Assembly: GCA_003152075.1 (NCBI GenBank) | Contig: PLZG01000072.1 | Coordinates: 75,099-139,098, forward strand | Length of the DNA stretch: 64,000 nucleotides | DNA from: a candidate division FCPU426 bacterium | GTDB lineage: Bacteria > Oederibacteriota > Muellerivitia > Muellerivitales > Muellerivitaceae | Direction of reading: 5' to 3' | Shown: positions 1 to 64,000 of the stretch, in pieces | Layout of the letters: every line of letters starts with the position of its first letter | Position numbering within the stretch: the first letter of the stretch is position 1 | The notes under the pieces: generated by a model | Told to the model about the DNA's origin: nothing | The model's database searches: none | What the model saw: the letters and a program-made list of their open reading frames with translations, nothing else | Made by a program: the position numbers and the translations under genes

Positions 1-38
1 CAGTCGGGTGCCTTCCAGGCCCCGGAAAGAGGAAAGAA

Positions 39-305
39 TTGAATCCTTGGGAAATCGTCGCCGAAGAGGATAAAAACATCTCAGGTTACCGCCACAGGCT
101 GGTCCTATTGCGTAGCCCCGAACCCCTCCAACCCTACACGGTTTACGCCCTGGGCAGGCGCTCTGGCTCTTGGGATTTGGTCGACCGCTTTCCCCTTTCG
201 GAAACCGATGGAACCGAAGCCCCCGATTGGGCCCTGGCCCGCGCCTGGACGCGGCTCATGGAAAAGGTTTCGAATAGAGTCAGCGGCAAAATGGAAAAGG
301 CCTAA
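39..305 (+). CDS. Small hypothetical protein (88 aa)
   Basis: I do not recognise this protein. It begins with a TTG codon 4 to 8 bases after a purine-rich GAGGAAAGAA ribosome binding site, which is why this start is chosen. The product is soluble, acidic to neutral and rich in Trp, Arg and Pro, with no signal peptide or membrane segment. It ends just before a convergent small gene. The window edge lies 38 bases upstream, so any operon partner is not visible. It is called coding because the frame is open, the SD is good and codon use matches its neighbours. Confidence 0.5.
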   Translation: MNPWEIVAEEDKNISGYRHRLVLLRSPEPLQPYTVYALGRRSGSWDLVDRFPLSETDGTEAPDWALARAWTRLMEKVSNRVSGKMEKA

Positions 306-318
306 AACCCTCCAATTA

Positions 319-528
319 TTAAACGGGACGGACCAACCTGGCCTTTAATTCACTCTCATAGTCCAAACCCGCGGCTTTTAGAGTGTCTCCCCAATGGGGA
401 AAATGCATAAGGGCCTCATGGTGAAGCGGGGGATCATTAATAGCGATATAGTCCGGCGCAAGGAATATATCCAGGCTGTCCAACCGCAGGAGTTCCTCAA
501 ATAAGCTTTCTTTGGGCCAATAACCCAT
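319..528 (-). CDS. Small hypothetical protein (69 aa)
   Basis: This is an unrecognised 69-residue soluble protein with no membrane segment. The ATG follows an AGGTGG ribosome binding site at good spacing. The sequence is rich in Leu, His and Asp (for example PPLHHEALMHFPHWGDTL) and has no motif I can name. It is convergent with the gene before it and lies about 45 bases downstream of the zinc-ribbon gene on the same strand, so the two may be cotranscribed. Confidence 0.45.
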   Translation of the reverse strand: MGYWPKESLFEELLRLDSLDIFLAPDYIAINDPPLHHEALMHFPHWGDTLKAAGLDYESELKARLVRPV

Positions 529-574
529 ATTTGCCCACCTGTAATAAACATGCTCTGAAACTTTTAATAATGAT

Positions 575-1282
575 TCAGGCGCCCAAATTCTCTTGTTCCC
601 AGGATAATCTCCTATACCTCTCCTCTAGCGGCGCCAGCAGTTTTTCCTTTTCACCCGGTTCCCCCAGGCAACCCCAGGGGGTGTCTTGAATCAGCCCCAT
701 TTGGAAGTAGGCCATTTCCCTTTCGTTAGTAACGGTCATGCTGAGACGCCTGGCTATAAAACGCCACTGGCGTCCCGCGTAAAGCCGCCTCGCCATTTCC
801 CCTTTCCCACCCCGGAACCCCTCCAAGGAAAAAACTATCAGCAAGTCCATTTCCGCCGTGGCTTCGAGGTATTCCTCCCGGAGCATCTGAACCGCGTTCT
901 TTTCCAGAAACATCCTCAGGAGCCTCTCTTTGGCGTCACTGAAATCCGGGTTATAGAATCCTCCCATGGTTTCCACATAACTATTCACATCACGTTGTTC
1001 CCCATCCCAGATATATTCCATTTCATTTGCCAAATGATCCCATTGCTGGGCACGGGTAAATTCATAAATAGGGATGGTTATAAGATGGTCTAGGATTTGG
1101 TGGCGGCAGAGCGGGCAAACCTTGCCCAATTCCTTTGGGTCGTAGTCGGTCAGGTCAAACAGGCAATAGGGGCACTTTTTTCGTTTGTCCCTATAGTGTC
1201 GATGACGTTCGGGACGTTCCGTTTTCGGGGGCTGATCAATCGAAGCGGGAGGATCTAAAACATTTGAACGAAAGGGATTCAT
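575..1282 (-). CDS. Zinc-ribbon-containing hypothetical protein (235 aa)
   Basis: The N-terminal 35 residues are basic and Pro-rich. They are followed by CPYC (about residue 38) and CPLC (about residue 56), spaced as in a four-cysteine zinc ribbon of about 20 residues. The remaining roughly 170 residues look alpha-helical and rich in Arg, Glu and Tyr, without membrane segments. The C-terminal part matches no family I know. The ribbon suggests zinc binding, perhaps for nucleic-acid or protein contacts; that is inference. Upstream, between this gene and the divergent SDR gene, lies a copy of the R5 repeat. Confidence 0.6.
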   Translation of the reverse strand: MNPFRSNVLDPPASIDQPPKTERPERHRHYRDKRKKCPYCLFDLTDYDPKELGKVCPLCRHQILDHLITIPIYEFTRAQQWDHLANEMEYIWDGEQRDVNSYVETMGGFYNPDFSDAKERLLRMFLEKNAVQMLREEYLEATAEMDLLIVFSLEGFRGGKGEMARRLYAGRQWRFIARRLSMTVTNEREMAYFQMGLIQDTPWGCLGEPGEKEKLLAPLEERYRRLSWEQENLGA

Positions 1283-1330
1283 TTTTCACCGCCTCTGGCA
1301 AGAGGGGGGATCTCGCTATTCGGGGAGACC

Positions 1331-1410
1331 CCTGCGCCGAAGCCACAAGCTGGGCGCGTGTTTTGGGTGTACCAATTCCCCGGAAACAAGGAATTGGTAT
1401 TGCGGGGGCA
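1331..1410 (+). repeat. R5 two-hairpin repeat, copy A
   Basis: Hairpin 1 pairs GCGCC with GGCGC. It is followed by the linker GTGTTTTGGGTGT and hairpin 2, ACCAATTCC paired with GGAATTGGT. Outer bases CCCCTGC (1330-1336) and GCGGGG (from 1402) could pair and close both hairpins into a three-way junction. This copy lacks the A of the TGA on the 3' side of hairpin 1 that other copies keep. It lies between the divergent genes at 575-1282 and 1721-2503. Confidence 0.65.
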
Positions 1411-1720
1411 CGGGGTGGTAGGCCTTTGGGTCTTGCCGCACCGGGCCATATCAGTCTGCTCCCGGGGACTAGGACTGTAAACGAAAAAGGCGATTGTCGT
1501 TAAACCAAACAGGGGTGGGTGTAAACCGGGCAGGAGTGATAACAGATGTATTTTCGAGAGTAATAATGATTTGAGGTGGGTGGATTTTATTCAGCCATCG
1601 AATTTAATTATTTCGGGAACGGATCAGGTTTTTATGTTTTTGGTCCCTTGATTTCAACATTTGCGCACATCATTATTCATGATTATTCACAGGCGCATTA
1701 AATTGAAAAGGGAGCTTTAA
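1411..1720. other. Spacer upstream of the SDR gene
   Basis: These 310 bases carry no reading frame I believe. The last 110 bases become AT-rich and presumably hold the SDR promoter, but I see no good -35/-10 pair: TTGCGC near 1660 is followed by a poor -10. The ribosome binding site AAGGGAG precedes the SDR ATG by 6 bases. Confidence 0.4.
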
Positions 1721-2503
1721 ATGAATCTCACGGGACACACGGTTCTCATCACGGGCGGCGGGTCGGGCATCGGCGGGGGTTTGGCGAAGGCTTTTCACGA
1801 GCGGGGCAACAAGGTCATCATCACCGGCCGGCGGGAGCAAATCTTGAGGGATTTCGCCTCCAAGTTCCCGGGCATGGAAACTTTCACCATGGATGTGTCC
1901 AAGGACGGGGATATCCAAAAGCTTTTCAAGTTTGTCTCGGACAAGTTCCCTTCCTTGGATGTGCTGGTGAACAACGCGGGCATTCTGAGGATGACGGATT
2001 TCACCAAGTCCGATCCCCTGGGCGAGGATCCTTACGCGGAGATCGACATCAACGTCAAGGGACTCATCCGTATGACCACCACCTTCCTTCCCCTGCTTTC
2101 AAAGCAAAAGGGATCCACCCTCATTAACGTCAGTTCGGGATTAGCCTATGTTCCCCTCTCCATGGCCCCCATCTATTGCGCCACGAAAGCCGCGGTGCAC
2201 TCCCTTACCATGTCCCTGCGTCACCAGTTGCGGAACACCCCGGTCAGGGTCATTGAGCTGGCCCCGCCCGCCGTTGAGACCGATCTTGGCAAGGCGCCCG
2301 GACAAGAGGAATTCAAATACCCCAAGCTGGGGCTGGAACCCTTTATGGTTCAAACGATGAAGGCCCTGGAATCGGGCGCGATGGAACTGCCCATCGGCCA
2401 ATCCAAGATGCTGAAATTGGGCGGACGCCTTCTTCCTTCGGTGTTCTTCAACATGCTCAACCCGAAGAAGGCCCCTATGCCGAACTTACAAGGGGAGGCA
2501 TAA
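1721..2503 (+). CDS. Short-chain dehydrogenase/reductase (SDR), DltE-like
   Basis: This is a classical SDR oxidoreductase of 260 residues, the usual length. It has a Rossmann nucleotide-binding motif TGGGSGIG near residue 11, NNAG near 85, the catalytic Ser in the INVSSG strand, and the active-site YxxxK as YCATK near residue 150. SDRs of this type reduce or oxidise a carbonyl/alcohol with NAD(P)(H); the substrate cannot be read from sequence. The C-terminal region (KMLKLGGRLLPSVFFNMLNP) resembles DltE/YdfG-type SDRs. The ATG has a strong AAGGGAG site. It stands alone, followed by an R5 repeat and a terminator hairpin. Confidence 0.9.
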   Translation: MNLTGHTVLITGGGSGIGGGLAKAFHERGNKVIITGRREQILRDFASKFPGMETFTMDVSKDGDIQKLFKFVSDKFPSLDVLVNNAGILRMTDFTKSDPLGEDPYAEIDINVKGLIRMTTTFLPLLSKQKGSTLINVSSGLAYVPLSMAPIYCATKAAVHSLTMSLRHQLRNTPVRVIELAPPAVETDLGKAPGQEEFKYPKLGLEPFMVQTMKALESGAMELPIGQSKMLKLGGRLLPSVFFNMLNPKKAPMPNLQGEA

Positions 2504-2562
2504 GCCTAGGGTGTGCCCGATCAATGATAAAAAGATCGGATGCCCCAGCGGCCTGAAAGGCT

Positions 2563-2635
2563 CCCTGCGCCGAAACTTCCAGCTGAGGCGATGCCTTGGG
2601 TATGCTGATTCCTAAACAGGAATCAACGCCCCTGC
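2563..2635 (+). repeat. R5 two-hairpin repeat, copy B
   Basis: Hairpin 1 is GCGCC-GAA...TGA-GGCG, with the tandem G-A internal loop closed by an A-T pair. The linker is ATGCCTTGGGTATG. Hairpin 2 pairs TGATTCC with GGAATCA; the base changes relative to copy A occur on both sides, so pairing is kept. It sits just downstream of the SDR gene and just upstream (plus strand) of a terminator hairpin. Confidence 0.65.
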
Positions 2636-2640
2636 CCCGT

Positions 2641-2680
2641 AAAATAAAAAGGCCCCGATGTTAATCGGAGCCTTTTAAAA
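2641..2680 (-). terminator. Rho-independent terminator after the Pro-rich gene
   Basis: The stem GGCCCCGAT/ATCGGAGCC (2651-2659 with 2664-2672) has a 4-base loop. Read on the minus strand it is followed by a T-rich run (2641-2650), about 40 bases past the stop of the gene at 2712-2942. A shorter T run on the plus side means it may also stop leftover SDR transcription. Confidence 0.75.
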
Positions 2681-2711
2681 ATCTCGTTGAATTCTCTTGA
2701 GGAGCTAAAAA

Positions 2712-2942
2712 TTAGAGGATTTTGTTTAGTTTCGTTCCCGTTCCAGTAGGTTGATTCACCGGCGGGGGCGGGGCCGGATGGTTGATATTGACCTTGATCG
2801 GGGCGGCATGGGCCTGGGACACAGCGCCTTCGAAACGGGAATTGTCCACCTTCCTCGGGCCACCCGAGACATTAGAGGGAGGGGGCGCGGGATGGTTTTG
2901 CACTGGCTTGGAATTGTTGTTGATGGGGGTCGGTTTATTCAT
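2712..2942 (-). CDS. Small Pro/Asn-rich hypothetical protein (76 aa)
   Basis: This short, low-complexity, probably disordered protein is rich in Pro, Asn and Lys, with the phrase NHPAPPP repeated twice (near residues 16 and 54). The ATG is preceded by GAGGTG at 5-base spacing, and the gene is followed by a clear terminator, which argues that it is truly expressed. It has no signal peptide and no recognised family. A second low-complexity Pro/Ala protein is encoded at 7391-7702. Confidence 0.55.
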   Translation of the reverse strand: MNKPTPINNNSKPVQNHPAPPPSNVSGGPRKVDNSRFEGAVSQAHAAPIKVNINHPAPPPPVNQPTGTGTKLNKIL

Positions 2943-3027
2943 TTTTCACCTCGGGAACAAAATGGCCAGCTTTAAGGCTTTCAATCATTGTATCACCTCT
3001 TCAATGGGGACATGAACCCGCCTGATT

Positions 3028-3396
3028 TTACTTCGAAAAGGTTTTTTCCAGGAAAGCCTCCAAGGACTCCCTCTCCTCATTGACCATCAAAAGAAAATGA
3101 ATGCCGGCACCCTCGTCGTCAATCCAGGCCACTTCGGCGTAGATCGTCACGCACGGTTCCTTGTCGAGCAGGAAAATATCAGACTTGATGACATTCCCCA
3201 CCGCCAAGGGCTGGTCTACGGGGATGTACATTCCTTCCAAGCTCACGTCCAGGGTGTGGGTGTAACTTTCAGCCTTTCGACCCACTTCCAGGGTCCCGAA
3301 TTCACCCTCGCTCTCCACCAACCTGTATTTGACGGGTATCTTGATAGGCGCCCGGGGGGTTGTCCGCTTCTCCAGCACCTTATTTTCCGCAGGCAT
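3028..3396 (-). CDS. Stand-alone PilZ domain protein
   Basis: This is a 122-residue protein made of one PilZ domain, the family that binds cyclic di-GMP. The binding signature is complete: RxxxR as RTTPR at residues 11-15 and DxSxxG as DVSLEG near 49-54. It has no catalytic or membrane segment, so it is probably a small adaptor passing a c-di-GMP signal to motility, polysaccharide or secretion machinery; the partner is unknown. The ATG follows GGGAGGAAGTT. A paralog is encoded at 10440-10811, and the two share the N-terminal EKR-x-PR-P-KIPVK pattern. Confidence 0.9.
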   Translation of the reverse strand: MPAENKVLEKRTTPRAPIKIPVKYRLVESEGEFGTLEVGRKAESYTHTLDVSLEGMYIPVDQPLAVGNVIKSDIFLLDKEPCVTIYAEVAWIDDEGAGIHFLLMVNEERESLEAFLEKTFSK

Positions 3397-3502
3397 AACT
3401 TCCTCCCACTTAAAAAAGGAAAATTAATTTCAAAAGGTATTTTAGGCAGCGGGGGGGAATTTAATATGATTTGAATCAGTCAGGGCCTTATTAATAACTA
3501 CT

Positions 3503-4306
3503 TTATTTGAGGCCCTGTTGAAGGATATCCAGTAGGCTCAGCGTCTGATAGCCGTCGGGGGGTCTGAATGTTTCCTCGCCGAAGTCCCGGGGACTGACCG
3601 CGAGAATTTGAAAAAGGCTGGAGGGCTTTCCTTTCAAGTAGAGGATCTCGTAAACCGGCAGTTGGGGATCATAAAAGCCCTGTTTGAACGCGTCCGTATC
3701 AGCGCCCCACCGGGCCAGCTCGTCACCGCAAAACTCCACCACCAGATGGGCTAGGGCCCGCAGGGTGTTGTAGTCTTCCCCAACCATCCCCACCTGGTCC
3801 GGGTTGGCCACCCAAACTTCACGGGCCTTCTTTCCCTCCCAATCGGTCCGGTAGCTATCGCAGGTAAAACCATCTTTCCGGATTCCCTTGGCCCTTAAGG
3901 TGGGAACACCGTTAAAAAAAGCCTGGGCGTTCTCGCGGACCATTTGAAGGGCCTTGGCCCCGCTCTTTGATCCGTCGGCTTGACCCTCGAACTTGGCCGA
4001 GGCAACCGTGGCGATTAATTTAAGGGCGGCCTGGTTGTTCTGGCTGAGCGGCAGGGCGGTCTTGTGGAAATTGTCCACTATCGTCAGCAGGGAGCTATCC
4101 CGGTCGTAGAGGAGGGACCCGTGGGCCCAGGGCCCCACGAAATTGAGCCGCAGGTGCCCATCGCCGATGGAAGCCTCCACATCCACCCAGGCTTTTTTAT
4201 CCGAGTAGCTTTCCAAGTGGGCTTTCACCTCGGTGCCCGCCCAAAGGGGCGGCGCGCAGGAGGCGAGCAAGAAGAGGATTGTGATTTTTTTCATCAGGGC
4301 CATCAT
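3503..4306 (-). CDS. Secreted protein, DUF4412-like
   Basis: The N-terminus MKKITILFLLASCAPPLWA is a typical signal peptide. Translation may start at that Met (residue 5) instead of the one given, and neither start has a clear ribosome binding site. The mature part of about 245 residues is beta-rich with a late alpha-helical segment. Its general pattern (soluble periplasmic protein, LYDRDSSLLTIVDNFHKTALPL strand-turn region) resembles the DUF4412 group of envelope proteins; this is a tentative match and no activity is known. The R5 copies C1 and C2 lie directly upstream. Confidence 0.6.
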   Translation of the reverse strand: MMALMKKITILFLLASCAPPLWAGTEVKAHLESYSDKKAWVDVEASIGDGHLRLNFVGPWAHGSLLYDRDSSLLTIVDNFHKTALPLSQNNQAALKLIATVASAKFEGQADGSKSGAKALQMVRENAQAFFNGVPTLRAKGIRKDGFTCDSYRTDWEGKKAREVWVANPDQVGMVGEDYNTLRALAHLVVEFCGDELARWGADTDAFKQGFYDPQLPVYEILYLKGKPSSLFQILAVSPRDFGEETFRPPDGYQTLSLLDILQQGLK

Positions 4307-4359
4307 ACCGGTGTTGGTAAAAGTGATTCAAGGGAGGCATCTGCCCTGAACCCCCAGGC

Positions 4360-4430
4360 TTCTGCGTCGGGACTTCAAGTCGAGACGCATGAATTGAATG
4401 TGTCAAACCCACTATATAAAAGGGTTTGAT
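4360..4430 (+). repeat. R5 two-hairpin repeat, copy C1
   Basis: Hairpin 1 pairs TGCGTC (4362-4367) with GACGCA (4384-4389). The internal loop GG/GA is followed by a perfect inner stem GACT/AGTC. The linker is TGAATTGAATGTG. Hairpin 2 pairs TCAAACCC (4403-4410) with GGGTTTGA (4422-4429). Both stems differ in sequence from copies A and B but keep pairing. Confidence 0.65.
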
Positions 4431-4454
4431 GATGAAGGGCAAGGTTCGATGGTT

Positions 4455-4540
4455 TAAATCGCCCTCGGGCTTTAGCCCGGCGGGTGAATTGTGCCAAACT
4501 TGTCCCCTCAAGGGATTCCCAAATAAGGAATTGGTGCGGA
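4455..4540 (+). repeat. R5-related repeat, copy C2
   Basis: The first hairpin, CGGGC-TTTA-GCCCG, is nearly identical to the one at 7208-7225, including about 25 flanking bases. It is followed by GGGTGAATTGTGCC and a degenerate second stem, GCCAA paired with TTGGTGC about 45 bases later. It ends at the stop codon of the ABC exporter gene. Confidence 0.5.
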
Positions 4541-4542
4541 AG

Positions 4543-6408
4543 TCAGCCACCCGCCATATGCCGGTAATAGGCGTTGCTCCGGGCAACGGCGCCCGGCGCG
4601 CCAACGGCCTGTATCTTCCCTTTGACAATCACAATCACCTGGTCCGCGCCCCGGGCCAGGGCCGGGTGGTGGGTCAAGGCCAGTACGGTGCAGCGGCTCC
4701 GCAGGCCTTTCAACACTTTCAAAATATGGTCCTCATTGGCTTTGTCCAGGTTGGCCGTGGCCTCATCCAACACCAGAAGCCTCGGCTTCGCCAGCAAGGC
4801 CCGGGCAATCTGCAGGCGTTGCCTTTCCCCCAGCGACAGGGGGCCATGCCCATCCACCAGGAAAGTGTTCAAACCCCGGGGAAGGCGCCGCACCACCTCG
4901 GCCAAACCCGCCCCCGACAGGGCTTCCCAAGCCTGGCGCTCACCCGCGCCGGGCACCTGGTATAAAAGATTCTCCCTCACCGTGGTGCTGAACAATACCC
5001 CGTCCGCCGAAACCAGGGCGGTGGCCTTGCGTAAATCTTCCTCGGACAAATCCCGCAGGTTCTGGCCGTCCAAAAAGATTTTCCCGCGCGTCACCGGCCT
5101 GAGTCCCAGGATCAACTCGGCCAAGGTGCTCTTCCCCGATCCGGAAGGCCCCACCAGCGCGTTCACCTTTCCGGGAAGAAGGGCGAAGTTGACCTTGTGG
5201 AGGACTTTTGAGCCATGGCTGTATTGATAGTCCAAGCCTTCCAGGCTCACCCGGCCCGGCCCCGGACCCAGCGGATCCCTCCCGAAAATTTCCGGCTTGC
5301 GCACGGCCAGCCGCAAGCCCCGGCGGAAGGAAGCGATATGGTCCTGGATCACCACCGCCATTCCGGAAAGCGAATCCAAGGGGTCATAAACCTGGTCGAT
5401 ATAAGCCACCAACATCACCACATCCCCTGGGGTTAACTGCCTTTCAAAGGCCTTCCATCCGCCCACCAAGAGCACCACGGCCTTGCTCATCTGCACTAAA
5501 AACTCCTGGCCGAAAAGGCTCCAGGCGCCCAGGCGGTCCCGCTTCACGGCCCCCGCGTAAGCGGTGTAGGTTTCCTTCCCTAAGGCCCTTAATTCCCGCT
5601 CCGAAGCCCCGCTGGCCCGGACCGTCTTTAATCCCGCCAGGCTCTCGGAGATTCTTCCGGAAATGGACTGCCATTGTTGGTAGTAGGCGTCCAGGTTCAC
5701 ACCCAGCTGGCGTGTGGAAGCCACCGCCACCCAGGCGTAAAAGGGCAGGGGTGCCAGGGCAAGCGCCGCCAGCAGGGGGCTTTGGTAAAGCATGATCACC
5801 AGAATGCCCGCCAGGCGGATGGCCTCCGGTCCGGCCCTCAAGGCCAGCATGGTCACCACGGGCTCGACCTGCTCCACCTGGTCCACCTGCTTGGCCAGGA
5901 ACGAGGCCCTTTCCAAACTGTCCCGGCTTAAAGGCAGGTGAAGGGCCTTTCGGAAAGCCGCGAGGATGACCGCCCTTTCCATTCCGTGGCCCGCGCGGCT
6001 GGTTTTTATTTCCGCCCAGGCTGAGGTGAAGGATGCCAACAAGGCAATCAATAAAAGCAGCCCCACCACCAGGGTCAAGGTTGCCATCGCCTGCCGGGGG
6101 GTGCGGTGCGCCACCGTGGTGCGCGTGTGGGGTTTCTTCGATTTCAACGTCTTGAAAAAGGACGCTTCCACCTTTTCAAGGGGGTCTTCGGCCTGGCCGC
6201 TCCCCACAAAGACACCGGCCACATCGTTGACCGCCTCCCGGTAAAGAATGGGTTGCAGTAAAAGCAGAAGGCTGGAAAAGCCGGCCAGGGCCAGGATGCC
6301 CAGGAAAAGCCAGCGTTGCCTCAAGGCCATTTTGAAGAGGCTTCTCAGCGGCCGGGCCGCGTCCAGATCCGTTTCAAGAGCCGCGCCCCCAGCGAATTCC
6401 ACCGTCAC
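4543..6408 (-). CDS. ABC exporter, fused membrane and ATPase domains
   Basis: This is a 621-residue half-transporter of the type I ABC exporter fold. TM1 is at about 35-57, TM2 at 110-135, further TM pairs lie at 195-232 and 305-350, and the ATPase domain runs from about 385 to 615. Walker A GPSGSGKST is at 420-428, signature LSLGE at 524-528, Walker B LLVLDE at 544-549, and the switch His is in THHP. Such proteins dimerise and export lipids, peptides or drugs; the substrate is not evident. Odd points: a charged loop of about 45 residues between TM1 and TM2, and Ala468 where the Q-loop Gln is expected (VSAD instead of VSQD). Translation starts at GTG behind AGAGG. Confidence 0.92.
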   Translation of the reverse strand: MTVEFAGGAALETDLDAARPLRSLFKMALRQRWLFLGILALAGFSSLLLLLQPILYREAVNDVAGVFVGSGQAEDPLEKVEASFFKTLKSKKPHTRTTVAHRTPRQAMATLTLVVGLLLLIALLASFTSAWAEIKTSRAGHGMERAVILAAFRKALHLPLSRDSLERASFLAKQVDQVEQVEPVVTMLALRAGPEAIRLAGILVIMLYQSPLLAALALAPLPFYAWVAVASTRQLGVNLDAYYQQWQSISGRISESLAGLKTVRASGASERELRALGKETYTAYAGAVKRDRLGAWSLFGQEFLVQMSKAVVLLVGGWKAFERQLTPGDVVMLVAYIDQVYDPLDSLSGMAVVIQDHIASFRRGLRLAVRKPEIFGRDPLGPGPGRVSLEGLDYQYSHGSKVLHKVNFALLPGKVNALVGPSGSGKSTLAELILGLRPVTRGKIFLDGQNLRDLSEEDLRKATALVSADGVLFSTTVRENLLYQVPGAGERQAWEALSGAGLAEVVRRLPRGLNTFLVDGHGPLSLGERQRLQIARALLAKPRLLVLDEATANLDKANEDHILKVLKGLRSRCTVLALTHHPALARGADQVIVIVKGKIQAVGAPGAVARSNAYYRHMAGG

Positions 6409-6555
6409 GGTCGGCCTCTTTTCTTGAGCGGGGTTAGGGGGATCTTTTTAAGGATAATGAAATGGGAAGCTAAACCCAAGGATTAAGAATTTTAGCTTGG
6501 AAAAAGGAAAGTCATCGGTATTTCGCGTCACCTGGGAGACTTTTTCAGCGCTCGG

Positions 6556-7074
6556 TTAGGCGAGCAGTTTAAGTATTTCCCTCATGAAGGCCGGAAGATC
6601 ATCAGGCTTACGGCTGGTCACCATGCGGCCGTCCACCGTCACTTCATCATCCACCCACTTCGCGCCCGCGTTTACCAGGTCGTCCTTCAAGGCGGGCGTG
6701 GAGGTCATTTTTTTACCCCTCACGACCCCCGCTGAAATCAGTATCCAAGGCCCGTGGCAGATGGAAGCCATGACGCCTCCCTGTTTGTCGATATCGGCCA
6801 CCAGCTTTAGCACCGCGGGGTTGCGGCGCAGTTTATCGGGCATCCAGCCTCCCGGCGCCACCAAACCCGAATAGTCTTCGGCCTTTGCCTTGGAAATTTC
6901 CAGGGTGGACAGGCAAGGGTACCCGTTTTTACCCATGTATTTCGTCCCCGCCGGGTCTTCCCCGATAACGTCCACAATAAACCCAGCCTCAATGAGGCGG
7001 TAAAGGGGATACATCACTTCCATATCCTCAAAATCCTTCCCGACCAAAAGCGCTATTTTTTTCTTGGTTGCCAT
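6556..7074 (-). CDS. DJ-1/PfpI family protein (YhbO-like)
   Basis: This is a 172-residue class I glutamine amidotransferase-like protein of the PfpI/YhbO branch. The nucleophile elbow ASICHGPW holds the reactive Cys and the following His, and APGGWMPDKLRR is the family's oxyanion-side motif. Members are described as stress-protective deglycases, glyoxalase-like enzymes or proteases; which applies here cannot be told. The start is placed at the Met of MATKKKIALLVGK because AGGGGGG lies 6 bases before it; nine upstream codons are in frame but lack a ribosome binding site. It stands alone. Confidence 0.9.
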   Translation of the reverse strand: MATKKKIALLVGKDFEDMEVMYPLYRLIEAGFIVDVIGEDPAGTKYMGKNGYPCLSTLEISKAKAEDYSGLVAPGGWMPDKLRRNPAVLKLVADIDKQGGVMASICHGPWILISAGVVRGKKMTSTPALKDDLVNAGAKWVDDEVTVDGRMVTSRKPDDLPAFMREILKLLA

Positions 7075-7083
7075 AAGAACCCC

Positions 7084-7157
7084 CCTGCCCCGAGGTCTCA
7101 AACCGAGGGGCGTGAATTGGGTGTACCAATTTTAGGTGATAAAAGAAATTGGTGCCT
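7084..7157 (+). repeat. R5 two-hairpin repeat, copy D1
   Basis: Hairpin 1 is GCCCC-GAGGT-ctcaa-ACCGA-GGGGC, with the tandem G-A loop closed by a G-C pair. The linker is GTGAATTGGGTGTACC. Hairpin 2 pairs CCAATT with AATTGG. It lies immediately upstream of the PfpI gene (opposite strand) and overlaps its ribosome binding site region. Confidence 0.7.
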
Positions 7158-7297
7158 CCTGCTCCGAGACCACTAGTCGAGGAGCGAGTTTCGATGATTT
7201 TTATCGCCCTCGGGCTTTAGCCCGACGGGTGGGTGTGCCGGTCCTAGGGAACGAGCCTGCGAGGGCCCAAACTGGGACCGACCCCCTTTTTTTATTT
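7158..7297 (+). repeat. R5 copies D2/D3 ending in a terminator-like T run
   Basis: D2 is an isolated hairpin 1: GCTCC-GAGAC-cacta-GTCGA-GGAGC (7161-7185). D3 has CGGGC-TTTA-GCCCG (7211-7224), the linker GGGTGGGTGTGCC, then CGGTCC paired with GGGACCG (ending at 7280). It is followed by ACCCCC and a T-rich run at 7287-7300. On the plus strand this looks like the 3' end of a transcript. No plus-strand protein gene lies upstream. The rest of the gap up to 7390 holds an R6 repeat. Confidence 0.5.
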
Positions 7298-7340
7298 TAT
7301 CCGGGATCGGCGCTGGTTTTGAACTTCGGCCCCGAGGGGG

Positions 7341-7372
7341 CTTGCGGTGAGCGACCAGCGGGAGTCGAACCG
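7341..7372. repeat. R6 short repeat, copy 1
   Basis: The sequence TGCGGTGAGCGACCA followed by GCGGGAGTCGAACC matches the copy at 11551-11575, and less exactly a stretch inside the reading frame at 20116-20397. It resembles the end of a larger, partly degraded dispersed element. Confidence 0.4.
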
Positions 7373-7390
7373 TCGAAGTCGGTGGTGGGT

Positions 7391-7702
7391 TTACCGACGG
7401 CCCTGTGAACCGCCGCCACGACCGTCCCTTGACTTGTTCTTCGCTTCATTCGGGTTGTAGCCGGCGAACCGGTTCCAACCGCCCGCCACGTTTCCCTGCG
7501 TTTGGGGAATTGGCCCCTTAAATATTTCAACTGGCTTGGGCGCGGCGGTCACCGCGGGAGCGGGGGTCACTGCTGGTGTTGCAGGCACTGCCGGCGTGGC
7601 AGCGGCCGGAACGGCTGTCGCTTCCGGGGTACTCGCCACCGGGGCTGGAACAGCTGCTGGTACCGGCGCTGTTTCCTGGGGGGTATTATTCAACGTATCC
7701 AT
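7391..7702 (-). CDS. Ala/Pro-rich low-complexity protein (103 aa)
   Basis: Residues 10-57 are almost entirely Ala, Pro, Val and Thr (PAVPATPAVTPAPAV type), followed by a short hydrophilic tail rich in Gly, Asn and Arg. It has no signal peptide, so it is likely a disordered cytoplasmic protein or linker. The ATG follows AAGGAAATCAC. The family is unknown. The composition is unlike the neighbouring enzymes, and the frame is open on the plus strand as well, so confidence is moderate. Confidence 0.45.
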   Translation of the reverse strand: MDTLNNTPQETAPVPAAVPAPVASTPEATAVPAAATPAVPATPAVTPAPAVTAAPKPVEIFKGPIPQTQGNVAGGWNRFAGYNPNEAKNKSRDGRGGGSQGRR

Positions 7703-7796
7703 GTGATTTCCTTTTTTGGCCTTGTGAAGCCTTGATGTTTCAAAACGGCCTATAGGTTAGGCATTTAAGAGGGAAAAAGATAGCGATTCTTAATGA

Positions 7797-8672
7797 TTAG
7801 TAACGTCCCACTTGGTTCGTGATGACCAGGAAGTAAACCGCTCCCCCAATCAAGACGATCCCGAAAAAAATCAAAAAGAAAGCCGCCCAGCCCAGGGAAC
7901 TCTCCAGGCTCTTTTGGCTCTTGGCCGAAACCATGAAAACCTCGCCATGCTGGCCCTGGGACAGGCAAATATCCTTAGCCGCCCCATCGGGGGCGTTCCC
8001 GGGCGTTGGGGAAGCCTGGCAGACGCCCAGGATATAAAGGTCCTGTCCCACCAAAAAGGCCCTTTCGGAAAAGCGAAGCGGCCTGCTAAAGCCGAAGAGG
8101 CCGTGGCAATCCACGCCCCGGGTCTTGAGGAACTGGTCAATGTGGGGGGGAACGTCCGAGAAAAATCCGGGGGTCAGCTCATATTCCCCCACCAGGACCT
8201 TTTCGGCCTTTGCCGGTTTCACCAGGGCCAACCCCGTTCCGTCATCCACGTAGAAGGGCGTTTCGGAAGTGTCCCCCTGCTGGATCACGGCCCAATAGGT
8301 TTCGGTGTGCTCGTCCTTCCCCGTTCCCACCCTGCGGGTCCGCTGCTCCTCCACCGTGTACTCGAAATAAACGCAGGCTTTTTGGGAAAAGGGCCCGGTA
8401 AGGGGAAGCCAATCGTGGGCCTTGCCGATCACCACCACCTCTCCCGGCGCCATGGACCGGATGAGGGAAGTGGGGGTGTCTTCCATCAGCCGTTTTTTGC
8501 GAAGGTCGGCGAAACCCTTGAGGAACAAGAACAGGCCGAGAATAAGGCCCACGCCGCCAATGATGTTAAAGACCAGGAATTGGCTATCGTCGGCGAAAGC
8601 CGGGCTGGGGCCGATAAACCCGGACAGCGCCAGGAAAAGGAATAGTCCGTGGAAACTTAAAAGGCCCTTCAT
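7797..8672 (-). CDS. GIDE-domain membrane protein (MULAN-like, without RING)
   Basis: This 291-residue membrane protein has a signal peptide/TM at 7-27, a TM at 33-52, a central soluble region of about 180 residues and a C-terminal TM pair region around 265-288. The central part (ARGEVVVIG-like APGEVVVIGKAHD, then CVYFEYTVEEQ, LFGFSRPLRFSERAFLVGQDLYILG) matches the GIDE domain first described in mitochondrial E3 ligase MUL1. Bacterial members lack the RING finger, and their role is unknown. The ATG overlaps the stop of the upstream lemA-like gene by 4 bases, so the two are translationally coupled. LemA-GIDE pairing is a recurrent bacterial arrangement. Confidence 0.8.
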   Translation of the reverse strand: MKGLLSFHGLFLFLALSGFIGPSPAFADDSQFLVFNIIGGVGLILGLFLFLKGFADLRKKRLMEDTPTSLIRSMAPGEVVVIGKAHDWLPLTGPFSQKACVYFEYTVEEQRTRRVGTGKDEHTETYWAVIQQGDTSETPFYVDDGTGLALVKPAKAEKVLVGEYELTPGFFSDVPPHIDQFLKTRGVDCHGLFGFSRPLRFSERAFLVGQDLYILGVCQASPTPGNAPDGAAKDICLSQGQHGEVFMVSAKSQKSLESSLGWAAFFLIFFGIVLIGGAVYFLVITNQVGRY

Positions 8673-9265
8673 GGGGAAAAAACCGGGGTGATGGGTTCTT
8701 TCTCATCGGCGCCCGCGTGAAAAAGCTCCCGGGGCTTGAAACCCGTGTAAGAGGCCACCATCGAATCCGGAAATTCCAGGGTCCGCTTGTTATAGTCCGC
8801 CACCGAGTCGTTGTAGAAGCTCCGCCGGTCGGCGATTTCGGTTTCGATATCCGAAAGGCGTTTTTGAAGCCTCAGGAAGTTTTCCTGGGCCTTCAGGTTG
8901 GGGTAGTTTTCCGCCACCGCGAAGAGATGGTTCAGGGAGGAGGACAGGGCCCCCTCGGCCTGCCCCTTTTGGGATACAGTCTGGGCCCCCTGGGCGGCGG
9001 TTCGGGCTTGGGTGATGGTTACCATAACTTCCTTTTCAAAGTCTTTAACTCCCCCCACCACCGCCACCAGGTTCGGCACCTCATCATGGCGTTGTTTAAG
9101 GAGCACGTCCACGTTGGCCCAGGCCTTGTCGATATCCACCCTCAGGCGCACCAGGTTGTTGTAGATCATCAGGGCGTAAAGAAGAACCGCCAGGACGAGG
9201 AACACCACCCCCGCGGCGATGGTGGAAGAAAGGGCCATATCATCTATCCCGTGAAACATATCCAT
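8669..9265 (-). CDS. LemA family membrane protein
   Basis: This 198-residue protein has one N-terminal TM (about 13-35) followed by a long helical domain. The hallmark LemA sequence is present: YNNLVRLRVDIDKAWANVDV, then LLKQRHDEVPNLV, and FNNAVADYN-like YNDSVADYNKRTLEFP near the end. LemA proteins are widespread envelope proteins of unknown biochemical role. It is followed directly, with a 4-base ATGA overlap, by the GIDE gene, so the products probably act together at the inner membrane. An AGAGG site lies 9-10 bases before the ATG. Confidence 0.93.
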   Translation of the reverse strand: MDMFHGIDDMALSSTIAAGVVFLVLAVLLYALMIYNNLVRLRVDIDKAWANVDVLLKQRHDEVPNLVAVVGGVKDFEKEVMVTITQARTAAQGAQTVSQKGQAEGALSSSLNHLFAVAENYPNLKAQENFLRLQKRLSDIETEIADRRSFYNDSVADYNKRTLEFPDSMVASYTGFKPRELFHAGADEKEPITPVFSP

Positions 9266-9364
9266 TTATTTTTACCTCTTAGGGCTTATGGCGAAAAAGT
9301 CATCATTCATGGCAAATGATGAGTAAGCGGAGCTAATCGAACCACTGACCCTTTTTTGTTTCAG

Positions 9365-9652
9365 TTAGTCCAACCTCAATAACCTCTCGCTTCTCCAAAT
9401 ACGGATAATCCAAATTTTGTGGGGGTCCCTCTGATAAACAATTCGAAACGGAGAAAAGATAATTTCCCGGACAAATTCCATTTCAAACTCGGGCACAACC
9501 CTGCCGGAATCAGGGAAGGAAGCCAATCTTTCAATTTTTTTGAGAATGTCCAAGATAAACTGACGGCCCTTTTCCGGAACCCCCTGTTCCCGGTGGTAAT
9601 CCAGGATATCCCCCAGGTCATCCCAGGCAGGTTGGGTAATTTCGATCTTCAT
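9365..9652 (-). CDS. RelE/ParE family toxin
   Basis: This 95-residue protein has the RelE/ParE fold pattern: ITQPAWDDLGDILDYHREQG (helical hairpin), then a beta-sheet with FPDSGRVVPEF, FVREIIFSPFRIVYQRD and a C-terminal IWRSERLLRLD. It resembles ParE more than RelE because it lacks the catalytic basic set of ribosome-dependent RNases; ParE members poison DNA gyrase. The gene starts 6 bases after the stop of the Phd-type antitoxin gene, a standard antitoxin-first operon. Confidence 0.9.
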   Translation of the reverse strand: MKIEITQPAWDDLGDILDYHREQGVPEKGRQFILDILKKIERLASFPDSGRVVPEFEMEFVREIIFSPFRIVYQRDPHKIWIIRIWRSERLLRLD

Positions 9653-9658
9653 TTTGGG

Positions 9659-9928
9659 TCACTTCAACCCATATTTCGCCCTTGCTTCCGCCACACTATA
9701 GGTCCGCCCTTTTCCTACGGCCTTTAAACCTTCCACCACCGCCCTCATAAAAGCCATCTCCTCGGCTTGACTCTCGTAATCGGCGACGGATTGGACGACC
9801 GCAACCCCCTTGCCATGGCTGGTCAAGAGCACCGGACGGTGGGCTTCCTTTACTTGATTGATCACTTTGGCGGGATTGGCCTTCATCGTGGTCACTGTTA
9901 CGACATCTTGGGAAAATTTAACATTCAT
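9659..9928 (-). CDS. Phd/YefM family antitoxin
   Basis: This 89-residue antitoxin shows the Phd/YefM pattern: a strand, then TTMKANPAKVINQVKEAHRP, then VLLTSHGKGVAVVQSVADYE (DNA-binding half), and a flexible C-terminal tail that would wrap the toxin. The start is set at the Met of MNVKFSQ because an AGGAGG site lies just before it. Phd-type antitoxins neutralise the cognate ParE and repress their own operon; an operator should lie in the bases upstream, where R5 copy E also sits. Confidence 0.9.
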   Translation of the reverse strand: MNVKFSQDVVTVTTMKANPAKVINQVKEAHRPVLLTSHGKGVAVVQSVADYESQAEEMAFMRAVVEGLKAVGKGRTYSVAEARAKYGLK

Positions 9929-9948
9929 CGGAGCCTCCTGATTACCCA

Positions 9949-10012
9949 CCACTTACCCACAAGGAAAGTGGCGAGGGTTGGTAATGCCAATTGAACGGCA
10001 ATTGGTAAGGTC
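9949..10012 (+). repeat. R5-like repeat, copy E, upstream of the phd/parE operon
   Basis: CCACTT (9949-9954) can pair with AAGTGG (9966-9971). The linker is GGTTGGTAATG, and hairpin 2 pairs CCAATTG with CAATTGG (9987-9993 with 9999-10005). The linker is a degenerate match to TTGGGTGTGCC. The element lies about 20 bases upstream of the antitoxin start, so on the minus strand it would fall in the promoter or leader. Confidence 0.45.
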
Positions 10013-10344
10013 TTTGTTTAGGTCTTTCTAATGGTCTTAATATAGCACCTATCATTTACCCTTTCCATCCACATTTAGACGCCGTCACCCGCCGCGAACA
10101 TTCCGAGAACTTGGCGGGAAGCTGGGCCTGGCAGGCGAAGCCAGATGAGCGGTTGGCGAGAGTTGGTTTAAACTCCCAACTCCTCACTCCTAACCCCAAA
10201 CTGTGTTCCGTGGGGGGCCTGGCAAGGGTATCACTTAGAAACCTACCGGCCCTCCTCAAGGCAATACAAGAGGGGTTGTTTGGTGATGGGATGGAATGAT
10301 TTCGGGCACCTGCTGCGAGCCTTCTGAAGAACTGGCGAGATGAT
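10013..10344. other. Intergenic stretch without a recognisable gene
   Basis: It holds several imperfect hairpins (for example around 10108-10140 and 10240-10275) and a run similar to the R3 arms (ACTCCCAACTCCTCACTCC near 10171). I see no coding frame with a ribosome binding site. It may be a graveyard of repeats. Confidence 0.4.
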
Positions 10345-10392
10345 GTGCCTGGATACAGGCACTTTGTGCCAACTGTATAAGAAACAGTTGGC
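10345..10392 (+). repeat. R5-like repeat, copy F
   Basis: Hairpin 1 pairs GTGCCTG with CAGGCAC (10345-10351 with 10356-10362). The linker is TTTGTGCC. Hairpin 2 pairs GCCAACTG with CAGTTGGC (10368-10375 with 10385-10392). This is the most compact copy and lacks the tandem G-A loop. Confidence 0.5.
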
Positions 10393-10439
10393 ATGAACGG
10401 ACCGCGGGAGGGCGGAGGAATTCGGAATTCAAATAGGAA

Positions 10440-10811
10440 TTACATTTTTGAGGAGGGTTCTTTCAAGAAAGCCTCAAGGGCCATCAAAACCTCATTTTCG
10501 ATCATCACGAAGCGAAGTCCGGCACCGGATTCCTTGGACCAAACAACCTCCCCAAAAGCCGTAAGAGGGTTGGTGCTGCCCGGAAGCGTGATTTCGAGGT
10601 ACAGTATGCTTCCCGGGTTAAGCTTTTGATCAGCCACGATGTACAAGCCGTTTAAACTAATATCCAGGGTTTGGGTGTCGGTCAAAGTTTTGCTCATATC
10701 AATAACGAATTGGATTCCCGCCATTTCATCGACCAAATGGAATTTGACGGGGATTTTAACCGGGACTCGTGGATTGGCCCGCTTTTCAACGACTAAATTC
10801 GCCTCGTCCAT
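10440..10811 (-). CDS. Stand-alone PilZ domain protein, second paralog
   Basis: This 123-residue single PilZ domain has both c-di-GMP motifs intact: RxxxR as RANPR near residue 12 and DxSxxG as DISLNG near residue 50. It is about 40 percent identical by eye to the PilZ protein at 3028-3396, so the two likely arose by duplication. The ATG chosen lies 6 bases after AGGAG; an in-frame TTG two codons upstream is less likely because it overlaps the ribosome binding site. It is probably a c-di-GMP-dependent adaptor with unknown target. Confidence 0.9.
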   Translation of the reverse strand: MDEANLVVEKRANPRVPVKIPVKFHLVDEMAGIQFVIDMSKTLTDTQTLDISLNGLYIVADQKLNPGSILYLEITLPGSTNPLTAFGEVVWSKESGAGLRFVMIENEVLMALEAFLKEPSSKM

Positions 10812-10835
10812 CGGCAACTCCTAGCTTTATAATAG

Positions 10836-10858
10836 CACAAAGGGGTCTGGCCCCTTTG
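10836..10858 (-). terminator. Possible terminator hairpin after the relE-like gene
   Basis: AAAGGGG/CCCCTTT forms a 7-bp stem with a 5-base loop just past the stop of the toxin gene. There is no long T run on the minus strand, so this is a weak call; it may also be a decayed repeat. Confidence 0.35.
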
Positions 10859-10861
10859 TTC

Positions 10862-11152
10862 TTAGCGAGAGTAAGCGTCTTTTCGAGGATCAACCGTGAT
10901 TAAAGAAACGATCTTGTCTTTCTCACTGATCTCATAAAAAACTCTCCAAGAACCAATCCGGTATCGCCAAGTCTCATGTTCCCAATTTCTAAGTTTTTTG
11001 ATGTTAGGACCAAAATGAGGCTGGACTTTCAATTGAGGATAAACATAATCACTCAATTTTTCTTTCAATTTCTCGCGGACCGGCTTATCCAAAGCTTCCA
11101 AGTCCTCAATGAAAATTGACGTCTCAAAAAGCCGGTAATTACCAGGGGTCAA
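10862..11152 (-). CDS. RelE-type toxin
   Basis: This 96-residue protein has the RelE/YafQ-like architecture: an N-terminal strand (YRLFETSIF), a helical hairpin (EALDKPVREKLKEKLSDYVYPQL), then beta strands with KLRNWEHETWRYRIGSWRVFYEIS and KIVSLITVDPRKDAYSR. Arg and Tyr residues in WRYRIGSWRVFYE are positioned like those of mRNA-cleaving RelE toxins, so ribosome-dependent or free mRNA cleavage is likely. The start is a TTG that overlaps the stop of the antitoxin gene (TTGA), implying translational coupling. Confidence 0.85.
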   Translation of the reverse strand: MTPGNYRLFETSIFIEDLEALDKPVREKLKEKLSDYVYPQLKVQPHFGPNIKKLRNWEHETWRYRIGSWRVFYEISEKDKIVSLITVDPRKDAYSR

Positions 11153-11397
11153 GCCACAAACCGGCCATGCTTTTTATGGGCGGCTTTGGAGCCGGCTTTC
11201 AACCGGGAAACTAATTTGGCATCAGACCGGATGCCCCCCATTTCCTTAACCGTCACCATTTCGCATTCCTGCAAATGGCGTTTAGCGGCCGTCTCGATCA
11301 AATTGGCCATGGGACGGTTGTCAGCCTCGGCATAACCTTTGAATAATTTGTAATCCTGATCGGACAATCGAATGGTTATGGTTTTTGACATATTCAT
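11149..11397 (-). CDS. Ribbon-helix-helix antitoxin
   Basis: This is an 82-residue protein. Residues 3-50 form a ribbon-helix-helix domain (KTITIRLSDQDYKLFKGYAE followed by a second helix, ANLIETAAKRHL), the DNA-binding fold of many RelB/CopG-type antitoxins. The C-terminal 30 basic residues would contact the toxin. It precedes and overlaps the relE-like gene by 4 bases. Two ATGs, three codons apart, are possible; neither has a strong ribosome binding site. It probably autorepresses the operon. Confidence 0.85.
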   Translation of the reverse strand: MNMSKTITIRLSDQDYKLFKGYAEADNRPMANLIETAAKRHLQECEMVTVKEMGGIRSDAKLVSRLKAGSKAAHKKHGRFVA

Positions 11398-11479
11398 TTC
11401 TTTTAATTCTTTTTACTTCTATTTGATTTTAAGTTAAACCCCAACCTTTTTCAAGGCGATTTACGGAGCGAATCGTGGG

Positions 11480-11578
11480 CATGCCTTGTGTAGCCTTGGC
11501 GAAGTCAGGAAAGCAGGCTAGCTGTCTTACTTTTCTACCCTGCGGTGAGCGACCAAAGGGACTCGAATCCGTTTCACA
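11480..11578. repeat. R6 repeat, copy 2
   Basis: The stretch contains AGCCTTGGCGAAG and, 50 bases later, CCTGCGGTGAGCGACCAAAG followed by GGACTCGAATCC. The same two blocks occur in the same order, read on the minus strand, around 20300-20390, and the second block occurs alone at 7341. The surrounding gap 11398-11620 has no gene. Confidence 0.4.
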
Positions 11579-11620
11579 CATTTGAACAATTTTTTGTTTC
11601 TACCTGCCCGTCCCCATCCC

Positions 11621-12544
11621 TTAGGGGTAAAAGCAGTAATTGATCCGCGCCTCGAACGTGTCGGCGCTGTAAGGAATCCCTATGGGGAAGCTGGAGGGCA
11701 GGAAGTTCCCCACCGAATAATAGGCGTTCCCCGGAATCGTGTCGTAGCCGGGATCGAAAATAATCCCCGCGTTGTAGCAGATGGCCACCCAGCAAAATCC
11801 CGCGGAAACAAAGGTGGGGGTTATGGCAAAGGTGGCGTCCAGCCCTGAAGCCGCGACATTCAAGTTCCTCGCCGTCGAAAGTGCCAGCCGGCCCCCGGGA
11901 ATACCCGAGTTGTCCGAGTAGAGGGCCACGTTCACGTTGGCCGGGCCAGCTTGGATCAGGTTGGCGTTGAAAGTAAGGCTGCTGACGTATCCACTGCGGG
12001 GAACGGAAACCTGCTGGTAGATGGTGTCGCCCGGGCCCATGCCCATGGAAAAGACGGGGGTCATGCTGGGCCCGGCCGTGGCGCAGGTAGTAGGGGTAAA
12101 GGTATTGGTGATGGTCGCGGTGGGTGTCTTGGTGGGGCTATTGGTGGGGGTGCGGGTGATGGTCACGGTCGGGCTGTTGGTGGGGGTGAAAGTTTGAGTG
12201 AAGGTCGCGGTGGTCAGGATGGTCACGGGGGTGTCGGTGGAAGTGGGCGTCGGGGTAATGGTGGGACTCAGGGTGAAGGTAAAGCTGGGCGTGGGCGAAC
12301 CGGTTGGGGTAAAGGTGGAGGTCGAAAGAATAGTTACGGGCGTATAGGTCGAAGTGGGCGAAGTGGTGAGGGTGAAGGTGGAAGTCGGTGAACCGGTCGG
12401 GGTGTCGGTGGCGGTCACCAATTTATAGATGGTCACCGGCGGCTGGATAATGGTCGTTGGAGAATTGGCGCAGGAAACCGGGAAAAACCACAAGAGGGAT
12501 AGAGTGAAGAGGATTAATCCGCTGAGAAAATATGATTGACGCAT
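11621..12544 (-). CDS. Thr/Pro-rich secreted (lipo)protein, short paralog
   Basis: This 307-residue surface protein starts with a hydrophobic signal segment ending in PVSC at about residue 25, a loose lipobox. Residues 45-150 are a Thr/Pro/Ser stalk of two 31-residue-type units (TPTGSxTSTFTLT...VTILSTSTF). The rest is a beta-rich module framed by Cys at both ends (first Cys near 158, last in INYCFYP). Signal, stalk and upstream region are near copies of the gene at 12925-14517, so the genes are tandem duplicates that then changed stalk length and head domain. The role is probably cell-surface display or adhesion; not known. Confidence 0.75.
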   Translation of the reverse strand: MRQSYFLSGLILFTLSLLWFFPVSCANSPTTIIQPPVTIYKLVTATDTPTGSPTSTFTLTTSPTSTYTPVTILSTSTFTPTGSPTPSFTFTLSPTITPTPTSTDTPVTILTTATFTQTFTPTNSPTVTITRTPTNSPTKTPTATITNTFTPTTCATAGPSMTPVFSMGMGPGDTIYQQVSVPRSGYVSSLTFNANLIQAGPANVNVALYSDNSGIPGGRLALSTARNLNVAASGLDATFAITPTFVSAGFCWVAICYNAGIIFDPGYDTIPGNAYYSVGNFLPSSFPIGIPYSADTFEARINYCFYP

Positions 12545-12610
12545 GCAACCACCCGTTGGGAACCTGTATTGGTTGGAAAGTTTATCTTCACCCCCCGGGA
12601 TGGGTCAACC

Positions 12611-12638
12611 AGTATAAATCCGGCCAAATCACCCACAA
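12611..12638 (-). promoter_or_regulatory. Conserved promoter of the short Thr/Pro-rich gene
   Basis: On the minus strand the -35 is TTGTGG and the -10 is TATACT, separated by 16 bases, about 70 bases before the ATG. The block is almost identical to the one upstream of the paralog at 14517, although the bases between it and the start codons differ. That conservation is the main support. Confidence 0.6.
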
Positions 12639-12665
12639 GACGGTCCCGTGGAGGGATCGAGTACT

Positions 12666-12828
12666 GCCCCTGCGCCGAAACCAGGAAGGACGTCTAACTT
12701 GCCCGTCCTATGTCGATCCCACAAGGCGAGACATAAGGTTTGGTCTTATCCATTCCATTGGAATGGATGCAAGCTGAGGCGCATGGCTTGGGTGTGCCAA
12801 TTCCACTGGAAGATGGAATTGGTGCGGG
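12666..12828 (+). repeat. R5 two-hairpin repeat, copy H, expanded
   Basis: It starts CCCCTGCGCCGAAAC and ends hairpin 1 with AGCTGAGGCGCATG, but the loop holds about 100 extra bases that fold into at least three further hairpins (AGGACG...CGTCCT is imperfect; ATGTC...GACAT; TCCATTCCATTGGAATGGA). The linker GCTTGGGTGTGCC and hairpin 2, CCAATTCC/GGAATTGG, are canonical. CCCTGC and GCGGG can close the whole element. It lies downstream of the long Thr/Pro-rich gene. Confidence 0.65.
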
Positions 12829-12924
12829 TTTGAAGGCCTGTCCCCCGAAGCAATAGCGCAGGAGGACGGATTTAAGGAAGGGTTTCTTTTTCAAGCCCGG
12901 CCCCTTCGTTCCCTGCCTTTCGAC

Positions 12925-14517
12925 CTATTGGCAGAATTCCACGGAGAGGGAAAGGGGGTAAGTCGAGAATACTGTAGAAGGGCCGAAACTTGCGGGGCTA
13001 GTCACGGCCCCGGTCGCCCAATAGCCCGGACTTGGACTGCTGAGACCAACGACATAAGAGATACCGTTAAGGAAGGAGGGATAGGTATAGGTTCCAACAT
13101 AATAGGTCTGGCCCGATGTGATGGTGTAATCGGAAAGGGGAAGGGTCAGGGTAATCGGGCTGGAACCCGTATAGGCCGGGAAGGTGTAGATGCCCGAAGA
13201 GGACACAAGGTTGGTCATCTGGCCGCCCGAATTGTCGTAAATGAGCAGCTGCAGCATATCCCCGCCTTGAGCCTGGACCAGAAGGCTGACCTGGCGCAGG
13301 GCGCCGCTGGCCGGAGCGACGTAAGGAGAATAAATAAAGTAACCATTGCTGATGCCAGTGCCGGTATTTGATCCCGGGTTGAGATTCCCGAGGGTGCCGC
13401 TGGCGCCGCAAGGCGTTTTCGTGGGGGTCGCGGTGGGCGAATTGGTGGGGGTGCCAGTTTCGGTCGGGGTCGAGGTAGCCGTAAAGGTATAGGTCGGAGT
13501 AGCCGTGGAAGGCGGAGTCGTCCCGGGATAAACGCAATAGTCGGCGCGCACCGAAACCTTGTTGTTGGTCGCGGAGTAATTACCGCTGTAGGAGGAAGGG
13601 TAATTCCCGCCGTTCCAGGGGTCGCTCAAGCGGTACACCATCTGGCTCACCTGGGTTTCATCCAGTACCAGTCCCACGTTGGGCCCGGAACTTTTCACGG
13701 CCAGCCAATAGGTGCCGGGGTTTAAGGGGGTGTCGGGCAGGGGCATTTGGTTCCATCCCGGCGCCATCAGCTGGGGCGTCCCCTGGATGATCAGGTTCCC
13801 GGGGGACCCCGAAACATCATCGTAAATCGCCAGGTTGATGCTGTATCCGGTGGCGGCGTTCGTCAGCTCCACCCGCAAGTCCTTCATCGTCGCCAGGATG
13901 GAAAGGGTGAAGGCGGAGCATATGGTATGGTTCGGCCCATAGAGGGTATTGCTCCCGTTCCCCGCCCCGCCGAAGCTGGAGCAATTGGTGGGAGTCCCGG
14001 TGGGGGTTGTCGTCGGGCTGTTGGTTGCAGTCGGGGTGATAGTCATGGTCGGGCTATTCGTGCAGGTAAAAGTCTCCGAAAAGGTCGCGGTAACGAGAAT
14101 CGTCACAGGGGTAAAGGTAGAGGTCGGCGAAGGCGTGATCGTGGGCGAATTCGTTAGGGTAAAAGTAGGGGTGGCCGAACCAGTCGGGGTGAAGGTGGAG
14201 GTTGAAAGAATAGTTACGGGTGTATAGGTCGAAGTGGGCGAAGAGGTGAGGGTGAAGGTGGAAGTCGCCGAACCGGTCGGGGTAAAGGTGGAGGTGGAAA
14301 GGATGGTCACGGGCGTATAGGTCGAAGTGGGCGAAGTGGTGAGGGTGAAGGTGGAAGTCGGCGAACCGGTCGGGGTGTCGGTAGCAGTCACCAATTTATA
14401 GATGGTCACCGGCGGCTGGATAATGGTCACCGGGCTATTGGTGCAAGAAACCGGGAAAAACCACAGGAGGGACGCGGTAAAGAGGACTAATCCGCTGAGA
14501 AAATAAGATTGGCGCAT
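12925..14517 (-). CDS. Thr/Pro-rich secreted (lipo)protein, long paralog
   Basis: This 530-residue protein has the same signal segment as the paralog at 11621-12544. It has a Thr/Pro-rich stalk with three 31-residue-type units (about 48-185), a first beta-rich head module (about 188-330, from TNCSSF to DYCVYP), a second TPT linker, and a second module (about 370-530, from PCGASG to VEFCQ). Each module begins and ends with a Cys, suggesting disulfide-closed jelly-roll domains outside the cell. It is likely anchored or lipidated at the N-terminus. It has its own conserved promoter upstream and is followed by R5 copy H. Confidence 0.75.
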   Translation of the reverse strand: MRQSYFLSGLVLFTASLLWFFPVSCTNSPVTIIQPPVTIYKLVTATDTPTGSPTSTFTLTTSPTSTYTPVTILSTSTFTPTGSATSTFTLTSSPTSTYTPVTILSTSTFTPTGSATPTFTLTNSPTITPSPTSTFTPVTILVTATFSETFTCTNSPTMTITPTATNSPTTTPTGTPTNCSSFGGAGNGSNTLYGPNHTICSAFTLSILATMKDLRVELTNAATGYSINLAIYDDVSGSPGNLIIQGTPQLMAPGWNQMPLPDTPLNPGTYWLAVKSSGPNVGLVLDETQVSQMVYRLSDPWNGGNYPSSYSGNYSATNNKVSVRADYCVYPGTTPPSTATPTYTFTATSTPTETGTPTNSPTATPTKTPCGASGTLGNLNPGSNTGTGISNGYFIYSPYVAPASGALRQVSLLVQAQGGDMLQLLIYDNSGGQMTNLVSSSGIYTFPAYTGSSPITLTLPLSDYTITSGQTYYVGTYTYPSFLNGISYVVGLSSPSPGYWATGAVTSPASFGPSTVFSTYPLSLSVEFCQ

Positions 14518-14583
14518 GCAACCACCCGTCGGGAGCCTTTTAGAGTGGGGGGAGTCTAACGTCCCTCCCGGGATGGGTCAACC

Positions 14584-14611
14584 AGTATAAATCCGGCCAA
14601 ATCACCCACAA
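14584..14611 (-). promoter_or_regulatory. Conserved promoter of the long Thr/Pro-rich gene
   Basis: The -35 TTGTGG, 16-base spacer and -10 TATACT (minus strand) match the promoter at 12611-12638. About 50 bases around it are conserved between the two copies. It lies about 70 bases before the ATG at 14517. Confidence 0.6.
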
Positions 14612-14804
14612 AACGGACCTGTGGAGAGATCGCGAGAGGGATGTTTCAAAATGGTTAATGTTGGCCTGATCCCTTTTTTGCGTTGCAGCCTGGCCCCTTT
14701 GTTCCGTTGCCAATTTACTAAAATTCTTGTTAGATTTTTACCGGCCTTCGATTACTAACTAATTTCCCAAAACCTAAAGATACATTCTCCCAGCCCCCTG
14801 GCCC

Positions 14805-15767
14805 TTACTTTCCAAAAACTAACCCGACCGAGACGGGAATAAACCCGATAGGCTGGTCAAGCGGGACAAAATTGACGGTTTCGCCCTTGAGAAAATCGTA
14901 AGCTATTTCCCCCTGGACATACAAATGCACCTTTTCCCACAGGGGAACTTCCACCCCCAGGCCCCCCAGCATGGTGAAATGGTCGCTGTCGCGGTAGGTG
15001 CGGTGTTCATAAAGGTTGTTATAGGTGTAGTCGATGTCGAAGGAACCGGTGCTGCCCCCCACCCCCGCGAAGAGATAGGGACGCAAGCCCTTGGAAGGAA
15101 GGCGGAGCTTCAATAGGAATTCGCCCGTAAAATCACTGAACTCATACCCGTGGGTGAGGGAATCGTTGTTGGAGGTGAACCGGTTGCCTTCCAGCACCAT
15201 CATCAGGTCGAAGACATCCGAGAATTGGTAGCCAAACCCGAAATTGAAATTGACCCCCGGCTGGTAGGCGTTATAGAGGCCGGGACTGGCGGCGAAGGTT
15301 CCGCCCAAACCAATTTGAACCTCGAAATTCTTGAAAAAACTCCTCAGATTTTTAATAAAATCGATTAATTTTTGTTGGTTGTCCAATTCCTCCTCGGTGG
15401 GCTTTTCCACCCGGATCCCATTGGCCGTCTTCAATTTCCCGGGGGCTTGGTCCTTATAGGCCTTTTTCACCTCGAGAATGTAAACCTGCAGGGGAAGGAC
15501 CTGGTCCACCTTGAGGTCTTCCGGCTTTATTCCCATTTCATCAATGGCCTTCTTGACGGCCGCCAGCTCCGCGTCCGAGGGGCTGGCCAATTCCACATTA
15601 TCATAATCGAACCTCACCAGGCCGGGCGCGGCATCCTGCGAGAGCTTTTTGGATTTCAGGATGAAAACCTTGAGGACCTTGTCGGGTTCGGGGACTTTGG
15701 CCTCTTCCGCCAGGACCAGGGACGCGGTGAAGAAAAACAGCGCCGACGCCAGGATAACTTTTTTCAT
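14805..15767 (-). CDS. Outer-membrane beta-barrel protein
   Basis: This 320-residue protein has a signal peptide MKKVILASALFFFTASLVLA. The region at 30-145 is alpha/beta with two repeated halves (VLKVFILKSKKLSQDAAPGL and PLQVYILEVKKAYKDQAPGK are similar). The C-terminal barrel of about 170 residues has alternating strands (VQIGLGGTFAAS, YLFAGVGGSTGSF, VHLYVQGEIAYDF, FIPVSVGLVFGK) and a terminal aromatic/hydrophobic strand, as in small OmpA/OmpX-type barrels. The ATG follows AAAGGCGG. Function is unknown; it is probably structural or a transport-related surface protein. Confidence 0.75.
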   Translation of the reverse strand: MKKVILASALFFFTASLVLAEEAKVPEPDKVLKVFILKSKKLSQDAAPGLVRFDYDNVELASPSDAELAAVKKAIDEMGIKPEDLKVDQVLPLQVYILEVKKAYKDQAPGKLKTANGIRVEKPTEEELDNQQKLIDFIKNLRSFFKNFEVQIGLGGTFAASPGLYNAYQPGVNFNFGFGYQFSDVFDLMMVLEGNRFTSNNDSLTHGYEFSDFTGEFLLKLRLPSKGLRPYLFAGVGGSTGSFDIDYTYNNLYEHRTYRDSDHFTMLGGLGVEVPLWEKVHLYVQGEIAYDFLKGETVNFVPLDQPIGFIPVSVGLVFGK

Positions 15768-15827
15768 AGGACCGCCTTTAATAAGAATGGGATGCTGAAA
15801 CCGGAATAATTCTAACTTCTGAAACGG

Positions 15828-15924
15828 CTAAACCGAAAGCTTTTGTTCCACCACGCCTATCCCGCATTGGCCTCGCTTGAAGCCGCCCCGTTCGTTGAAT
15901 GGGGCGTCGTATTTCGGAGCGGCT
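15828..15924 (-). pseudogene. Remnant of a zinc-ribbon gene (3' end)
   Basis: On the minus strand this encodes GGFKRGQCGIGVVEQK and a TAG stop. This lines up with the end of the intact zinc-ribbon protein at 19297-19482 (GGFKCSQCQMGVMEQK). About 40 of 48 bases are identical, but one zinc-binding Cys is Arg and the 5' part is missing. It is squeezed between the beta-barrel gene and the nucleotidyltransferase gene. Confidence 0.65.
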
Positions 15925-16380
15925 TTACTTTTTCTTTTTTTGGCTCCTCAGCCATTCCAAATCAACTTTGTCTTTGGGGCGCCGGGTGGCGGATTTATTG
16001 AGGATCAAGTCTTCCAGGGAAAGAACGAATAAATTCAAACCCTCGACCTGTTTCACTTGGCGGTGGGACCAGGCATCTCGAAAAGAAACACCGGTGATAG
16101 ACGACAACAAATCGATCCGGTTGGGGGCAACTCCCATTTGATAAATAACATCGGTTTCAGCAAAGGTTTCAGGCGTGACATGGGAGAGGGGGGCGCCAAA
16201 ACGTTTGAGGGCTTGGTAAACTTTTTTTGAGTTTTCCGGGTCGCTTCCGACGAGGATGTCGATATCCCCCGTGGCCCGGGGAAGGCCATAAGCGGCCAGG
16301 GCATATGCCCCCACGATTAAAAACTCAACTTTTTCCTCGGACAAGGCGGACAACATGTCTTTGTAGTCTGGATTCAGCAT
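15925..16380 (-). CDS. Nucleotidyltransferase-fold protein (DUF6036/AbiEii-like)
   Basis: This 151-residue protein has the minimal nucleotidyltransferase signature GAYALAAYGLPRATGDIDILV, with the paired metal-binding Asp residues in DIDI, and a later strand NRIDLL that could give the third carboxylate. Small proteins of this type are often halves of toxin-antitoxin or phage-defence pairs, or act alone on unknown targets. No HEPN or AbiE partner lies next to it. The ATG follows AAGGAGACCC. Confidence 0.75.
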   Translation of the reverse strand: MLNPDYKDMLSALSEEKVEFLIVGAYALAAYGLPRATGDIDILVGSDPENSKKVYQALKRFGAPLSHVTPETFAETDVIYQMGVAPNRIDLLSSITGVSFRDAWSHRQVKQVEGLNLFVLSLEDLILNKSATRRPKDKVDLEWLRSQKKKK

Positions 16381-16722
16381 GGGTCTCCTTCATGAAAATC
16401 CAATTATCGAGGGTTAAACGCCACATCATTCCCAACCCTTCTTCGGGGCTAATAGCGGAAGGCTCCCGACTCTGGTCGGGGTCTGACAAGCGGCCCAATT
16501 TTGTGACCCAATGACTTCTTTTATTCTGCATTACTTCCCCTATTAATTGATGCTCCATTATAACAAATCAAAAATCGGTTCTGGGACCGGAACGAAGACT
16601 TAAGAGGGCCTAAATCCAGGTTAAATATTAGCGGAAACCCCTTTTCAATTTGGACTCCTGAACGGAGTAATTTAAAATCCCCTCAGTTGGCTACCCGCCT
16701 TATCCATCAAAAGGGGGCCGTC
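16381..16722. other. Divergent spacer
   Basis: This 342-base region separates divergent genes. TATAAT on the minus strand (16557-16562) could be a -10 for the nucleotidyltransferase gene, but no matching -35 is seen. A small stem, CCCGAC/GTCGGG-like, lies near 16470. Nothing else is supported. Confidence 0.35.
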
Positions 16723-17262
16723 ATGGGACAAGCCGCGATTATTCTTTTGCAGTACCCGCATATCTTCTTCGCTTCAATCCTGGTAGGGACCAGCCTGTAC
16801 CTGGACTTTGTATTGATGCCGACGATCTTGAAGCGCCCAGCCGGGGAGGCCAAGGCCTTTTTCGAGGCCAACCTGAAGCCAACCAGCATCCTGATGGCGA
16901 TTTCCAGCGTCATCACCTTTTTAACGGGAATCATCCGGGGCACCTTTTTCGGGAACATCCGTTCCCTCGGCACCCTTTCCACCCCCTACGGGATAACCTT
17001 CCTGGCCGCCTTGGCCGTCATGCTGGTGATGATGCTGCAGGGCCCCCGCATTGGGCCGTCTTTATTGAAAAAGGTCTGGAACGGAAAGAAGTTCGCGCCC
17101 AACGCCAAGGGCCGTGGCGAAGGCCACCCACCGGCTTCCCTCCTGGGCCACGGTGATTTTGTTGGGATGCATGGTGCTGATGCATTTTGGGTTGTAGGAA
17201 AAAAACTGATAGGGACACCGATGGTATTAAGAGGCCCCGGTCAAACCGGCCTTAGGACGTGA
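16723..17262 (+). CDS. CopD/DUF2269-like membrane protein, probably frameshifted near 17110
   Basis: The start is at MGQAAIILL behind AAGGGGG. Residues 1-118 hold three hydrophobic helices (about 6-30, 50-72, 84-105) with the pattern of small CopD/DUF2269-type four-helix membrane proteins. After KKFAPNAK the frame turns into hydrophilic, low-quality sequence. The neighbouring frame instead reads AVAKATHRLPSWATVILLGC followed by MVLMHFGL and a stop at 17197, which supplies the missing fourth helix. Removing one G from the GGG near 17110 restores it and removes the overlap with the convergent gene. Either a recent frameshift or a sequencing error. Function is unknown. Confidence 0.7.
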   Translation: MGQAAIILLQYPHIFFASILVGTSLYLDFVLMPTILKRPAGEAKAFFEANLKPTSILMAISSVITFLTGIIRGTFFGNIRSLGTLSTPYGITFLAALAVMLVMMLQGPRIGPSLLKKVWNGKKFAPNAKGRGEGHPPASLLGHGDFVGMHGADAFWVVGKKLIGTPMVLRGPGQTGLRT

Positions 17263-18106
17263 AGTTGAAATAACTGTAGTCGACGCACCAGTATTCGCTG
17301 TTGAATGTGGCGGTGATGAGATTGGTGGAAACACCCGTACCCATGACGACCGCGGGGACATAGGTGATGCCGTACCCGTTGAAGCCATAGTTCACGCTGG
17401 TCAAGGACGCGGCCATTTCGCCCCAAACCCAGTCAATGGAAGCCCCGCCGTTGGGGGCGACGAGCCAGCACCTTTGGAGCCCGCCCGGAACTGATCCGCT
17501 CACAATGGAGAGGAGGGGGGTGGTGCTGGCGGTGGCCGAAAGGACCAAACTGTTCAAGGCCGTGGTACCCGAAACCGCGTGGACAATGTTGGACTGCGCG
17601 CTGTCCGGCAGGGTGCCCGAGGAAACCACGCAAAGGTATTCGTTGAAAACGATGGTGTTGGTATCGGTGGCCGAGAGAAAGGTTCCCGAATTCGGAAGTG
17701 AACCCCAAAAAGTCATGGCGCCGCTGCTGGGCCCCCGGTAAACCTTATAGCTCGTAATATGTGGGTCCGAGGAGCCTTGCCAGACCAGTTGCATGTAGTT
17801 TTGCGGTGCCGAGGGCCATCCCAGGACATTCTGTGGCGGGACCAAGGTCGGTGTGGGCGTGCTGGTCATGGTGGGGGTGTAAGTGGAAGTAGAAGTGTTG
17901 GTGGCGGTGGAGGTAAAGGTGGGTGTCCCGGTCGCGGTGGGGGTGCAGGTGTTGCCGGGGTAACCGCAGGGAGTGCTGGTGCTGGTAAAGGTGGGGGTTA
18001 AAGTGGGGGCCGTAGAGGGCGCGAGGGAGAAGGTCTGTTGGCAGTTCCAACTGAACCCGGATAGGAGGATCAAGAAGAAGATAAAAATGGGATATTTTTT
18101 ATTCAT
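17252..18106 (-). CDS. Thr/Pro-rich secreted protein with FN3-like module
   Basis: The start is set at MNKKYPIFIFFLILLSGF, a clear signal sequence followed by WNC, a possible lipid-attachment Cys; 13 upstream codons are in frame but unlikely. Residues 30-90 are a Thr/Pro/Ser stalk (TPTFTSTSTP, TGTPTFTSTATNTSTST). A fibronectin-III-like module follows (VLGWPSAPQNYMQLVWQGSS, then ITSYKVYRGPSSG), and then a C-terminal beta-rich module of about 110 residues. The design resembles the genes at 11621 and 12925 but the sequence does not. Probably cell-surface; function unknown. Confidence 0.7.
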   Translation of the reverse strand: MNKKYPIFIFFLILLSGFSWNCQQTFSLAPSTAPTLTPTFTSTSTPCGYPGNTCTPTATGTPTFTSTATNTSTSTYTPTMTSTPTPTLVPPQNVLGWPSAPQNYMQLVWQGSSDPHITSYKVYRGPSSGAMTFWGSLPNSGTFLSATDTNTIVFNEYLCVVSSGTLPDSAQSNIVHAVSGTTALNSLVLSATASTTPLLSIVSGSVPGGLQRCWLVAPNGGASIDWVWGEMAASLTSVNYGFNGYGITYVPAVVMGTGVSTNLITATFNSEYWCVDYSYFNFTS

Positions 18107-18205
18107 TGAGACGGCTTTCCAAATAATATGGGTTGAGTATAACACCCGGCGTTATACGACTGGGGCAAAACCATTTCCGGGGAGTTAAGCGGCCTCAGAA
18201 ACCGG

Positions 18206-18355
18206 TAGTGCCTCAGGTTGAAATAATCTCTTCACCCTCACCCTACCCTCTCCCGTCAAGGGAGAGGGGGAATTAGGGAAACGGCCTTTTTCTAGATACC
18301 CTCGCCCCCTGCGGGAGAGGGTAGGGTGAGGGGTGATTTCTCAAACTGAGACACT
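18206..18355. repeat. R4, MITE-like inverted repeat (150 bp)
   Basis: The left arm runs from AGTGCCTCAGGTTG to CCCTACCCTCTCCCG. The right arm is its near-perfect reverse complement, ending AAACTGAGACACT. Each arm is about 48 bp, with a 50-bp centre that contains a smaller stem. There is no coding capacity. The CACCCTACCCTCTCCC core is a motif I know from dispersed repeats of many bacteria. Confidence 0.75.
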
Positions 18356-18378
18356 CCCCAGAAACCCTTTAATAACCC

Positions 18379-19287
18379 CTAGGACTTCAAGATTTTCGCC
18401 AGTAGAACCTCCCGGTGGACCGAAAGAAATTCCTCCACGCTTTGCGGGGCCCGCCCCGTCAGGTCCCTTACCGCGGTTGAGGTGACGGCCAAATAGCCCT
18501 GGGCGATGGCCACATCGGAGGAGGTCATGATTTCCTGGAGGGTTTCCGCTACCCCGGCAAACACCAAGCCCGACTTGTAGGTGTCGGGAGTGGTGACCAA
18601 ATGTTTGACTGGGCGGCCGGCGACCCGGCTGACGATGGCGGCCAACTCCGCGTTGGGCACAATGGCGGGCCCGGTGATATCCAAAACCTCGTTATGGAAA
18701 CCCGCGGAAACCAGGACCGCCGCGTCGGCCCGGGCGCAATCTTCCCGCGTGACATAGGCCGCCCCGCTGTCGCCTTCGGTGGTCATGAACTTCCCCGTGG
18801 CGGCGGCTTTCGCCAGCCGGGGGATCAGGAGATCGGTGTACCAATTATGCCTCAGCACAGTCCAACCCAAGCGGCTCTGGGCCAGGGCTTGTTCGGTGTC
18901 GATGTCGGCCCTGGCCAAGAGATAGGGATTATCCGGCTTTCGAAAGGGCCCCGAGGTATAGACCACGCTTTCCACGCCCGCCTTCTCGGCGGCGGCGATG
19001 GCATTGAGGTGCTGGATTAATTTTTGGCCGGGCCGGGCGATTTCATTGGTACTGATGAAAAGCATTCTTTCAACCCCGGTGAAAGCCCGGTTCAGTGAAT
19101 CCGGGTCGTCAAAATCGGCGAAACGGACCTCCACCCCGCGCGCGGCCAGGTCCTTGAGTTTCTCCGGTTGGCGCGTGGCGGCCACCAGGGAACCGGCCTG
19201 GGTTTCCAGCAAAAGCTCCACCACGCGGCGGCCCAAATGGCCTGAGGCCCCGGTGATGAGTAATTTTCGTTTTTCATTCGCGGCCAT
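18379..19287 (-). CDS. NmrA-type NAD(P)-binding oxidoreductase (QOR2-like)
   Basis: This 302-residue Rossmann protein of the atypical SDR/NmrA group has the nucleotide motif GASGHLG at about 10-16, ATRQPEKL after the second strand (typical NADP preference), FADFDDPDSL and a conserved SGPFRKPDNPY region. It resembles NADPH:quinone oxidoreductase 2 (QorB), which reduces quinones, though NmrA relatives can also be redox sensors without activity. The start is the ATG preceded by AAGGGG; an in-frame TTG just upstream is less likely. It is followed after 9 bases upstream by the zinc-ribbon gene on the same strand, so the two form an operon with the DUF2214 gene. Confidence 0.88.
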   Translation of the reverse strand: MAANEKRKLLITGASGHLGRRVVELLLETQAGSLVAATRQPEKLKDLAARGVEVRFADFDDPDSLNRAFTGVERMLFISTNEIARPGQKLIQHLNAIAAAEKAGVESVVYTSGPFRKPDNPYLLARADIDTEQALAQSRLGWTVLRHNWYTDLLIPRLAKAAATGKFMTTEGDSGAAYVTREDCARADAAVLVSAGFHNEVLDITGPAIVPNAELAAIVSRVAGRPVKHLVTTPDTYKSGLVFAGVAETLQEIMTSSDVAIAQGYLAVTSTAVRDLTGRAPQSVEEFLSVHREVLLAKILKS

Positions 19288-19296
19288 CAAAACCCC

Positions 19297-19482
19297 TTAA
19301 GCCGATGACTTTTGTTCCATCACGCCCATCTGGCATTGGCTGCACTTGAAACCGCCTTTGCTAAATTGCCCCTCGTGCTTGTTCAGGCAGCTGGGGCAAA
19401 TTCGAAAGCCGCAAACCCCGCAGATAAACCAGGTCCAGGTCGGTGGAAATGTTTTGTGGCAGCATTGGCAAGGAATATTCAT
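19297..19482 (-). CDS. Small zinc-ribbon/RING-like protein (61 aa)
   Basis: This tiny protein carries four Cys pairs: CQCC, CGVC, CPSC and CSQC, plus His in NKHEG. The arrangement could bind two zinc ions in a cross-brace or two ribbons. The start at MNIPCQCC is preceded by GGGTGGAAG; an upstream in-frame Met would make the gene overlap the DUF2214 gene. It lies between the DUF2214 and NmrA genes in one operon. A decayed copy of its 3' end is found at 15828-15924. Its function is unknown. Confidence 0.65.
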   Translation of the reverse strand: MNIPCQCCHKTFPPTWTWFICGVCGFRICPSCLNKHEGQFSKGGFKCSQCQMGVMEQKSSA

Positions 19483-19505
19483 TCTTCCACCCTTCCCTGG
19501 TTGGC

Positions 19506-19982
19506 TTAAGGCATTAACCAAACTCCCCTAGCCATGGCCGCCGCCACGAAGGGAATGATCACTAGAAGCGCCAGCTCCATGTCGTTCAAGCGGATGAAAA
19601 GGCCCAGTTTGCCTTTAGACACCGGGAACTTTCCATTCTGCCGCGATTGTTTCTTCCACTTCAACACCGTCACCATGGGCAAAATTTCCAGGGCGAAAAG
19701 CAGCGTGAAGAGGGCCATCTTGATATAGAAAAAGGGGTTATGAAAGTAGAAGGCCGTCGTTTTTTCCACGCCGCCGAAGAGGCGCAAGAGGCCGGTGATG
19801 AGCCAGAGGTGGGCCGCCAGGCCCCAGTAATAATTGGAAAGGAAAAGGGACTTTAATTCCCCGCGCTTGTCGCTGCCCGGCCGCCTCAAGCCCCGGAAGT
19901 GGAGGCCCCGGGCGAAAAGGGCGCCCAGGCCGATGCCCAGCGCCAGAAAATGAAACCCCGCCGCGAGAATAGTAAGAATCAT
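19506..19982 (-). CDS. DUF2214 membrane protein
   Basis: This 158-residue inner-membrane protein has four predicted helices (about 2-25, 52-70, 83-105, 133-155). The Ala/Gly-rich first helix with FHFLALGIGLGALFARG and the YYWGLAAHLWLITGLLRLF segment fit the DUF2214 family, whose function is unknown. The ATG follows AAAGGAGACGTA. It is first of three same-strand genes (DUF2214, zinc ribbon, NmrA). Confidence 0.85.
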   Translation of the reverse strand: MILTILAAGFHFLALGIGLGALFARGLHFRGLRRPGSDKRGELKSLFLSNYYWGLAAHLWLITGLLRLFGGVEKTTAFYFHNPFFYIKMALFTLLFALEILPMVTVLKWKKQSRQNGKFPVSKGKLGLFIRLNDMELALLVIIPFVAAAMARGVWLMP

Positions 19983-20115
19983 TACGTCTCCTTTGGTTCA
20001 AAAAGGGATAACTATTCCCTGCTTCTCCAGTAACCCGGCTTTCGGGAAAGATGCATGATGGCCAACACGTAAATGGCTTCAGGCTAGAGGTAAATACGGG
20101 AAAGTATAGGCTGGA

Positions 20116-20397
20116 TTAATTTTTGTTCCGGTAGACAACCTTGGGCTCGCGGACAACGCTGATCTTATCTTCCGCGCTGACATACACCGCTTTTCCATTA
20201 CGCATAACCGCGATCGGTAAGCCTAACCGCTTATGTTCCGCGATAACACCGGCCACCGCCATCTTCAACGCCTTTTCGGCCCTACGGCCTTCTTTGGATG
20301 GCGAGTTCGACGCGCTTCCACCTTCGCCAAGCATCGCTACCGCTCGGCTACGGTGGACAGGTCGCTTGCTCACCGCAGGCTTCTTTGAGGTCTTCAT
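20116..20397 (-). CDS. Third gene of the zeta-toxin operon, unknown, with repeat-derived insert
   Basis: This 93-residue basic protein overlaps the zeta-toxin gene by ATGA and has a strong GGAGGAGG site. The C-terminal half (KALKMAVAGVIAEHKRLGLP then IAVMRNGKAVYVSAED) looks like a compact folded unit. Residues 14-40 (about 20280-20360) are encoded by DNA resembling the R6 repeat and appear to be an in-frame insertion. I do not recognise a family. The position in the operon suggests an accessory or antitoxin role. Confidence that it is translated is good; the function is open. Confidence 0.65.
   Translation of the reverse strand: MKTSKKPAVSKRPVHRSRAVAMLGEGGSASNSPSKEGRRAEKALKMAVAGVIAEHKRLGLPIAVMRNGKAVYVSAEDKISVVREPKVVYRNKN
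20280..20392 (-). repeat. R6-like repeat inside a reading frame, copy 3
   Basis: Read on the minus strand, CCTGCGGTGAGCAAGCGACC is followed by GTAGCGATGCTTGGCGAAGG and GAGTTCGAC-like ends. The same blocks occur at 11480-11578. Its length is about a multiple of three and it leaves the frame open. Confidence 0.4.
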
Positions 20398-20981
20398 GGT
20401 GCCTCCTCCGACATCTTCACGATTATATCGTAGATTTCCGGCTTAATGACGTGATCCTGACCCTCGGACATTTCAAATACCAAACGTGGTTCGGCTGAGG
20501 AATTGTCAAATATGGCGCAATAGTCAACCAGGTTCATAAAAGGATTAAAGAGATTTTTCAACCCTTTCCCAAACCGTCGGCGCACGACATCCGCCGGCAC
20601 GGCATGCCCTCCCATTCGCACACGGTCGGCGATCCTCTTGAGAGCCAAAGATAGCCCGGGAATCCAAAGGAAATAAAGATGAAGGCGGTAACCCCTCCCT
20701 CGGAGGTCCTTAAACAACTTTACACACCCCTTGCCGGATAACGTGGTTTCAAAACCAAAATCGACGCCCCGCCGTACATTTTCCTGGATGCTTCCCAAAA
20801 AAAGCCTACCAGCTTGCATAGCGGCAGCGTCAACATTGAAAGGCGACAATCCTTTGGCGATCAAATCGGCATTAATGAAGTTACGGCAATCCGCGATCTT
20901 GGGAAGAAACTGATTGGCGAAGGTGGTTTTTCCAGTACCATTTGGGCCCGCGATGACATAAACAACTGGTCTTTTTTTCAT
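20394..20981 (-). CDS. Zeta-toxin family kinase
   Basis: This 195-residue P-loop kinase has Walker A AGPNGTGKTT at 11-20. FINADLIAKGLSPF follows, then the GFETTLSG strand that holds the substrate-binding Glu/Thr in zeta kinases, and an Arg-rich lid with RIADRVRMGGHAVP. Zeta toxins phosphorylate UDP-N-acetylglucosamine and block wall synthesis; this short version may use another small substrate. It overlaps the genes on both sides by 4 bases, giving a tightly coupled three-gene operon with an addiction-module component upstream. Confidence 0.88.
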   Translation of the reverse strand: MKKRPVVYVIAGPNGTGKTTFANQFLPKIADCRNFINADLIAKGLSPFNVDAAAMQAGRLFLGSIQENVRRGVDFGFETTLSGKGCVKLFKDLRGRGYRLHLYFLWIPGLSLALKRIADRVRMGGHAVPADVVRRRFGKGLKNLFNPFMNLVDYCAIFDNSSAEPRLVFEMSEGQDHVIKPEIYDIIVKMSEEAP

Positions 20982-21208
20982 TTAATTTTCGAGCGTATAT
21001 CCTGAAGAACTTTCAACGCGGACTTTCCAGGCGCTTTGCCGGAAGCCATAGCCCCGTAACGTTTCCGCGCTTCTTTGGCCCACAATCTTTCAATTTTTGA
21101 ATAGCCGCCTTTTTCAAGGCTATAAATGAGCTTTTCCGCTAAATGCGCCCGGGAACGGGTGGGAAGTTTAAGCGCTTCGGTTTCGATGTGGCTCAACGAT
21201 TTAGCCAT
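20978..21208 (-). CDS. Addiction module component (TIGR02574-like antitoxin)
   Basis: This 76-residue, mostly helical, basic protein has the pattern LSHIETEALKLPTRSRAHLA followed by EKLIYSLEKG. That is the conserved N-terminal segment of the small addiction-module component family usually paired with a downstream toxin. Here the downstream toxin is a zeta kinase instead of a RelE/ParE protein. The ATG follows GGGGGATTCCA. It is the first gene of the operon and probably the antitoxin. Confidence 0.8.
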   Translation of the reverse strand: MAKSLSHIETEALKLPTRSRAHLAEKLIYSLEKGGYSKIERLWAKEARKRYGAMASGKAPGKSALKVLQDIRSKIK

Positions 21209-21276
21209 TGGAATCCCCCTGAAGGTTCAAACGCAATTATCCTACTCCCGGAAGCAGGATGCGTCAAACCATCCCC

Positions 21277-22074
21277 TCAATTCCGCAAACCAGCCAGGAG
21301 CTTCAAGTCCGCCTGGTCCAAATCGAAATCGAATAGTTCCAAATTCTCCCTCAAATGTTTTTCCCCCGCCGCCTTGGGGATGGCCGCCACGCCTTCCTGG
21401 CGGATGAGCCACTTCAAGGCCACCTGGGCGGGAGTTTTTCCCTGCTTCTTCCCAATCTCTTTTAATTCCTTCCGGTCTAAAAAAGAACCCCGGCCCAGGG
21501 GGCTATAGGCGCATAGGGCAGCTTTCAGCGGTCGGCCATCAGCCTTCAGCCAGGTCAAAAAATCCTTACCGGCATTCGGCGAAGCCAAGCTATAAGGAAT
21601 CTGGTTGCAGGCGAGGGGAAGGGAGGAAAGCAAAACCGCATCCTTCATTTGGGCCACGGAAAAATTACTGACCCCGATGCTCAAGGCCTTGCCATCCTTG
21701 GCGCATTGGTTAAGGGCGCCGATGGTTTCGGGCAGTGGCACGGCGGGATTGGGCCAATGGATGAGAAGAAGGTCGACCGCCTGAACCTTTAATCGTTTGA
21801 GGGATTGCTCGGCGGCCTTCTTAAAATCCGCCGCGTGGTGGTGGTTGGTCCAGACCTTGGTGGTAATGAAGATTTCCTCGCGGGGGACTCCCGAATGAAG
21901 GATGGCTTTACCAATTTCATCCTCGTTATCGTACATCTCGGCGGTGTCGATGTGGCGGTAACCCAGGCGGAGGGCTGTTTCCACGGCCTTGAAACAGGCC
22001 TCACCGCGCAGGTCCCATGTGCCCAGTCCCAGCACCGGCATGGTTCTTTCATTAGGGAGTTTCAGGGTATTCAT
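21277..22074 (-). CDS. Aldo/keto reductase
   Basis: This 265-residue (beta/alpha)8 NADPH-dependent oxidoreductase has the complete catalytic tetrad: Asp43 and Tyr48 in HIDTAEMYDNED, Lys73 in TTKVW, and His106 in LLIHWPNP. IPKAA near residue 230 is the NADP-binding loop. The length and the GVSNFSV motif fit the 2,5-diketo-gluconate reductase-like branch, which reduces a wide range of aldehydes and keto sugars. The GGAGG site lies rather far (about 13 bases) before the ATG. It is a single gene followed upstream by the R2/GIY-YIG cassette. Confidence 0.93.
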   Translation of the reverse strand: MNTLKLPNERTMPVLGLGTWDLRGEACFKAVETALRLGYRHIDTAEMYDNEDEIGKAILHSGVPREEIFITTKVWTNHHHAADFKKAAEQSLKRLKVQAVDLLLIHWPNPAVPLPETIGALNQCAKDGKALSIGVSNFSVAQMKDAVLLSSLPLACNQIPYSLASPNAGKDFLTWLKADGRPLKAALCAYSPLGRGSFLDRKELKEIGKKQGKTPAQVALKWLIRQEGVAAIPKAAGEKHLRENLELFDFDLDQADLKLLAGLRN

Positions 22075-22152
22075 GGGATAAAATCATCCTCCAATCTTTC
22101 AAAAACAGAGTTTTATTTGGTATTCAACCGCTTCCTTTTTGCCCTTTTCAAG

Positions 22153-22275
22153 CCGTCATTGCGAGGAGGTCGGTTTTCAACCGACGAAGCAAACCAAACC
22201 ATTCCAAAAACTGCAGTTTTTTGATTTTTACCGATTGCCACGTCGGCCCCAAACCGGGCCTCCTCGCAATGACGG
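22153..22275. repeat. R2 palindrome, left flank of the GIY-YIG gene
   Basis: The outer arms CCGTCATTGCGAGG and CCTCGCAATGACGG pair perfectly over 14 bases and continue with imperfect pairing. Each arm has its own small inner hairpin, and the centre contains the dyad AAACTGCAGTTT. It ends 8 bases before the stop codon of the nuclease gene. Confidence 0.8.
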
Positions 22276-22283
22276 ATTACCAC

Positions 22284-22571
22284 TTAAAGCCCTTCGTATA
22301 GATCTTTCCAAAGTTTGTTCATTTTATAGATTAACTCTGTTTTCTTTTTGCGATATCCGGCTTTTATTAGTTTCTCACGGGTTATGGCGTTTAGACTATC
22401 TTCAAACACCTCGAAGTAAATAAGCTTGTTGATATTGTATTTTTTAGTGAAGCCTTCCACCAACTTTTCCTTGTGTTGATAAACCCTTCGTTTCAAATCA
22501 TTGGTGACGCCCGTATATAAGACTTTGTTGTGGTCATTGGTCATGATGTAAACGTAAAATTGACGTGACAT
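22284..22571 (-). CDS. Stand-alone GIY-YIG nuclease
   Basis: This 95-residue protein consists only of a GIY-YIG domain: YVYI at 6-9, YTG at 19-21, Arg28/Arg29 in DLKRRVYQHK, and Glu66 in ITREKLIKAGYR, so all catalytic positions are present. Such URI/UvrC-type domains cleave DNA with one metal ion; the biological role of the stand-alone bacterial forms is unclear. The ATG follows AGAGGGGTT. The gene is bracketed within 8 and 16 bases by two R2 palindromes, which makes the unit look like a mobile cassette. Confidence 0.93.
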   Translation of the reverse strand: MSRQFYVYIMTNDHNKVLYTGVTNDLKRRVYQHKEKLVEGFTKKYNINKLIYFEVFEDSLNAITREKLIKAGYRKKKTELIYKMNKLWKDLYEGL

Positions 22572-22587
22572 AACCCCTCTTTTTTTG

Positions 22588-22760
22588 CAGTCCTTGCGAG
22601 GAGGCTGAATTCAAGCCGACGTGGCAATCAAAACCGAACAATAAACTGCAGTTTTTTTGATAGTTCGGATTGTACTTGGCCCGAAGGGCCAAGCATGGTT
22701 GGCAGAAGGCCAACTACTTCAAGCTTGTCGGCCCAAACAATGGCCTTTTCGCAATGACGG
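22588..22760. repeat. R2 palindrome, right flank of the GIY-YIG gene
   Basis: The left arm is CAGTCCTTGCGAGGAGG and the right arm ends TTCGCAATGACGG. The centre has the same AAACTGCAGTTT dyad. The right half is enlarged by two extra hairpins (GGCCCGAAGGGCC and TTGGCAGAAGGCCAA). It starts 16 bases upstream of the nuclease ATG. Confidence 0.75.
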
Positions 22761-22768
22761 CAAAAGAA

Positions 22769-23275
22769 TTATCCAGGCCAGGAAAACCGCAAGGCCGCCA
22801 GTTTCCAATCGAAGGCCCCGTCCCGGCGGAATAGGAGCGACACCTTGTTGTCGTCGGCCTCCACCTGGGTCAGGAAGATATCGACTGCGTAAACATTTAC
22901 CGACTCGTAATGTTTCTCCACCGGATGGGGGGTCTTGTCATCCGGGTTCAGGACGGGCGGGGCGGAGCCAGGTTCCAGCTTGACGCCCTTCATCAGTTGG
23001 ATAATGTTGGCTGGCGTGACGAAGGCGTCGGTAAGGGCCAGGATCTGTTCCCCCGAAATGGTGACTCCCGCGATGCCCGTATGGTTGAAGCGCAGGTCGA
23101 TAGTTTGGGCCACGTCTTTCTTCAGGGAGGGAGTGTCCAGGAAGGGCGCGACGGCCTCGGGTTTCCCGCTATCCACCGCAGTTTGGAAATCCGTCATCAC
23201 CGGATTGGGTGAGTAAATAGTCCAGCCCGCCAGCCCGGCCACTATCAGCACGAACAGCCCAATGACGAGTTTCAT
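22769..23275 (-). CDS. DUF2939 protein
   Basis: This 168-residue protein has one N-terminal membrane anchor (2-22) and an exported alpha+beta domain. It shows the DUF2939 pattern: a residue pair around YSPNPVMTDFQTAVDSGKPE, AVAPFLDTPSLKKDV, then a long beta region ending KLAALRF. Members are small membrane-anchored proteins of unknown function. The ATG follows AAGGCGG. It lies just downstream of nuoN, on the same strand, separated by 42 bases, so it may be the last gene of the nuo transcript. Confidence 0.75.
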   Translation of the reverse strand: MKLVIGLFVLIVAGLAGWTIYSPNPVMTDFQTAVDSGKPEAVAPFLDTPSLKKDVAQTIDLRFNHTGIAGVTISGEQILALTDAFVTPANIIQLMKGVKLEPGSAPPVLNPDDKTPHPVEKHYESVNVYAVDIFLTQVEADDNKVSLLFRRDGAFDWKLAALRFSWPG

Positions 23276-23317
23276 AGGTGAACCGCCTTTTGACTATTAA
23301 ACTCTTTTCGGTTTAGA

Positions 23318-24748
23318 TTAGAAAGGAAACTTCAAGAAACCGACCACCAGGGTGCCCAGGGCGCAGAGGAAGAATGTCCAGCCAAGGCTGGAGGTATAAG
23401 GGAGAACGGCGGGTTCCTTATCCTCGGCGGGCTTCATATAGAGGAAAACCACCACGCGCAGGTAGTAATAGGCGGAAACAAAACTGTTCAGGACGGCCAC
23501 AATCACCAGGCCGACCAAGCCATGGTCCACCGCCAACTTGAAGAGGAAATATTTCCCGAAGAACCCGGCCGTGGGGGTCATACCCGCCAGGGAAAACAAG
23601 AAGACGGCCATCATCAGGCCCATCCAGGGATGCTGGAGCCCCAGCCCCCGGTAATCCTCCAATTGGGTTTTCGCTTCCCCCTTGCCCGCGGCCCAGGCCA
23701 CCCACCCAAAAGCCCCGGCGGTCATGAGGGTATAGGCTAATAGGTAGAAAGCCACCGCCCGTTCCACTTCGTCGGCGGAAGCCACAGAGGCCGCCGCCAA
23801 ACCCACCATGAGGTAACCCGCGTGAGCCACGCTGGAATAGGCCAGCAGGCGCTTCACGCTGGTCTGGCCCAAGGCCCCCAGATTCCCCAGGGTCATCGTG
23901 AGAACCGCAAGGACCGCCAAGGCCACAGCCCAGGCCCCGGGTAATCCGAAGACCTCGGCGAACAACCGGGCGAAAGCGGCAAAGGCCGCGGCCTTCACCC
24001 CTGTGGAAAGAAAAGCCGAGACCGGCGCGGCGGCGCCGTCATAGACATCGGGCGCCCAGCCGTGGAAAGGCACCAGGGCCACCTTAAAACCAAGCCCCAC
24101 CAAAAGCAAAGCCGCGCCCAGTTCCACGAAAAGGGATGAGCTGTTCCCTTGCTCCAGGAAATGCCTTAAGTCCATGAAATGGGTGGTTCCCGAAACGCCG
24201 TAAAGGATGGCGATGCCGTAAAGCAGGAAGGCCGAGGAGAAGACGCCCAGCATGAAATACTTCAGGGCCGCTTCCGTGGAACGCTCCTTCACCCGGAAAT
24301 AGCCGGCCAAAACGTAGCCCGCCAGGGACATCAATTCCAACCCCACGAAGAAGGTCAGGAATTCCGCGGCCAAAACCAGGGTGAACATGCCGGCCACCGC
24401 CAGCAAAAGCAGGGCGTAATACTCGCCGGTAACGGCCTTTTCCCGCTTTAAGTACCAGGAGGAAAAGACGCAGGTTAAGAGGGCGGACAAGAGGCAGACG
24501 CCTTGCATGGTGAGGGAATACAAATCAACCACCACGGCCCCGTGGAAAAGAATCCCGGGCATGGCCTGCCCCGAGAGGAGATGAAAGATGGAAGCCATAG
24601 CCAGGACTAAAAAGGTTCCGGCTAACACGGGCGCGGTGGAGCGGCCTTCTTCTTTAAAGGAAACCTCTAAAAGAAGAAGGGCCAGGGCCCCCGCCACGAC
24701 GATCCAGAGCGGAAGCAGGCCCGTAAACTCCGTGGACAATAGTGCCAT
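23318..24748 (-). CDS. nuoN: NADH-quinone oxidoreductase subunit N
   Basis: This 476-residue antiporter-like membrane subunit of complex I has about 14 TM helices. The conserved proton-channel Glu lies in the FFVGLELMSLAGYVLAGY stretch, Lys in KVALVPFHGWAPDVYDGAAAP and KAAAFAAFARLF, and LLAYSSVAHAGY forms the broken-helix region. The start is set at the Met of MALLSTEF with GAGG 8 bases upstream; nine upstream codons belong to the spacer. It is the last nuo gene. An R3 repeat fills the gap to nuoM. Confidence 0.96.
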   Translation of the reverse strand: MALLSTEFTGLLPLWIVVAGALALLLLEVSFKEEGRSTAPVLAGTFLVLAMASIFHLLSGQAMPGILFHGAVVVDLYSLTMQGVCLLSALLTCVFSSWYLKREKAVTGEYYALLLLAVAGMFTLVLAAEFLTFFVGLELMSLAGYVLAGYFRVKERSTEAALKYFMLGVFSSAFLLYGIAILYGVSGTTHFMDLRHFLEQGNSSSLFVELGAALLLVGLGFKVALVPFHGWAPDVYDGAAAPVSAFLSTGVKAAAFAAFARLFAEVFGLPGAWAVALAVLAVLTMTLGNLGALGQTSVKRLLAYSSVAHAGYLMVGLAAASVASADEVERAVAFYLLAYTLMTAGAFGWVAWAAGKGEAKTQLEDYRGLGLQHPWMGLMMAVFLFSLAGMTPTAGFFGKYFLFKLAVDHGLVGLVIVAVLNSFVSAYYYLRVVVFLYMKPAEDKEPAVLPYTSSLGWTFFLCALGTLVVGFLKFPF

Positions 24749-24790
24749 TATTATACCTCGAATACTAAAATTCACTTGGCGACTGAATCA

Positions 24791-24893
24791 GTTTTGAATT
24801 TTGAGTTCTTAGTTTTGAGTAAATGAGGGTTGTTTTAACGGTTGTTAAAACAACCCTTCCACAACTCAAAACTTAAAACTAAAAACTCGAAAC
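24791..24893. repeat. R3 inverted repeat between nuoM and nuoN
   Basis: The arms are made of TTGAGTTCTTAGTTTTGAGT and its complement CTCAAAACTTAAAACT. The centre is an extra perfect stem, AGGGTTGTTTTAA/TTAAAACAACCCT. Almost the whole nuoM-nuoN spacer is this element. Confidence 0.75.
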
Positions 24894-24898
24894 TTTTC

Positions 24899-26437
24899 TT
24901 ACCGGTGCTTCTTTTCCTGTTCCACCGCTTCCTGGATGCGCCTTTGCCCGGCCGCGAAATCCGTCATGGCCGGAGGGGGCTTCAGCTTCTCGATGACGTT
25001 CAACTGGACCGACTTTTCCATGGGCCGCAGGAAAAAGTTGGGATTCAAGCCGATCCAGAGGATGGCCGCCGCGATGGGCAGGAGGGCCAGGCCTTCGGAC
25101 CAGGTAAGGTCCGTCAGCTTCTGGTTTTCCTTTTTCTTGACGGGTCCGAAAAACACCTTTCCGTAGAAATTGAAGAGGTACCAAGCGGAGAGGACAAAAC
25201 CGGAAATCGAGACGAGGGCTAAAATCGGCGAGGATTGGTAGGCGGAAACGAGAATAAGGATTTCCCCGGGGAAACCGGCGAAACCCGGCAGGCCCGCGGC
25301 AGCCACCATCATCCAGAGGAAGGCCGCCGAAAGGAGCGGCGTGAGCTTGGCGATGCCGCCGTAAGCCTCCATCTCGTGCGACCCGCGTCGGGCGTAAAGC
25401 ATCCCGATGAGGAGGAATATCCCGGCCATGTAAACCCCGTGGCCTACCATCTGCAAAACCCCGCCCTGAAGGCCCGTGAGCGAGAAGGTGAATATGCCCA
25501 GCACGATAAAGCCCATGTGGGACAGGGAGGAATAGGCGGCCAGCCTTTTGAAATCCGTTTGAATGGAAGCCATCAGCGCCCCATGCACCACCCCGGCCAC
25601 CGCCAGGGCCATGATCCAAGGGGCGAAATCCTTGGCCGCGCTGGGAAAGAAGGGGATGCAAAAGCGCAGGAGGCCATAGGCACCCAGTTTCACCATGACG
25701 GAGGAGAGCATAACCGTACCACCCGCCGGGGCCTCGGTGTAGGCGTCGGGCTGCCAACCATGAAAGGGGAAGAGGGGAACCTTGATGAGAAAAGCCATGC
25801 TGAAAGCCAGGAAGCACCAGATCTGCACGTCCTCCTGGATGGGATGGACGAAAATCTTGGTCATGATTTCCGTGTAGTCGAAGCTTTTCACCTCGTGGGT
25901 CAGGTAAAGCAGGGCCACCAGCATGAAGAGCGACCCCAGCATGGTGAATAGCACGAACTTGACCGTGGCCTTGGCCCGATTGGGCCCGCCCCACAAACCG
26001 ATGAGGAAAAAGGCGGGGATAAGCATGAGTTCCCAAAATAAATAAAAGAGGAAAAGGTCCGTGGAAACCAGCGTGCCCACCACCGAGGCTTCCAGGAGCA
26101 GGAGGGAGGCGTAATAACCCCGGACATTCTTGTTGATGGAACTGAAGCTCCCCAAAACCACCAGGGGGGTTAGGAAGGTGGAAAGAATCACCAGCCAGAG
26201 GGAAATTCCGTCGATCCCGACGCTGTAATGGATGCCCAGCCGGGGGACCAAGTCCATATGTTCCTTAAACTGGAACCCGGCGTCGGACAAGTCAAACCCG
26301 GTGTAAAGGGCCAGGGAAAAGATGAAAGTGACGAGGGACACCAATAGCGCCAGGGTCTTGGTGACCTTTTCCTGGGGGAAAAGGGCGATCAATACCGCGC
26401 CGAGTACCGGCAAGCCGATGAGTATGGATAAGATCAA
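24899..26437 (-). CDS. nuoM: NADH-quinone oxidoreductase subunit M
   Basis: This antiporter-like subunit of complex I has about 512 residues and 14 TM helices. Landmarks are FYLFWELMLIPAFFLIG with the essential Glu, KVPLFPFHGWQPDAYTEAP with Lys, and RLAAYSSLSHMGFI. Start: the long frame has no ATG at its beginning. A TTG at 26437, seven bases after GGGGAG, gives the best start; a TTG five codons earlier overlaps that site. Proton pumping is its role. It is followed downstream by nuoN. Confidence 0.95.
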   Translation of the reverse strand: MILSILIGLPVLGAVLIALFPQEKVTKTLALLVSLVTFIFSLALYTGFDLSDAGFQFKEHMDLVPRLGIHYSVGIDGISLWLVILSTFLTPLVVLGSFSSINKNVRGYYASLLLLEASVVGTLVSTDLFLFYLFWELMLIPAFFLIGLWGGPNRAKATVKFVLFTMLGSLFMLVALLYLTHEVKSFDYTEIMTKIFVHPIQEDVQIWCFLAFSMAFLIKVPLFPFHGWQPDAYTEAPAGGTVMLSSVMVKLGAYGLLRFCIPFFPSAAKDFAPWIMALAVAGVVHGALMASIQTDFKRLAAYSSLSHMGFIVLGIFTFSLTGLQGGVLQMVGHGVYMAGIFLLIGMLYARRGSHEMEAYGGIAKLTPLLSAAFLWMMVAAAGLPGFAGFPGEILILVSAYQSSPILALVSISGFVLSAWYLFNFYGKVFFGPVKKKENQKLTDLTWSEGLALLPIAAAILWIGLNPNFFLRPMEKSVQLNVIEKLKPPPAMTDFAAGQRRIQEAVEQEKKHR

Positions 26438-26460
26438 AACAATTCTCCCCAAAAAATTTT

Positions 26461-26565
26461 TATCACCAAGGCACCAAGTTCACCAAGAAAGACAAAATCA
26501 AATTTGATTTGAAAAACCTTTCAACTCTTTTGTCTTACGTCGACCTTGGCGCCCTTAGTGGCGGT
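26461..26565. repeat. R1 inverted repeat between nuoL and nuoM
   Basis: Left arm: CACCAAGGCACCAAGTTCAC and AAG units. Right arm: GACCTTGGCGCCCTTAGTGG. The AT-rich centre is not conserved. The rest of the spacer up to nuoL (26566-26610) shows nothing else. Confidence 0.75.
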
Positions 26566-26610
26566 CATCCTCAAAAGAGGATGTTGGTTCAATGCCTTTT
26601 CCTTCAAAGT

Positions 26611-28593
26611 TCAATGCAAAATCAAATAAATCAACAGCGCCGCGCCGGCAACCACGTAAGCCAGGTAAACCCGCACCAGCCCCACCTGGAGCTCCTGCAA
26701 ATACTTGGCCACGGCGTAAAGCCCCCCAGTGACGGCCTCGAGTAGGCGGTTGATCAAGAGCTGCTCCACCAGTCGGTCGGCGACCCAATGGGCGAACAAC
26801 CTGGCCCAGCGCACCACCGTGACTTCGTAAAGCTCATCCACGTAATATTTCTCCTCGATGGCTTTTTTGCCGCCCGGAATGAGCTTGAGAATCTTTTGGC
26901 TCAAGACGTGTTTCAAGCCGTAAACGTACCAGGCGATTCCCACGCCCAGTAAGGCCACTAAAAAGGACACCAGCATGAGCAGGGGTTCCATCCGGGCTGA
27001 GACCCCCGTGGGTTCCAGGGTGGACAGTCGGAAGAGCGGATCGAGGAACCGCCCCAAGGCGTCGCCCCCGCCGATGGCTTTTGGCATGCCGATCCAGCCG
27101 ATGGCCAGCGAGCCCACCGCTAGGATCAGAAGGGGGATGGTCATGATGCTGGGGGATTCGTGCAGGTGCTCGAACACTTCTTTGTCCCCCCGGTAGTCAC
27201 CGAAGAAAACCAGGACCACCAGGCGCGTCATGTAGAAAGCCGTGAGGAAAGCAGTGAAGAGCGCGGTGAAGTAAAGGATCTCGGGCAGGAGCGGGAAAAC
27301 CGGGTTAGGCGTGGAAAGGGCGCGCCAGAGGATCTCATCCTTGCTGTTGAAACTCCCGCAAAGGGGCAGGATGCCCGCGATAGCAAGCCAGCCTAATAAG
27401 AAGGAAAGGCTGGTCAGGGGGATATGCTTCAGGAGCCCGCCCATCTTGCGGATATCCTGTTCCCCCTTCATGGCGTGGATGACCGACCCCGCCCCCAGGA
27501 AAAGGCAGGCCTTGAAGAAGCCATGGGTGACCAGGTGGAAGATTCCCGCCCCGTAGGCGCTGACCCCCGCGCCCAGGAACATGAAGCCCAATTGGGAAAT
27601 GGTGGAGTAGGCCAGGACCTTCTTGATGTCATTTTGGCCGAGCGCGATGGTGGCCGCCAGCAGGGCCGTCATGACGCCGATGACCGCCACGGTGGCTGAG
27701 GCCCAGGGCGCCAGGATGAACAGGAAATGAAGCCGGGCGACCAGGTAAATCCCGGCCGTGACCATGGTGGCCGCGTGGATGAGGGCGGAAACCGGCGTGG
27801 GCCCGGCCATGGCGTCCGGCAGCCAGACGTAAAGGGGAATCTGGGCCGACTTGCCCACCGCGCCGAAGAAGAAGCAGAGGCAGACGATCGTGGCCGTTAG
27901 CTCATTGAAACCCTGCTTGTGGCCCATCAAGTCGTTGAAATTGAAGGTGCCCGCCACGGCGAAGACGATGAGCAGCCCCGCCAGGAAACCCGCGTCGCCG
28001 ATGCGGTTGACCACGATAGCTTTCTTGCCCGCGTTGGCCTTGGCCTCGTCGTCAAACCAGAAGGCGATGAGCAAGTAAGAGCAAAAGCCCACCCCTTCCC
28101 ACCCCAGGAACAGGACCAAAAGGTTCTGGGCCATCACCAGCACCAGCATGGAAAATAAAAAGAGGTTCATATAGGTGAAGTAACGCCCGAAGCCCGGGTC
28201 ATCCTTCATGTAACCAATGGAATAAAAATGGATCAGGCTTGAGACGAAGGTGATGAAAACCAGCATGGTCATGGAAAGGGCGTCCAGTTCGAAGTTCATG
28301 TTGACGTGGAAGGTTCCCGATTCCACCCAATTGAACAATTCTTCCACCAGCAGGCTGTTGTCCGGCAGGTTCTTGAAATGGATAAAGGTGAACCAGGAGG
28401 CCAGGAAGGACAACACGGCCGCCCCGCAGCCGATGGTGGCGTAGAGGCTGGGCGGGATGGACAGTTTTTTCCTGGCCGAAAGAAGGGTGAGGATCCCGTT
28501 CACAAAGGCCCCGAGGAGGGGGGCGATGGCGATGACCCAAATCCAGTCGTAGTTGACCAGGGCGATATTTTGAAAATGCTCTAACTTTAACAT
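26611..28593 (-). CDS. nuoL: NADH-quinone oxidoreductase subunit L
   Basis: This is the largest antiporter-like subunit of complex I (660 residues), with 16 TM helices and the long C-terminal lateral helix (about 545-600) that runs along the membrane arm. GWEGVGFCSYLLI carries the channel Glu, GKSAQIPLYVWLPDAMAGPTP the Lys, and KKVLAYSTISQLGFM the broken helix. The ATG follows GGAGCCTAA. It is flanked by R1 repeats on both sides. Confidence 0.97.
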   Translation of the reverse strand: MLKLEHFQNIALVNYDWIWVIAIAPLLGAFVNGILTLLSARKKLSIPPSLYATIGCGAAVLSFLASWFTFIHFKNLPDNSLLVEELFNWVESGTFHVNMNFELDALSMTMLVFITFVSSLIHFYSIGYMKDDPGFGRYFTYMNLFLFSMLVLVMAQNLLVLFLGWEGVGFCSYLLIAFWFDDEAKANAGKKAIVVNRIGDAGFLAGLLIVFAVAGTFNFNDLMGHKQGFNELTATIVCLCFFFGAVGKSAQIPLYVWLPDAMAGPTPVSALIHAATMVTAGIYLVARLHFLFILAPWASATVAVIGVMTALLAATIALGQNDIKKVLAYSTISQLGFMFLGAGVSAYGAGIFHLVTHGFFKACLFLGAGSVIHAMKGEQDIRKMGGLLKHIPLTSLSFLLGWLAIAGILPLCGSFNSKDEILWRALSTPNPVFPLLPEILYFTALFTAFLTAFYMTRLVVLVFFGDYRGDKEVFEHLHESPSIMTIPLLILAVGSLAIGWIGMPKAIGGGDALGRFLDPLFRLSTLEPTGVSARMEPLLMLVSFLVALLGVGIAWYVYGLKHVLSQKILKLIPGGKKAIEEKYYVDELYEVTVVRWARLFAHWVADRLVEQLLINRLLEAVTGGLYAVAKYLQELQVGLVRVYLAYVVAGAALLIYLILH

Positions 28594-28614
28594 TTAGGCT
28601 CCAAACTCAATTTG

Positions 28615-28728
28615 AACCACCAAGGTCACCAAGTCCACCAAGAAAACAAAAACCGAATTCATTTTTATAAGCTTTCGACTCTTTAACCTTTCGCCGTTCT
28701 TGGTGCTCTTGGTGACCTTGGTGGTTAA
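28615..28728. repeat. R1 inverted repeat between nuoK and nuoL
   Basis: ACCACCAAGGTCACCAAGTC on the left pairs with TGGTGACCTTGGTGGTT on the right. These are the CACCAAGGT subtype of the 9-nt unit, with an AT-rich loop. It fills the spacer. Confidence 0.8.
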
Positions 28729-28736
28729 CATTTGTT

Positions 28737-29054
28737 TTATCCTTTAAGACTTTTGAACAAATCCAGGTCCACCGTTTCCTTCAGGCGGAAGAGGGCGATC
28801 ACGATGGCGAGCCCCACACAGGCTTCCGCCGCGGCCACGGCCACCACGAACAAGACGATCACATGACCCGTCAGGTCCCCGTTAATCCGGGAAAAGGTGA
28901 CGAAAGTCAGGTTCACGGCGTTCAGCATCAATTCCAGGGACATCAGTGAGATAAAGATGTTCCGGCGCGATAAAACACCCGCCACCCCGATGCCGAACAG
29001 GCAAGCCGAGAGTACCAGGTAATGGGTAGGTGTTACCGGATAAAACAATTCCAT
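28737..29054 (-). CDS. nuoK: NADH-quinone oxidoreductase subunit K
   Basis: This 105-residue complex I subunit has three TM helices. Two conserved Glu residues lie in the membrane: [11 protein letters not shown] in helix 2 and [11 protein letters not shown] in helix 3, both part of the proton path. The length is standard. The ATG follows GGGAAAG. Its position between nuoJ and nuoL is canonical. Confidence 0.97.
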
Positions 29055-29068
29055 TTTTAGCTTTCCCT

Positions 29069-29152
29069 GTCATTCTGAGCGAAGCGAAGAATCTCTGTTT
29101 TTAATCCACCGCAAACATAGATTCTTCGGCCAAAACCGGCCTCAAAATGACA
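29069..29152. repeat. R2-related repeat between nuoJ and nuoK
   Basis: TGTCATTCTGAGCGAAGCGA and AAGAATC on the left pairs with GATTCTTCGGC and CTCAAAATGACA on the right. This is the TCATTCTGAGCG variant of the R2-like palindrome. Confidence 0.65.
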
Positions 29153-29169
29153 CCTTTGTTATTTAATCA

Positions 29170-29673
29170 TTACAACTTTCGTTTCGACAAAACCAACGCG
29201 CCAACAATAGCGGCTAACAGTAACAACGAAAGCATTTCAAAGGGAAACAGGTAATCCGAGAAGACCTTCTCCCCTACCGTGAAAATGCTCCCAAAGTCAT
29301 TGGTTAATGCGGCCCATTTCCAATTTCCCTTGGGAAATACGGCCAAAAACACCGGCCCCAAGACCAAGCCAAAAACCGCGAGAAGGGATAAGAGAACCGT
29401 TCCGGCCCTGGCCTTCATCGGCTTCAAATCCTCTTCGTGGAGGTTCAACAACATGATCACGAAAATCACGAGCACCATGATGCCCCCGGCATAGACCAGG
29501 ATTTGGATGATGGCGATCAAGGTGGCTTGGAGCAGGGCGTAAAGCGCGGCAAGCGCCCCGAAAGCCCCCACCATGGACAGGGCCGAGGCGATCGGGTTGG
29601 TGCGGGTAATGACCAATAAACCGAACCCCAACAGGGCCGCCGCTAGGATGTAAAAGACAACCGCTTCTAACAT
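29170..29673 (-). CDS. nuoJ: NADH-quinone oxidoreductase subunit J
   Basis: This 167-residue complex I subunit has five TM helices. The third helix region AIIQILVYAGGIMVLVIFVIML contains the pi-bulge tyrosine segment typical of NuoJ/ND6, whose movement is linked to quinone-coupled pumping. The ATG follows AAAGGAAAAGGA. It is flanked by R2-type repeats on both sides. Confidence 0.96.
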   Translation of the reverse strand: MLEAVVFYILAAALLGFGLLVITRTNPIASALSMVGAFGALAALYALLQATLIAIIQILVYAGGIMVLVIFVIMLLNLHEEDLKPMKARAGTVLLSLLAVFGLVLGPVFLAVFPKGNWKWAALTNDFGSIFTVGEKVFSDYLFPFEMLSLLLLAAIVGALVLSKRKL

Positions 29674-29689
29674 TCCTTTTCCTTTTAGA

Positions 29690-29816
29690 TGTCATTGCGA
29701 GGAGCCCTTCGAAGGCCAAGGGCGACGTGGCAATCCTTAACATTCCAAAAACCGCAGTTTCTGGATTGTTTTGGATTGCTTCGTCACCTCAACTTCGAGG
29801 TTCCTCGCAATGACGG
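29690..29816. repeat. R2 palindrome between nuoI and nuoJ
   Basis: GTCATTGCGAGGAGCC on the left pairs with GGTTCCTCGCAATGAC on the right. Inner sequences GACGTGGCAATC and GGATTGCTTCGTC are the usual R2 sub-arms, and the centre resembles AAACTGCAGTTT in degenerate form (AACCGCAGTTT). Confidence 0.8.
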
Positions 29817-29846
29817 CTTAAATTCTTACAGCAAAACTATCCTTGC

Positions 29847-30392
29847 TCATGGTTTTGCATGAGGTCCATGCGTCCAAATCACGGGCCTCGGCGGATTGTA
29901 ATCGGGCACGATGTCCTTGTTGTCGTGATCCATCAAGAATTCCTTGCGGTAGACCAGGCTCTCCCTGGTGTAGTCGGCCAGCATGACTTCGGGCACATCC
30001 ATACGGATGGCGTCCAGGGGGCAGGCGTCCACGCAGAACCCACAGAAAACGCAGCGCAGCATGTCGATTTCGAACTTCTCGGGGAACTTCTCGATATCGG
30101 GATCGGGCGATTCGGCGGCCTTGATATGGATGCACTCCGCCGGGCAGGCGGTGGCGCACAGCATGCAGGCGGTGCAGCGGGGCGAATCATCTTCCCGCTT
30201 CATCAACCGGTGCCTTCCCCGGGTCGTCGGGGGCAGGTCCTTCTTTTGCTCGGGATAAAAAATCACGGGCATACGCCGGGGGTTCGCGAGGTTCCTCAGG
30301 ACGTGGCCCATTGTCACGAAAAGCCCCTTGAGGACTTCCGGCAGGTACAACTTTTGGGAACCCGTCATTTCGGGCCTAGCCACGATTTTCAC
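29847..30392 (-). CDS. nuoI: NADH-quinone oxidoreductase subunit I
   Basis: This 181-residue ferredoxin-like subunit carries two 4Fe-4S clusters (N6a, N6b) that pass electrons toward NuoB. The motifs are complete: CTACMLCATACPAEC at 73-87 and CVFCGFCVDACP at 114-125. Translation starts at GTG with AAGGGG 6 bases upstream. The C-terminal tail is longer than the minimal family. It lies on the cytoplasmic side of the quinone module. Confidence 0.97.
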   Translation of the reverse strand: MKIVARPEMTGSQKLYLPEVLKGLFVTMGHVLRNLANPRRMPVIFYPEQKKDLPPTTRGRHRLMKREDDSPRCTACMLCATACPAECIHIKAAESPDPDIEKFPEKFEIDMLRCVFCGFCVDACPLDAIRMDVPEVMLADYTRESLVYRKEFLMDHDNKDIVPDYNPPRPVIWTHGPHAKP

Positions 30393-30415
30393 TTAAAACC
30401 CCTTTAAAATCTTTC

Positions 30416-30501
30416 TCACCACGAAGTTCACGAAGTAAATCTTTAAAAAATAATCAATAAAAACAGCCTTACTTCGTGTCCTTCGTGCGCTTCGTGGTAA
30501 A
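30416..30501. repeat. R1 inverted repeat between nuoH and nuoI
   Basis: This is the CACGAAG subtype: CACCACGAAGTTCACGAAG on the left, CTTCGTGTCCTTCGTGCGC and TTCGTGGT on the right. The right arm touches the nuoH stop codon. Confidence 0.8.
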
Positions 30502-31809
30502 TCATTGTTTTTGAATCAACAACACCACGCCCGTCACAAGCAAATTCAAAAGCGCCAGGGGAAGCATCAATTTCCACCCCAGGTTCATCAATTGGTCGTA
30601 GCGGAACCTCGGCATGGTCCACCGGACCCACACGAACAGCCAACAAAAGAAAAGCACCTTCGTCAGCAGGCAAAGCATTTGCACCGCGGCCGCCAGGAAG
30701 GCCGGGGCCCATGGGGGAAAAGAAACGATGAAGGAAAGGATCAGGACAGCGATAGCCAACAAAGCGATCCCGAAACCCAGCGTCGCGAGAATAAAGGGCT
30801 CACGGCGTTTCATGCCCGTATAAAGGCCCTTTTGCTGGTCGCCCTTTTGATAAACCAGATATCCGAAGAGCCCACCGCCGATGATGCCCAACAGGCAAAG
30901 CAGCAACAGGCTGACCTGGGGGTTTTGAACAAGGGCCTCCGTTGAGAAGAAAGGGACCTGATAACCGCCCAGGAAAAGCGTGGAGATCAGGAAAGAGGCC
31001 ACCACCATATTGGAATATTCGGCCATGAAGAAGAGGGCGAACTTCACGCTGGAATACTCAATGTGATATCCCGCCACCAACTCCGATTCTCCCTCGGCCA
31101 GGTCAAAGGGGTTGCGGTTGGTTTCGGCGAAGGACGCCACCAGGAAAATAAAAAATCCAAGAGGCTGGAGAAAGATTCCCCAATTGGGCAGGGGCAGGTT
31201 ATGGCCCGCGAAGCTGAGGAGCCTTCCCTGGGTTTCCACGATTCCATCCACCTTCACGCCCTGGTAAACCATGAGCAGGCCCACGATGGCCAGGCCCATG
31301 GAAAGCTCGTAGGAAATCATCTGGGCCGAGGAGCGCAACCCGCCCAGGAGGGAAAACTTATTATTGGAAGCCCAGCCCGCCAGGATGACGCCGAAGACCC
31401 CCATGCTGGTGATGGAGAGGACATATAGGATTCCCACCCCGTAATTAGCGGCTTGGAAGTGGAGGGTGTGTTCCCCCAGGTTAATGGGCGCGGCCAAGGG
31501 GATGACCAGGAGGGGGAGGAGGGAAACGGTCATGGACCAAAAGGGCGCCAACAGGTAGTAAAACTTGTTGGCGTGCGACGGGGTGATGTTTTCTTTCATG
31601 AGGAGTTTGATGACGTCGGCGAAGTTATGGATCATGCCGAACAGGCGGAAGCCGAGGATTTCGGCGCGGTTGGGGCCGATGCGGTCCTGGATGATGGCGC
31701 TTCCCTTCCGTTCCAGCCAGATGAAGAAGGGGATGAACTGGAGCGGCGTCAGCCACATGACCACCGTCATGGCGGCGATATTGATGAGGGTGAATAGATG
31801 GTTATCCAA
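30502..31809 (-). CDS. nuoH: NADH-quinone oxidoreductase subunit H
   Basis: This 435-residue membrane subunit of complex I lines the quinone chamber with NuoB and NuoD. It has eight or more TM helices. Landmarks are WLERKGSAIIQDRIGPNRAE, the acidic loop ETNRNPFDLAEGESELVAGY with essential Glu/Asp residues, and the SSVKFALFFMAEY helix. The C-terminus is about 100 residues longer than in E. coli, adding hydrophobic helices. It starts at TTG with GGGG 7 bases before it; no ATG fits. Confidence 0.96.
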   Translation of the reverse strand: MDNHLFTLINIAAMTVVMWLTPLQFIPFFIWLERKGSAIIQDRIGPNRAEILGFRLFGMIHNFADVIKLLMKENITPSHANKFYYLLAPFWSMTVSLLPLLVIPLAAPINLGEHTLHFQAANYGVGILYVLSITSMGVFGVILAGWASNNKFSLLGGLRSSAQMISYELSMGLAIVGLLMVYQGVKVDGIVETQGRLLSFAGHNLPLPNWGIFLQPLGFFIFLVASFAETNRNPFDLAEGESELVAGYHIEYSSVKFALFFMAEYSNMVVASFLISTLFLGGYQVPFFSTEALVQNPQVSLLLLCLLGIIGGGLFGYLVYQKGDQQKGLYTGMKRREPFILATLGFGIALLAIAVLILSFIVSFPPWAPAFLAAAVQMLCLLTKVLFFCWLFVWVRWTMPRFRYDQLMNLGWKLMLPLALLNLLVTGVVLLIQKQ

Positions 31810-31837
31810 TTAAATGCCCCAAGCGAAACAAGGTTGA

Positions 31838-31975
31838 ACCGCCACGAACGCCACGAACTGAAAAATCATCTTTTGAGGAAAGGAGAACCACAAATTTTTG
31901 AGGATCCGGGTCGAATCAATTTTAAAATCAAGAATTATTTGCTTTCCGTGGCGAGCGTGGCGTCCGTGGCGGTAA
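31838..31975. repeat. R1 inverted repeat between nuoG and nuoH
   Basis: ACCGCCACGAACGCCACGAA on the left pairs with TTCCGTGGCGAGCGTGGCGT and CCGTGGCGGT on the right. This is the GCCACGAAC subtype. Together with the flanks it fills the 182-base spacer. Confidence 0.8.
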
Positions 31976-31991
31976 AAATGAATTTTTCCTT

Positions 31992-33617
31992 TCATGCTTT
32001 CGCCTTTCCGAGGATGTTCGGTTGGCACTTGATTCCCTGGAAGGGTTCGGGTCCCACGGGAGGGAGGTCCAAAACTTTCCCCGTTGAAGGAATGGAATTA
32101 AAAGTGAGCCCGTTCAACGCCGGGATATCCTTGGCTATGGCGTTGAAGACGGCGGGTGTATCCTCAAAATCAAACCCTTCCACTTTCAAGGCCTTGGCCA
32201 ACCGGCTTATCCATAGGGAAGCTTCCACAATATCCGGATTTTCCGGCTCGTAGGCCGCGCGGAAGCGTTGCAGGCGGCTGGTGGCGTTCACAAAGGTGCC
32301 GTTCTTTTCGGTGAAAGGCCTCATGGGGAAAACCATCGACCCCTGTTCCGCCACCTTGGTTTGGTGGACCGAAAGGACAATGAGCGCATTCACTTTCCCA
32401 AAGACCTTCTTGGCCCTTGCCTCATCCTGGCCGTGGGGATTGTTGTGCATCATGATCACGATCTTGAAGTCGCCCTTTTCGATCCGGGCAAGCAGGTCTT
32501 TTCCTTCAGTGTCGATACCCAACAGCCTCAGACCCTGCGCGTTAGGCGTTTTATCCTCTAATTTGAGGATGTTATCCGCCTGTCCCGGCTTGCCCCAGAA
32601 GGGCGCGGCCAGGTTCTTTAGCTTGAAGCGCTTCTCAAAGAGCTTCTTAAGGAGGTAATTGTCTTCCAGCGCGGCCGCAGGGGAGGCGATACCAGCCACT
32701 TCATCAGGAGAAATCCCCTCCAGCAATTTGGCTAGTTCAGTGATTCCTTCGGCGAGACTCCTGATTCCGTGCCCCAGCTTCACTTCGGTCACGCGGTTCT
32801 CCTGCCAATGATTGAAGGAAAAGCGTCCCTCGTCACAAATCCAGGTCTTGTTGAGCTCTGAATTTTCCCGGGGCATAAAACGGTAAATCTTGCCCTTGTT
32901 TTGTTCCACCGTGATGTTGCACCCGCGCGAACAGCCCGGACAGATGGATTCGGTCTTCTTGAGGAACCAGACCCTTTGCTTGAAGCGGAATTCCTTCAGT
33001 GTGAGGGCTCCCACGGGGCAGATATCGGTCACATTGCCCGAGTAGGGATTGTCCAGGCGCTGGCCGGGGAAGATGGTGATGGTGGATTCGTGGCCCCGGT
33101 TCACGATGGCCAACTCGGAGGTCTTGGGAACCTCGTCCACGAAGCGGATACAGCGGGTGCAAAGCACGCAGCGTTCCTGGTCCAGCATGACGTGCTCGCC
33201 GATGTCCTCGGCCTTGCCGCCCTTGAAGTCGCGGGGCACGCCCCGGCGGAAATCATAAAGGCCGTATTCCATATATTGATTTTGCAGTTTGCACTCCCCC
33301 GCCTTGTCGCAAACGGGGCAATCCAGCGGATGGTCGAGCAGGAGGAATTCCAGGGCGCTCTTTTGCGCGGCCTTGGCCTTGGGGGAGTCGGTGTGGACCA
33401 CCATGCCCTCGGCGACTTTGGTGTTGCACCCAACGGTCAGCATGCTTCCCTTCGGCCCCTCGATTTCAACCATGCAGGTGCGGCAGTTGCCGGCCACGGG
33501 CAGGTAGCGCTGGTAGCAGAAATGCTCCAGGGGCACGTTGTTGGACAGGGCCGCTTCCAGAACGTTGGTTCCGTCCGGCACTTCCATTTGTTTTCCGTCG
33601 ATGGTTATTTTAGCCAT
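31992..33617 (-). CDS. nuoG: NADH-quinone oxidoreductase subunit G (short form)
   Basis: This 541-residue peripheral-arm subunit carries several Fe-S clusters: the 2Fe-2S plant-type domain (CYQRYLPVAGNCRTC...GCNTKV), the His/Cys cluster N5 (HPLDCPVCDKAGEC), the 4Fe-4S N4 (CVLCTRC...CPVG) and a fourth set CPGCSRGC. The C-terminal molybdopterin-oxidoreductase-like domain is shortened compared with E. coli (about 900 residues), as in many bacteria. It conducts electrons from NuoF to NuoI. The ATG has GGGG upstream. Confidence 0.96.
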   Translation of the reverse strand: MAKITIDGKQMEVPDGTNVLEAALSNNVPLEHFCYQRYLPVAGNCRTCMVEIEGPKGSMLTVGCNTKVAEGMVVHTDSPKAKAAQKSALEFLLLDHPLDCPVCDKAGECKLQNQYMEYGLYDFRRGVPRDFKGGKAEDIGEHVMLDQERCVLCTRCIRFVDEVPKTSELAIVNRGHESTITIFPGQRLDNPYSGNVTDICPVGALTLKEFRFKQRVWFLKKTESICPGCSRGCNITVEQNKGKIYRFMPRENSELNKTWICDEGRFSFNHWQENRVTEVKLGHGIRSLAEGITELAKLLEGISPDEVAGIASPAAALEDNYLLKKLFEKRFKLKNLAAPFWGKPGQADNILKLEDKTPNAQGLRLLGIDTEGKDLLARIEKGDFKIVIMMHNNPHGQDEARAKKVFGKVNALIVLSVHQTKVAEQGSMVFPMRPFTEKNGTFVNATSRLQRFRAAYEPENPDIVEASLWISRLAKALKVEGFDFEDTPAVFNAIAKDIPALNGLTFNSIPSTGKVLDLPPVGPEPFQGIKCQPNILGKAKA

Positions 33618-33638
33618 AAAACCCCAAAATTTATTTTT

Positions 33639-33770
33639 ACCGCAACGAACGCCACGTGCGCCACGAAAAGAAAAAACATCTTTAATTTTTAAAAAAATCC
33701 TTAGCTTTTTTCTTCCCTAATCATTTCTGATCTTCGCCTTTCGTGGCGACCGTCGCGATCGTGGCGGTTC
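33639..33770. repeat. R1 inverted repeat between nuoF and nuoG
   Basis: ACCGCAACGAACGCCACGTG and CGCCACGAA on the left pairs with TTTCGTGGCGACCGTCGCGA and TCGTGGCGGT on the right. This is the GCCACGAAC subtype, filling the spacer. Confidence 0.8.
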
Positions 33771-35055
33771 AATTTGCCGTTATCTTTTCCAGCACGGCCA
33801 CGCTGGCCGGCTTGCAGTATTTCTCGAAATCCTCACGGAACTTCTTGATGAAGCTTCTCACCGGGAAGGCCAGGGCCGAGGAGAAGACGCAAATGGTCTT
33901 GCCTTCCATGTTGTCGGCGATCTCCAGCATCAGGTCCAATTCCTTGGTCGTGGCCTCGCCTGAAAGGATTTTTTTCATGATCCGGTCCTCCCAAGCGCTT
34001 CCTTCCCGGCAGGGCGTGCATTGGCCGCAGGACTCGTCCCTATAGAAGTGGGTCAGGTTCTTGAGGATCTTCGCCATGTCGGTATGCTCATTCATGATGA
34101 TGGCGCAGCCGGTTCCAAACATGGTCTTGTGGTCCCTCATGCTTTCGTAACTCAGGGTCAGGTCCGCGCATTCCTGCGCGGTGAGGACTGGGCAAGAGGA
34201 TCCGCCGGGGATGACGGCCTTGAGTTTCCCGCCCTTCATGCCCTTGCCATACTTCTCGATGAATTCCATCATGGGAAGCCCGAAGGGCATTTCCCAATAA
34301 CCCGTCTGGTTCACGTGGCCCGAAAGCCCGAAAACATGCGTGCCCGGGGATTCCTTGGTGCCGATGGCCGCGTAAGCGGCGGCTCCGTTTTCAACGATCC
34401 AAGGTACCGACGACAAGGTCTTCACGTTGTTGACGATGGTAGGACAGCCGAAGGCGCCCACGATCGCCGGAAATGGCGGCTTGATGCGGGGCTGTCCCTT
34501 CTTGCCTTCGAGGGATTCCAGGAGACCCGTTTCCTCGCCGCAGATGTAAGCCCCCGCACCACGGTGGACATAGACTTCCAGGTCAAAGCCCGAACCCTGG
34601 ATATTCTTGCCCAAGTAATTGGCTTTTTTAGCTTCCTCAATGGCGGCGTTGAGCCGGTTGATCTGTTCCACAAATTCGCCCCGGACGTATATATAGGAAG
34701 TGTGGCAGTTGATGGCATAGCTGGCGCAGATGATTCCCTCAAGCAACAGGTGCGGGTCGTAAAGCATACTGAAGCGGTCGGTGAAGGTGCCTGGTTCGCC
34801 TTCATCCGCGTTCACCACCAGGTAAACCGCCTTGCCGGTGTTTTGGGGGACGAAGGACCACTTCATGCCGGCCGGGAACCCCGCCCCGCCACGGCCCTTC
34901 AAGCCAGAGGCCTTCACTTCCTCGATGATCTCGGCGGGTTTCTTGGCGAAGAGATTTTTCAAGGAGGCATAGCCGCCCGTTTCCAGGAACACCTTGAGGG
35001 TGTGCCCGTCTTTGGTTTCGAATCGCTTGGTCAGTTGGGGTTGAAAATCGGACAT
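33769..35055 (-). CDS. nuoF: NADH-quinone oxidoreductase subunit F
   Basis: This 428-residue NADH-binding subunit is where NADH gives its hydride to FMN. The Gly-rich KGRGGAGFPAGMKW (about 53-66) forms the FMN/NADH site, and CGQCTPCREG near residue 345 plus a later Cys hold the N3 4Fe-4S cluster. The start overlaps the nuoE stop by one base (TAATG), indicating translational coupling. The 3' end touches an R1 repeat. Confidence 0.97.
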   Translation of the reverse strand: MSDFQPQLTKRFETKDGHTLKVFLETGGYASLKNLFAKKPAEIIEEVKASGLKGRGGAGFPAGMKWSFVPQNTGKAVYLVVNADEGEPGTFTDRFSMLYDPHLLLEGIICASYAINCHTSYIYVRGEFVEQINRLNAAIEEAKKANYLGKNIQGSGFDLEVYVHRGAGAYICGEETGLLESLEGKKGQPRIKPPFPAIVGAFGCPTIVNNVKTLSSVPWIVENGAAAYAAIGTKESPGTHVFGLSGHVNQTGYWEMPFGLPMMEFIEKYGKGMKGGKLKAVIPGGSSCPVLTAQECADLTLSYESMRDHKTMFGTGCAIIMNEHTDMAKILKNLTHFYRDESCGQCTPCREGSAWEDRIMKKILSGEATTKELDLMLEIADNMEGKTICVFSSALAFPVRSFIKKFREDFEKYCKPASVAVLEKITAN

Positions 35056-35534
35056 TACTTTTTCCTCAAATCGTCGATCAATTTCTCGGTGCTTTCGGGC
35101 GTCAGGTTCTCGTGATAGTCGTCGTTCACCTGCATGCAGGGCGCCTTATGGCAGGCGGCCAGGCATTCCACCGGTTGGTAGCTGAATTGACCGTCGGGGG
35201 TGGTTTCCCCCGGCTTCAAGTGAAGCTTCTGCTCGATCACTTTCTTGATCTCTTCCGAGCCGTTCAAGAGGCAGGCGATGGTCTGGCAAACCTGCAGGTG
35301 GTACTTGCCGGGCTTTTTCTTCTGGTACATGGTGTAAAACTCGGCCACTTCCAGGACCTGGGCGGGGGAACAGCCCACCAGCTTGGACACGGCCACCATG
35401 GCGTCCGTGGAAATCCAGCCGAATTCCTTCTGGGCAAGCCAAAGCGCGGGCAATAGCGCGGCGCGCCGCACCGGATAGCGGGCAGCGATGGTCTCAAACT
35501 CAGCCACGGTTTCTTTTTTAAATGTAACAGCCAT
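35055..35534 (-). CDS. nuoE: NADH-quinone oxidoreductase subunit E
   Basis: This 159-residue thioredoxin-like subunit binds the off-path 2Fe-2S cluster N1a through Cys83, Cys88, Cys124 and Cys128 (QVCQTIACLL and ECLAACH). It forms the NADH dehydrogenase module with NuoF and NuoG. The ATG has AAGGGG upstream. The stop overlaps the nuoF start. Confidence 0.96.
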   Translation of the reverse strand: MAVTFKKETVAEFETIAARYPVRRAALLPALWLAQKEFGWISTDAMVAVSKLVGCSPAQVLEVAEFYTMYQKKKPGKYHLQVCQTIACLLNGSEEIKKVIEQKLHLKPGETTPDGQFSYQPVECLAACHKAPCMQVNDDYHENLTPESTEKLIDDLRKK

Positions 35535-35550
35535 CCCAAAACCCCTTTTT

Positions 35551-35657
35551 CACCGCAACGAACGCCAGGCTCGCCACGGGAATCTTTCCCTAAAAAACGC
35601 CTTACTCTTAATTCGATCCGTTCGCCTTTCGTGGCTGTCGTCGCGCACTTGGCGGTT
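35551..35657. repeat. R1 inverted repeat between nuoD and nuoE
   Basis: CACCGCAACGAACGCCAGGC and CGCCACGG on the left pairs with TTTCGTGGCTGTCGTCGCGC and TTGGCGGT on the right. It is more diverged than its neighbours. Confidence 0.75.
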
Positions 35658-35670
35658 CAATCTTTCGTTA

Positions 35671-36927
35671 TCATCTGTCTAATTCACCCGCGATAATATT
35701 GATCGAACCCAAATTCGCCACCGCGTCGGCGATTATGACGCCCTCGATCATCTCGTGGTAAGCGGCGAAATTCATGAAGCAGGGCGGCCGGCACTTGATG
35801 CGATAGGGGTTCTTGCTTCCATCCGAAACAATAGTGAACCCCAACTCCCCGTTGGCGGCCTCGGTGGCGTCGTAAATCTCGCCCGGCTCGGGGCAGATGC
35901 CGTGCATGATGATCTTGAAATGGTTCATCAGCCCCTCGATATTGCCGTAAGTCTGTTGTTTGGGAGGCAGGGCCACCCTCTTGTCGTCGGTCATGACTGG
36001 CCCCCCGGGCAGTTTCCTCAGGGCCTGTTCGATAATATGGATGGATTCATCGATTTCGTAAAAGCGGATGAAGATGCGGTCATAAACGTCGCCGATGGTT
36101 CCGATGGGCACGTCGAACTTGAAATCCTCATAGTGGTAATAGGGCTCGGCCCTCCTCAGATCGTATTCCACGCCGCTGGCCCGGAGGGTCGGCCCGGTCC
36201 AGCCATATTGGATCGCCTTTTCCCCCGAGATAACGCAAATGTCCCTGGCGCGGTCCAGAAAGATTCGATTGGTGGAAATCAGTTTTTTGACGTCCTGAAC
36301 CCCTTTTCGGATTTCTTTCAATACGGCAATCACTTCATCCTCAAAGGCCGGGTAAACATCCCGGGAAAGCCCGCCGATGCGCATATAGCTGGAGGTCAGC
36401 CTGGCGCCGCAGAGTTTTTCCAGGATGTTATAGACCTTCTCCCGCACGTTGAAGGAGTACCAGAAGTTGGTCAGGGCCCCGATATCCACCAGGTTGGCCC
36501 CGGCGCAAACCAGGTGATCGATGATGCGGTTGAGTTCGCAAGTGATGACTCTTATATAGAGGGCCCGCTCCGGCACCTGGATGGCCAGCATTCGCTCCAC
36601 GGCCTTGCAAAAACCCACGTTGTTCATGATTGCGGAAACGTAATTGAGCCGGTCCGTATAGGGGATGCATTGCTGGAAGGTGTGAACCTCGGTGTCCTTC
36701 TCGAAACCCCGGTGCAGATAGCCGATTTCAGTGACCGCCGCCACGATGGTTTCCCCGTCCAGGGCGCAGAGGGCCCGCAATGTTCCGTGGGTGGCAGGAT
36801 GGCTGGGCCCAATATTCACGAAGACCAGGTCTTTTTTTTCTTTGGGCTGGGCGGCGTTTAAGCCTTGGGACGAGCTTTCACCCTTGGCCGTCGGCAATAA
36901 AGTGTGGGGGTCGATACCGGCGATCAT
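35671..36927 (-). CDS. nuoD: NADH-quinone oxidoreductase subunit D
   Basis: This 418-residue 49-kDa-type subunit is related to the large subunit of [NiFe] hydrogenase and forms the quinone site with NuoB. GPSHPATHGTLR with the key His and the ELGFTIVSDGSKNPYRIKCR segment are both present. NuoC and NuoD are separate genes here, not fused as in E. coli. The ATG overlaps the nuoC stop by 4 bases. Confidence 0.97.
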   Translation of the reverse strand: MIAGIDPHTLLPTAKGESSSQGLNAAQPKEKKDLVFVNIGPSHPATHGTLRALCALDGETIVAAVTEIGYLHRGFEKDTEVHTFQQCIPYTDRLNYVSAIMNNVGFCKAVERMLAIQVPERALYIRVITCELNRIIDHLVCAGANLVDIGALTNFWYSFNVREKVYNILEKLCGARLTSSYMRIGGLSRDVYPAFEDEVIAVLKEIRKGVQDVKKLISTNRIFLDRARDICVISGEKAIQYGWTGPTLRASGVEYDLRRAEPYYHYEDFKFDVPIGTIGDVYDRIFIRFYEIDESIHIIEQALRKLPGGPVMTDDKRVALPPKQQTYGNIEGLMNHFKIIMHGICPEPGEIYDATEAANGELGFTIVSDGSKNPYRIKCRPPCFMNFAAYHEMIEGVIIADAVANLGSINIIAGELDR

Positions 36928-37463
36928 ACATAGCCCTTTTTATTGAGCCTGGCGTTCATCTCGTCCATCAGGGACTCATTGGCCGAAAGCCACTGGCGGC
37001 GAGTGATGGGATAATCCTTGCGCAGGGGATGCCCCACGAACTCATGGTGGTTCAAGATTCGTTTCAGGTTCGGGTGATGGGCGAATCGAATTCCCATTTG
37101 GTCGAAGGCTTCCCTTTCCAACCAATCGGCGTTGCCGTAAAGGTGGGATATCGTGGGAACGGACGGCTCTTCCTCCGGGGTGGTTACTTTCAACCAAGCG
37201 CGGTGCCCCAATCCTAGGGATTTCAAATGATAAATTACCCCAAATCGATCACCGGTCCACCCGGGGTAATTCGAGTAATCAACTGACACGATGTCGATCA
37301 AAAGGTTGAAACCAACCTCAGGGTCGTCCCTCAAGGCCTTCACCACCTCGGCGATTTTCAACCGTTCCACTTGGACTTCCAATTGACCATAGCGGTCCGC
37401 CGAGCCCTTGATTGCCTCGGGTAACAAAGTTTTAAGTTTTTCAAGAATCGCTTGTTGGTCCAT
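36924..37463 (-). CDS. nuoC: NADH-quinone oxidoreductase subunit C
   Basis: This 179-residue 30-kDa-type peripheral-arm subunit has the signature EREAFDQMGIRFAHHPNLKR followed by HPLRKDYP, which is diagnostic. It is a scaffold without cofactor that packs against NuoD. The ATG follows AAGGGCTAG. The stop overlaps nuoD. Confidence 0.96.
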   Translation of the reverse strand: MDQQAILEKLKTLLPEAIKGSADRYGQLEVQVERLKIAEVVKALRDDPEVGFNLLIDIVSVDYSNYPGWTGDRFGVIYHLKSLGLGHRAWLKVTTPEEEPSVPTISHLYGNADWLEREAFDQMGIRFAHHPNLKRILNHHEFVGHPLRKDYPITRRQWLSANESLMDEMNARLNKKGYV

Positions 37464-37506
37464 CTAGCCCTTCCGTCAATTTTGAATTATGAATTCTTAA
37501 TTTCCT

Positions 37507-38016
37507 TTAGTAATCAAAAGTCGGCTCTTTGACCTTAAACTGCGCCGGTGGTGTCGTATTCGGGTTCTCAATCTTGTGCTGAAGCTTCAGGACCGCCTGC
37601 AAAATTGCCTCGGGCCTGGGGGGACAGCCGGAAATGTAAACGTCCACGGGGATAATCTGGTCGATGCCCTGCACCGTGCAGTAGTTGTTGTAGAAGCCAC
37701 CCGAGGAGGCGCAGACCCCCATGGAAATGACCCACTTGGGTTCGCACATCTGCTCGTAGATTTGTTTGAGTATGGGGGCCTGCTTGAATGTCACCGTCCC
37801 GGCCACCAGGAGTAGGTCCGACTGCCGTGGCGAGAAGCGAACCAACTCCGCCCCAAAGCGGGCTATATCGAAGACCGAAGCGGCTACCCCCATGAACTCG
37901 ATGGCGCAGCAGGCCGTGCCGAAGGGCATGGGCCAAAGGGAATTCTTTTGGCCCCAAGCCACAACCGCGTCTTTGCGGGTAGTAATGGCAGGAAAAGTTT
38001 CGCCGGTCATTCCCAT
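37507..38016 (-). CDS. nuoB: NADH-quinone oxidoreductase subunit B
   Basis: This 169-residue subunit holds the last cluster, N2, which reduces quinone. Its Cys ligands are in [19 protein letters not shown] and [10 protein letters not shown]. The frame stays open 76 codons further upstream through nuoA, but homology begins at the ATG 7 bases after AAAGGGGGG (38016), so that start is used; a second ATG two codons later is also possible. It overlaps nuoA by 10 bases. Confidence 0.96.
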
Positions 38017-38384
38017 TCCAGTGCCCCCCTTTTCCAAAGGTAGAACCAGCCAAAAGCCAGGACGCCCAGGAAGCCCAGCATGGAAAGGAATCCGCCCCAA
38101 GCCATCTTTTGGAATAGGACCGCCCAGGGGAAAAGGAACACTACTTCCACGTCGAATACCAGGAAGCACATGGCCACCAGGTAGAACTTCACGTTGAAGC
38201 GGTGGCGGGCGTCTCCCGGGATTGCCTGGGTTTGAATGCCGCACTCATAGGGGGATAGCTTGGTTTCGTTGTCCTTGCGGGGGCCCAAAAGGGCCGAGAG
38301 AAGGATCAGGGCCGTGGGAACCGCCATGGCCAGGAGCAGGGCCAGGACCAAGGGGAGGATATTTTCGATAAATTCGAAGTTCAT
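38007..38384 (-). CDS. nuoA: NADH-quinone oxidoreductase subunit A
   Basis: This 125-residue membrane subunit has three TM helices (about 9-31, 66-88, 95-117). The conserved acidic loop [10 protein letters not shown] and [21 protein letters not shown] are the family signature, including membrane Glu/Asp near the quinone chamber. It is the first gene of the operon. The ATG follows AGGAG with a 7-base spacer, about 80 bases after the predicted transcription start. Confidence 0.97.
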
Positions 38385-38470
38385 GCCTAAACTCCTGAAG
38401 TAGCTGAAATTCCACTCCGGGGGGGAGTTATAAACAAGCTGGGCGACATGGTTGGGCGGAATTTGACCGA

Positions 38471-38500
38471 ATTATAAGGAGTTTAGGGGGGTAGGGTCAA
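38471..38500 (-). promoter_or_regulatory. Sigma70-type promoter of the nuo operon
   Basis: On the minus strand the -35 is TTGACC (38495-38500) and the -10 is a perfect TATAAT (38471-38476), 18 bases apart. The predicted transcript starts near 38464. The -35 directly follows the Rex-type operator, so a bound repressor would block polymerase. Confidence 0.8.
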
Positions 38501-38517
38501 TGTGAAATATTTCACAA
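38500..38517 (-). promoter_or_regulatory. Rex-type operator 1 at the nuo promoter
   Basis: ATGTGAAATATTTCACAA on the plus strand is a palindrome matching the Rex consensus TTGTGAAnnnnTTCACAA except for the first base. It also fits the CRP/FNR frame TGTGA-N6-TCACA. It abuts the -35 box. Rex is a repressor that leaves DNA when NADH is high, a logical control for an NADH dehydrogenase. Confidence 0.7.
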
Positions 38518-38581
38518 ACTATTGGCTTCGGAGGGTAAAAACTAAGATTTTCAGAGGAAATAGGCTTTTTTGCCAATAAGT

Positions 38582-38599
38582 CTGTGAAAGATTTCACAA
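38582..38599 (-). promoter_or_regulatory. Rex-type operator 2, upstream
   Basis: CTGTGAAAGATTTCACAA is a second palindrome of the same class, 82 bases centre to centre from operator 1. Its inner flank (GCCAATAAGT) is the reverse complement of the inner flank of operator 1 (ACTATTGGC), so the two sites are inverted copies with about 25 conserved bases each. Confidence 0.65.
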
Positions 38600-38656
38600 G
38601 CCCCAGTAGACCCTTTTGGGGTTCCACCAGGAATAGTTCGAGTCAAAATATATGAC

Positions 38657-38712
38657 CTGTCATTGCGAGGAATGCCCGCTGAATAAGCGGGCGATAATGA
38701 CGAAGCAACCCC
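38657..38712. repeat. R2 half element
   Basis: TGTCATTGCGAGGAATGC is followed by the hairpin GCCCGCT/AGCGGGC and GACGAAGCAACCCCAGTTT. Only one R2 arm is present; the right arm is missing. It lies between the nuo regulatory region and the terminator of the beta-barrel gene. Confidence 0.6.
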
Positions 38713-38722
38713 AGTTTAAAAT

Positions 38723-38751
38723 AAAAAAGGCCCGGGTTTTTCCCCGGGCCT
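38723..38751 (-). terminator. Rho-independent terminator of the beta-barrel gene
   Basis: The stem GGCCCGGG/CCCGGGCC has a short loop and, on the minus strand, a T run (TTTTTTATTTT). It lies about 30 bases beyond the stop codon at 38782. It is strong and isolates the barrel gene from the nuo regulatory region. Confidence 0.85.
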
Positions 38752-38781
38752 CAAAATATTTCAACTCATCTTATAAATTAA

Positions 38782-39357
38782 TTAAATAAAGGAATATCCC
38801 ACTAACAAAGTAATCGTTCCATTTTGAACATTAACATTGTTACGGATATTTTGAAGGCCTAATTCGTAACGGCCGCTGACCAAAAACTTGTCGATATCAA
38901 CTTCGATCCCTCCGATAATTCCAACGTCTGAGGAGTTAATTCCAGGAATAGTGTTATTGTTAACATCTTTGGCTACTGTATTCCAGCTGAACGCGGGTCC
39001 CACCAATAGCGCCGGATTTATACCCGGTAACCCAAGTGAAAACTTCAAAAGGATGGGCACTTCAATATAATCCAATTCATCCGAGGTACTGGTACCTGAA
39101 ATAGCCGCGCCTTTCTGCTCATAAAGCAGTTCAGGACGAATGCCGATTACATTTCCAAAGTTCAAACAAATAAAAGCACCGCCCACAAAACCCAGTTTGG
39201 AAGCTGGGGCACTGCTAAGCGTGGTATTAACATCACTTCCGATAAAATTAGCGAAATTGGCTCCCGCCTCCACACCTAAATCGAACTTTTGGGCTGAAGC
39301 CTGGCCAAAGGCTAAAGCCGCCAACACAAAACCGAACAGCAAAGCTTTTAGTCTCAT
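38782..39357 (-). CDS. PorT-like outer-membrane beta-barrel protein
   Basis: This 191-residue protein has a signal peptide (1-22, cleaved near ASA-QKF). It has eight alternating strands, starting with FDLGVEAGANFANFIG and ending with TITLLVGYSFI and a terminal aromatic. The pattern IGIRPELLYEQKGAA...DYIEVPILLKFSLG is the hallmark of the PorT/outer-membrane beta-barrel family common in FCB bacteria. The ATG follows AAGGAGGAAGAG and a good terminator follows the gene. The function is not known; it is likely a small surface barrel. Confidence 0.85.
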   Translation of the reverse strand: MRLKALLFGFVLAALAFGQASAQKFDLGVEAGANFANFIGSDVNTTLSSAPASKLGFVGGAFICLNFGNVIGIRPELLYEQKGAAISGTSTSDELDYIEVPILLKFSLGLPGINPALLVGPAFSWNTVAKDVNNNTIPGINSSDVGIIGGIEVDIDKFLVSGRYELGLQNIRNNVNVQNGTITLLVGYSFI

Positions 39358-39428
39358 CTCTTCCTCCTTGTGGTTTTCTTGACTCCACTTTATTAAGACG
39401 TTCGGGCGGAAATCAAGGTTTCACCGAA

Positions 39429-40871
39429 TTATTTGGTTTTGGACAGCCAATCGGTGTGCATAAAGCCTTTTTCCGGATGGTCCACCCTCTCGTAGGTATG
39501 GGCCCCGAAAAAGTCCCGTTGGGCTTGGGTCAGGTTCTGCGGCAGGTCAGCCGTGCGGTAACTATCAAAATAAGACAAGCTTCCGCCCATAGCCGGAACC
39601 GGAATGCCATTGGTCACGGCCACCGAGACCACCTTCCTCCAGTTGGCCTGGGTGGATTCTACCTGCTTCTTGAAGGAATCGTCCAGAAGAAGGGACGGCA
39701 GGTTGGGGTTGCGGTCGTAGGCCTTCATGATCTCATCCAGCAATTTGGCGCGGATGATGCAGCCACCCTTCCAGATACGGGCCATCTCCCTTAAGTTGAC
39801 GTTCCACTTGTACTCGTCGGAGGCGGCCTTGATGAGGCGCATTCCCTGGGTATAGGAGCAAACTTTGGAATCGTACAGCGCGTCCCGAACCGCGTCGATC
39901 AATTGTTTCTTGTCTTCCTTCGAGGAAATCGCCGGGCCCTTGATCTGCTGGCTGGCCTTCACCCGCTCTTCTTTGATGCTGGAAAGCCCCCGTCCATCGA
40001 TGGCCGCCGCGATAGTGGGAATCTGGATACCCAGGTCCAGGGCGATTTGCGCCGTCCATTTTCCTGTTCCCTTTTGGCCAGCCTTGTCCAAGATCATATC
40101 CACCAACGGTTTGCCCGTCTCATCGTCCTTCACGGTAAATACCTTGGCGGTTAGTTCGATGAGGAAGGAGTCCAGGATTCCCTTGTTCCATTCGGCGAAG
40201 ATATCGGCCAGCTCAGCGGCCTTCAACCCCAGCACTTTGCGGAGAATGTCATAGGCCTCGGCGATCAATTGCATGTCGCCGTACTCAATGCCGTTGTGAA
40301 CCATCTTCACGAAGTGGCCGGCTCCATCGGGGCCGCAATGGGTTACGCAGGGCCCCGAATTGGTCTTGGCTGAGATGGCCTCGAAAATGGGCCGGACGAA
40401 CTCATAGGCTTGGGCGCTGCCGCCCGGCATGATGGATGGCCCGAACCGCGCGCCCTCCTCGCCGCCGGATACTCCCGCGCCGAAAAAGAAAAAACCTTCC
40501 TTGGTCAGTTCTGCCTCGCGCCTTTGGGTATCCTTGAACCAGGAATTTCCGCCGTCAATGATGATGTCCCCCTTCGAGAGGAGCGGCTTGAGCAGTTTGA
40601 TGGCGTCATCCACCGGGTCGCCGGCCTTGACCATCAGCATGACCCGCCGGGGCGATTCTAAGGCGTTCACGAATTCCTCAATGGTCTTGGCGCCGATGAA
40701 CTTTTTACCCGCGTTTCTCGCCATAAAGGGAGTCACCCGGTCGCTTCGCAGGTTAACTACCGCCACTGAGAATCCATGGTCCTCGATATTCATGGCCAGG
40801 TTCTCGCCCATAACGGCGATCCCCAGGACTCCAAAATTGGCTTTTTTCAACGAAGTGGCTGTGGCTGACAT
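39429..40871 (-). CDS. gnd: 6-phosphogluconate dehydrogenase, decarboxylating
   Basis: This 480-residue enzyme of the oxidative pentose phosphate pathway converts 6-phosphogluconate and NADP+ to ribulose 5-phosphate, CO2 and NADPH. The Rossmann motif GVLGIAVMGENLAMN has NLRSDR after the second strand (NADP use). IDGGNSWFKDTQRR, GVSGGEEGARFGPSIMPGG and HFVKMVHNGIEYGDMQL hold the substrate and catalytic Lys/Glu residues. The length is that of the long 6PGDH form. The ATG follows AGGGGG. It stands alone. Confidence 0.97.
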   Translation of the reverse strand: MSATATSLKKANFGVLGIAVMGENLAMNIEDHGFSVAVVNLRSDRVTPFMARNAGKKFIGAKTIEEFVNALESPRRVMLMVKAGDPVDDAIKLLKPLLSKGDIIIDGGNSWFKDTQRREAELTKEGFFFFGAGVSGGEEGARFGPSIMPGGSAQAYEFVRPIFEAISAKTNSGPCVTHCGPDGAGHFVKMVHNGIEYGDMQLIAEAYDILRKVLGLKAAELADIFAEWNKGILDSFLIELTAKVFTVKDDETGKPLVDMILDKAGQKGTGKWTAQIALDLGIQIPTIAAAIDGRGLSSIKEERVKASQQIKGPAISSKEDKKQLIDAVRDALYDSKVCSYTQGMRLIKAASDEYKWNVNLREMARIWKGGCIIRAKLLDEIMKAYDRNPNLPSLLLDDSFKKQVESTQANWRKVVSVAVTNGIPVPAMGGSLSYFDSYRTADLPQNLTQAQRDFFGAHTYERVDHPEKGFMHTDWLSKTK

Positions 40872-40993
40872 AATCGACCCCCTGGTAAGAATTTCATCCG
40901 AGCTCGACGAAGGAAAGTCATCTTAGCACGAACTTTTTACGGATTGAGAGAACTACCGTCATCAAAAGCGAAATTTTCAGCGGTTGATATTTG

Positions 40994-41992
40994 TTACTTC
41001 TTTTCAGCCAAACCAACCTTCTCCAAGGCTTCTTTTAAGCCCTTCGCGACTTCCGCGGGAGCCCCCAAGGCCCAGAAATGAAGGAAAAAAAGCCGGGGAG
41101 ACTCGTTAAGCATGTGGTTATGGATGGCGTTGACCGTAATATGGTTTTGAGTCAGGGTGTCCACTACCGGTTTCACCTCATCGGAAACCAGGACAAAATC
41201 ACCCGTAGCCGCCACCACATCTTTGGAGGTTTTGGACCCCACTGGAAGGCTCAGAAGTCCCTTCTCTTCAATAACCAGTCCGCCTACCTTTTGGAAGTTG
41301 ATGGAAGTGGCCATTCCCATGAAGGGGGGGATTTCCATCCCCATTTCGGTGATAGCCTCCCCCCGTGGAAAACCATACTGCAAAACCCTTCCATTCACCT
41401 TTCCCGGGCCTAAAATCGCCTGCACCTTTGACCAATCGGGCGGGGTGGGGGGAGTGGCGCTGGCGGCGGGCGGGGCCAAGGGGCTTTGGGGAGTACCCGT
41501 AAAGGACAAAAGGACCTTGAGACTCTGGGCAAGGTTGACCCTGGAACCATGTCCGCTGATATGGATGTGTTTCATGCTCGGGGATTCATTCAGAAGGTGA
41601 TTGTGGATGGCACTCACCTCAAACCCGCTTTTGACCAGTTGGACGAGGACCTTGGGCACTTCCTGGTCCAACAAGGCCATATCCCCCATGACCATGGTTC
41701 CCTTCGGCATGGGCTTAAAAGCGAACCAGCTGGTTAGGGCCAACCCCGGTTCGATGGGTATACCATTGACCGTCACATTGAGGTCAGTCCGGGGAAAGGT
41801 GATTTTGAACATGTCCCCCTGCTCTACACCGGGGCGGCCCAGAATTTTCTCCACCGATTGCCAGTTGGAGGAACCTTGGGAGGTTCCTGAAATTCCCGGA
41901 AGGGAACCTGAGTCCGCGCCTGATGCCCCGGAGTGAAAAAAGAAGGTAAAAAAGAAGGCCCCCCTAAGGACCATTGAAATATTTTTTTTCAC
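40994..41992 (-). CDS. Secreted DUF1259 protein
   Basis: This 332-residue exported protein has an N-terminal signal sequence and two related DUF1259 modules (about 45-165 and 190-325). Each has a WQSVEKILGRPG-like opening, a long strand region, and a hallmark HNH-type box: AIHNHLLNESP in the first and AIHNHMLNESP in the second. A Pro/Ala linker joins them. DUF1259 proteins resemble LpqO-type envelope proteins of unknown function; the His-rich boxes could bind metal. The GTG start lies 9 bases after AAGGAGG. Confidence 0.85.
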   Translation of the reverse strand: MKKNISMVLRGAFFFTFFFHSGASGADSGSLPGISGTSQGSSNWQSVEKILGRPGVEQGDMFKITFPRTDLNVTVNGIPIEPGLALTSWFAFKPMPKGTMVMGDMALLDQEVPKVLVQLVKSGFEVSAIHNHLLNESPSMKHIHISGHGSRVNLAQSLKVLLSFTGTPQSPLAPPAASATPPTPPDWSKVQAILGPGKVNGRVLQYGFPRGEAITEMGMEIPPFMGMATSINFQKVGGLVIEEKGLLSLPVGSKTSKDVVAATGDFVLVSDEVKPVVDTLTQNHITVNAIHNHMLNESPRLFFLHFWALGAPAEVAKGLKEALEKVGLAEKK

Positions 41993-42148
41993 TCGATTTG
42001 TCCTCCTTGTTCGATTCAGGATAACCTATCCGTCCTTGTCCGGCCACTTTCCTTCCTAAGGTAATTACCGAACTTTTCCCTTTGTCCCCCGGCGTTAACA
42101 GGCTTATGATTTCCCGGACTTCCAAAATTTCAATCGGATCGTCCCTTT

Positions 42149-43933
42149 ATGCCTTTGTCGGATCAAGAACACCGGAACATCATTCCCTTCCGCAAGATAT
42201 GGGGCAACGCCAGTGCCCTGATCACCCGCTACCAAAAAATCTGGTGGATTGACTTCGCGCTCCTCTTAGGCTTGATTGGCCTCATTTTTGGAATGATCAA
42301 CGTGGCCCACGAATGGACCGGGGCCCACCGGCCTTCGATTGAGATAGACCTTTCCCCTTGGGCCCTTCCCAAATACACATTCTTCTCCCTTTGCCGGGGT
42401 TTGCTGGCCTACATTCTTTCGCTTTTGTTTACCTTCGCTTACGGCTATTGGGCGGCCAAGGACCACATGGCCGAAAAAGTCCTTATCCCCATGCTGGATA
42501 TTCTCCAGAGCATTCCGGTCCTGGGTTTTCTGCCTGGCCTGGTGCTGGCACTGGTGGCCCTTTTCCCCAACAGCAATATCGGCTTGGAAATGGCGGCGGT
42601 CCTGACCATCTTCACCGGCCAGGTTTGGAACATGACTTTTAGTTTTTACCAATCGCTTCGTTCCATTCCCCAATATCTCCAGGAAGCGGCGGCTGTCTAC
42701 CGTTTCAACTGGTGGCAAAAAGCGGTCAAGTTGGAAATCCCATTTTCGGGCATCGGCCTCATCTGGAACAGCATGATGAGCATGGCGGGCGGCTGGTTTT
42801 TCTTGACCGTCACGGAGTCTTTTCAGTTGGGAGATAAGGATTTTCGGCTGCCCGGCCTGGGTTCCTACATGAGCGTGGCCAATGATAAGGGGGACAACTG
42901 GGCGAAATTTTGCGGGGTCATCGCCATGATTCTCATGATCACCTTCCTTGATCAGTTCCTGTGGCGGCCCTTGGTAGTCTGGGGCCAGAAATTCCGGGTG
43001 GAAGAAGGCGGCGGCGAGGAAGGAATGACGTCTTGGTTTTTGGATTTCCTCAACCGTTCCCAAATCTTCCAGTTTTTCCAGAATCTTTTCAAATCGAAAC
43101 AAATTGCTTCTTCCTCGGGTATGCCGCCCCTGGATAAGGTTACTCCCAACCCTTCGACCTCCTCCAAACCTCTCAATAAAATCTGGCCCAAACTTATCTC
43201 TTTTTTGGCTTTTCTTATCCTCCTGGGTTCTATGCTTTTCGGCGCTTGGAAAATCATCGAGCTTTTCAGTAAAGTCAGTTTGGCCCAATGGATTCTCATC
43301 GTTCAAGAAGCCCTGGCGACATTGGGAAGGGTGCTGGTCGCGGTAGGATTCGCGGCCCTTTGGACCATTCCGGTGGGGCTTTGGATCGGCCTTTCACCCC
43401 GTCTTTCGCGGATCGCCCAACCCTTCGTCCAAGTGGCGGCTTCTTTCCCGGCCCCCATGCTCTTCTCCTACGTGATTATCCTTATGCACTTCATGGGAAT
43501 GTCCCTCAATTGGGGTTCCATCGCCCTGATGGTTTTGGGCGCCCAATGGTACATTTTGTTCAACGTGATGGCCGGGGCCATGGCCATCCCTTCCGACCTT
43601 TTGGAGGCCGCTCGAATGTACCGTATCACGGGCTGGCAAAGGTTCCGGAAAGTCTATCTGCCGGGTATCTTCCCCTATTTGGTCACCGGCATGGTGACCT
43701 CCGCCGGGGGAACCTGGAACGCCAGCATTGTGGCCGAATATGTCACCGACAAGGGTCAGGTCCTGACCGCTTTTGGCCTGGGTTCCCAAATAACCGTGGC
43801 CGCCGCCAAGGAGGATTTTCCAATGTTGGCCGCCAGCGTGGTGGTGATGTCCCTCATGGTGGTCACCTTTAACCGATTGGCGTGGAAGAGGCTTTATCGC
43901 TTGGCCGAAGAGAAGTATTCTTTAAGCAAATAG
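42149..43933 (+). CDS. NitT/TauT-type ABC transporter permease, two fused domains
   Basis: This 594-residue inner-membrane protein contains two BPD-type permease halves in one chain (about 85-270 and 365-585), each with an EAA-like loop (EAAAVYRFNWWQKAVKLEIP and EAARMYRITGWQRFRKVYLP) that contacts the ATPase. A charged linker of about 60 residues joins them. The family imports nitrate, sulfonates, bicarbonate or similar small ions. The ATPase gene follows after a 143-base gap filled with an R3 repeat. No periplasmic binding protein is encoded nearby. Confidence 0.9.
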   Translation: MPLSDQEHRNIIPFRKIWGNASALITRYQKIWWIDFALLLGLIGLIFGMINVAHEWTGAHRPSIEIDLSPWALPKYTFFSLCRGLLAYILSLLFTFAYGYWAAKDHMAEKVLIPMLDILQSIPVLGFLPGLVLALVALFPNSNIGLEMAAVLTIFTGQVWNMTFSFYQSLRSIPQYLQEAAAVYRFNWWQKAVKLEIPFSGIGLIWNSMMSMAGGWFFLTVTESFQLGDKDFRLPGLGSYMSVANDKGDNWAKFCGVIAMILMITFLDQFLWRPLVVWGQKFRVEEGGGEEGMTSWFLDFLNRSQIFQFFQNLFKSKQIASSSGMPPLDKVTPNPSTSSKPLNKIWPKLISFLAFLILLGSMLFGAWKIIELFSKVSLAQWILIVQEALATLGRVLVAVGFAALWTIPVGLWIGLSPRLSRIAQPFVQVAASFPAPMLFSYVIILMHFMGMSLNWGSIALMVLGAQWYILFNVMAGAMAIPSDLLEAARMYRITGWQRFRKVYLPGIFPYLVTGMVTSAGGTWNASIVAEYVTDKGQVLTAFGLGSQITVAAAKEDFPMLAASVVVMSLMVVTFNRLAWKRLYRLAEEKYSLSK

Positions 43934-43957
43934 TCCCGAAGGCTAAGAGAAGCCTTC

Positions 43958-44061
43958 GAGTTGTGAGTGTTGAGTTCTTAGTTTTAAGTTAAGGTTGTTT
44001 TTCAGCTTGAAGCTGAAAAACTTTCCAAAACTCAAAACTAAACACTCAGAACTCAAAACTT
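43958..44061. repeat. R3 inverted repeat between the permease and ATPase genes
   Basis: The left arm GTTGAGTTCTTAGTTTTAAG pairs with ACTCAAAACTAAACACTC on the right. The centre is a separate stem, TTTTTCAGCTTGAAGCTGAAAAA. It has the same design as the element at 24791 but a different central stem. Confidence 0.75.
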
Positions 44062-44076
44062 TTGTGGGAGGTAGTT

Positions 44077-45573
44077 ATGGCGGTAGACGCGAAGGAAATG
44101 ACAACGCCGGTTCAAGGGGACCAAAAACTCATAGAAGTCAAAAATGTCAGCCAGGAATTCAAGCTTCCCAACGGCAAAGAGCTGAAGGTTTTGGAGAACA
44201 TCGATCTCTGTATTAACAAACGGGAAGTGGTAGCCCTGCTGGGTCCCTCCGGCTGCGGCAAATCCACCATTCTTCGCATCCTCGCCGGCCTGATCACTCC
44301 CTCGAAAGGAAACGTCTTTTATCACGACCAGCCCCTGCACGACTTGAACACGGGCGTATCCATCGTGTTCCAAAGCTTCGCCCTTTTTCCCTGGATGACG
44401 GTGGCGGAAAACATCCAAACCGCCCTCCAGTCCCGTGGGTTCCCCGCCAATGAAATCGACGATCGTGCCCAGAAAGCTATCCAGATGGTGGGCTTGGCGG
44501 GCTTCGAGGAAACCTATCCCCGCGAACTATCCGGTGGCATGAAACAACGGGTGGGCATGGCCCGGGCTCTCTCGGTAGACCCGGAAATTCTCTTTATGGA
44601 TGAGCCCTTCAGCCACGTGGACGCCCTCACCGCCGAGTCCCTTCGGGCGGAAGTCATCGATATCTGGGCCGCCCATGATAAGAATCCCTCCTCTATTCTT
44701 TTGGTAAGCCACGACATCCCCGAGGTGGCTTACATGGCCGACCGGATCGTGGTTTTAGGCACCAATCCCGGCCACATCGTAAAAGTCGTGGAAAACAAGC
44801 TCCCCCGCCCCCGGGATTACCGTTCCCAGGATTTCATGAAAATGGTGGACCTTCTCCATGAAATCATCACCGGCCATGAAATTCCCGACGCTCCCGAACC
44901 CGTTCTCAAACCTAACGAACAACCCGCCGCCGAGCCCCTTCCCGACACCCTGCCCAGCATCATGGTGGGATTGCTGGAATACCTGGATGCCCGCGAGGGA
45001 AAAGAGGAAATTTTCAGGATCGCCACCGAGACCGAAAGGGAATTCGGCGAGGTCATCAAGATCGTCAAGGCCCTTGAGCTTTTGGATTTCGTCGACACGC
45101 CCAAACGAATGGTCGTCCTGACACCCGACGGCCAAAGGTTCGTCAAGGCCACCTCCCAGGAACGCCAAAACATTTGGAAGGAACAGCTTTTGAAATTGCG
45201 TTTGTTCAAACAGGTGAACGAAATGCTGACCAAACATCCCCGTGCCAGGCTGGGTGCCGATCTGGTACAGGAAATCATCATCTTTAACCTGCCCAGCGAG
45301 AATTACGAGAAGACTTTCGAGATTTTTGTCCATTGGGCGATGTTCGGAAACCTCTTCGCCTATGACGAGGATACCAAAAAGATTTTCTACCCGAGGAAAC
45401 GGGTTTACAAACCCAAGCCAAAGGCGAATGGAAAGGCTGAGGGTGTTGGGGATGCGACCGTTCCAACTCAAGCTACCGAAACTGCCCCAACCGCCGAAAC
45501 GCTCGATTCGGTGAACACCGTGGAACCGGCCCCCGAGACCCCCAAACCGGAAGAACCCACACCTAAAACTTAA
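44077..45573 (+). CDS. NitT/TauT-type ABC ATPase with AAA-associated C-terminal domain
   Basis: This 498-residue protein has an ATPase domain (about 15-260) with Walker [10 protein letters not shown], signature LSGGMKQR, Walker B ILFMDEP and switch His in LVSHD. Residues 300-430 form the AAA-associated C-terminal domain found in this NitT/TauT subgroup ([20 protein letters not shown] onward), and a Pro/Thr/Glu-rich tail follows. It powers the permease encoded just upstream. The start is the ATG after GTGGGAGGTAGTT, five codons into the open frame. Confidence 0.92.
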
Positions 45574-45657
45574 CCCTGGATTAGCGTTTGATGGTTGATT
45601 CAAAAGATCAAAATTATTCCTGTCAACTGGGCAGTGTCTAGGTTTGGAAAATGTTAT
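45574..45657. other. Start of the spacer before the DedA gene
   Basis: No gene, terminator or promoter is evident here. The following 160 bases are an R2 palindrome, and the remaining 90 bases up to 45908 hold only the AAAGGAACGTCC ribosome binding site. Confidence 0.35.
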
Positions 45658-45820
45658 CTGTCATTGCGAGGAGCGTCTTTCATTGGTTTTAGCGACGCGG
45701 CAACCTCAGTTTATGGGTATTAAATACGCCTTTTGAAGTTGTTTGACGTTTCGGTTAAAAACGAAAATAACCCATGAACTTGGGTTGCTTCGTCACTAAG
45801 TTCGTTCCTCGCAATGACAA
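45658..45820. repeat. R2 palindrome upstream of the DedA gene
   Basis: CTGTCATTGCGAGGAGCG on the left pairs with CGTTCCTCGCAATGACA on the right. Sub-arms GCGACGCGGCAACCTCAGTTT and TTGGGTTGCTTCGTC are of the R2 type. The centre differs from the other copies. Confidence 0.8.
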
Positions 45821-45908
45821 ATTGAGACATTACCGTCGACCGTGAACAGTAAACTATCTTCTGTGGTAAACTGTCGGCGATTTTAAACAACTATCAAAAG
45901 GAACGTCC

Positions 45909-46562
45909 ATGGATTTCCTGCATCAAACAGTCCACGTCATTCTTCACCTGAATCAGTACCTTCCCGACATGGTTCAAAGCTATGGAACCTTGATCTACGT
46001 TATTCTCTTTGGCGTTATCTTTTGCGAAACCGGCCTGGTCGTGACACCGATCCTCCCGGGTGATTCGCTTTTATTCACCGTTGGCGCTCTTTGCGCCACC
46101 GCCAAGTTAGATATCAGTTTTTCATACCTGTTACTCACCGCCGCGGCTCTCCTGGGAGACCACAGCAATTACTGGATAGGCCGTTTTTTCGGGCCCAATG
46201 TCTTTGGGAGACTCCTCAACCGTAAATATTTGGACAAGACACATGAGATTTACGAGCGCCATGGTGTCCAGACCCTCATCCTCTTCCAGTTCGCCCCTAT
46301 TTTCCGCACCTTCGCCCCCTTTGTGGCCGGCGTGGGCAAAATGACTTATGCGAAATTTTTCCGCTACAACCTCACGGGAGTGTTGCTTTGGACCACCATT
46401 TGTATTTTTTCGGGGTATTTCTTCGGGAACCTGGAAGTGGTTCAGAAAAACTTCGAATTGGTCATCTTGGGGATCGTCGGGATCTCGTTGATACCATCGG
46501 TTATTCAAGTCGTGAAGTTTTTCCTTAACCGTTCTTCCAATAAACCGACCCGAAAAAGATAA
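45909..46562 (+). CDS. DedA family membrane protein
   Basis: This 217-residue DedA/SNARE-associated-type membrane protein has an amphipathic N-terminus and about five TM segments. Conserved features are the ETGLVVTPILPGDSLLF re-entrant loop with Glu and Asp, GDHSNYWIGRFFG, and FRTFAPFVAGVGKM with the conserved Arg. DedA proteins act in lipid (undecaprenyl phosphate) flipping and membrane homeostasis. The ATG follows AAAGGAACGTCC. It is convergent with the DUF1573 gene, only 5 bases away. Confidence 0.95.
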   Translation: MDFLHQTVHVILHLNQYLPDMVQSYGTLIYVILFGVIFCETGLVVTPILPGDSLLFTVGALCATAKLDISFSYLLLTAAALLGDHSNYWIGRFFGPNVFGRLLNRKYLDKTHEIYERHGVQTLILFQFAPIFRTFAPFVAGVGKMTYAKFFRYNLTGVLLWTTICIFSGYFFGNLEVVQKNFELVILGIVGISLIPSVIQVVKFFLNRSSNKPTRKR

Positions 46563-46567
46563 ACCGG

Positions 46568-47650
46568 TTACTTTGATATTTTCACGTCGATCTTGAGCTG
46601 GGATTGGACCGGGTCATTCGTCTCATGGAAAATATGGTCCTCTCCCTCGCCACCTTCGGGAAATCCCCTCACTCTCTTGACGATCAATGAGTATTGGTCC
46701 TTTCCATCCCAACCCCGGACCCTCTTGATATAGGCCCGGACTATGTGCCTTTCAGACCGTATGCTGCGAATAGCTAAGTCCTCCGGATGATCCGCCAGCA
46801 ATCGGACGGTGACGGGTGAATTCCCTTGGGGGTGGACAAAAGATATCAGCGGATTGTAACGGATTCGCCCCACCACTTCCCCCGCCACGGGGATTTTGAT
46901 CTCCGTCTTTTGGATGTCATCCGTTTTGACCAAAACCTCATCCTCAAAGAAGCCGATCGCGGTGGTTGCCGGTAAGAGGATGTCAAAAGTGGCCCCTTCC
47001 CTCTGGGGGGAACCTTCCGAGTAGGACTTAAACCCCGCCACGGTCACCACCCCCTTGGCGCTTTGAGCCGAGAGGACCTTTAAAGGTAAACCCGGCCTTC
47101 CCAAAATCTTGACGCTGGCCTTTTGGGGCGTCTTGTAGTTAACCGGGAACATTTCGACATTGTCCGGAATCACATCCACCTCCCGGATAATATTGAAATT
47201 CGCCTTGAGCTTAAATTCAAGATGGGCGGGGTCGTTGGAATAAAGGGTTCTTTCAAAAGTGACGGGGCCCGAAAAACCGCTCGTTTGAAAGGTGATCCCA
47301 TAGGTCGTGGATCCGCCAGGGGGAATGGGTTTATTGGCTAAAAAAACTTTTGTGGGAACGGAACAGGAAAGGCTTCGGGCCCTTTCCACCACGATTCGAA
47401 GCGGGCTTTTCCCCCGATTAAGGATTTTAAATCCATGGGTGAGGCTCTGGCCCTCTTTCACGTTTCCTAAATTCACCTGGGAAGCGGGGCAAAACAATCG
47501 GGGAGGCCGGGCGGTGTCAAAGGAAGGCGTGGGGGGGAAAATCGGGTTTGGCGTTGGATCTGAGGACGGGGTGATAGGAAGGGTCCCTTGGGCCAGGGTA
47601 AATCCGGGGATTATGGACAAAAGCAAGGTTAAGGGGATATTTAATTTCAT
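46568..47650 (-). CDS. Secreted DUF1573-type protein
   Basis: This 360-residue exported protein has a signal peptide (1-20) and a Pro-rich spacer. An Ig-like DUF1573 module follows (about 52-150): VNLGNVKEGQSLTHGFKILN with the typical NRGKSPLRI turn and a Cys (LSCSVP). Two or more further beta-sandwich modules follow that read like the ASPM/OmpA-type repeat architecture of periplasmic scaffold proteins. The function is unknown. The ATG has only a weak GAAGAAAAAG site, and this region overlaps the decayed cyclase fragment. Confidence 0.8.
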   Translation of the reverse strand: MKLNIPLTLLLSIIPGFTLAQGTLPITPSSDPTPNPIFPPTPSFDTARPPRLFCPASQVNLGNVKEGQSLTHGFKILNRGKSPLRIVVERARSLSCSVPTKVFLANKPIPPGGSTTYGITFQTSGFSGPVTFERTLYSNDPAHLEFKLKANFNIIREVDVIPDNVEMFPVNYKTPQKASVKILGRPGLPLKVLSAQSAKGVVTVAGFKSYSEGSPQREGATFDILLPATTAIGFFEDEVLVKTDDIQKTEIKIPVAGEVVGRIRYNPLISFVHPQGNSPVTVRLLADHPEDLAIRSIRSERHIVRAYIKRVRGWDGKDQYSLIVKRVRGFPEGGEGEDHIFHETNDPVQSQLKIDVKISK

Positions 47651-47658
47651 ACTTTTTC

Positions 47659-47729
47659 TTCATTCCGATAAACAAGAATAGTTTTTTGGACCACTTCATC
47701 TCGAAATCCATCTTTTCCACGAAAGTGTA
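47659..47729 (-). pseudogene. Remnant of a nucleotidyl cyclase C-terminus
   Basis: On the minus strand this reads VEKMDFEMKWSKK and, after a one-base shift in an A run, TILVYRNE. It aligns with the last residues of the cyclase at 48944-50806 (VEKVDFEMKWARKTISVYRIE). No other part of a second cyclase gene is present. Confidence 0.65.
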
Positions 47730-47747
47730 TATTTCCTATTAACTCTG

Positions 47748-48950
47748 TTAGCGTGACGCTCCAAAAGTTTTTCGGATAAGGCGGTTTACCGGCATTTCAA
47801 ACAAGTGAAACGAAATGGCCGAGATCAAGGTGGTCAAGGCGACGAAAAAGATGAATCCGGCCGGAAAATTCATCCTGGTAAAATAGGGCTTGATAAAAAA
47901 GAGAACCGTGGGATGCAACAAATATCCTCCATAACAATATTTGCCCGGAAGGCTTAAGATTTTCAAGCTTTTCGCCTCAAAAAAATCCAAGTGAAGCCCT
48001 CCCAACAGGAACGCGAACAATCCGAGGCCCAATAGGTCAGGCATAAAGGCGCCGAGATAATTTGTCTTCCCTTGGAAACCCAAGTAGAAAACGAGAAGAA
48101 TCGCCAAGCCGGCTAAACACAAGATCAGTGATAATTTCGAATTTCGTGAAAGGAATTTATCGGACTTCTTGAAGGCCAAATAAAGTAGCCCGCCCATGGC
48201 GATCAGGTCAAATTCGGTCGAAACCCAGAAATAGCCGTTGGAAACCCCGTAAAAAACGAGGGCAAGCCTGCACCCCAGGGCGCTAAGGATAAAAGCGGTC
48301 AGGAACCAGATTAATTTCCGCGCGCTCCTCAGTTTTTTTAGGAGAAGCGGATAAAAGAAATAAAATTGCTCTTCAACGGAAAGGCTCCAGGCGATCACCA
48401 CTGGAAATCCAACAGCCAAGGCGGGGTGGAAGGCCAAGAACCAATTGAAAACGAAAGCCGGTCCGGAAAGCCAAAACCAAAGACCATAGGTCTCTCCCGG
48501 AAAATAATAGAGATGGATTGGGTTGTCCTTCGATGACACAAGGAAAATAAGGGCTCCCATCAGAAGCCAAACATAAAAAAGGGGCCATATCCTTCCAATG
48601 CGCTGGACGTAAAAAATAGAAACGGAGGGTTTAAAAAGACCCGCTGGACGGTTCGCGATAATATTCGTAATGAGAAATCCGGAAACCACGAAGAAAAAGT
48701 ACACACCGTAACCACCATTACTGCAGAAACGTCCCCAAAGCAAAGCCCCTCAACGGGAGTTAAAAACGGGGTTGGAAAAGGAATGGTCGGCCATGACGGC
48801 TACAATACTGAGGCTTCGGACTAGGTCGATGAGTTGCCATTTTTTTATCCTGCTAACCTGGTTTTCTTCGATTTTTTCGGAAATACTGGGATCTTTAAGA
48901 TTAACGAAACCTTTGTTTCCCTCAGGTCTTTGGGTTAAATCCTTCACCAT
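47748..48950 (-). pseudogene. Acyltransferase 3 (OafA/YrhL-type), interrupted by a TGA
   Basis: A 400-codon frame encodes a typical membrane acyltransferase. The N-terminal IDLVRSLSIVAVMADH carries the catalytic His region. It is followed by GVYFFFVVSGFLITNIIANR, about ten TM helices and a C-terminal RLIRKTF. An in-frame TGA at 48750-48752 splits it after 66 codons; both sides are in the same frame, so this is a nonsense change, not a frameshift. The downstream part could restart at TTG 48743. The start overlaps the cyclase stop. The family acylates sugars or lipids of the envelope. Confidence 0.8.
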
Positions 48951-50806
48951 ATCTCAATTCTATAAACCGAAATCGTCTTCCTGGCCCATTTCATCTCAAA
49001 ATCCACTTTTTCCACGGGTAGTTTGCTTTCCTGAAGGAACTTTTTCACTTCCGGATCGTCTGCCACGCTTTGCGTAAAACCAATCTGCCCCGCTCCGGCT
49101 ACCGCCTGGATCTTGGCGCCTAAGTTGACCGTATTTCCGAAATAATCGATGTTGCTATTCAGGTTCACCGCCAGGCAGGACCCCGTGTTCATCGTCACCC
49201 TCAAGCGGAGCCGGGTTTCGGGATTCTTCCCGTTGAAATACTTCTGCATTTCAACCGCGGCCTTCAAGGCGTCCAGGGGATGGGTGAAGGTCGCCATGAC
49301 CGCGTCCCCGATGGTCTTAATGACAGCGCCGTCATTATTTTTCACCGCCTCATAGGCCTTCAGGAAATGGCTGCGTACCTCGGCGAAAGCCACCGTGTCG
49401 CCTTCCACCTCGTAAAACTTGGTGGAGCCTACCAGATCGGTGAAAAGGATTGTCTGCACCCCGATTTCCAATTTGATGTCCGAGGCCAAGGCCTCCTGCG
49501 AAAAGAGGTCACGGAAGTTTTGGAGTGAAAAAAGGTCGACCGGCCTTAAGGTGTCCTGGTCCATCTGGCTTTCTTCCAGAATGAAAGTCTTCGCCTCGGA
49601 CGAGGTGTTTTGGAGGACCAGCGTGGGGAAATGGGCGCTCTTGAAGGATTGCTGTGACAAGTTGTCCGGCCATTTCACCTGCTCCTGGGCGGTCCGCTCG
49701 TCGATATCCAAAAGGTTATAAAGTTCCTGGCCCTGAATGCGCAGGCGGTACCGCCCCAGGCTCAAAAGGCTTTGCAGGGCCAGCTCTTCCTTGGGCCGGA
49801 TGGTTTTTTGCATTTTAATGTGTGGCTTCTTCCCCGCCTCGGCGGCGCAAAAGACCATCTTTTCCACTTTCCGGATGGAGGGATGGACATGGAAGGTCAC
49901 TTCCAGGGAGTTCATGGAAGTGGCGTCAAAATCGATTTTGCAGACTTCGCAGTTCCCGCGTTTAGGGATTTTCCCCAGGCTTTGGACCTCCTCCCTCACT
50001 CCCCGGCAATGGGGGCAGATCACGTCCCAGGTCAGGTTGAAAAGTCCCCGCCGGGTCGCGGCCAGGAAAGCCAAGAGCAACTCCTTTTCCCTTACGTTCC
50101 ATTCCCGGGCGAGAAATTTGACACGGATACGGTAAATGGAATCGTCCGGCGCGGTTTCCACGAAACGGACCATTTGGTCGGCCAGTGCCGGTTGGATTCC
50201 GTCCTCCAACAGATTTTGCCGGATGTTTTTCAATCTTTCCCGGGCGGCGGCCGGAAGTTTGACCGCGTGCGCCGGGGAGACGAGGGCCCCCTGACCCTGG
50301 ATGGCCGCCACGATTTCCTTCAAGGCCTTTCCATAGCCCGTCTTAATTTGTTTGAGGCCGATGTTGATCAAGAGCCGGGCCTTAAAACCCCTTGGAATCC
50401 AAGATAAATAAACCGTCAGGAGGGTATGGCCAGGTTGGGGCTCCTCAAAAAGATACCGGGCCCTCATGTAATAGGGGAGGCCTTGGCTGTAAACCCGGGT
50501 ATGGCTGAACTCTTTCCCGTATTCCCATTCCCAGGGGTCCTCTTCCCAAACCATTTTGGTTCCCACATTGACCGCGAAGCCCTGCAGTCGGCCGTTTTTT
50601 TCCGTGAATTTCATTTCCCCCAACCCCACCCGGCGGTTAAAGGTGGAAAGATCGGCCAGGTAGGGCCAAAGTTTCTCCACGGAAACGGGCAGGTCGAATT
50701 TCCAGAAGAAATGCATGGGTTTTCCCTTTCGAAGCCATTCCTCGGGCCAGGGATATTTCTTTAAGAATTCCTCGAGAGTTAATCCATCCGAAACGGTAGT
50801 AGACAT
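48944..50806 (-). CDS. Class III nucleotidyl cyclase with SRPBCC and DUF5939-like domains
   Basis: This 620-residue protein has an N-terminal SRPBCC lipid/ligand-binding fold (about 25-185). A middle DUF5939-type region follows with a zinc-ribbon-like pair (CPHC and CEVC, about 265-300). The class III cyclase domain lies at about 440-610: FTDLVGSTKF with the first metal Asp and TIGDAVMATF with the second. GNTVNLGAKIQ has the catalytic Asn, but Lys where Arg usually stabilises the transition state. It makes cAMP or cGMP from the nucleotide triphosphate. The start is the ATG after GAGG. Its stop overlaps the acyltransferase start. Confidence 0.88.
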   Translation of the reverse strand: MSTTVSDGLTLEEFLKKYPWPEEWLRKGKPMHFFWKFDLPVSVEKLWPYLADLSTFNRRVGLGEMKFTEKNGRLQGFAVNVGTKMVWEEDPWEWEYGKEFSHTRVYSQGLPYYMRARYLFEEPQPGHTLLTVYLSWIPRGFKARLLINIGLKQIKTGYGKALKEIVAAIQGQGALVSPAHAVKLPAAARERLKNIRQNLLEDGIQPALADQMVRFVETAPDDSIYRIRVKFLAREWNVREKELLLAFLAATRRGLFNLTWDVICPHCRGVREEVQSLGKIPKRGNCEVCKIDFDATSMNSLEVTFHVHPSIRKVEKMVFCAAEAGKKPHIKMQKTIRPKEELALQSLLSLGRYRLRIQGQELYNLLDIDERTAQEQVKWPDNLSQQSFKSAHFPTLVLQNTSSEAKTFILEESQMDQDTLRPVDLFSLQNFRDLFSQEALASDIKLEIGVQTILFTDLVGSTKFYEVEGDTVAFAEVRSHFLKAYEAVKNNDGAVIKTIGDAVMATFTHPLDALKAAVEMQKYFNGKNPETRLRLRVTMNTGSCLAVNLNSNIDYFGNTVNLGAKIQAVAGAGQIGFTQSVADDPEVKKFLQESKLPVEKVDFEMKWARKTISVYRIEIW

Positions 50807-50830
50807 AATCCAACCTCGAAAGGAATTTTT

Positions 50831-50961
50831 CACCGCCACGACCGCCACGATAATCAAAAAACACACAAGAACTTTTGATTTTCAACAACTCGTCAGCCTT
50901 ATTCTTCTCCCAATATCTTCCAGTTTTCGTCTTTCGTGGCGCCCGTAGCGTTCGTAGCGGT
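50831..50961. repeat. R1 inverted repeat, downstream flank of the GxxExxY gene
   Basis: CACCGCCACGACCGCCACGA on the left pairs with TTTCGTGGCGCCCGTAGCGT and TCGTAGCGGT on the right. The right arm ends 18 bases from the stop codon of the nuclease-fold gene. Confidence 0.8.
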
Positions 50962-50979
50962 AAACTGTTTATTTATTTT

Positions 50980-51402
50980 TTAATGCCTTGATAAAACAAC
51001 CCGCTTTAATCCTTTTTTGAGAAGGCGAATATTGAAATTGATCAAAAATCCAAGCTGGTTTTCCGTTAGTTTTAGATAAGTAAGAATTTGAGCTTCGTGA
51101 ATAGGTATTATTAACTCTACCGCTTTGACTTCCACAAATACCCGGTTTTCCACCCATAAATCCAGGCGAAAACCCACATCCAACCGAACCTCCCCATAAT
51201 TCAATGGTACAGGCGCCTGTCGTTCTATCTTTAAACCACGCTTGTTTATCTCATAAGCCAAGCAAGCTTCGTAAGCGTTCTCCAAAAGCCCCGGACCAAG
51301 AGTTCGATGGACTTTAAAAGCCGCTTCAACTATTTCCGCCCCTACTTTATCCGTCTCCGGATCCACCTCTTTCAATAGACTGCTCGCATCTTCAATAGCC
51401 AT
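50980..51402 (-). CDS. GxxExxY protein (PD-(D/E)XK nuclease fold)
   Basis: This 140-residue protein has the family-naming motif GxxExxY at residues 38-44 (GLLENAY) and a PD-(D/E)XK-type core: Asp81 in FRLDLWV and Glu91/Lys93 in VEVKAVE. The family (PF13366) has no established function, though the fold suggests DNA cleavage. The start is the ATG after AAGGAAAAACTCC, 12 codons into the open frame. It is bracketed by R1 repeat arms on both sides, parallel to the R2-flanked GIY-YIG gene. Confidence 0.92.
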   Translation of the reverse strand: MAIEDASSLLKEVDPETDKVGAEIVEAAFKVHRTLGPGLLENAYEACLAYEINKRGLKIERQAPVPLNYGEVRLDVGFRLDLWVENRVFVEVKAVELIIPIHEAQILTYLKLTENQLGFLINFNIRLLKKGLKRVVLSRH

Positions 51403-51480
51403 GGAGTTTTTCCTTCTAGTTATTTCCTGATTTATCACCTTCTTTCTTTGACGTTTAAACTAAACCAAAAGTTCAAGGAT

Positions 51481-51550
51481 CATCAGTTTTGGTTTTCCGA
51501 TAATATTCCGGGTTTTCGTCTTTCGTGGCGACCGTGGCGTTCGTGGCGGT
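51481..51550. repeat. R1 right half, upstream flank of the GxxExxY gene
   Basis: TTTCGTCTTTCGTGGCGACC and GTGGCGTTCGTGGCGGT match the right arm of the copy at 50831-50961, including about 20 bases of its inner flank (GATAATATTCC-like). No left arm is present here. Confidence 0.7.
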
Positions 51551-51556
51551 GAAATA

Positions 51557-51892
51557 TTATTTAAGTAGTGCGTCGATTTTGGCCGCGCAGATAAAGTCGT
51601 TCTCCGACAGTCCTTTGATGGAATGGGTCATGTATCGCACCTCGCAGGTTTTGTAACCCACTTCCAGGTCTGGATGGTGGTCCTCCCTATGGGAAATAAA
51701 AGCTGTCGCGTTCACGAAGGCCATAGTTTCATGATAATTCTGGAAAGTATAGGTTTTCACGATCTCGCCGTTCACCAGCGTCCATCCGGTTAGCATCGAA
51801 AGATAACTGTTGATCTCGGTCGCATCGAAGGGCTTTGTGCCCCCCTCGCAGGGTTTGCATTTTTTGGTTATCAGACTTTCGGCGTCACTCAT
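51557..51892 (-). CDS. phhB: 4a-hydroxytetrahydrobiopterin dehydratase (PCD)
   Basis: This 111-residue pterin-4a-carbinolamine dehydratase dehydrates 4a-hydroxytetrahydrobiopterin so that the pterin cofactor of aromatic hydroxylases can be recycled. The active-site motif is intact: HREDHHPDLEVGY (His68, His72, His73, Asp75). No hydroxylase gene lies nearby, so it may also serve in molybdopterin-like metabolism, as proposed for stand-alone forms. The ATG follows GGAGAG. Its tail touches an R1 half repeat. Confidence 0.93.
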   Translation of the reverse strand: MSDAESLITKKCKPCEGGTKPFDATEINSYLSMLTGWTLVNGEIVKTYTFQNYHETMAFVNATAFISHREDHHPDLEVGYKTCEVRYMTHSIKGLSENDFICAAKIDALLK

Positions 51893-51983
51893 GAGACTCT
51901 CCAGATTTATAGGATTGGGACAATTCTTGTATGAAGATTTTTGATCAGGGCAATGGAAAAATCAAAGGGCTAAATTGGGATTC

Positions 51984-53813
51984 CTATTTCCGGGCGTGAC
52001 GTGAAGGAACAACCCTTTTGCTCACAACCCTTTGGCCCTCGGTCCCATCGGAGTCCACGGCAGTGATGGCGAAATAGTATTTCTTTCCGTTTTTCAAGGG
52101 GTGCAGGTTCGCGCTGAGGGCCTTGCGGGGGCCCTTGGTGGTTAAGAGCTTGTAGGTTCTCTTGTTGGTGGAAACGTAAAGGTTATAACCAACTGCTCCT
52201 TCCACGCCGTGCCAAGAAAGTTTAGCTAATTTATTTCCAGGCTTCGCGGTGAACTTTTCCACACGCCCAAGGGGAGTTTTCGCGATGGGCTCGGTCACGG
52301 CTTTCAGAAGGTCGGACAACTTGGCCGTCACGGGCGCGGAGGGGTCGCTTTCTTTTCCGGCCTTGGTGAGGGCGGTGACGATAAAACTGTAGGTTTTTTC
52401 AGGGTTCACTTTTTTCAGAACCACTTGGGTTTCGGTGACCGGCTGGGAAGTCAATTTCTGGGACGCTTTACCCTGCTCATCGACCATGTAAAGATTGAAC
52501 CCGGCCACATCGGCCGAGGCAGCGCTGTCCCAGGTCAACTGCATGCCCTCGCCCTTTGGGGAAACTTTCAAGCCTGTCGGCGCCGATAAAACCGGGGCGG
52601 CCATTGCGCCGGCGACCGGAATCGCCGATAGTTCGACTTTGGAACTTTCCCTTCCCCCCGCGCTCACCGAGGCCACCGCGAAAGAATAATTCATCCCGTT
52701 GACCAGGTGCTTAAGCTTGATGGAAGTGTCATTGATGGGTTGTTTCGTCAGGGAGGCGAAGGAGGAGCTTCCGGGCCGTTTCACGTAGAGGTTATAGCCC
52801 ACCACGTCCGGGGAACCGGCGGCTTTCCAAGTTAAACTTATGGCACTATCCATGGGGTGGGCCGTGAACCCTGAGGGCTCCATCAAGCTCGCCGCGCCTT
52901 CCGCCCCGAAGCGCAGGATGAAGGAAATCCGGTGGGTGTCCCCCAAGGTTCCGGCCGGCGCATAGGCGTAATCCAGCTGGAAAACGTTGAGGTTCAACCC
53001 AGCTCCCGCCGTCCAATGTTGTTGGTAAGCGTCACCCGTGTAACCGGCCCGAAGGGCGAAGGTCTTGTCGATCCAATACTCGCCCCCGACCCCGGCCTGA
53101 AATGCCTTGGCCTGGATTTGGTAGGAGCCGTCCGCCGATAGGGTGAAAGAATTGTGGGGCACGTCGATAATTTGGTAGGCCAAACCCATCCGGCCCGTCA
53201 TGGGAAGAGGGTCGGCAGCCGAGATGAATTGGACTTGCTGGCCCACGTTGAAGATTCCAGCCCCGATGCGAAGATGTTCAACCGGCGTGGCCAATAGGGC
53301 GGCGTCGCCCCCGAAAGCGGCCGCGTTGTAGCCCGCGATGTTGCGCATAATGTATTTACCCGTGACGCCGAAAGAAATGATGTTCTTGAAGCGGTAGGCC
53401 AGGCCGAGGAAAAAAGCGTTGTCGGCCGTTGAGACGGCCGGGGCGGCTCCGCCGGTGCTGTCAAAGGAGGTCCCCAGGTTAATGACCCCCGCGCCCAAAC
53501 CAAAAGTATTCTCTCCCGCGGGCATAGGAACCGCCACTCCCCCGAAATTGTAGGCCACGTCGCCGAAATAAATCATCCGCAAGTATCCGATTTCGGGATG
53601 TTCTAACAGGGCCAAACCGGCCGGGTTCCAGGTCAGGGCGTTCACGTCATCGGCGATCGCCGTGAAGGCGCCACCCATTCCCTGGCTTCGCGCCCCGCTG
53701 TCGATCTTCAGGAAATCAGCGCCGCTGGTGGTGGGTTGGGCGAATAAGGGCGTGAGGGGCAGGAGCATAAAAACACAGACAAGACAGACGGCAAAAAGCG
53801 ATTTCACCGTCAC
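51984..53813 (-). CDS. PorV/PorQ-like outer-membrane protein with FN3 domains
   Basis: This protein of about 609 residues has a signal sequence TVKSLFAVCLVCVFMLLPL ending in LFAQ. A PorV/PorQ-type barrel follows (about 30-330), with the hallmark SGARSQGMGGAFTAIADDVNALTWNPAGLA. Three fibronectin-III domains (about 345-590) and a basic tail complete it. PorV-type proteins are shuttle/barrel components of type IX secretion in Bacteroidetes and occur with FlgD-tailed cargo elsewhere. The only workable starts are GTGs at 53813 or 53807, inside the arm of an R1 repeat; the open frame continues through the repeat but without a signal peptide. Confidence 0.82.
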   Translation of the reverse strand: MTVKSLFAVCLVCVFMLLPLTPLFAQPTTSGADFLKIDSGARSQGMGGAFTAIADDVNALTWNPAGLALLEHPEIGYLRMIYFGDVAYNFGGVAVPMPAGENTFGLGAGVINLGTSFDSTGGAAPAVSTADNAFFLGLAYRFKNIISFGVTGKYIMRNIAGYNAAAFGGDAALLATPVEHLRIGAGIFNVGQQVQFISAADPLPMTGRMGLAYQIIDVPHNSFTLSADGSYQIQAKAFQAGVGGEYWIDKTFALRAGYTGDAYQQHWTAGAGLNLNVFQLDYAYAPAGTLGDTHRISFILRFGAEGAASLMEPSGFTAHPMDSAISLTWKAAGSPDVVGYNLYVKRPGSSSFASLTKQPINDTSIKLKHLVNGMNYSFAVASVSAGGRESSKVELSAIPVAGAMAAPVLSAPTGLKVSPKGEGMQLTWDSAASADVAGFNLYMVDEQGKASQKLTSQPVTETQVVLKKVNPEKTYSFIVTALTKAGKESDPSAPVTAKLSDLLKAVTEPIAKTPLGRVEKFTAKPGNKLAKLSWHGVEGAVGYNLYVSTNKRTYKLLTTKGPRKALSANLHPLKNGKKYYFAITAVDSDGTEGQRVVSKRVVPSRHARK

Positions 53814-53947
53814 GACGCCACGTTCACCAAGAAAACCATTATCAAGGGACAACATCGAAAGATAAATATTATTGATTTTGTTTTTTTTCATATTTTCAAA
53901 AAAATATTTCAGCCTTGGTGTCGTGGCGATCGTAGCGTCGTGGCGGT
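53804..53947. repeat. R1 inverted repeat between the FN3 giant and the PorV-like gene
   Basis: CACCGTCACGACGCCACGTT and CACCAAGAAAACC on the left pairs with AGCCTTGGTGTCGTGGCGAT and CGTCGTGGCGGT on the right. The arms mix the GCCACGAAC and CACCAAGGT subtypes. The left arm overlaps the first codons of the PorV-like gene. Confidence 0.75.
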
Positions 53948-53968
53948 AAATGATTTTTTTATTTTTTA

Positions 53969-56900
53969 TCATTTTACGACTGCGACTTTCTTGACCAGGT
54001 GGAAGCCCGGGGCCTTGATCTCGACGAAATAGACTCCCGAGGCAACTACCTGTCCGTTGCGGTCGGTTCCGTCCCAAGTGGTGACGTTTGGGGTATCGGC
54101 CGTGGCCGTGCCGGGATAAAGGTATCTAATAACATTGCCCGAGATGTTGTAAATATGAATTTCCACGTCCCCGGTGCTGGGCGGTACATAGGTAATGGTG
54201 AGCTTCTGGCCAGTCATCGGCAGGAGAACGTTGGCGTCAAAGACCATCGTTTTCGAGACTGGGGGCGTGGGGGGGACGACGGGCGCGGGGGTGGTGGTCC
54301 AAGCGTGGTTGGAATTGGGGCTAGCCGTGGGCGGGAAGGGTTCCAGGTAATAAGCCTGAACAAGGTAATAATAGGTCGTATTGGGGCTCACTGAGATGTC
54401 GCTATAGGTGGTAACTGGCGCCAAGGCGGAATTAGTCAACGTGGCGATCTTGGTATAACCCCCGGTGAAGGTGCTGGAGCGGAAAACATAGAAAGATCCC
54501 ACGATCTTGCCCATGTCGTTAGGAAGGGCCCAGGAAAGGTTGATGGTGCTGGTCCCGGTGGCCGTGACGGCCAAGGAGGTGGGCGGATTCAAGTTGTTGG
54601 TGTTGGTCGTCCCATTCACCGGGCCCACCAAGATGCTGGCGTGATTTCCAATGGTGACGCCTGTGGCGTCCACGGCCTGAATGGAATAGTTGGCTGAAGT
54701 GGAGGTTCCTAAACCCGTATCCAAGTACCAGGTTGTGGTAGCAGGTAAGGTTTTCGGGCCCCCGAGAACACCCGTCAAAATATAGTAAGCAACAGGGGGC
54801 GCGCCCGTGACCGGCGCGGAAGGCTGCCAATCGATAAGGTTTTGGCGGTCACCGGCGGTCACGATAAAGGTGGCCGGCGGGGCGGGCGGCGTGCCGGAGG
54901 AGTCGGTGACAGGGCTGGAAGGCGCGCTCGTGTGGCCCTTGGCGTCAATAGCGGCAACCGTGTAAACATAAAGCTGGCCTAGAGTTCCACTGGTATCTGT
55001 CACGGCATTGGAGGCGGACACAATCGTGATGGGTGCGCCGCCGCCCAAGGGCGTCCGGACGAGGTCATACAGGGCCACACCCCAAGGCGTGCCAGGAGCG
55101 GTGAAATTAAAAGTAACGCCGTTCGCCCCGTCCGTGGAATTAAGGCCCGTGGGCGCGAAAGGCGCGTAGGGGAAAGCCGACACGGCACTCGACAAGGCGC
55201 TCGGGATATTATTCGAGCCAACGCCGGCCACTTGGTAAACCACCGTCTGGCCGTTGGTCAAGCCGCTGGCCGCATAGGTGGTCACTGGTCCGGACGTGGT
55301 AAAGATCACGGGCACACCCGCCGGCAGGACCCTCTGGACAACTTTGTAATTCACGATGGTCACGGGGGCCGTGGGAATCGACGCCCCCCAGTTCAAGGCG
55401 GCCTGGCCATTTCCGTCGGTCACGTTCAAGGGAGTGGGAGCGGGCGGGGGAAGCGAGGGAGTGCCGAAAACCGTGGCGCTGTTGGCGCTGACGCCGGTGG
55501 TCGAGCTCGCCACCATGTAATAGTAATAGTTGCTTCCGTTGGTCAAGCCTGAAAAGGTCTTGGGACTAGCTACCGGCCCGGAAAAACCAACGGAAACATA
55601 ACCCGAAAGCTGGCTGGTGCTTTGGAAAAATGTATAGCCCGTAACGGCCGCCCCGCCCAACACCGTAACCGAATCGGTCCAAGAAAGGACGACTTGGGCC
55701 GTGCCTGCCGCCGCGGACAAGGCGCTGGGTGGGTTCACCACGAGGGCAACTGGGGAACCGGGCACGGTGGTTGAGTTAACGCTGATGTCCAGCGAGGTAG
55801 TCACCGCGTTGCTGTCCACGGAAACCAAATAGTAGGAGTAAGAGTTCCCGTCGATAAGCCCCGTAGCCAGGTAACCAGTCACGGTGGGCCCCACGGTGGC
55901 AAGGAGAGTCAGGGGGCCGGGGACGCTCCGGTAAACCTGGTAGGAAGCGATGGGATAGGTTCCGGGCACACCCGCGTTCCAGGTGATTTGGAGTTCCTGG
56001 TCCCCGGTGGCCACGCTCACGCTCGTGGGCGGCCCGGGGGGCTGGATGGGGGTCGCCGTTACCGGGCCGCTCGCCGGGCTTAAGTTCCCCAGGTTATCCT
56101 TTGCTTGCAGGTAATAAACATAAGTCACGCCGTTGGTCAGCCCCGAATCGGTGTAGGACGTCGCCACCGTGTTTGAGATTGTCGAGACCCCGCTCGAAAG
56201 ATTCACTCGGGTGATATTGTAACTGGCGACCGGATAGGTGGTGGCTACCGCCGAACTCCAGGTGAAGTTAACCGCCCCTGGAACCGCCGTGCCCGAAAAG
56301 CTGCCCGGTGGATTGGGCAGGGCGAAGGCCGTCACGGCCACCGCGCTCGTGTAGGTCACCGGACTTTCCTGTCCAGTCCCGTCGTCCGCGGCGATAACGT
56401 AGTAATAAACCCCCGTACCGGTCACGGACCCATCGGAATAGTTGGTGATCGTTATTCCGGAGGCGATGGACGAGTAGGTTCCCGTCAGGGTGGTGGCTTG
56501 GTAAACCGTGTAAGCCGTGACCCCCTCCGAGGCGGCGTTGGGGTCGGACCAGGAAAGATTGACGGTAACCCCTGCGTTGCTGACACCCGAAAGGGCGGTG
56601 ACTCCGGTGGGTTTCGAGGGCGGAATACCGACCATCACGGCGTTTTGGCTCGCCCCTTCTCCCGCCGCATTAACCGCGGTGATCTTATAAATGTAGGACT
56701 TCCCCGGTAGGACGGGGGAGGTTCTCTTGACCGGGAATGTCAACCCCGCGGCGGGGGCAAACCCCATGGAAACGAAGGAAGAGGCCCCCAATTGCTCACG
56801 GTAAATATTGTATTGGGTCACGTCCGCCCCCCCAACGGGGGTCCAAGTGAGGTCCCTGGAAACCCCATCCACGTCAAGAACCGCTGAAACAAGGCTGACC

Positions 56901-59900
56901 GCTGCCGGGTAGGTCAGGGTGGAGAAGGGCCCAGTCAAAGCGCCTGTACCAAAGGCGTTGTTGGTCTGGAGCCAATAGTAAAAAGTGGAATCGGGATTTT
57001 GGGCCAGTTGGGTGACGCCTGTGGTGTTAGCCGGGATGATTTGGCTGACCGCCGCGCCCGCCGTAACCGCGCTGGTGTTGGAATAGAGGGTCAAACTGGT
57101 GGCATTGGAATCCACCCCCGTCACGTCGGTCCAGGTAACCGCGATGTCATTGTTGGTGTTCATCAAAGAAACACCCATGTTCGCGGGGGCCTGGGGCAGG
57201 CGGCCGGTGATTATGCCCGAGGAATAATTACTAATCCCGCCCAGGATTGTGGCGGGTGAGCCCGAACCCGTATTGGTGGCCGTGAGGCGGTAATAGTAAG
57301 TCGTTCCCGTCAAGGCCGTGATATCGGTGTAATTGGTACCCAGGATGCTGGTGGCCAGGGCCGCCACCGGGTTGGGGGAAGTGCCGCGGTAAAGGGTGTA
57401 GAAGCTGACGGCCTCGGATCCCGGATTGGCGACCCAGGTGACGGGGATGGAGGCGGCAGAGGGCGCCGCGCCCAGGCTTACCGGCGCATTAGGCGGCAGT
57501 TGAACACCCTTGAGGATCGTCGCTCCCGCTCCAGCGGTGTTCAGGCCCTGGACCCAGTAAAAATAAGTGACTCCCGCGTTGGCCGTGGTAGGGCTTGAAT
57601 CCGTATAGGACAGGATAGTGGCGGCCAGTGAGGCGAGATTCACCGAACTGGCGAAGTTGTTGGTGGTGCCTTGGTAAACATTGTAACCGGTTAGGTTGCT
57701 GCTGTTGGCGGGTGCCGTCCAGGTCAAAGCCACGCTGGTGTTGTTGGCCAATACGGTCGTCGTGAGGCTGGCCGGGGGCCCCAGCAATAAGGACGCGGTC
57801 ACGCTGGCGGAAGCCAGGCTTTCCCCGCCTGGGAATCCTCCGCCGCCTGGGTTGGTGGCGGTGATTTGGTAATAATAATTGGTTCCCGCTAAAGCGGAAC
57901 CGTCATTAAAGGTAATGGTAGGGCTCGTCGCTTTGCCGATAGAGACGAAACCGCTCACGGGATTCGTGCTCCGGTAAACGGAATAAATCGTGACATTCTC
58001 CGATCCCGGATTGGCGGTCCAGTTCAAGGTGATGGCGGCAGCGGAAGAGGATGTCGTCAAACCCGTGGGCGCGTTGGGCGGTATCTGGAGGCCCGCCGCG
58101 GTGGAATAGGTCACGCTGTCACCCGCGATATTTTCCGCCAGCATGATGTAGGAAACAGTCGAACCCGCGCTTGCCGGGGCCGCGTCGAAATAACTGACTG
58201 AGCCCGCTGGCGGGTGGGTAATACCGGCATAAGCACCACTGTCGATTTTGCGGAAAAGAAGGTATTGGGCCAGGTTGGTGTCCGGATCAAACCAAGTAAC
58301 GCTAATGCTATTGGACCCGTAAATGTAAGACACCGCCTCATTCGTGGGGGCGTTCGGCACCAAGGCCATGGTAAGGGTAACCGAATGGGGCCCGGTGACG
58401 GGGCCGCTGTCCGCCGCCGTCAGGTAATAGGTATGGTTCACGCCATAACTCATGGTGGTATCCGTAACGGAAGTGCCGTTAATGCTCGTGACTGGCCCCA
58501 CTACGTCCCGGTTGAGGATGTAATTCACTACTCCTTCCACTCCCGGGTTCGGATTCCAGGTGAAGGAAATGCTGGTGGTGCCGACGGAGGCCACCGCGAA
58601 GCCGGTTGGTGCCGAGGGGCCTACCCCCTGGGTGACGAAGTTGGATTGGTTGGAATTGATCCCCTTGTTGTCGATGGCCACCACGTAATATTTCCAGGCG
58701 GTCCCGCTGGAAAAGGTTGAGGGCGCGTTGTAGTCGTTGAAAAATGTCACAGCCCCAACGGTGGTGAGAGGAGCGTAAGCGCTGGTCACGGGGGAAGATT
58801 GCGCCTTAAAAATCTGATAGCCCGTAATCGGGCCATTGAGAACATTCACGGGAGCAGGAGGAATCCAGCTGACCATGATGGTGGAAGGCGTGGACCCGCC
58901 AGGATAGATCAGGCTTATAGCGGCAGTGGGTGGGTTGCCCGGCGGCTCACCTGAAGCTTGGGTGTTTTCAGCCGTGAGGCCGCTGATATGGGCTGTTCCG
59001 GGGGCTCCAACACCGGGGGGATATTGGGTGTCAAAAGCCGCCACCTGATAGAAGTAGGTCACGCCGCTGGTGGCTAAAGGTGAATTGATATAAGTCGTGG
59101 TTCCCACCCCTAAAACCGTGGCCAGCAAGGTTTCCCCGCCGGAAGGTCCCATGAACACCTGGTAGCCGCTCACCGGGTAGGCCCCCGCCGCCGCCACAGG
59201 GGTCGGCCAGTTGAGTTGGATGGAAGTTCCCCCGCTTAAGGCCGTCACCGGCCCCGGGGGGTTGGGATTGGCGTAAGCCGTCACCGGGCCGACATTAGCG
59301 GGGGGGGATTGGGCGACTCCGTTATAAGACCTGAGCGAGTAGGTATAACCCGTCAGATTGACCGCGGTATTATCCGTGTAAGTGGTGGTTCCGATACCGG
59401 CAATGGTGACGGTGCCGCCCGCGGCTCCCGTGAGGATGTAGCTGGTGGGGTTTTCGTTGGTGACCGGTTGGGTCCATGACAGGGAAACCGCGCCCCCGCC
59501 GGTGGTGAAATTAATCGGGACGGCCGTCAACCCTCCCGGCGCGCCGGGCACTCCCAAGGTCTTCACGATGGGCACCGAGGGATCGATCGGGGCGTTGCCG
59601 GAGGTCGAGAGCGCGGTTAAAAGGCTGATAGGCCAGCTGTTACTCTCGCTGGTAGCAATGCCTATCATCTGAAGAGTGACCGCCTCATTGACGGCCATGG
59701 GGGAGCCCGCCGTGAAATTTACCGTGATCGTCCCGGGGGCCGAGGTTCCGGAAGGATTGCTGGTGACCACCGCCGAGGAACTCGGGTGCCCGAAAACGGG
59801 GCTGGTCACGGGGGTGTTGAAACTCCAATCGGCCCCCCCCACAAAATTAGGCGGAATTTGGTAGGTAATCTGGGTGAGGGCTGAGGAATATTGGTTGGTG

Positions 59901-61096
59901 ATGGTATAGGTCAATGTCACGGGATTGCTATTGGATAGGACGGTCGCGGGCGCCACGGTGGCCTTGACGGGCGAAACGTTTTTGGTCGAGTAAGGAACGA
60001 TGACGGAGGATAAATAGGTTGCATTATTCTGATAGTCCTCGTATTGCACCTGCACCGGGTTCGTGGCGCTCCCGGCCCAGATCCGTACGATGATTTGGCC
60101 GTTGGTCATAAAGGGGTTTAAGGGAGCCGAGACAAAGCTGGCGTTGGAAACGGGCGCGCCCGGCGTGTTCCAGAGGTTGAAGCCGGAAGAAGGAATATCC
60201 GGTTTGGCGAACAAATAAACCGTGTCCACGTTGGTCCGGGGGTTGTTATAGTCCGAAAGGGTGACCCCGCCCGCGCCGTAATCCAGGATGACCTCGAATG
60301 TCACGGGAGTGTTGGTGGCGTTGGAGGTTTTTTGGAAATATAAATTGGAAAGGATATTCGCTCCCCCCGCGGCATAACCCCCGGTAACGTTGGTGATGGC
60401 GTAAGAGGACGCGGCGGTATCGATGCCGGAAATGCCCGTAACACCCCCGGCCACGGGAACGTTTGTCCCAAAAGGGCCGCCCTGGCCATCGAGAAAATTA
60501 ATGGTCGCTGTGTCTGTCGGGGCGATCAGAAGGTCCGTCGAAACCGGATAACTGGCGGCGGTGGAATCCAGGTTGGCGTCCTCCAAGTAATAACTCGACG
60601 GGAAACCCTGGACCGTGATGGCGGCCCCGCCGATGACGCCCGCGAATATTCCCGGGTAAGTGTCCCCCGTCGTCACCGGGCTCCCCCCCGAATCCTGGAT
60701 ATAAACCTGCTCCGAATCCGATCCTGACTCGAACTTCATTTGAAAAGTAAGTACCCCATTAACGAAAGTAACGGAAGCGGGGCCGGTAGTAGTGACTGAA
60801 TTGCTGACAATGGTCACGCCCGGATCCGAAACTTTCAGAGGTGGGTTGACGGTGTTATAGAGGCCTACGGTCACCCCATCTTGATAGCCAGCAACGGTGG
60901 TATTACCCGCATTCAAAGCCGTGACCGTAAAGGTGTAGAAATTTTGGTTAACCTGGTAAAGGTTGGCGCCAGGGCCTGAGATAAGAAAGTGATCTACCTG
61001 GGCGAAAAGGCCTGAAGGGAGGAAAAAAGAGCCGAGGAGGAGAAGACAAAGGGTAACCGGGAAACCCCAAATCCCCTTTTGAGTTGAGGACGGCAT
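53969..61096 (-). CDS. Giant secreted protein: about 18 fibronectin-III repeats and FlgD-like C-terminus
   Basis: This 2375-residue protein has a signal peptide (about 1-32, ending GLFAQ). The N-terminal 500 residues are beta-rich with several different sandwich modules. From about 530 to 2260 I count roughly 18 FN3 domains by their PxxPxxL...LxW openings (for example PPNAPTGLTTSSSAAAITLN). The last 95 residues are a FlgD-type Ig domain (VEIHIYNISGNVIR, WDGTDRNGQVVASGVYFVEI), used in FCB bacteria as an outer-surface sorting or attachment tail. It is likely a long adhesin or surface fibre. The ATG follows AAGGAG. The PorV-like gene lies downstream on the same strand. Confidence 0.88.
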   Translation of the reverse strand: MPSSTQKGIWGFPVTLCLLLLGSFFLPSGLFAQVDHFLISGPGANLYQVNQNFYTFTVTALNAGNTTVAGYQDGVTVGLYNTVNPPLKVSDPGVTIVSNSVTTTGPASVTFVNGVLTFQMKFESGSDSEQVYIQDSGGSPVTTGDTYPGIFAGVIGGAAITVQGFPSSYYLEDANLDSTAASYPVSTDLLIAPTDTATINFLDGQGGPFGTNVPVAGGVTGISGIDTAASSYAITNVTGGYAAGGANILSNLYFQKTSNATNTPVTFEVILDYGAGGVTLSDYNNPRTNVDTVYLFAKPDIPSSGFNLWNTPGAPVSNASFVSAPLNPFMTNGQIIVRIWAGSATNPVQVQYEDYQNNATYLSSVIVPYSTKNVSPVKATVAPATVLSNSNPVTLTYTITNQYSSALTQITYQIPPNFVGGADWSFNTPVTSPVFGHPSSSAVVTSNPSGTSAPGTITVNFTAGSPMAVNEAVTLQMIGIATSESNSWPISLLTALSTSGNAPIDPSVPIVKTLGVPGAPGGLTAVPINFTTGGGAVSLSWTQPVTNENPTSYILTGAAGGTVTIAGIGTTTYTDNTAVNLTGYTYSLRSYNGVAQSPPANVGPVTAYANPNPPGPVTALSGGTSIQLNWPTPVAAAGAYPVSGYQVFMGPSGGETLLATVLGVGTTTYINSPLATSGVTYFYQVAAFDTQYPPGVGAPGTAHISGLTAENTQASGEPPGNPPTAAISLIYPGGSTPSTIMVSWIPPAPVNVLNGPITGYQIFKAQSSPVTSAYAPLTTVGAVTFFNDYNAPSTFSSGTAWKYYVVAIDNKGINSNQSNFVTQGVGPSAPTGFAVASVGTTSISFTWNPNPGVEGVVNYILNRDVVGPVTSINGTSVTDTTMSYGVNHTYYLTAADSGPVTGPHSVTLTMALVPNAPTNEAVSYIYGSNSISVTWFDPDTNLAQYLLFRKIDSGAYAGITHPPAGSVSYFDAAPASAGSTVSYIMLAENIAGDSVTYSTAAGLQIPPNAPTGLTTSSSAAAITLNWTANPGSENVTIYSVYRSTNPVSGFVSIGKATSPTITFNDGSALAGTNYYYQITATNPGGGGFPGGESLASASVTASLLLGPPASLTTTVLANNTSVALTWTAPANSSNLTGYNVYQGTTNNFASSVNLASLAATILSYTDSSPTTANAGVTYFYWVQGLNTAGAGATILKGVQLPPNAPVSLGAAPSAASIPVTWVANPGSEAVSFYTLYRGTSPNPVAALATSILGTNYTDITALTGTTYYYRLTATNTGSGSPATILGGISNYSSGIITGRLPQAPANMGVSLMNTNNDIAVTWTDVTGVDSNATSLTLYSNTSAVTAGAAVSQIIPANTTGVTQLAQNPDSTFYYWLQTNNAFGTGALTGPFSTLTYPAAVSLVSAVLDVDGVSRDLTWTPVGGADVTQYNIYREQLGASSFVSMGFAPAAGLTFPVKRTSPVLPGKSYIYKITAVNAAGEGASQNAVMVGIPPSKPTGVTALSGVSNAGVTVNLSWSDPNAASEGVTAYTVYQATTLTGTYSSIASGITITNYSDGSVTGTGVYYYVIAADDGTGQESPVTYTSAVAVTAFALPNPPGSFSGTAVPGAVNFTWSSAVATTYPVASYNITRVNLSSGVSTISNTVATSYTDSGLTNGVTYVYYLQAKDNLGNLSPASGPVTATPIQPPGPPTSVSVATGDQELQITWNAGVPGTYPIASYQVYRSVPGPLTLLATVGPTVTGYLATGLIDGNSYSYYLVSVDSNAVTTSLDISVNSTTVPGSPVALVVNPPSALSAAAGTAQVVLSWTDSVTVLGGAAVTGYTFFQSTSQLSGYVSVGFSGPVASPKTFSGLTNGSNYYYYMVASSTTGVSANSATVFGTPSLPPPAPTPLNVTDGNGQAALNWGASIPTAPVTIVNYKVVQRVLPAGVPVIFTTSGPVTTYAASGLTNGQTVVYQVAGVGSNNIPSALSSAVSAFPYAPFAPTGLNSTDGANGVTFNFTAPGTPWGVALYDLVRTPLGGGAPITIVSASNAVTDTSGTLGQLYVYTVAAIDAKGHTSAPSSPVTDSSGTPPAPPATFIVTAGDRQNLIDWQPSAPVTGAPPVAYYILTGVLGGPKTLPATTTWYLDTGLGTSTSANYSIQAVDATGVTIGNHASILVGPVNGTTNTNNLNPPTSLAVTATGTSTINLSWALPNDMGKIVGSFYVFRSSTFTGGYTKIATLTNSALAPVTTYSDISVSPNTTYYYLVQAYYLEPFPPTASPNSNHAWTTTPAPVVPPTPPVSKTMVFDANVLLPMTGQKLTITYVPPSTGDVEIHIYNISGNVIRYLYPGTATADTPNVTTWDGTDRNGQVVASGVYFVEIKAPGFHLVKKVAVVK

Positions 61097-61308
61097 AAAA
61101 ACTCCTTGATTTAACTAAAGAATATCGCATTTTAGGGGGCCATTCAAGGAACCCATTTCGGCCTTAAAAGGGACCGCGGAATGAAATAGACAGGGGTTTT
61201 AAGGGAGGGAGGCTTGCCGGACCATCGGGTTCAGGCTTGATTCCTAGCTTGTTTCCCATCATCCCCGCCCCTTTAGCAATCGGGGCCTGAAAAAGAATAC
61301 CGAAACTA

Positions 61309-62433
61309 TTACCAAACATCCCTGGTGTTATGCGTCATCACCTGGTCGTTCCATACGATCCTCGGCGCCGCTCCTTGGGCCACCAGCAGGCTGCGGGTGA
61401 GGACCTCCAACCCGGCGGCGTTGCCAATCATTCCCACCTCGAACCCGCCCGGGAAATTGCCGCTGGCCGTGGTGAATTGGGGAACCGCTGCGGGGGCGGA
61501 GGTCCAGGTGGCCGAGTTTGAGCTGACGCCGTAATTAAAACCGCTGCTCAAAATACCCGAGGAAACACTGGTTATATAGCTCCAGGAGGCTTGGGTAATC
61601 GTTGGGCTGCCAATGGGGGTGCCGGAATAGCTTCCGTTTGTCAGGGTAATGAAAGCCTGGGTGGGGTCGTCCACGGTGGAGTCATAGGCGGTCAGGATGG
61701 GTCCGCCGGGGAAGTTGGCGGCCGTGGTCACCCAATTAATAATGTCCTGCCCAAGGGTATTATCCGAAATGTAAAAACTGTTTATTTCCTGCCAATCCAC
61801 GTATTGCTTGCTTTGCCATTCCACCAGGCGGTAGGAAGGAATATCCCTTAACCCCTTGGCGTTGGTGGGCGTCAGGTAATAGTAAAAAAACCGGTAAACA
61901 TCCAGGGTCACGGTGGCCGGCCCATTCGCGCCGCTGAAGGCTATGGGAAACCCGGCGATGGAAATTAGGTTAAGGGGCGCGGTCGAGGTAATCGGGCCGT
62001 TGGATCCCATGAAGGTTTGGGAATTGTCATAGGCCGCGAAAAAAAGGCTGTTTCCAAAACTGGCGGGGATGGCAGCCCCCGTTATGGGCGAGAAAGAAGT
62101 GACTGTGCTGGGTTGGGTACGGGCCAGGCGGCTTCCGGCCAGGAGCGGAGGGGTGCCCGCCGCCAGTTGTATATACCCCACGAAATTATTCCCAAAAGTG
62201 GTGTTTTGCATCATGTGCTTATTGGAAAGGAGCCGTTCGTGGAGGCGCAGCATGCTTTGCTCGTTGAGCTTCTTCAATTGGGTGTGCATCTCATCCGCCG
62301 CCATGCCCTGGCTGGCCTTCATGAAAAGAAAAGTGATGGCGGGGGTGATAATGCCGATCATGGCGGTCACCAGCATCAGTTCCACCAGGGTCCAGCCCCC
62401 TTCCCCCAATCGCAGCCTGCCAAGTGATTTCAT
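61309..62433 (-). CDS. Prepilin-like protein (type IV pilin N-terminus)
   Basis: This 374-residue protein starts MKSLGRLRLGEGGWTLVELM. That is a basic leader, a GG cleavage site, then a hydrophobic helix with Glu5, as in type IV prepilins and pseudopilins, although residue 1 is Trp and not Phe. The helix is followed by a coiled region and a large beta-rich domain. It would be processed by a prepilin peptidase and placed in a pilus or type II secretion pseudopilus. The ATG lies 4 bases after the stop of the upstream gene, so the two are coupled; 18 in-frame upstream codons are not needed. Confidence 0.82.
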   Translation of the reverse strand: MKSLGRLRLGEGGWTLVELMLVTAMIGIITPAITFLFMKASQGMAADEMHTQLKKLNEQSMLRLHERLLSNKHMMQNTTFGNNFVGYIQLAAGTPPLLAGSRLARTQPSTVTSFSPITGAAIPASFGNSLFFAAYDNSQTFMGSNGPITSTAPLNLISIAGFPIAFSGANGPATVTLDVYRFFYYYLTPTNAKGLRDIPSYRLVEWQSKQYVDWQEINSFYISDNTLGQDIINWVTTAANFPGGPILTAYDSTVDDPTQAFITLTNGSYSGTPIGSPTITQASWSYITSVSSGILSSGFNYGVSSNSATWTSAPAAVPQFTTASGNFPGGFEVGMIGNAAGLEVLTRSLLVAQGAAPRIVWNDQVMTHNTRDVW

Positions 62434-62437
62434 GGCG

Positions 62438-64000
62438 TTACCGGTTGATGGTGATGTCGACGGCATGATAGCTGTAATGCTGGCCATAAACCTGGTTGGT
62501 GTTTTGGTTCATGCGGTAAGCCTCCACCCTCATCAAATAGTCCCCCTGGGGAAAATTAGCCGAGTTGGAGACGTCCCAGTTATACCAGGTAATGGCGTTG
62601 GCGCCGGTCACCGTCATCGGGTGGCCGTTCGTGGTATCCAGCACCCCCTTCACGGTAGGCTGGTCGCCCTGCATGAAATACCAGGTTTTCCCAGTGTCCT
62701 TGGAGTATTTGAGGTTGTAAATAAGGCTCACGGGTTCGTAGTAGGTGCTGCCGTTGATCGTATTCAAGGGCAGGGCGTTATTGGGATATTCTTCCGTGTA
62801 AAGATTGCCGGTGTTGGAGGTCACCCCCGGATAACGGAACCAGACGTCGGTAACGGGCGAGTTGGGTATCACCATGCCGTTCAGGGTGACCGGAAAGGCG
62901 GTGGTGACGGGGCTGGAAATCACCATGGGAATGGAGGTGGGATTGCCATATTGGGGCACCGGGTTGGTATAAAGCTGAACCAGGGGAAGCTGGACGATAT
63001 GCCCGTAGGTATTAGTAACGGCCATCTGGCCGCCATCCAGGAAGGTTCGCAGGATAAACACCAAGACCGACTTCCCAAGTTCGGCCACCCCCGTGCTGGC
63101 GGAGGGCGACAAGCCCGAAACCATGTAATAAGCCCTCTGGGTTCCCGTATCCAGCTGGACCACCCCAGCCCCGTTCCAAGGCCCATTGGACCCCGCGTCA
63201 TCGGAGTCGTAAAAAAGCCTTGAGAGACCTCCAACGGTTGGGATGCTCATAACCGACTTGGTGCTGTAGGGCGCGATAGTCCATTCGGTGGGTTTCGGGT
63301 TGCCCACGGTGTTGCTGGCTCCCGGCCAATTGATGGACCATTCCCGATCGCCATTCTGGATGGCCCCCAGGGGATATTGGAAAATGCCATAACAGGTCGT
63401 CGCCAGGGCGTAAATGTTAGCGTTAACGCCGTTGGTTTGTTGTTGGAACCAGTTGCCCCCGGTGGTCCCAGTAGTGGTTCCGTTGAGGAAAGAAGCGTTG
63501 GCCGACCTCTCGGCGATGTTTCCAAATTCCCTCCCAAAACCGTTGAGGGTATTCCCCCCGGTTGCTACTGAGTTGTGTAATTTCCGGTAATATTTTGACC
63601 CGATGCCGGCGATCGCGTTGGCGGGCGAAGGCAGATTGCCCCAATTTAACCAGGCATTGTAGGAGCTGTCCGGATAAAGCTCTCCCATCCAATTTCTCTC
63701 GTACCAAGTGTTGGCGGTGTTGGAAATAACCCTTTTGTTGAGCAAGGTTCCGGCCGCCACCCATCCGCTTTGGCCGTTTTGGAGAATTTCGCACACATTG
63801 TTGGTTCCGGCCACATTCCAAGGGCTCGTGATGTATTTCACGCCGTTGTCATAGGGGGCTTGGTTGGAACCCATTTCCCCGCCAAAGCCGAAATAAAACT
63901 CGTTGATACCGTTGATGCCGGCGAAGATGGAAGTGGTGTTCAACAAGCCTTGGCGGATCATTTGGTAATAACGGGGCAGGTCGACTTCAACATGCTGATC
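62438..64000 (-). CDS. Secreted-type protein of unknown function, 5' end outside the window
   Basis: The frame is open to the window edge: 13 codons precede the Met at 63961 and no stop is seen, so the gene is truncated at its 5' end. The 520 visible residues are rich in Asn, Gly, Thr, Tyr and Pro with no TM segment, typical of an exported beta-rich protein. The C-terminus (YLMRVEAYRMNQNTNQVYGQ then YHAVDITINR) reads like an Ig-like closing domain. It precedes the prepilin-like gene by 4 bases, which suggests a pilus-associated or surface role. I do not recognise the family. Confidence 0.75.
   Translation of the reverse strand, partial: DQHVEVDLPRYYQMIRQGLLNTTSIFAGINGINEFYFGFGGEMGSNQAPYDNGVKYITSPWNVAGTNNVCEILQNGQSGWVAAGTLLNKRVISNTANTWYERNWMGELYPDSSYNAWLNWGNLPSPANAIAGIGSKYYRKLHNSVATGGNTLNGFGREFGNIAERSANASFLNGTTTGTTGGNWFQQQTNGVNANIYALATTCYGIFQYPLGAIQNGDREWSINWPGASNTVGNPKPTEWTIAPYSTKSVMSIPTVGGLSRLFYDSDDAGSNGPWNGAGVVQLDTGTQRAYYMVSGLSPSASTGVAELGKSVLVFILRTFLDGGQMAVTNTYGHIVQLPLVQLYTNPVPQYGNPTSIPMVISSPVTTAFPVTLNGMVIPNSPVTDVWFRYPGVTSNTGNLYTEEYPNNALPLNTINGSTYYEPVSLIYNLKYSKDTGKTWYFMQGDQPTVKGVLDTTNGHPMTVTGANAITWYNWDVSNSANFPQGDYLMRVEAYRMNQNTNQVYGQHYSYHAVDITINR

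Follow-up and report, generated by a model that had tools for sequence, protein, structure and literature searches.

Two-hairpin repeats with strongly covarying stems in an uncultured bacterial family: a probable family of short mobile palindromic DNA

Introduction

The window analyzed in this study, a stretch of 64,000 nucleotides from an uncultured bacterium, carries repeated copies of a short element that can fold into two hairpins and whose stems change on both sides in step. The locus raises the question of what is being folded and why the pairing is kept: a structured RNA, as the preliminary description proposed, or a strand of DNA.

Structure and covariation of the element

The seed for a covariance model of 75 positions consisted of eleven copies of this genome, from inside and outside the window, which were picked mostly via the linker. 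The 77-column seed alignment opens with CCCCTG and a stem of 5 bp, then shows a GA/GA internal loop and a stem of 3 bp with a loop of 5 nt (hairpin 1, H1), followed by a short spacer, TTGGGTGTGCC, and hairpin 2 (H2), which starts within the final CC. The repeat unit with its two hairpins measures approximately 75 bases (about 70-90 bp), and some copies harbor extra hairpins inside the linker. The TTGGGTGTRCC linker alone occurred 21 times genome-wide, compared with 5 times for the reversed control.

In the seed alignment, two-sided change was found in 12 of 15 pairs (shuffled mean, 4.9), 93.9% of the cells paired against at most 45% once slid, and none of 500 shuffles reached the covariation score. 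The 77 distinct copies of this genome were 92.1% paired with a covariation score of 0.675 (0.206 when shuffled), and 78 copies from relatives were 97.1% paired with a score of 0.748 (0.203 when shuffled). The preliminary description had reported the two-hairpin layout, the GA/GA loop, the covarying stems, and the fixed linker, and had suggested a statistical covariation test; this test was passed in all three sets, and the covariance model, the alignments, the scores, and the recurring copies uphold the element as real. The remark that it belongs to no known RNA family was also borne out, as Rfam models gave no match in the window at gathering scores and none at the element positions of seven loci at a relaxed E-value. 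The covariation means that pairing is maintained; it does not show that the folded molecule is RNA.

An inner hairpin within hairpin 2, with the conserved loop GRAGTTTACGA, was observed at L099:14303, L096:3794, L125:8973, and L058, and this loop is common to two genomes, G000 (this genome) and G004.

Copies in the window and across genomes

Scoring of the window by the covariance model, with its filters switched off, gave six clear copies and several weaker ones (about ten in total), all on the plus strand and all before 12.83 kb (Table 1). The statement that all copies are on the plus strand within 13 kb is therefore correct for the window and fails genome-wide, where other contigs bear some 80 further matches on both strands. 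The copy formerly called H is present, although it is actually an outer element into whose first hairpin loop another has been inserted; its 3' half (12755-12827) is counted among the six strong model matches, and inserts similar to its inner, type-2 element occur in five other nested copies of this genome.

Table 1. Two-hairpin elements located in the window
Position	Strand	Feature	Score or remark
1329..1402	+	Complete two-hairpin element (copy A of the preliminary description)	81.4 bits, E 8e-23
2472..2545	+	Element across the stop codon of a short-chain dehydrogenase-like ORF (1721-2503)	60.7 bits; ORF end 2503
2562..2631	+	Second element, in tandem, just downstream of the 2472..2545 copy	60.2 bits
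4359..4434	+	Element with stem TGCGTC/GACGCA; H2 TCAAACCC/GGGTTTGA	53.5 bits
7082..7157	+	Copy B, abutting the start of a minus-strand PfpI/DJ-1-like ORF	82.8 bits
7158..7281	+	Second, longer unit with extra linker hairpin (CGATGATTTTTATCG plus CCCTCGGGCTTTAGCCCGACGGG)	Read from sequence and model; H1 (7158-7209) 24.9 bits, linker plus H2 9.5 bits
9945..10010	+	Divergent element	19.5 bits, E 4e-4
10307..10393	+	Degenerate element with extra linker hairpin GATGTGCCTG..CAGGCACTT	13.4 bits, H2 only (10365-10391); remainder read from sequence
12667..12827	+	Outer element split in the hairpin 1 apical loop (copy H)	Removal of the insert gives a 6-bp lower H1 stem plus intact linker
12684..12770	+	Inner (type-2) element: GGAAGGACG..CCCGTCC hairpin, H1, GTTTGGTCTTATCC linker, H2 ATTCC..GGAAT	24.6 bits at 12705-12751

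The 4.1 Mb genome contained 87 matches to the covariance model (E up to 1), and the other seven genomes of the family all carried copies, with 1 to 29 in each. Copy number varies widely even within a genus (72 in G000 and 4 in G001). The element is restricted to one family of uncultured bacteria, with essentially none in the other phylum genomes that were searched: a first model search of 31 other phylum genomes gave one weak match only, and a stricter search of 37 gave no match. Additionally, a scan of some 85,000 genomes with the linker plus an H1 arm yielded 17 scattered matches in unrelated taxa, which were taken as chance. Near-identical copies (90-94% over 49-90 nt) start at the same model position despite unrelated flanks.

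As a separate case, the copies at 96-165 and 1418-1487 of locus L124 lie within a 378-bp direct duplication that is 97.6% identical and 1.3 kb apart.

Genomic context and presence in genes

Genes were called by a simple codon-based method of our own. Copies between co-directional genes were antisense to them in 34 cases and sense in 8 (26:8 when counted by region, p = 0.003), and no bias with GC skew or replication strand was detected (18 vs 16 regions). The distances from copies to neighboring start and stop codons were scattered, which is unlike a cis-regulatory element. Same-orientation copies form clusters with a spacing of 1-5 kb.

Comparison of orthologs showed that the element is present or absent at given sites. 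The ortholog in G005 of the PfpI-like gene beside copy B, encoding an 81% identical protein, lacks the element at its start, and the ortholog in G002 of a gene that carries a copy in its 3' end in this genome (L125) is likewise without one. In a helicase gene that is AddA/UvrD-like by its sequence, G001, G004, and G005, which represent three genera, have one element each at different places, and each place is empty in the other two genomes. A few copies are conserved in place, namely at secA across genera and at a tRNA, nth, and two further genes within one genus.

At least 29 copies lie in genes: 29 of the 148 copies tested were in open frames flanked on either side by coding signal (30 frame readings). 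Twenty-two of the in-gene copies are antisense, and 20 of these 22 are read in one common frame, although one of the three frames of the antisense consensus contains a stop and the sharing of a frame is therefore partly forced. The in-gene copies often encode a similar peptide, e.g., AGSPMEPAQP...EASAQ.

DNA or RNA

Functional RNA stems tolerate G-U pairs and do not tolerate A-C. Accordingly, the stems of 14 tRNAs in the fetched loci had 20 G-T/G-U and no A-C mismatches. Among the element stems, the copies of this genome had 42 G-T and 38 A-C mismatches and those of the relatives 28 and 8, counts that lean towards G-T since the copies were found with a G-U-tolerant model. The near-equal numbers in this genome are mild evidence against RNA, whereas the lean in the relatives indicates that folding of the plus strand as a single strand, whether RNA or DNA, matters to some degree. 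The dominance of perfect pairs may be due to selection acting on DNA folded as a single strand, to one arm being copied anew from the other, or to both.

These observations make a structured RNA family, acting as a cis-regulatory element or a small RNA, very unlikely. Such an RNA would account for the stem covariation, the tandem GA loop, and the fixed linker, and it would suit the G-T preference in the relatives and the few copies conserved in place, but it does not suit copies that are mostly antisense to genes, inserted in-frame inside them, nested in one another, not kept at the PfpI-like gene of G005, and free of a preference for G-T over A-C in this genome. Of the original proposal, the structural description thus stands; the new RNA family is not supported, in view of the dispersal, the antisense and in-frame genic placement, the absence from orthologs, and the nesting.

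The covariation might also be mutational, in that template switching within a palindrome re-copies one arm from the other and no selection is involved. One-sided intermediates are few, Watson-Crick pairs far outnumber G-T, and at secA-linked and tRNA-linked sites common to several genomes both arms were seen by eye to have altered together. We regard this as an unlikely full explanation, because it accounts for the stems and not for the conserved linker, the GA/GA loop, the dispersal, or the nesting; it is compatible with mobility, however, and both can act together.

Nested insertions and direct repeats

Nine nested insertions were identified, in each of which the outer element is whole and laid out like an uninterrupted copy once the inner one is removed. 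The insert lies in the apical loop of hairpin 1 in eight cases and of hairpin 2 in one; its ends were placed by eye with an accuracy of one to three bases, and a complex tenth candidate (L097) was left uncounted. In locus L114, the interrupted copy at 2297 has a close relative at 7572 that carries no insert.

Flanking direct repeats exceeded the 99% level of randomly paired flanks at 10 of the 147 copies tested. The repeats at some sites span 24-83 bp, most copies have none, and no constant target duplication was seen among the 147. For example, about 81 bp are repeated immediately on either side of the element at nth in G007, and the 3' end of secA is repeated at the element in G002 and G004. 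Tandem duplication can explain part of these direct repeats, since several of the ten repeat-flanked copies are units of tandem arrays or adjoin other copies.

At L178, L182, and L108 (secA) and at L169 and L203 (nth; names read from sequence), the gene 3' end, including its cysteine motif, is duplicated after the element. The duplicated 3'-end unit is repeated twice at nth in G002, and positions 5928-6295 of L174 form a three-copy tandem array with a 148-bp period.

Search for a mobilizing enzyme

Searches for Y1 transposases, integron integrases, TnpB-type nucleases, and reverse transcriptases identified no enzyme that would mobilize the element; tyrosine recombinases are present. A TnpB-type nuclease (PF07282) was found in none of the eight genomes, so a guide RNA of IS605-type TnpB was rejected. 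Retrotransposed RNA was rejected as well, because reverse transcriptase is missing where it is needed, in the five copy-bearing genomes G002, G004, G005, G006, and G007.

The GTAG/CGTC REP families and RAYT REPtrons resemble the element in combining a hairpin with a conserved single-stranded motif, in forming dimers, and in having intragenic copies, which have been reported for them, and the CGTC families are without a dedicated transposase (PMC3733652). Our element differs from them as a larger two-hairpin unit in which the GTAG/CGTC end tag was not seen and which is not located at the ends of the inspected Y1 genes. Y1 transposase genes are present in six of the seven relatives and absent from G000 and G006, both of which are rich in copies. 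The four Y1 genes read in relatives bear AAAGGGGCCAGGCC-type inverted repeats near their ends instead of the double-hairpin element, and a clear copy was found near 1 of 14 Y1 regions, some 1.4 kb off. Membership in a REP/RAYT system was rejected on this basis, as it calls for a repeat-flanked Y1 transposase. That REP-type palindromes were moved by a Y1 (RAYT/IS200-like) transposase since lost from G000 and G006 appears quite unlikely: the hairpin with its single-stranded tag recalls REP biology, REPs are known within genes (PMC3733652), and most relatives keep Y1 genes, but the Y1 genes read carry other repeats, hardly any Y1 region has a copy nearby, and copy number does not track Y1 presence.

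The comparison with transposon and integron recombination sites, suggested in the preliminary description, was the right one to make, although the integron reading fails. The same-orientation clusters recall attC sites in cassette arrays; despite these arrays, this origin is hardly credible and was rejected, since no integron integrase (TIGR02249) scored above the cut-off in any of the eight genomes and RYYYAAC/GTTRRRY boxes were not seen by eye at the element ends. The copies inside genes also speak against it.

A probable mobile palindromic DNA

Dispersal over unrelated contexts, the antisense lie, in-frame genic copies, absence from orthologs in relatives, and nesting together suggest that the element forms a family of short, non-autonomous pieces of palindromic mobile DNA, similar in kind to the Rickettsia palindromic elements (RPE); we put the probability of this reading at roughly two in three. 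Mobility is its confident part, and the placement fits mobile DNA; the single-strand mechanism is a tentative guess, somewhat less likely than not. One strand, exposed as single-stranded DNA, would fold into both hairpins, and an enzyme acting in trans would read the GA/GA loop and the TTGGNTGTGCC linker, so that the stems could change in sequence. Once folded, a copy would be joined to a new site, which may be the exposed loop of another copy. The fold might be kept because only foldable copies can move or because the sequence of one arm is copied anew from its partner. The lack of a mobilizing enzyme, the G-T lean in the relatives, the few copies conserved in place, and the non-constant target duplication count against this explanation. 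A narrower version, in which self-nesting DNA targets the loop that a folded single strand exposes, only the fold, GA/GA loop, and linker are read, and the mover is an unrecognized enzyme or the host replication or transcription machinery alone, seems rather doubtful.

Among known systems, mitochondrial double-hairpin elements are likewise described as compact mobile two-hairpin repeats (e.g., PMC4478555, PMC5910586), although of organelle genomes; they are likened here by description. RPE insertions in protein genes keep the frame and encode a conserved peptide (PMC2229807, PMC10969869), and RPE consist of a single long stem with terminal inverted repeats of about 12 bp (PMC2229807). Both RPE and our element are dispersed palindromic repeats of roughly 70-150 bp that lie between genes, in-frame within protein genes with a similar peptide, and also beside or in RNA genes, and for both the mobilizing enzyme is not known. 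Our element shares with RPE the short dispersed palindromic repeat (87 matches to the 75-position model) and the in-frame insertion with a conserved peptide (29 elements, with the common frame in 20 of 22 antisense cases), whereas a single long stem with terminal inverted repeats is replaced by two independent hairpins and an unpaired linker. It differs further in that it belongs to another bacterial lineage, has a GA/GA loop and a fixed linker, covaries strongly on both sides of its stems, nests within its own hairpin loops, and shows 24-83 bp direct repeats at some sites and no enclosing terminal inverted repeat that we could see. Compared by description rather than by sequence, RPE appear to be the closest known kind, and the element seems to work like one; it is not filed as an RPE because of its two-hairpin layout and its nesting in loops.

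Selfish palindromes within protein genes have mainly been viewed as peculiar to Rickettsia and Wolbachia. The present element is a case from another family, which is uncultured; its structural covariation is strong, it is inserted in-frame into genes such as that of the AddA-like helicase, and it is inserted into its own loops. It provides material for studying the movement of palindromes and the origin of new linkers in proteins, and a warning that strong covariation alone is no proof of a functional RNA.

Other repeats in the window

A separate repeat family of AAAGGGG..CCCCTTTGTT palindromes and half-sites was observed at 10838-10860 and about 14690-14705 of the window, and these palindromes resemble the inverted repeats beside the Y1 transposase genes of the relatives. 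Additionally, the adjoining ORFs at 11621-12544 and 12925-14517 contain long valine/threonine-type repeats and have similar 5' ends.
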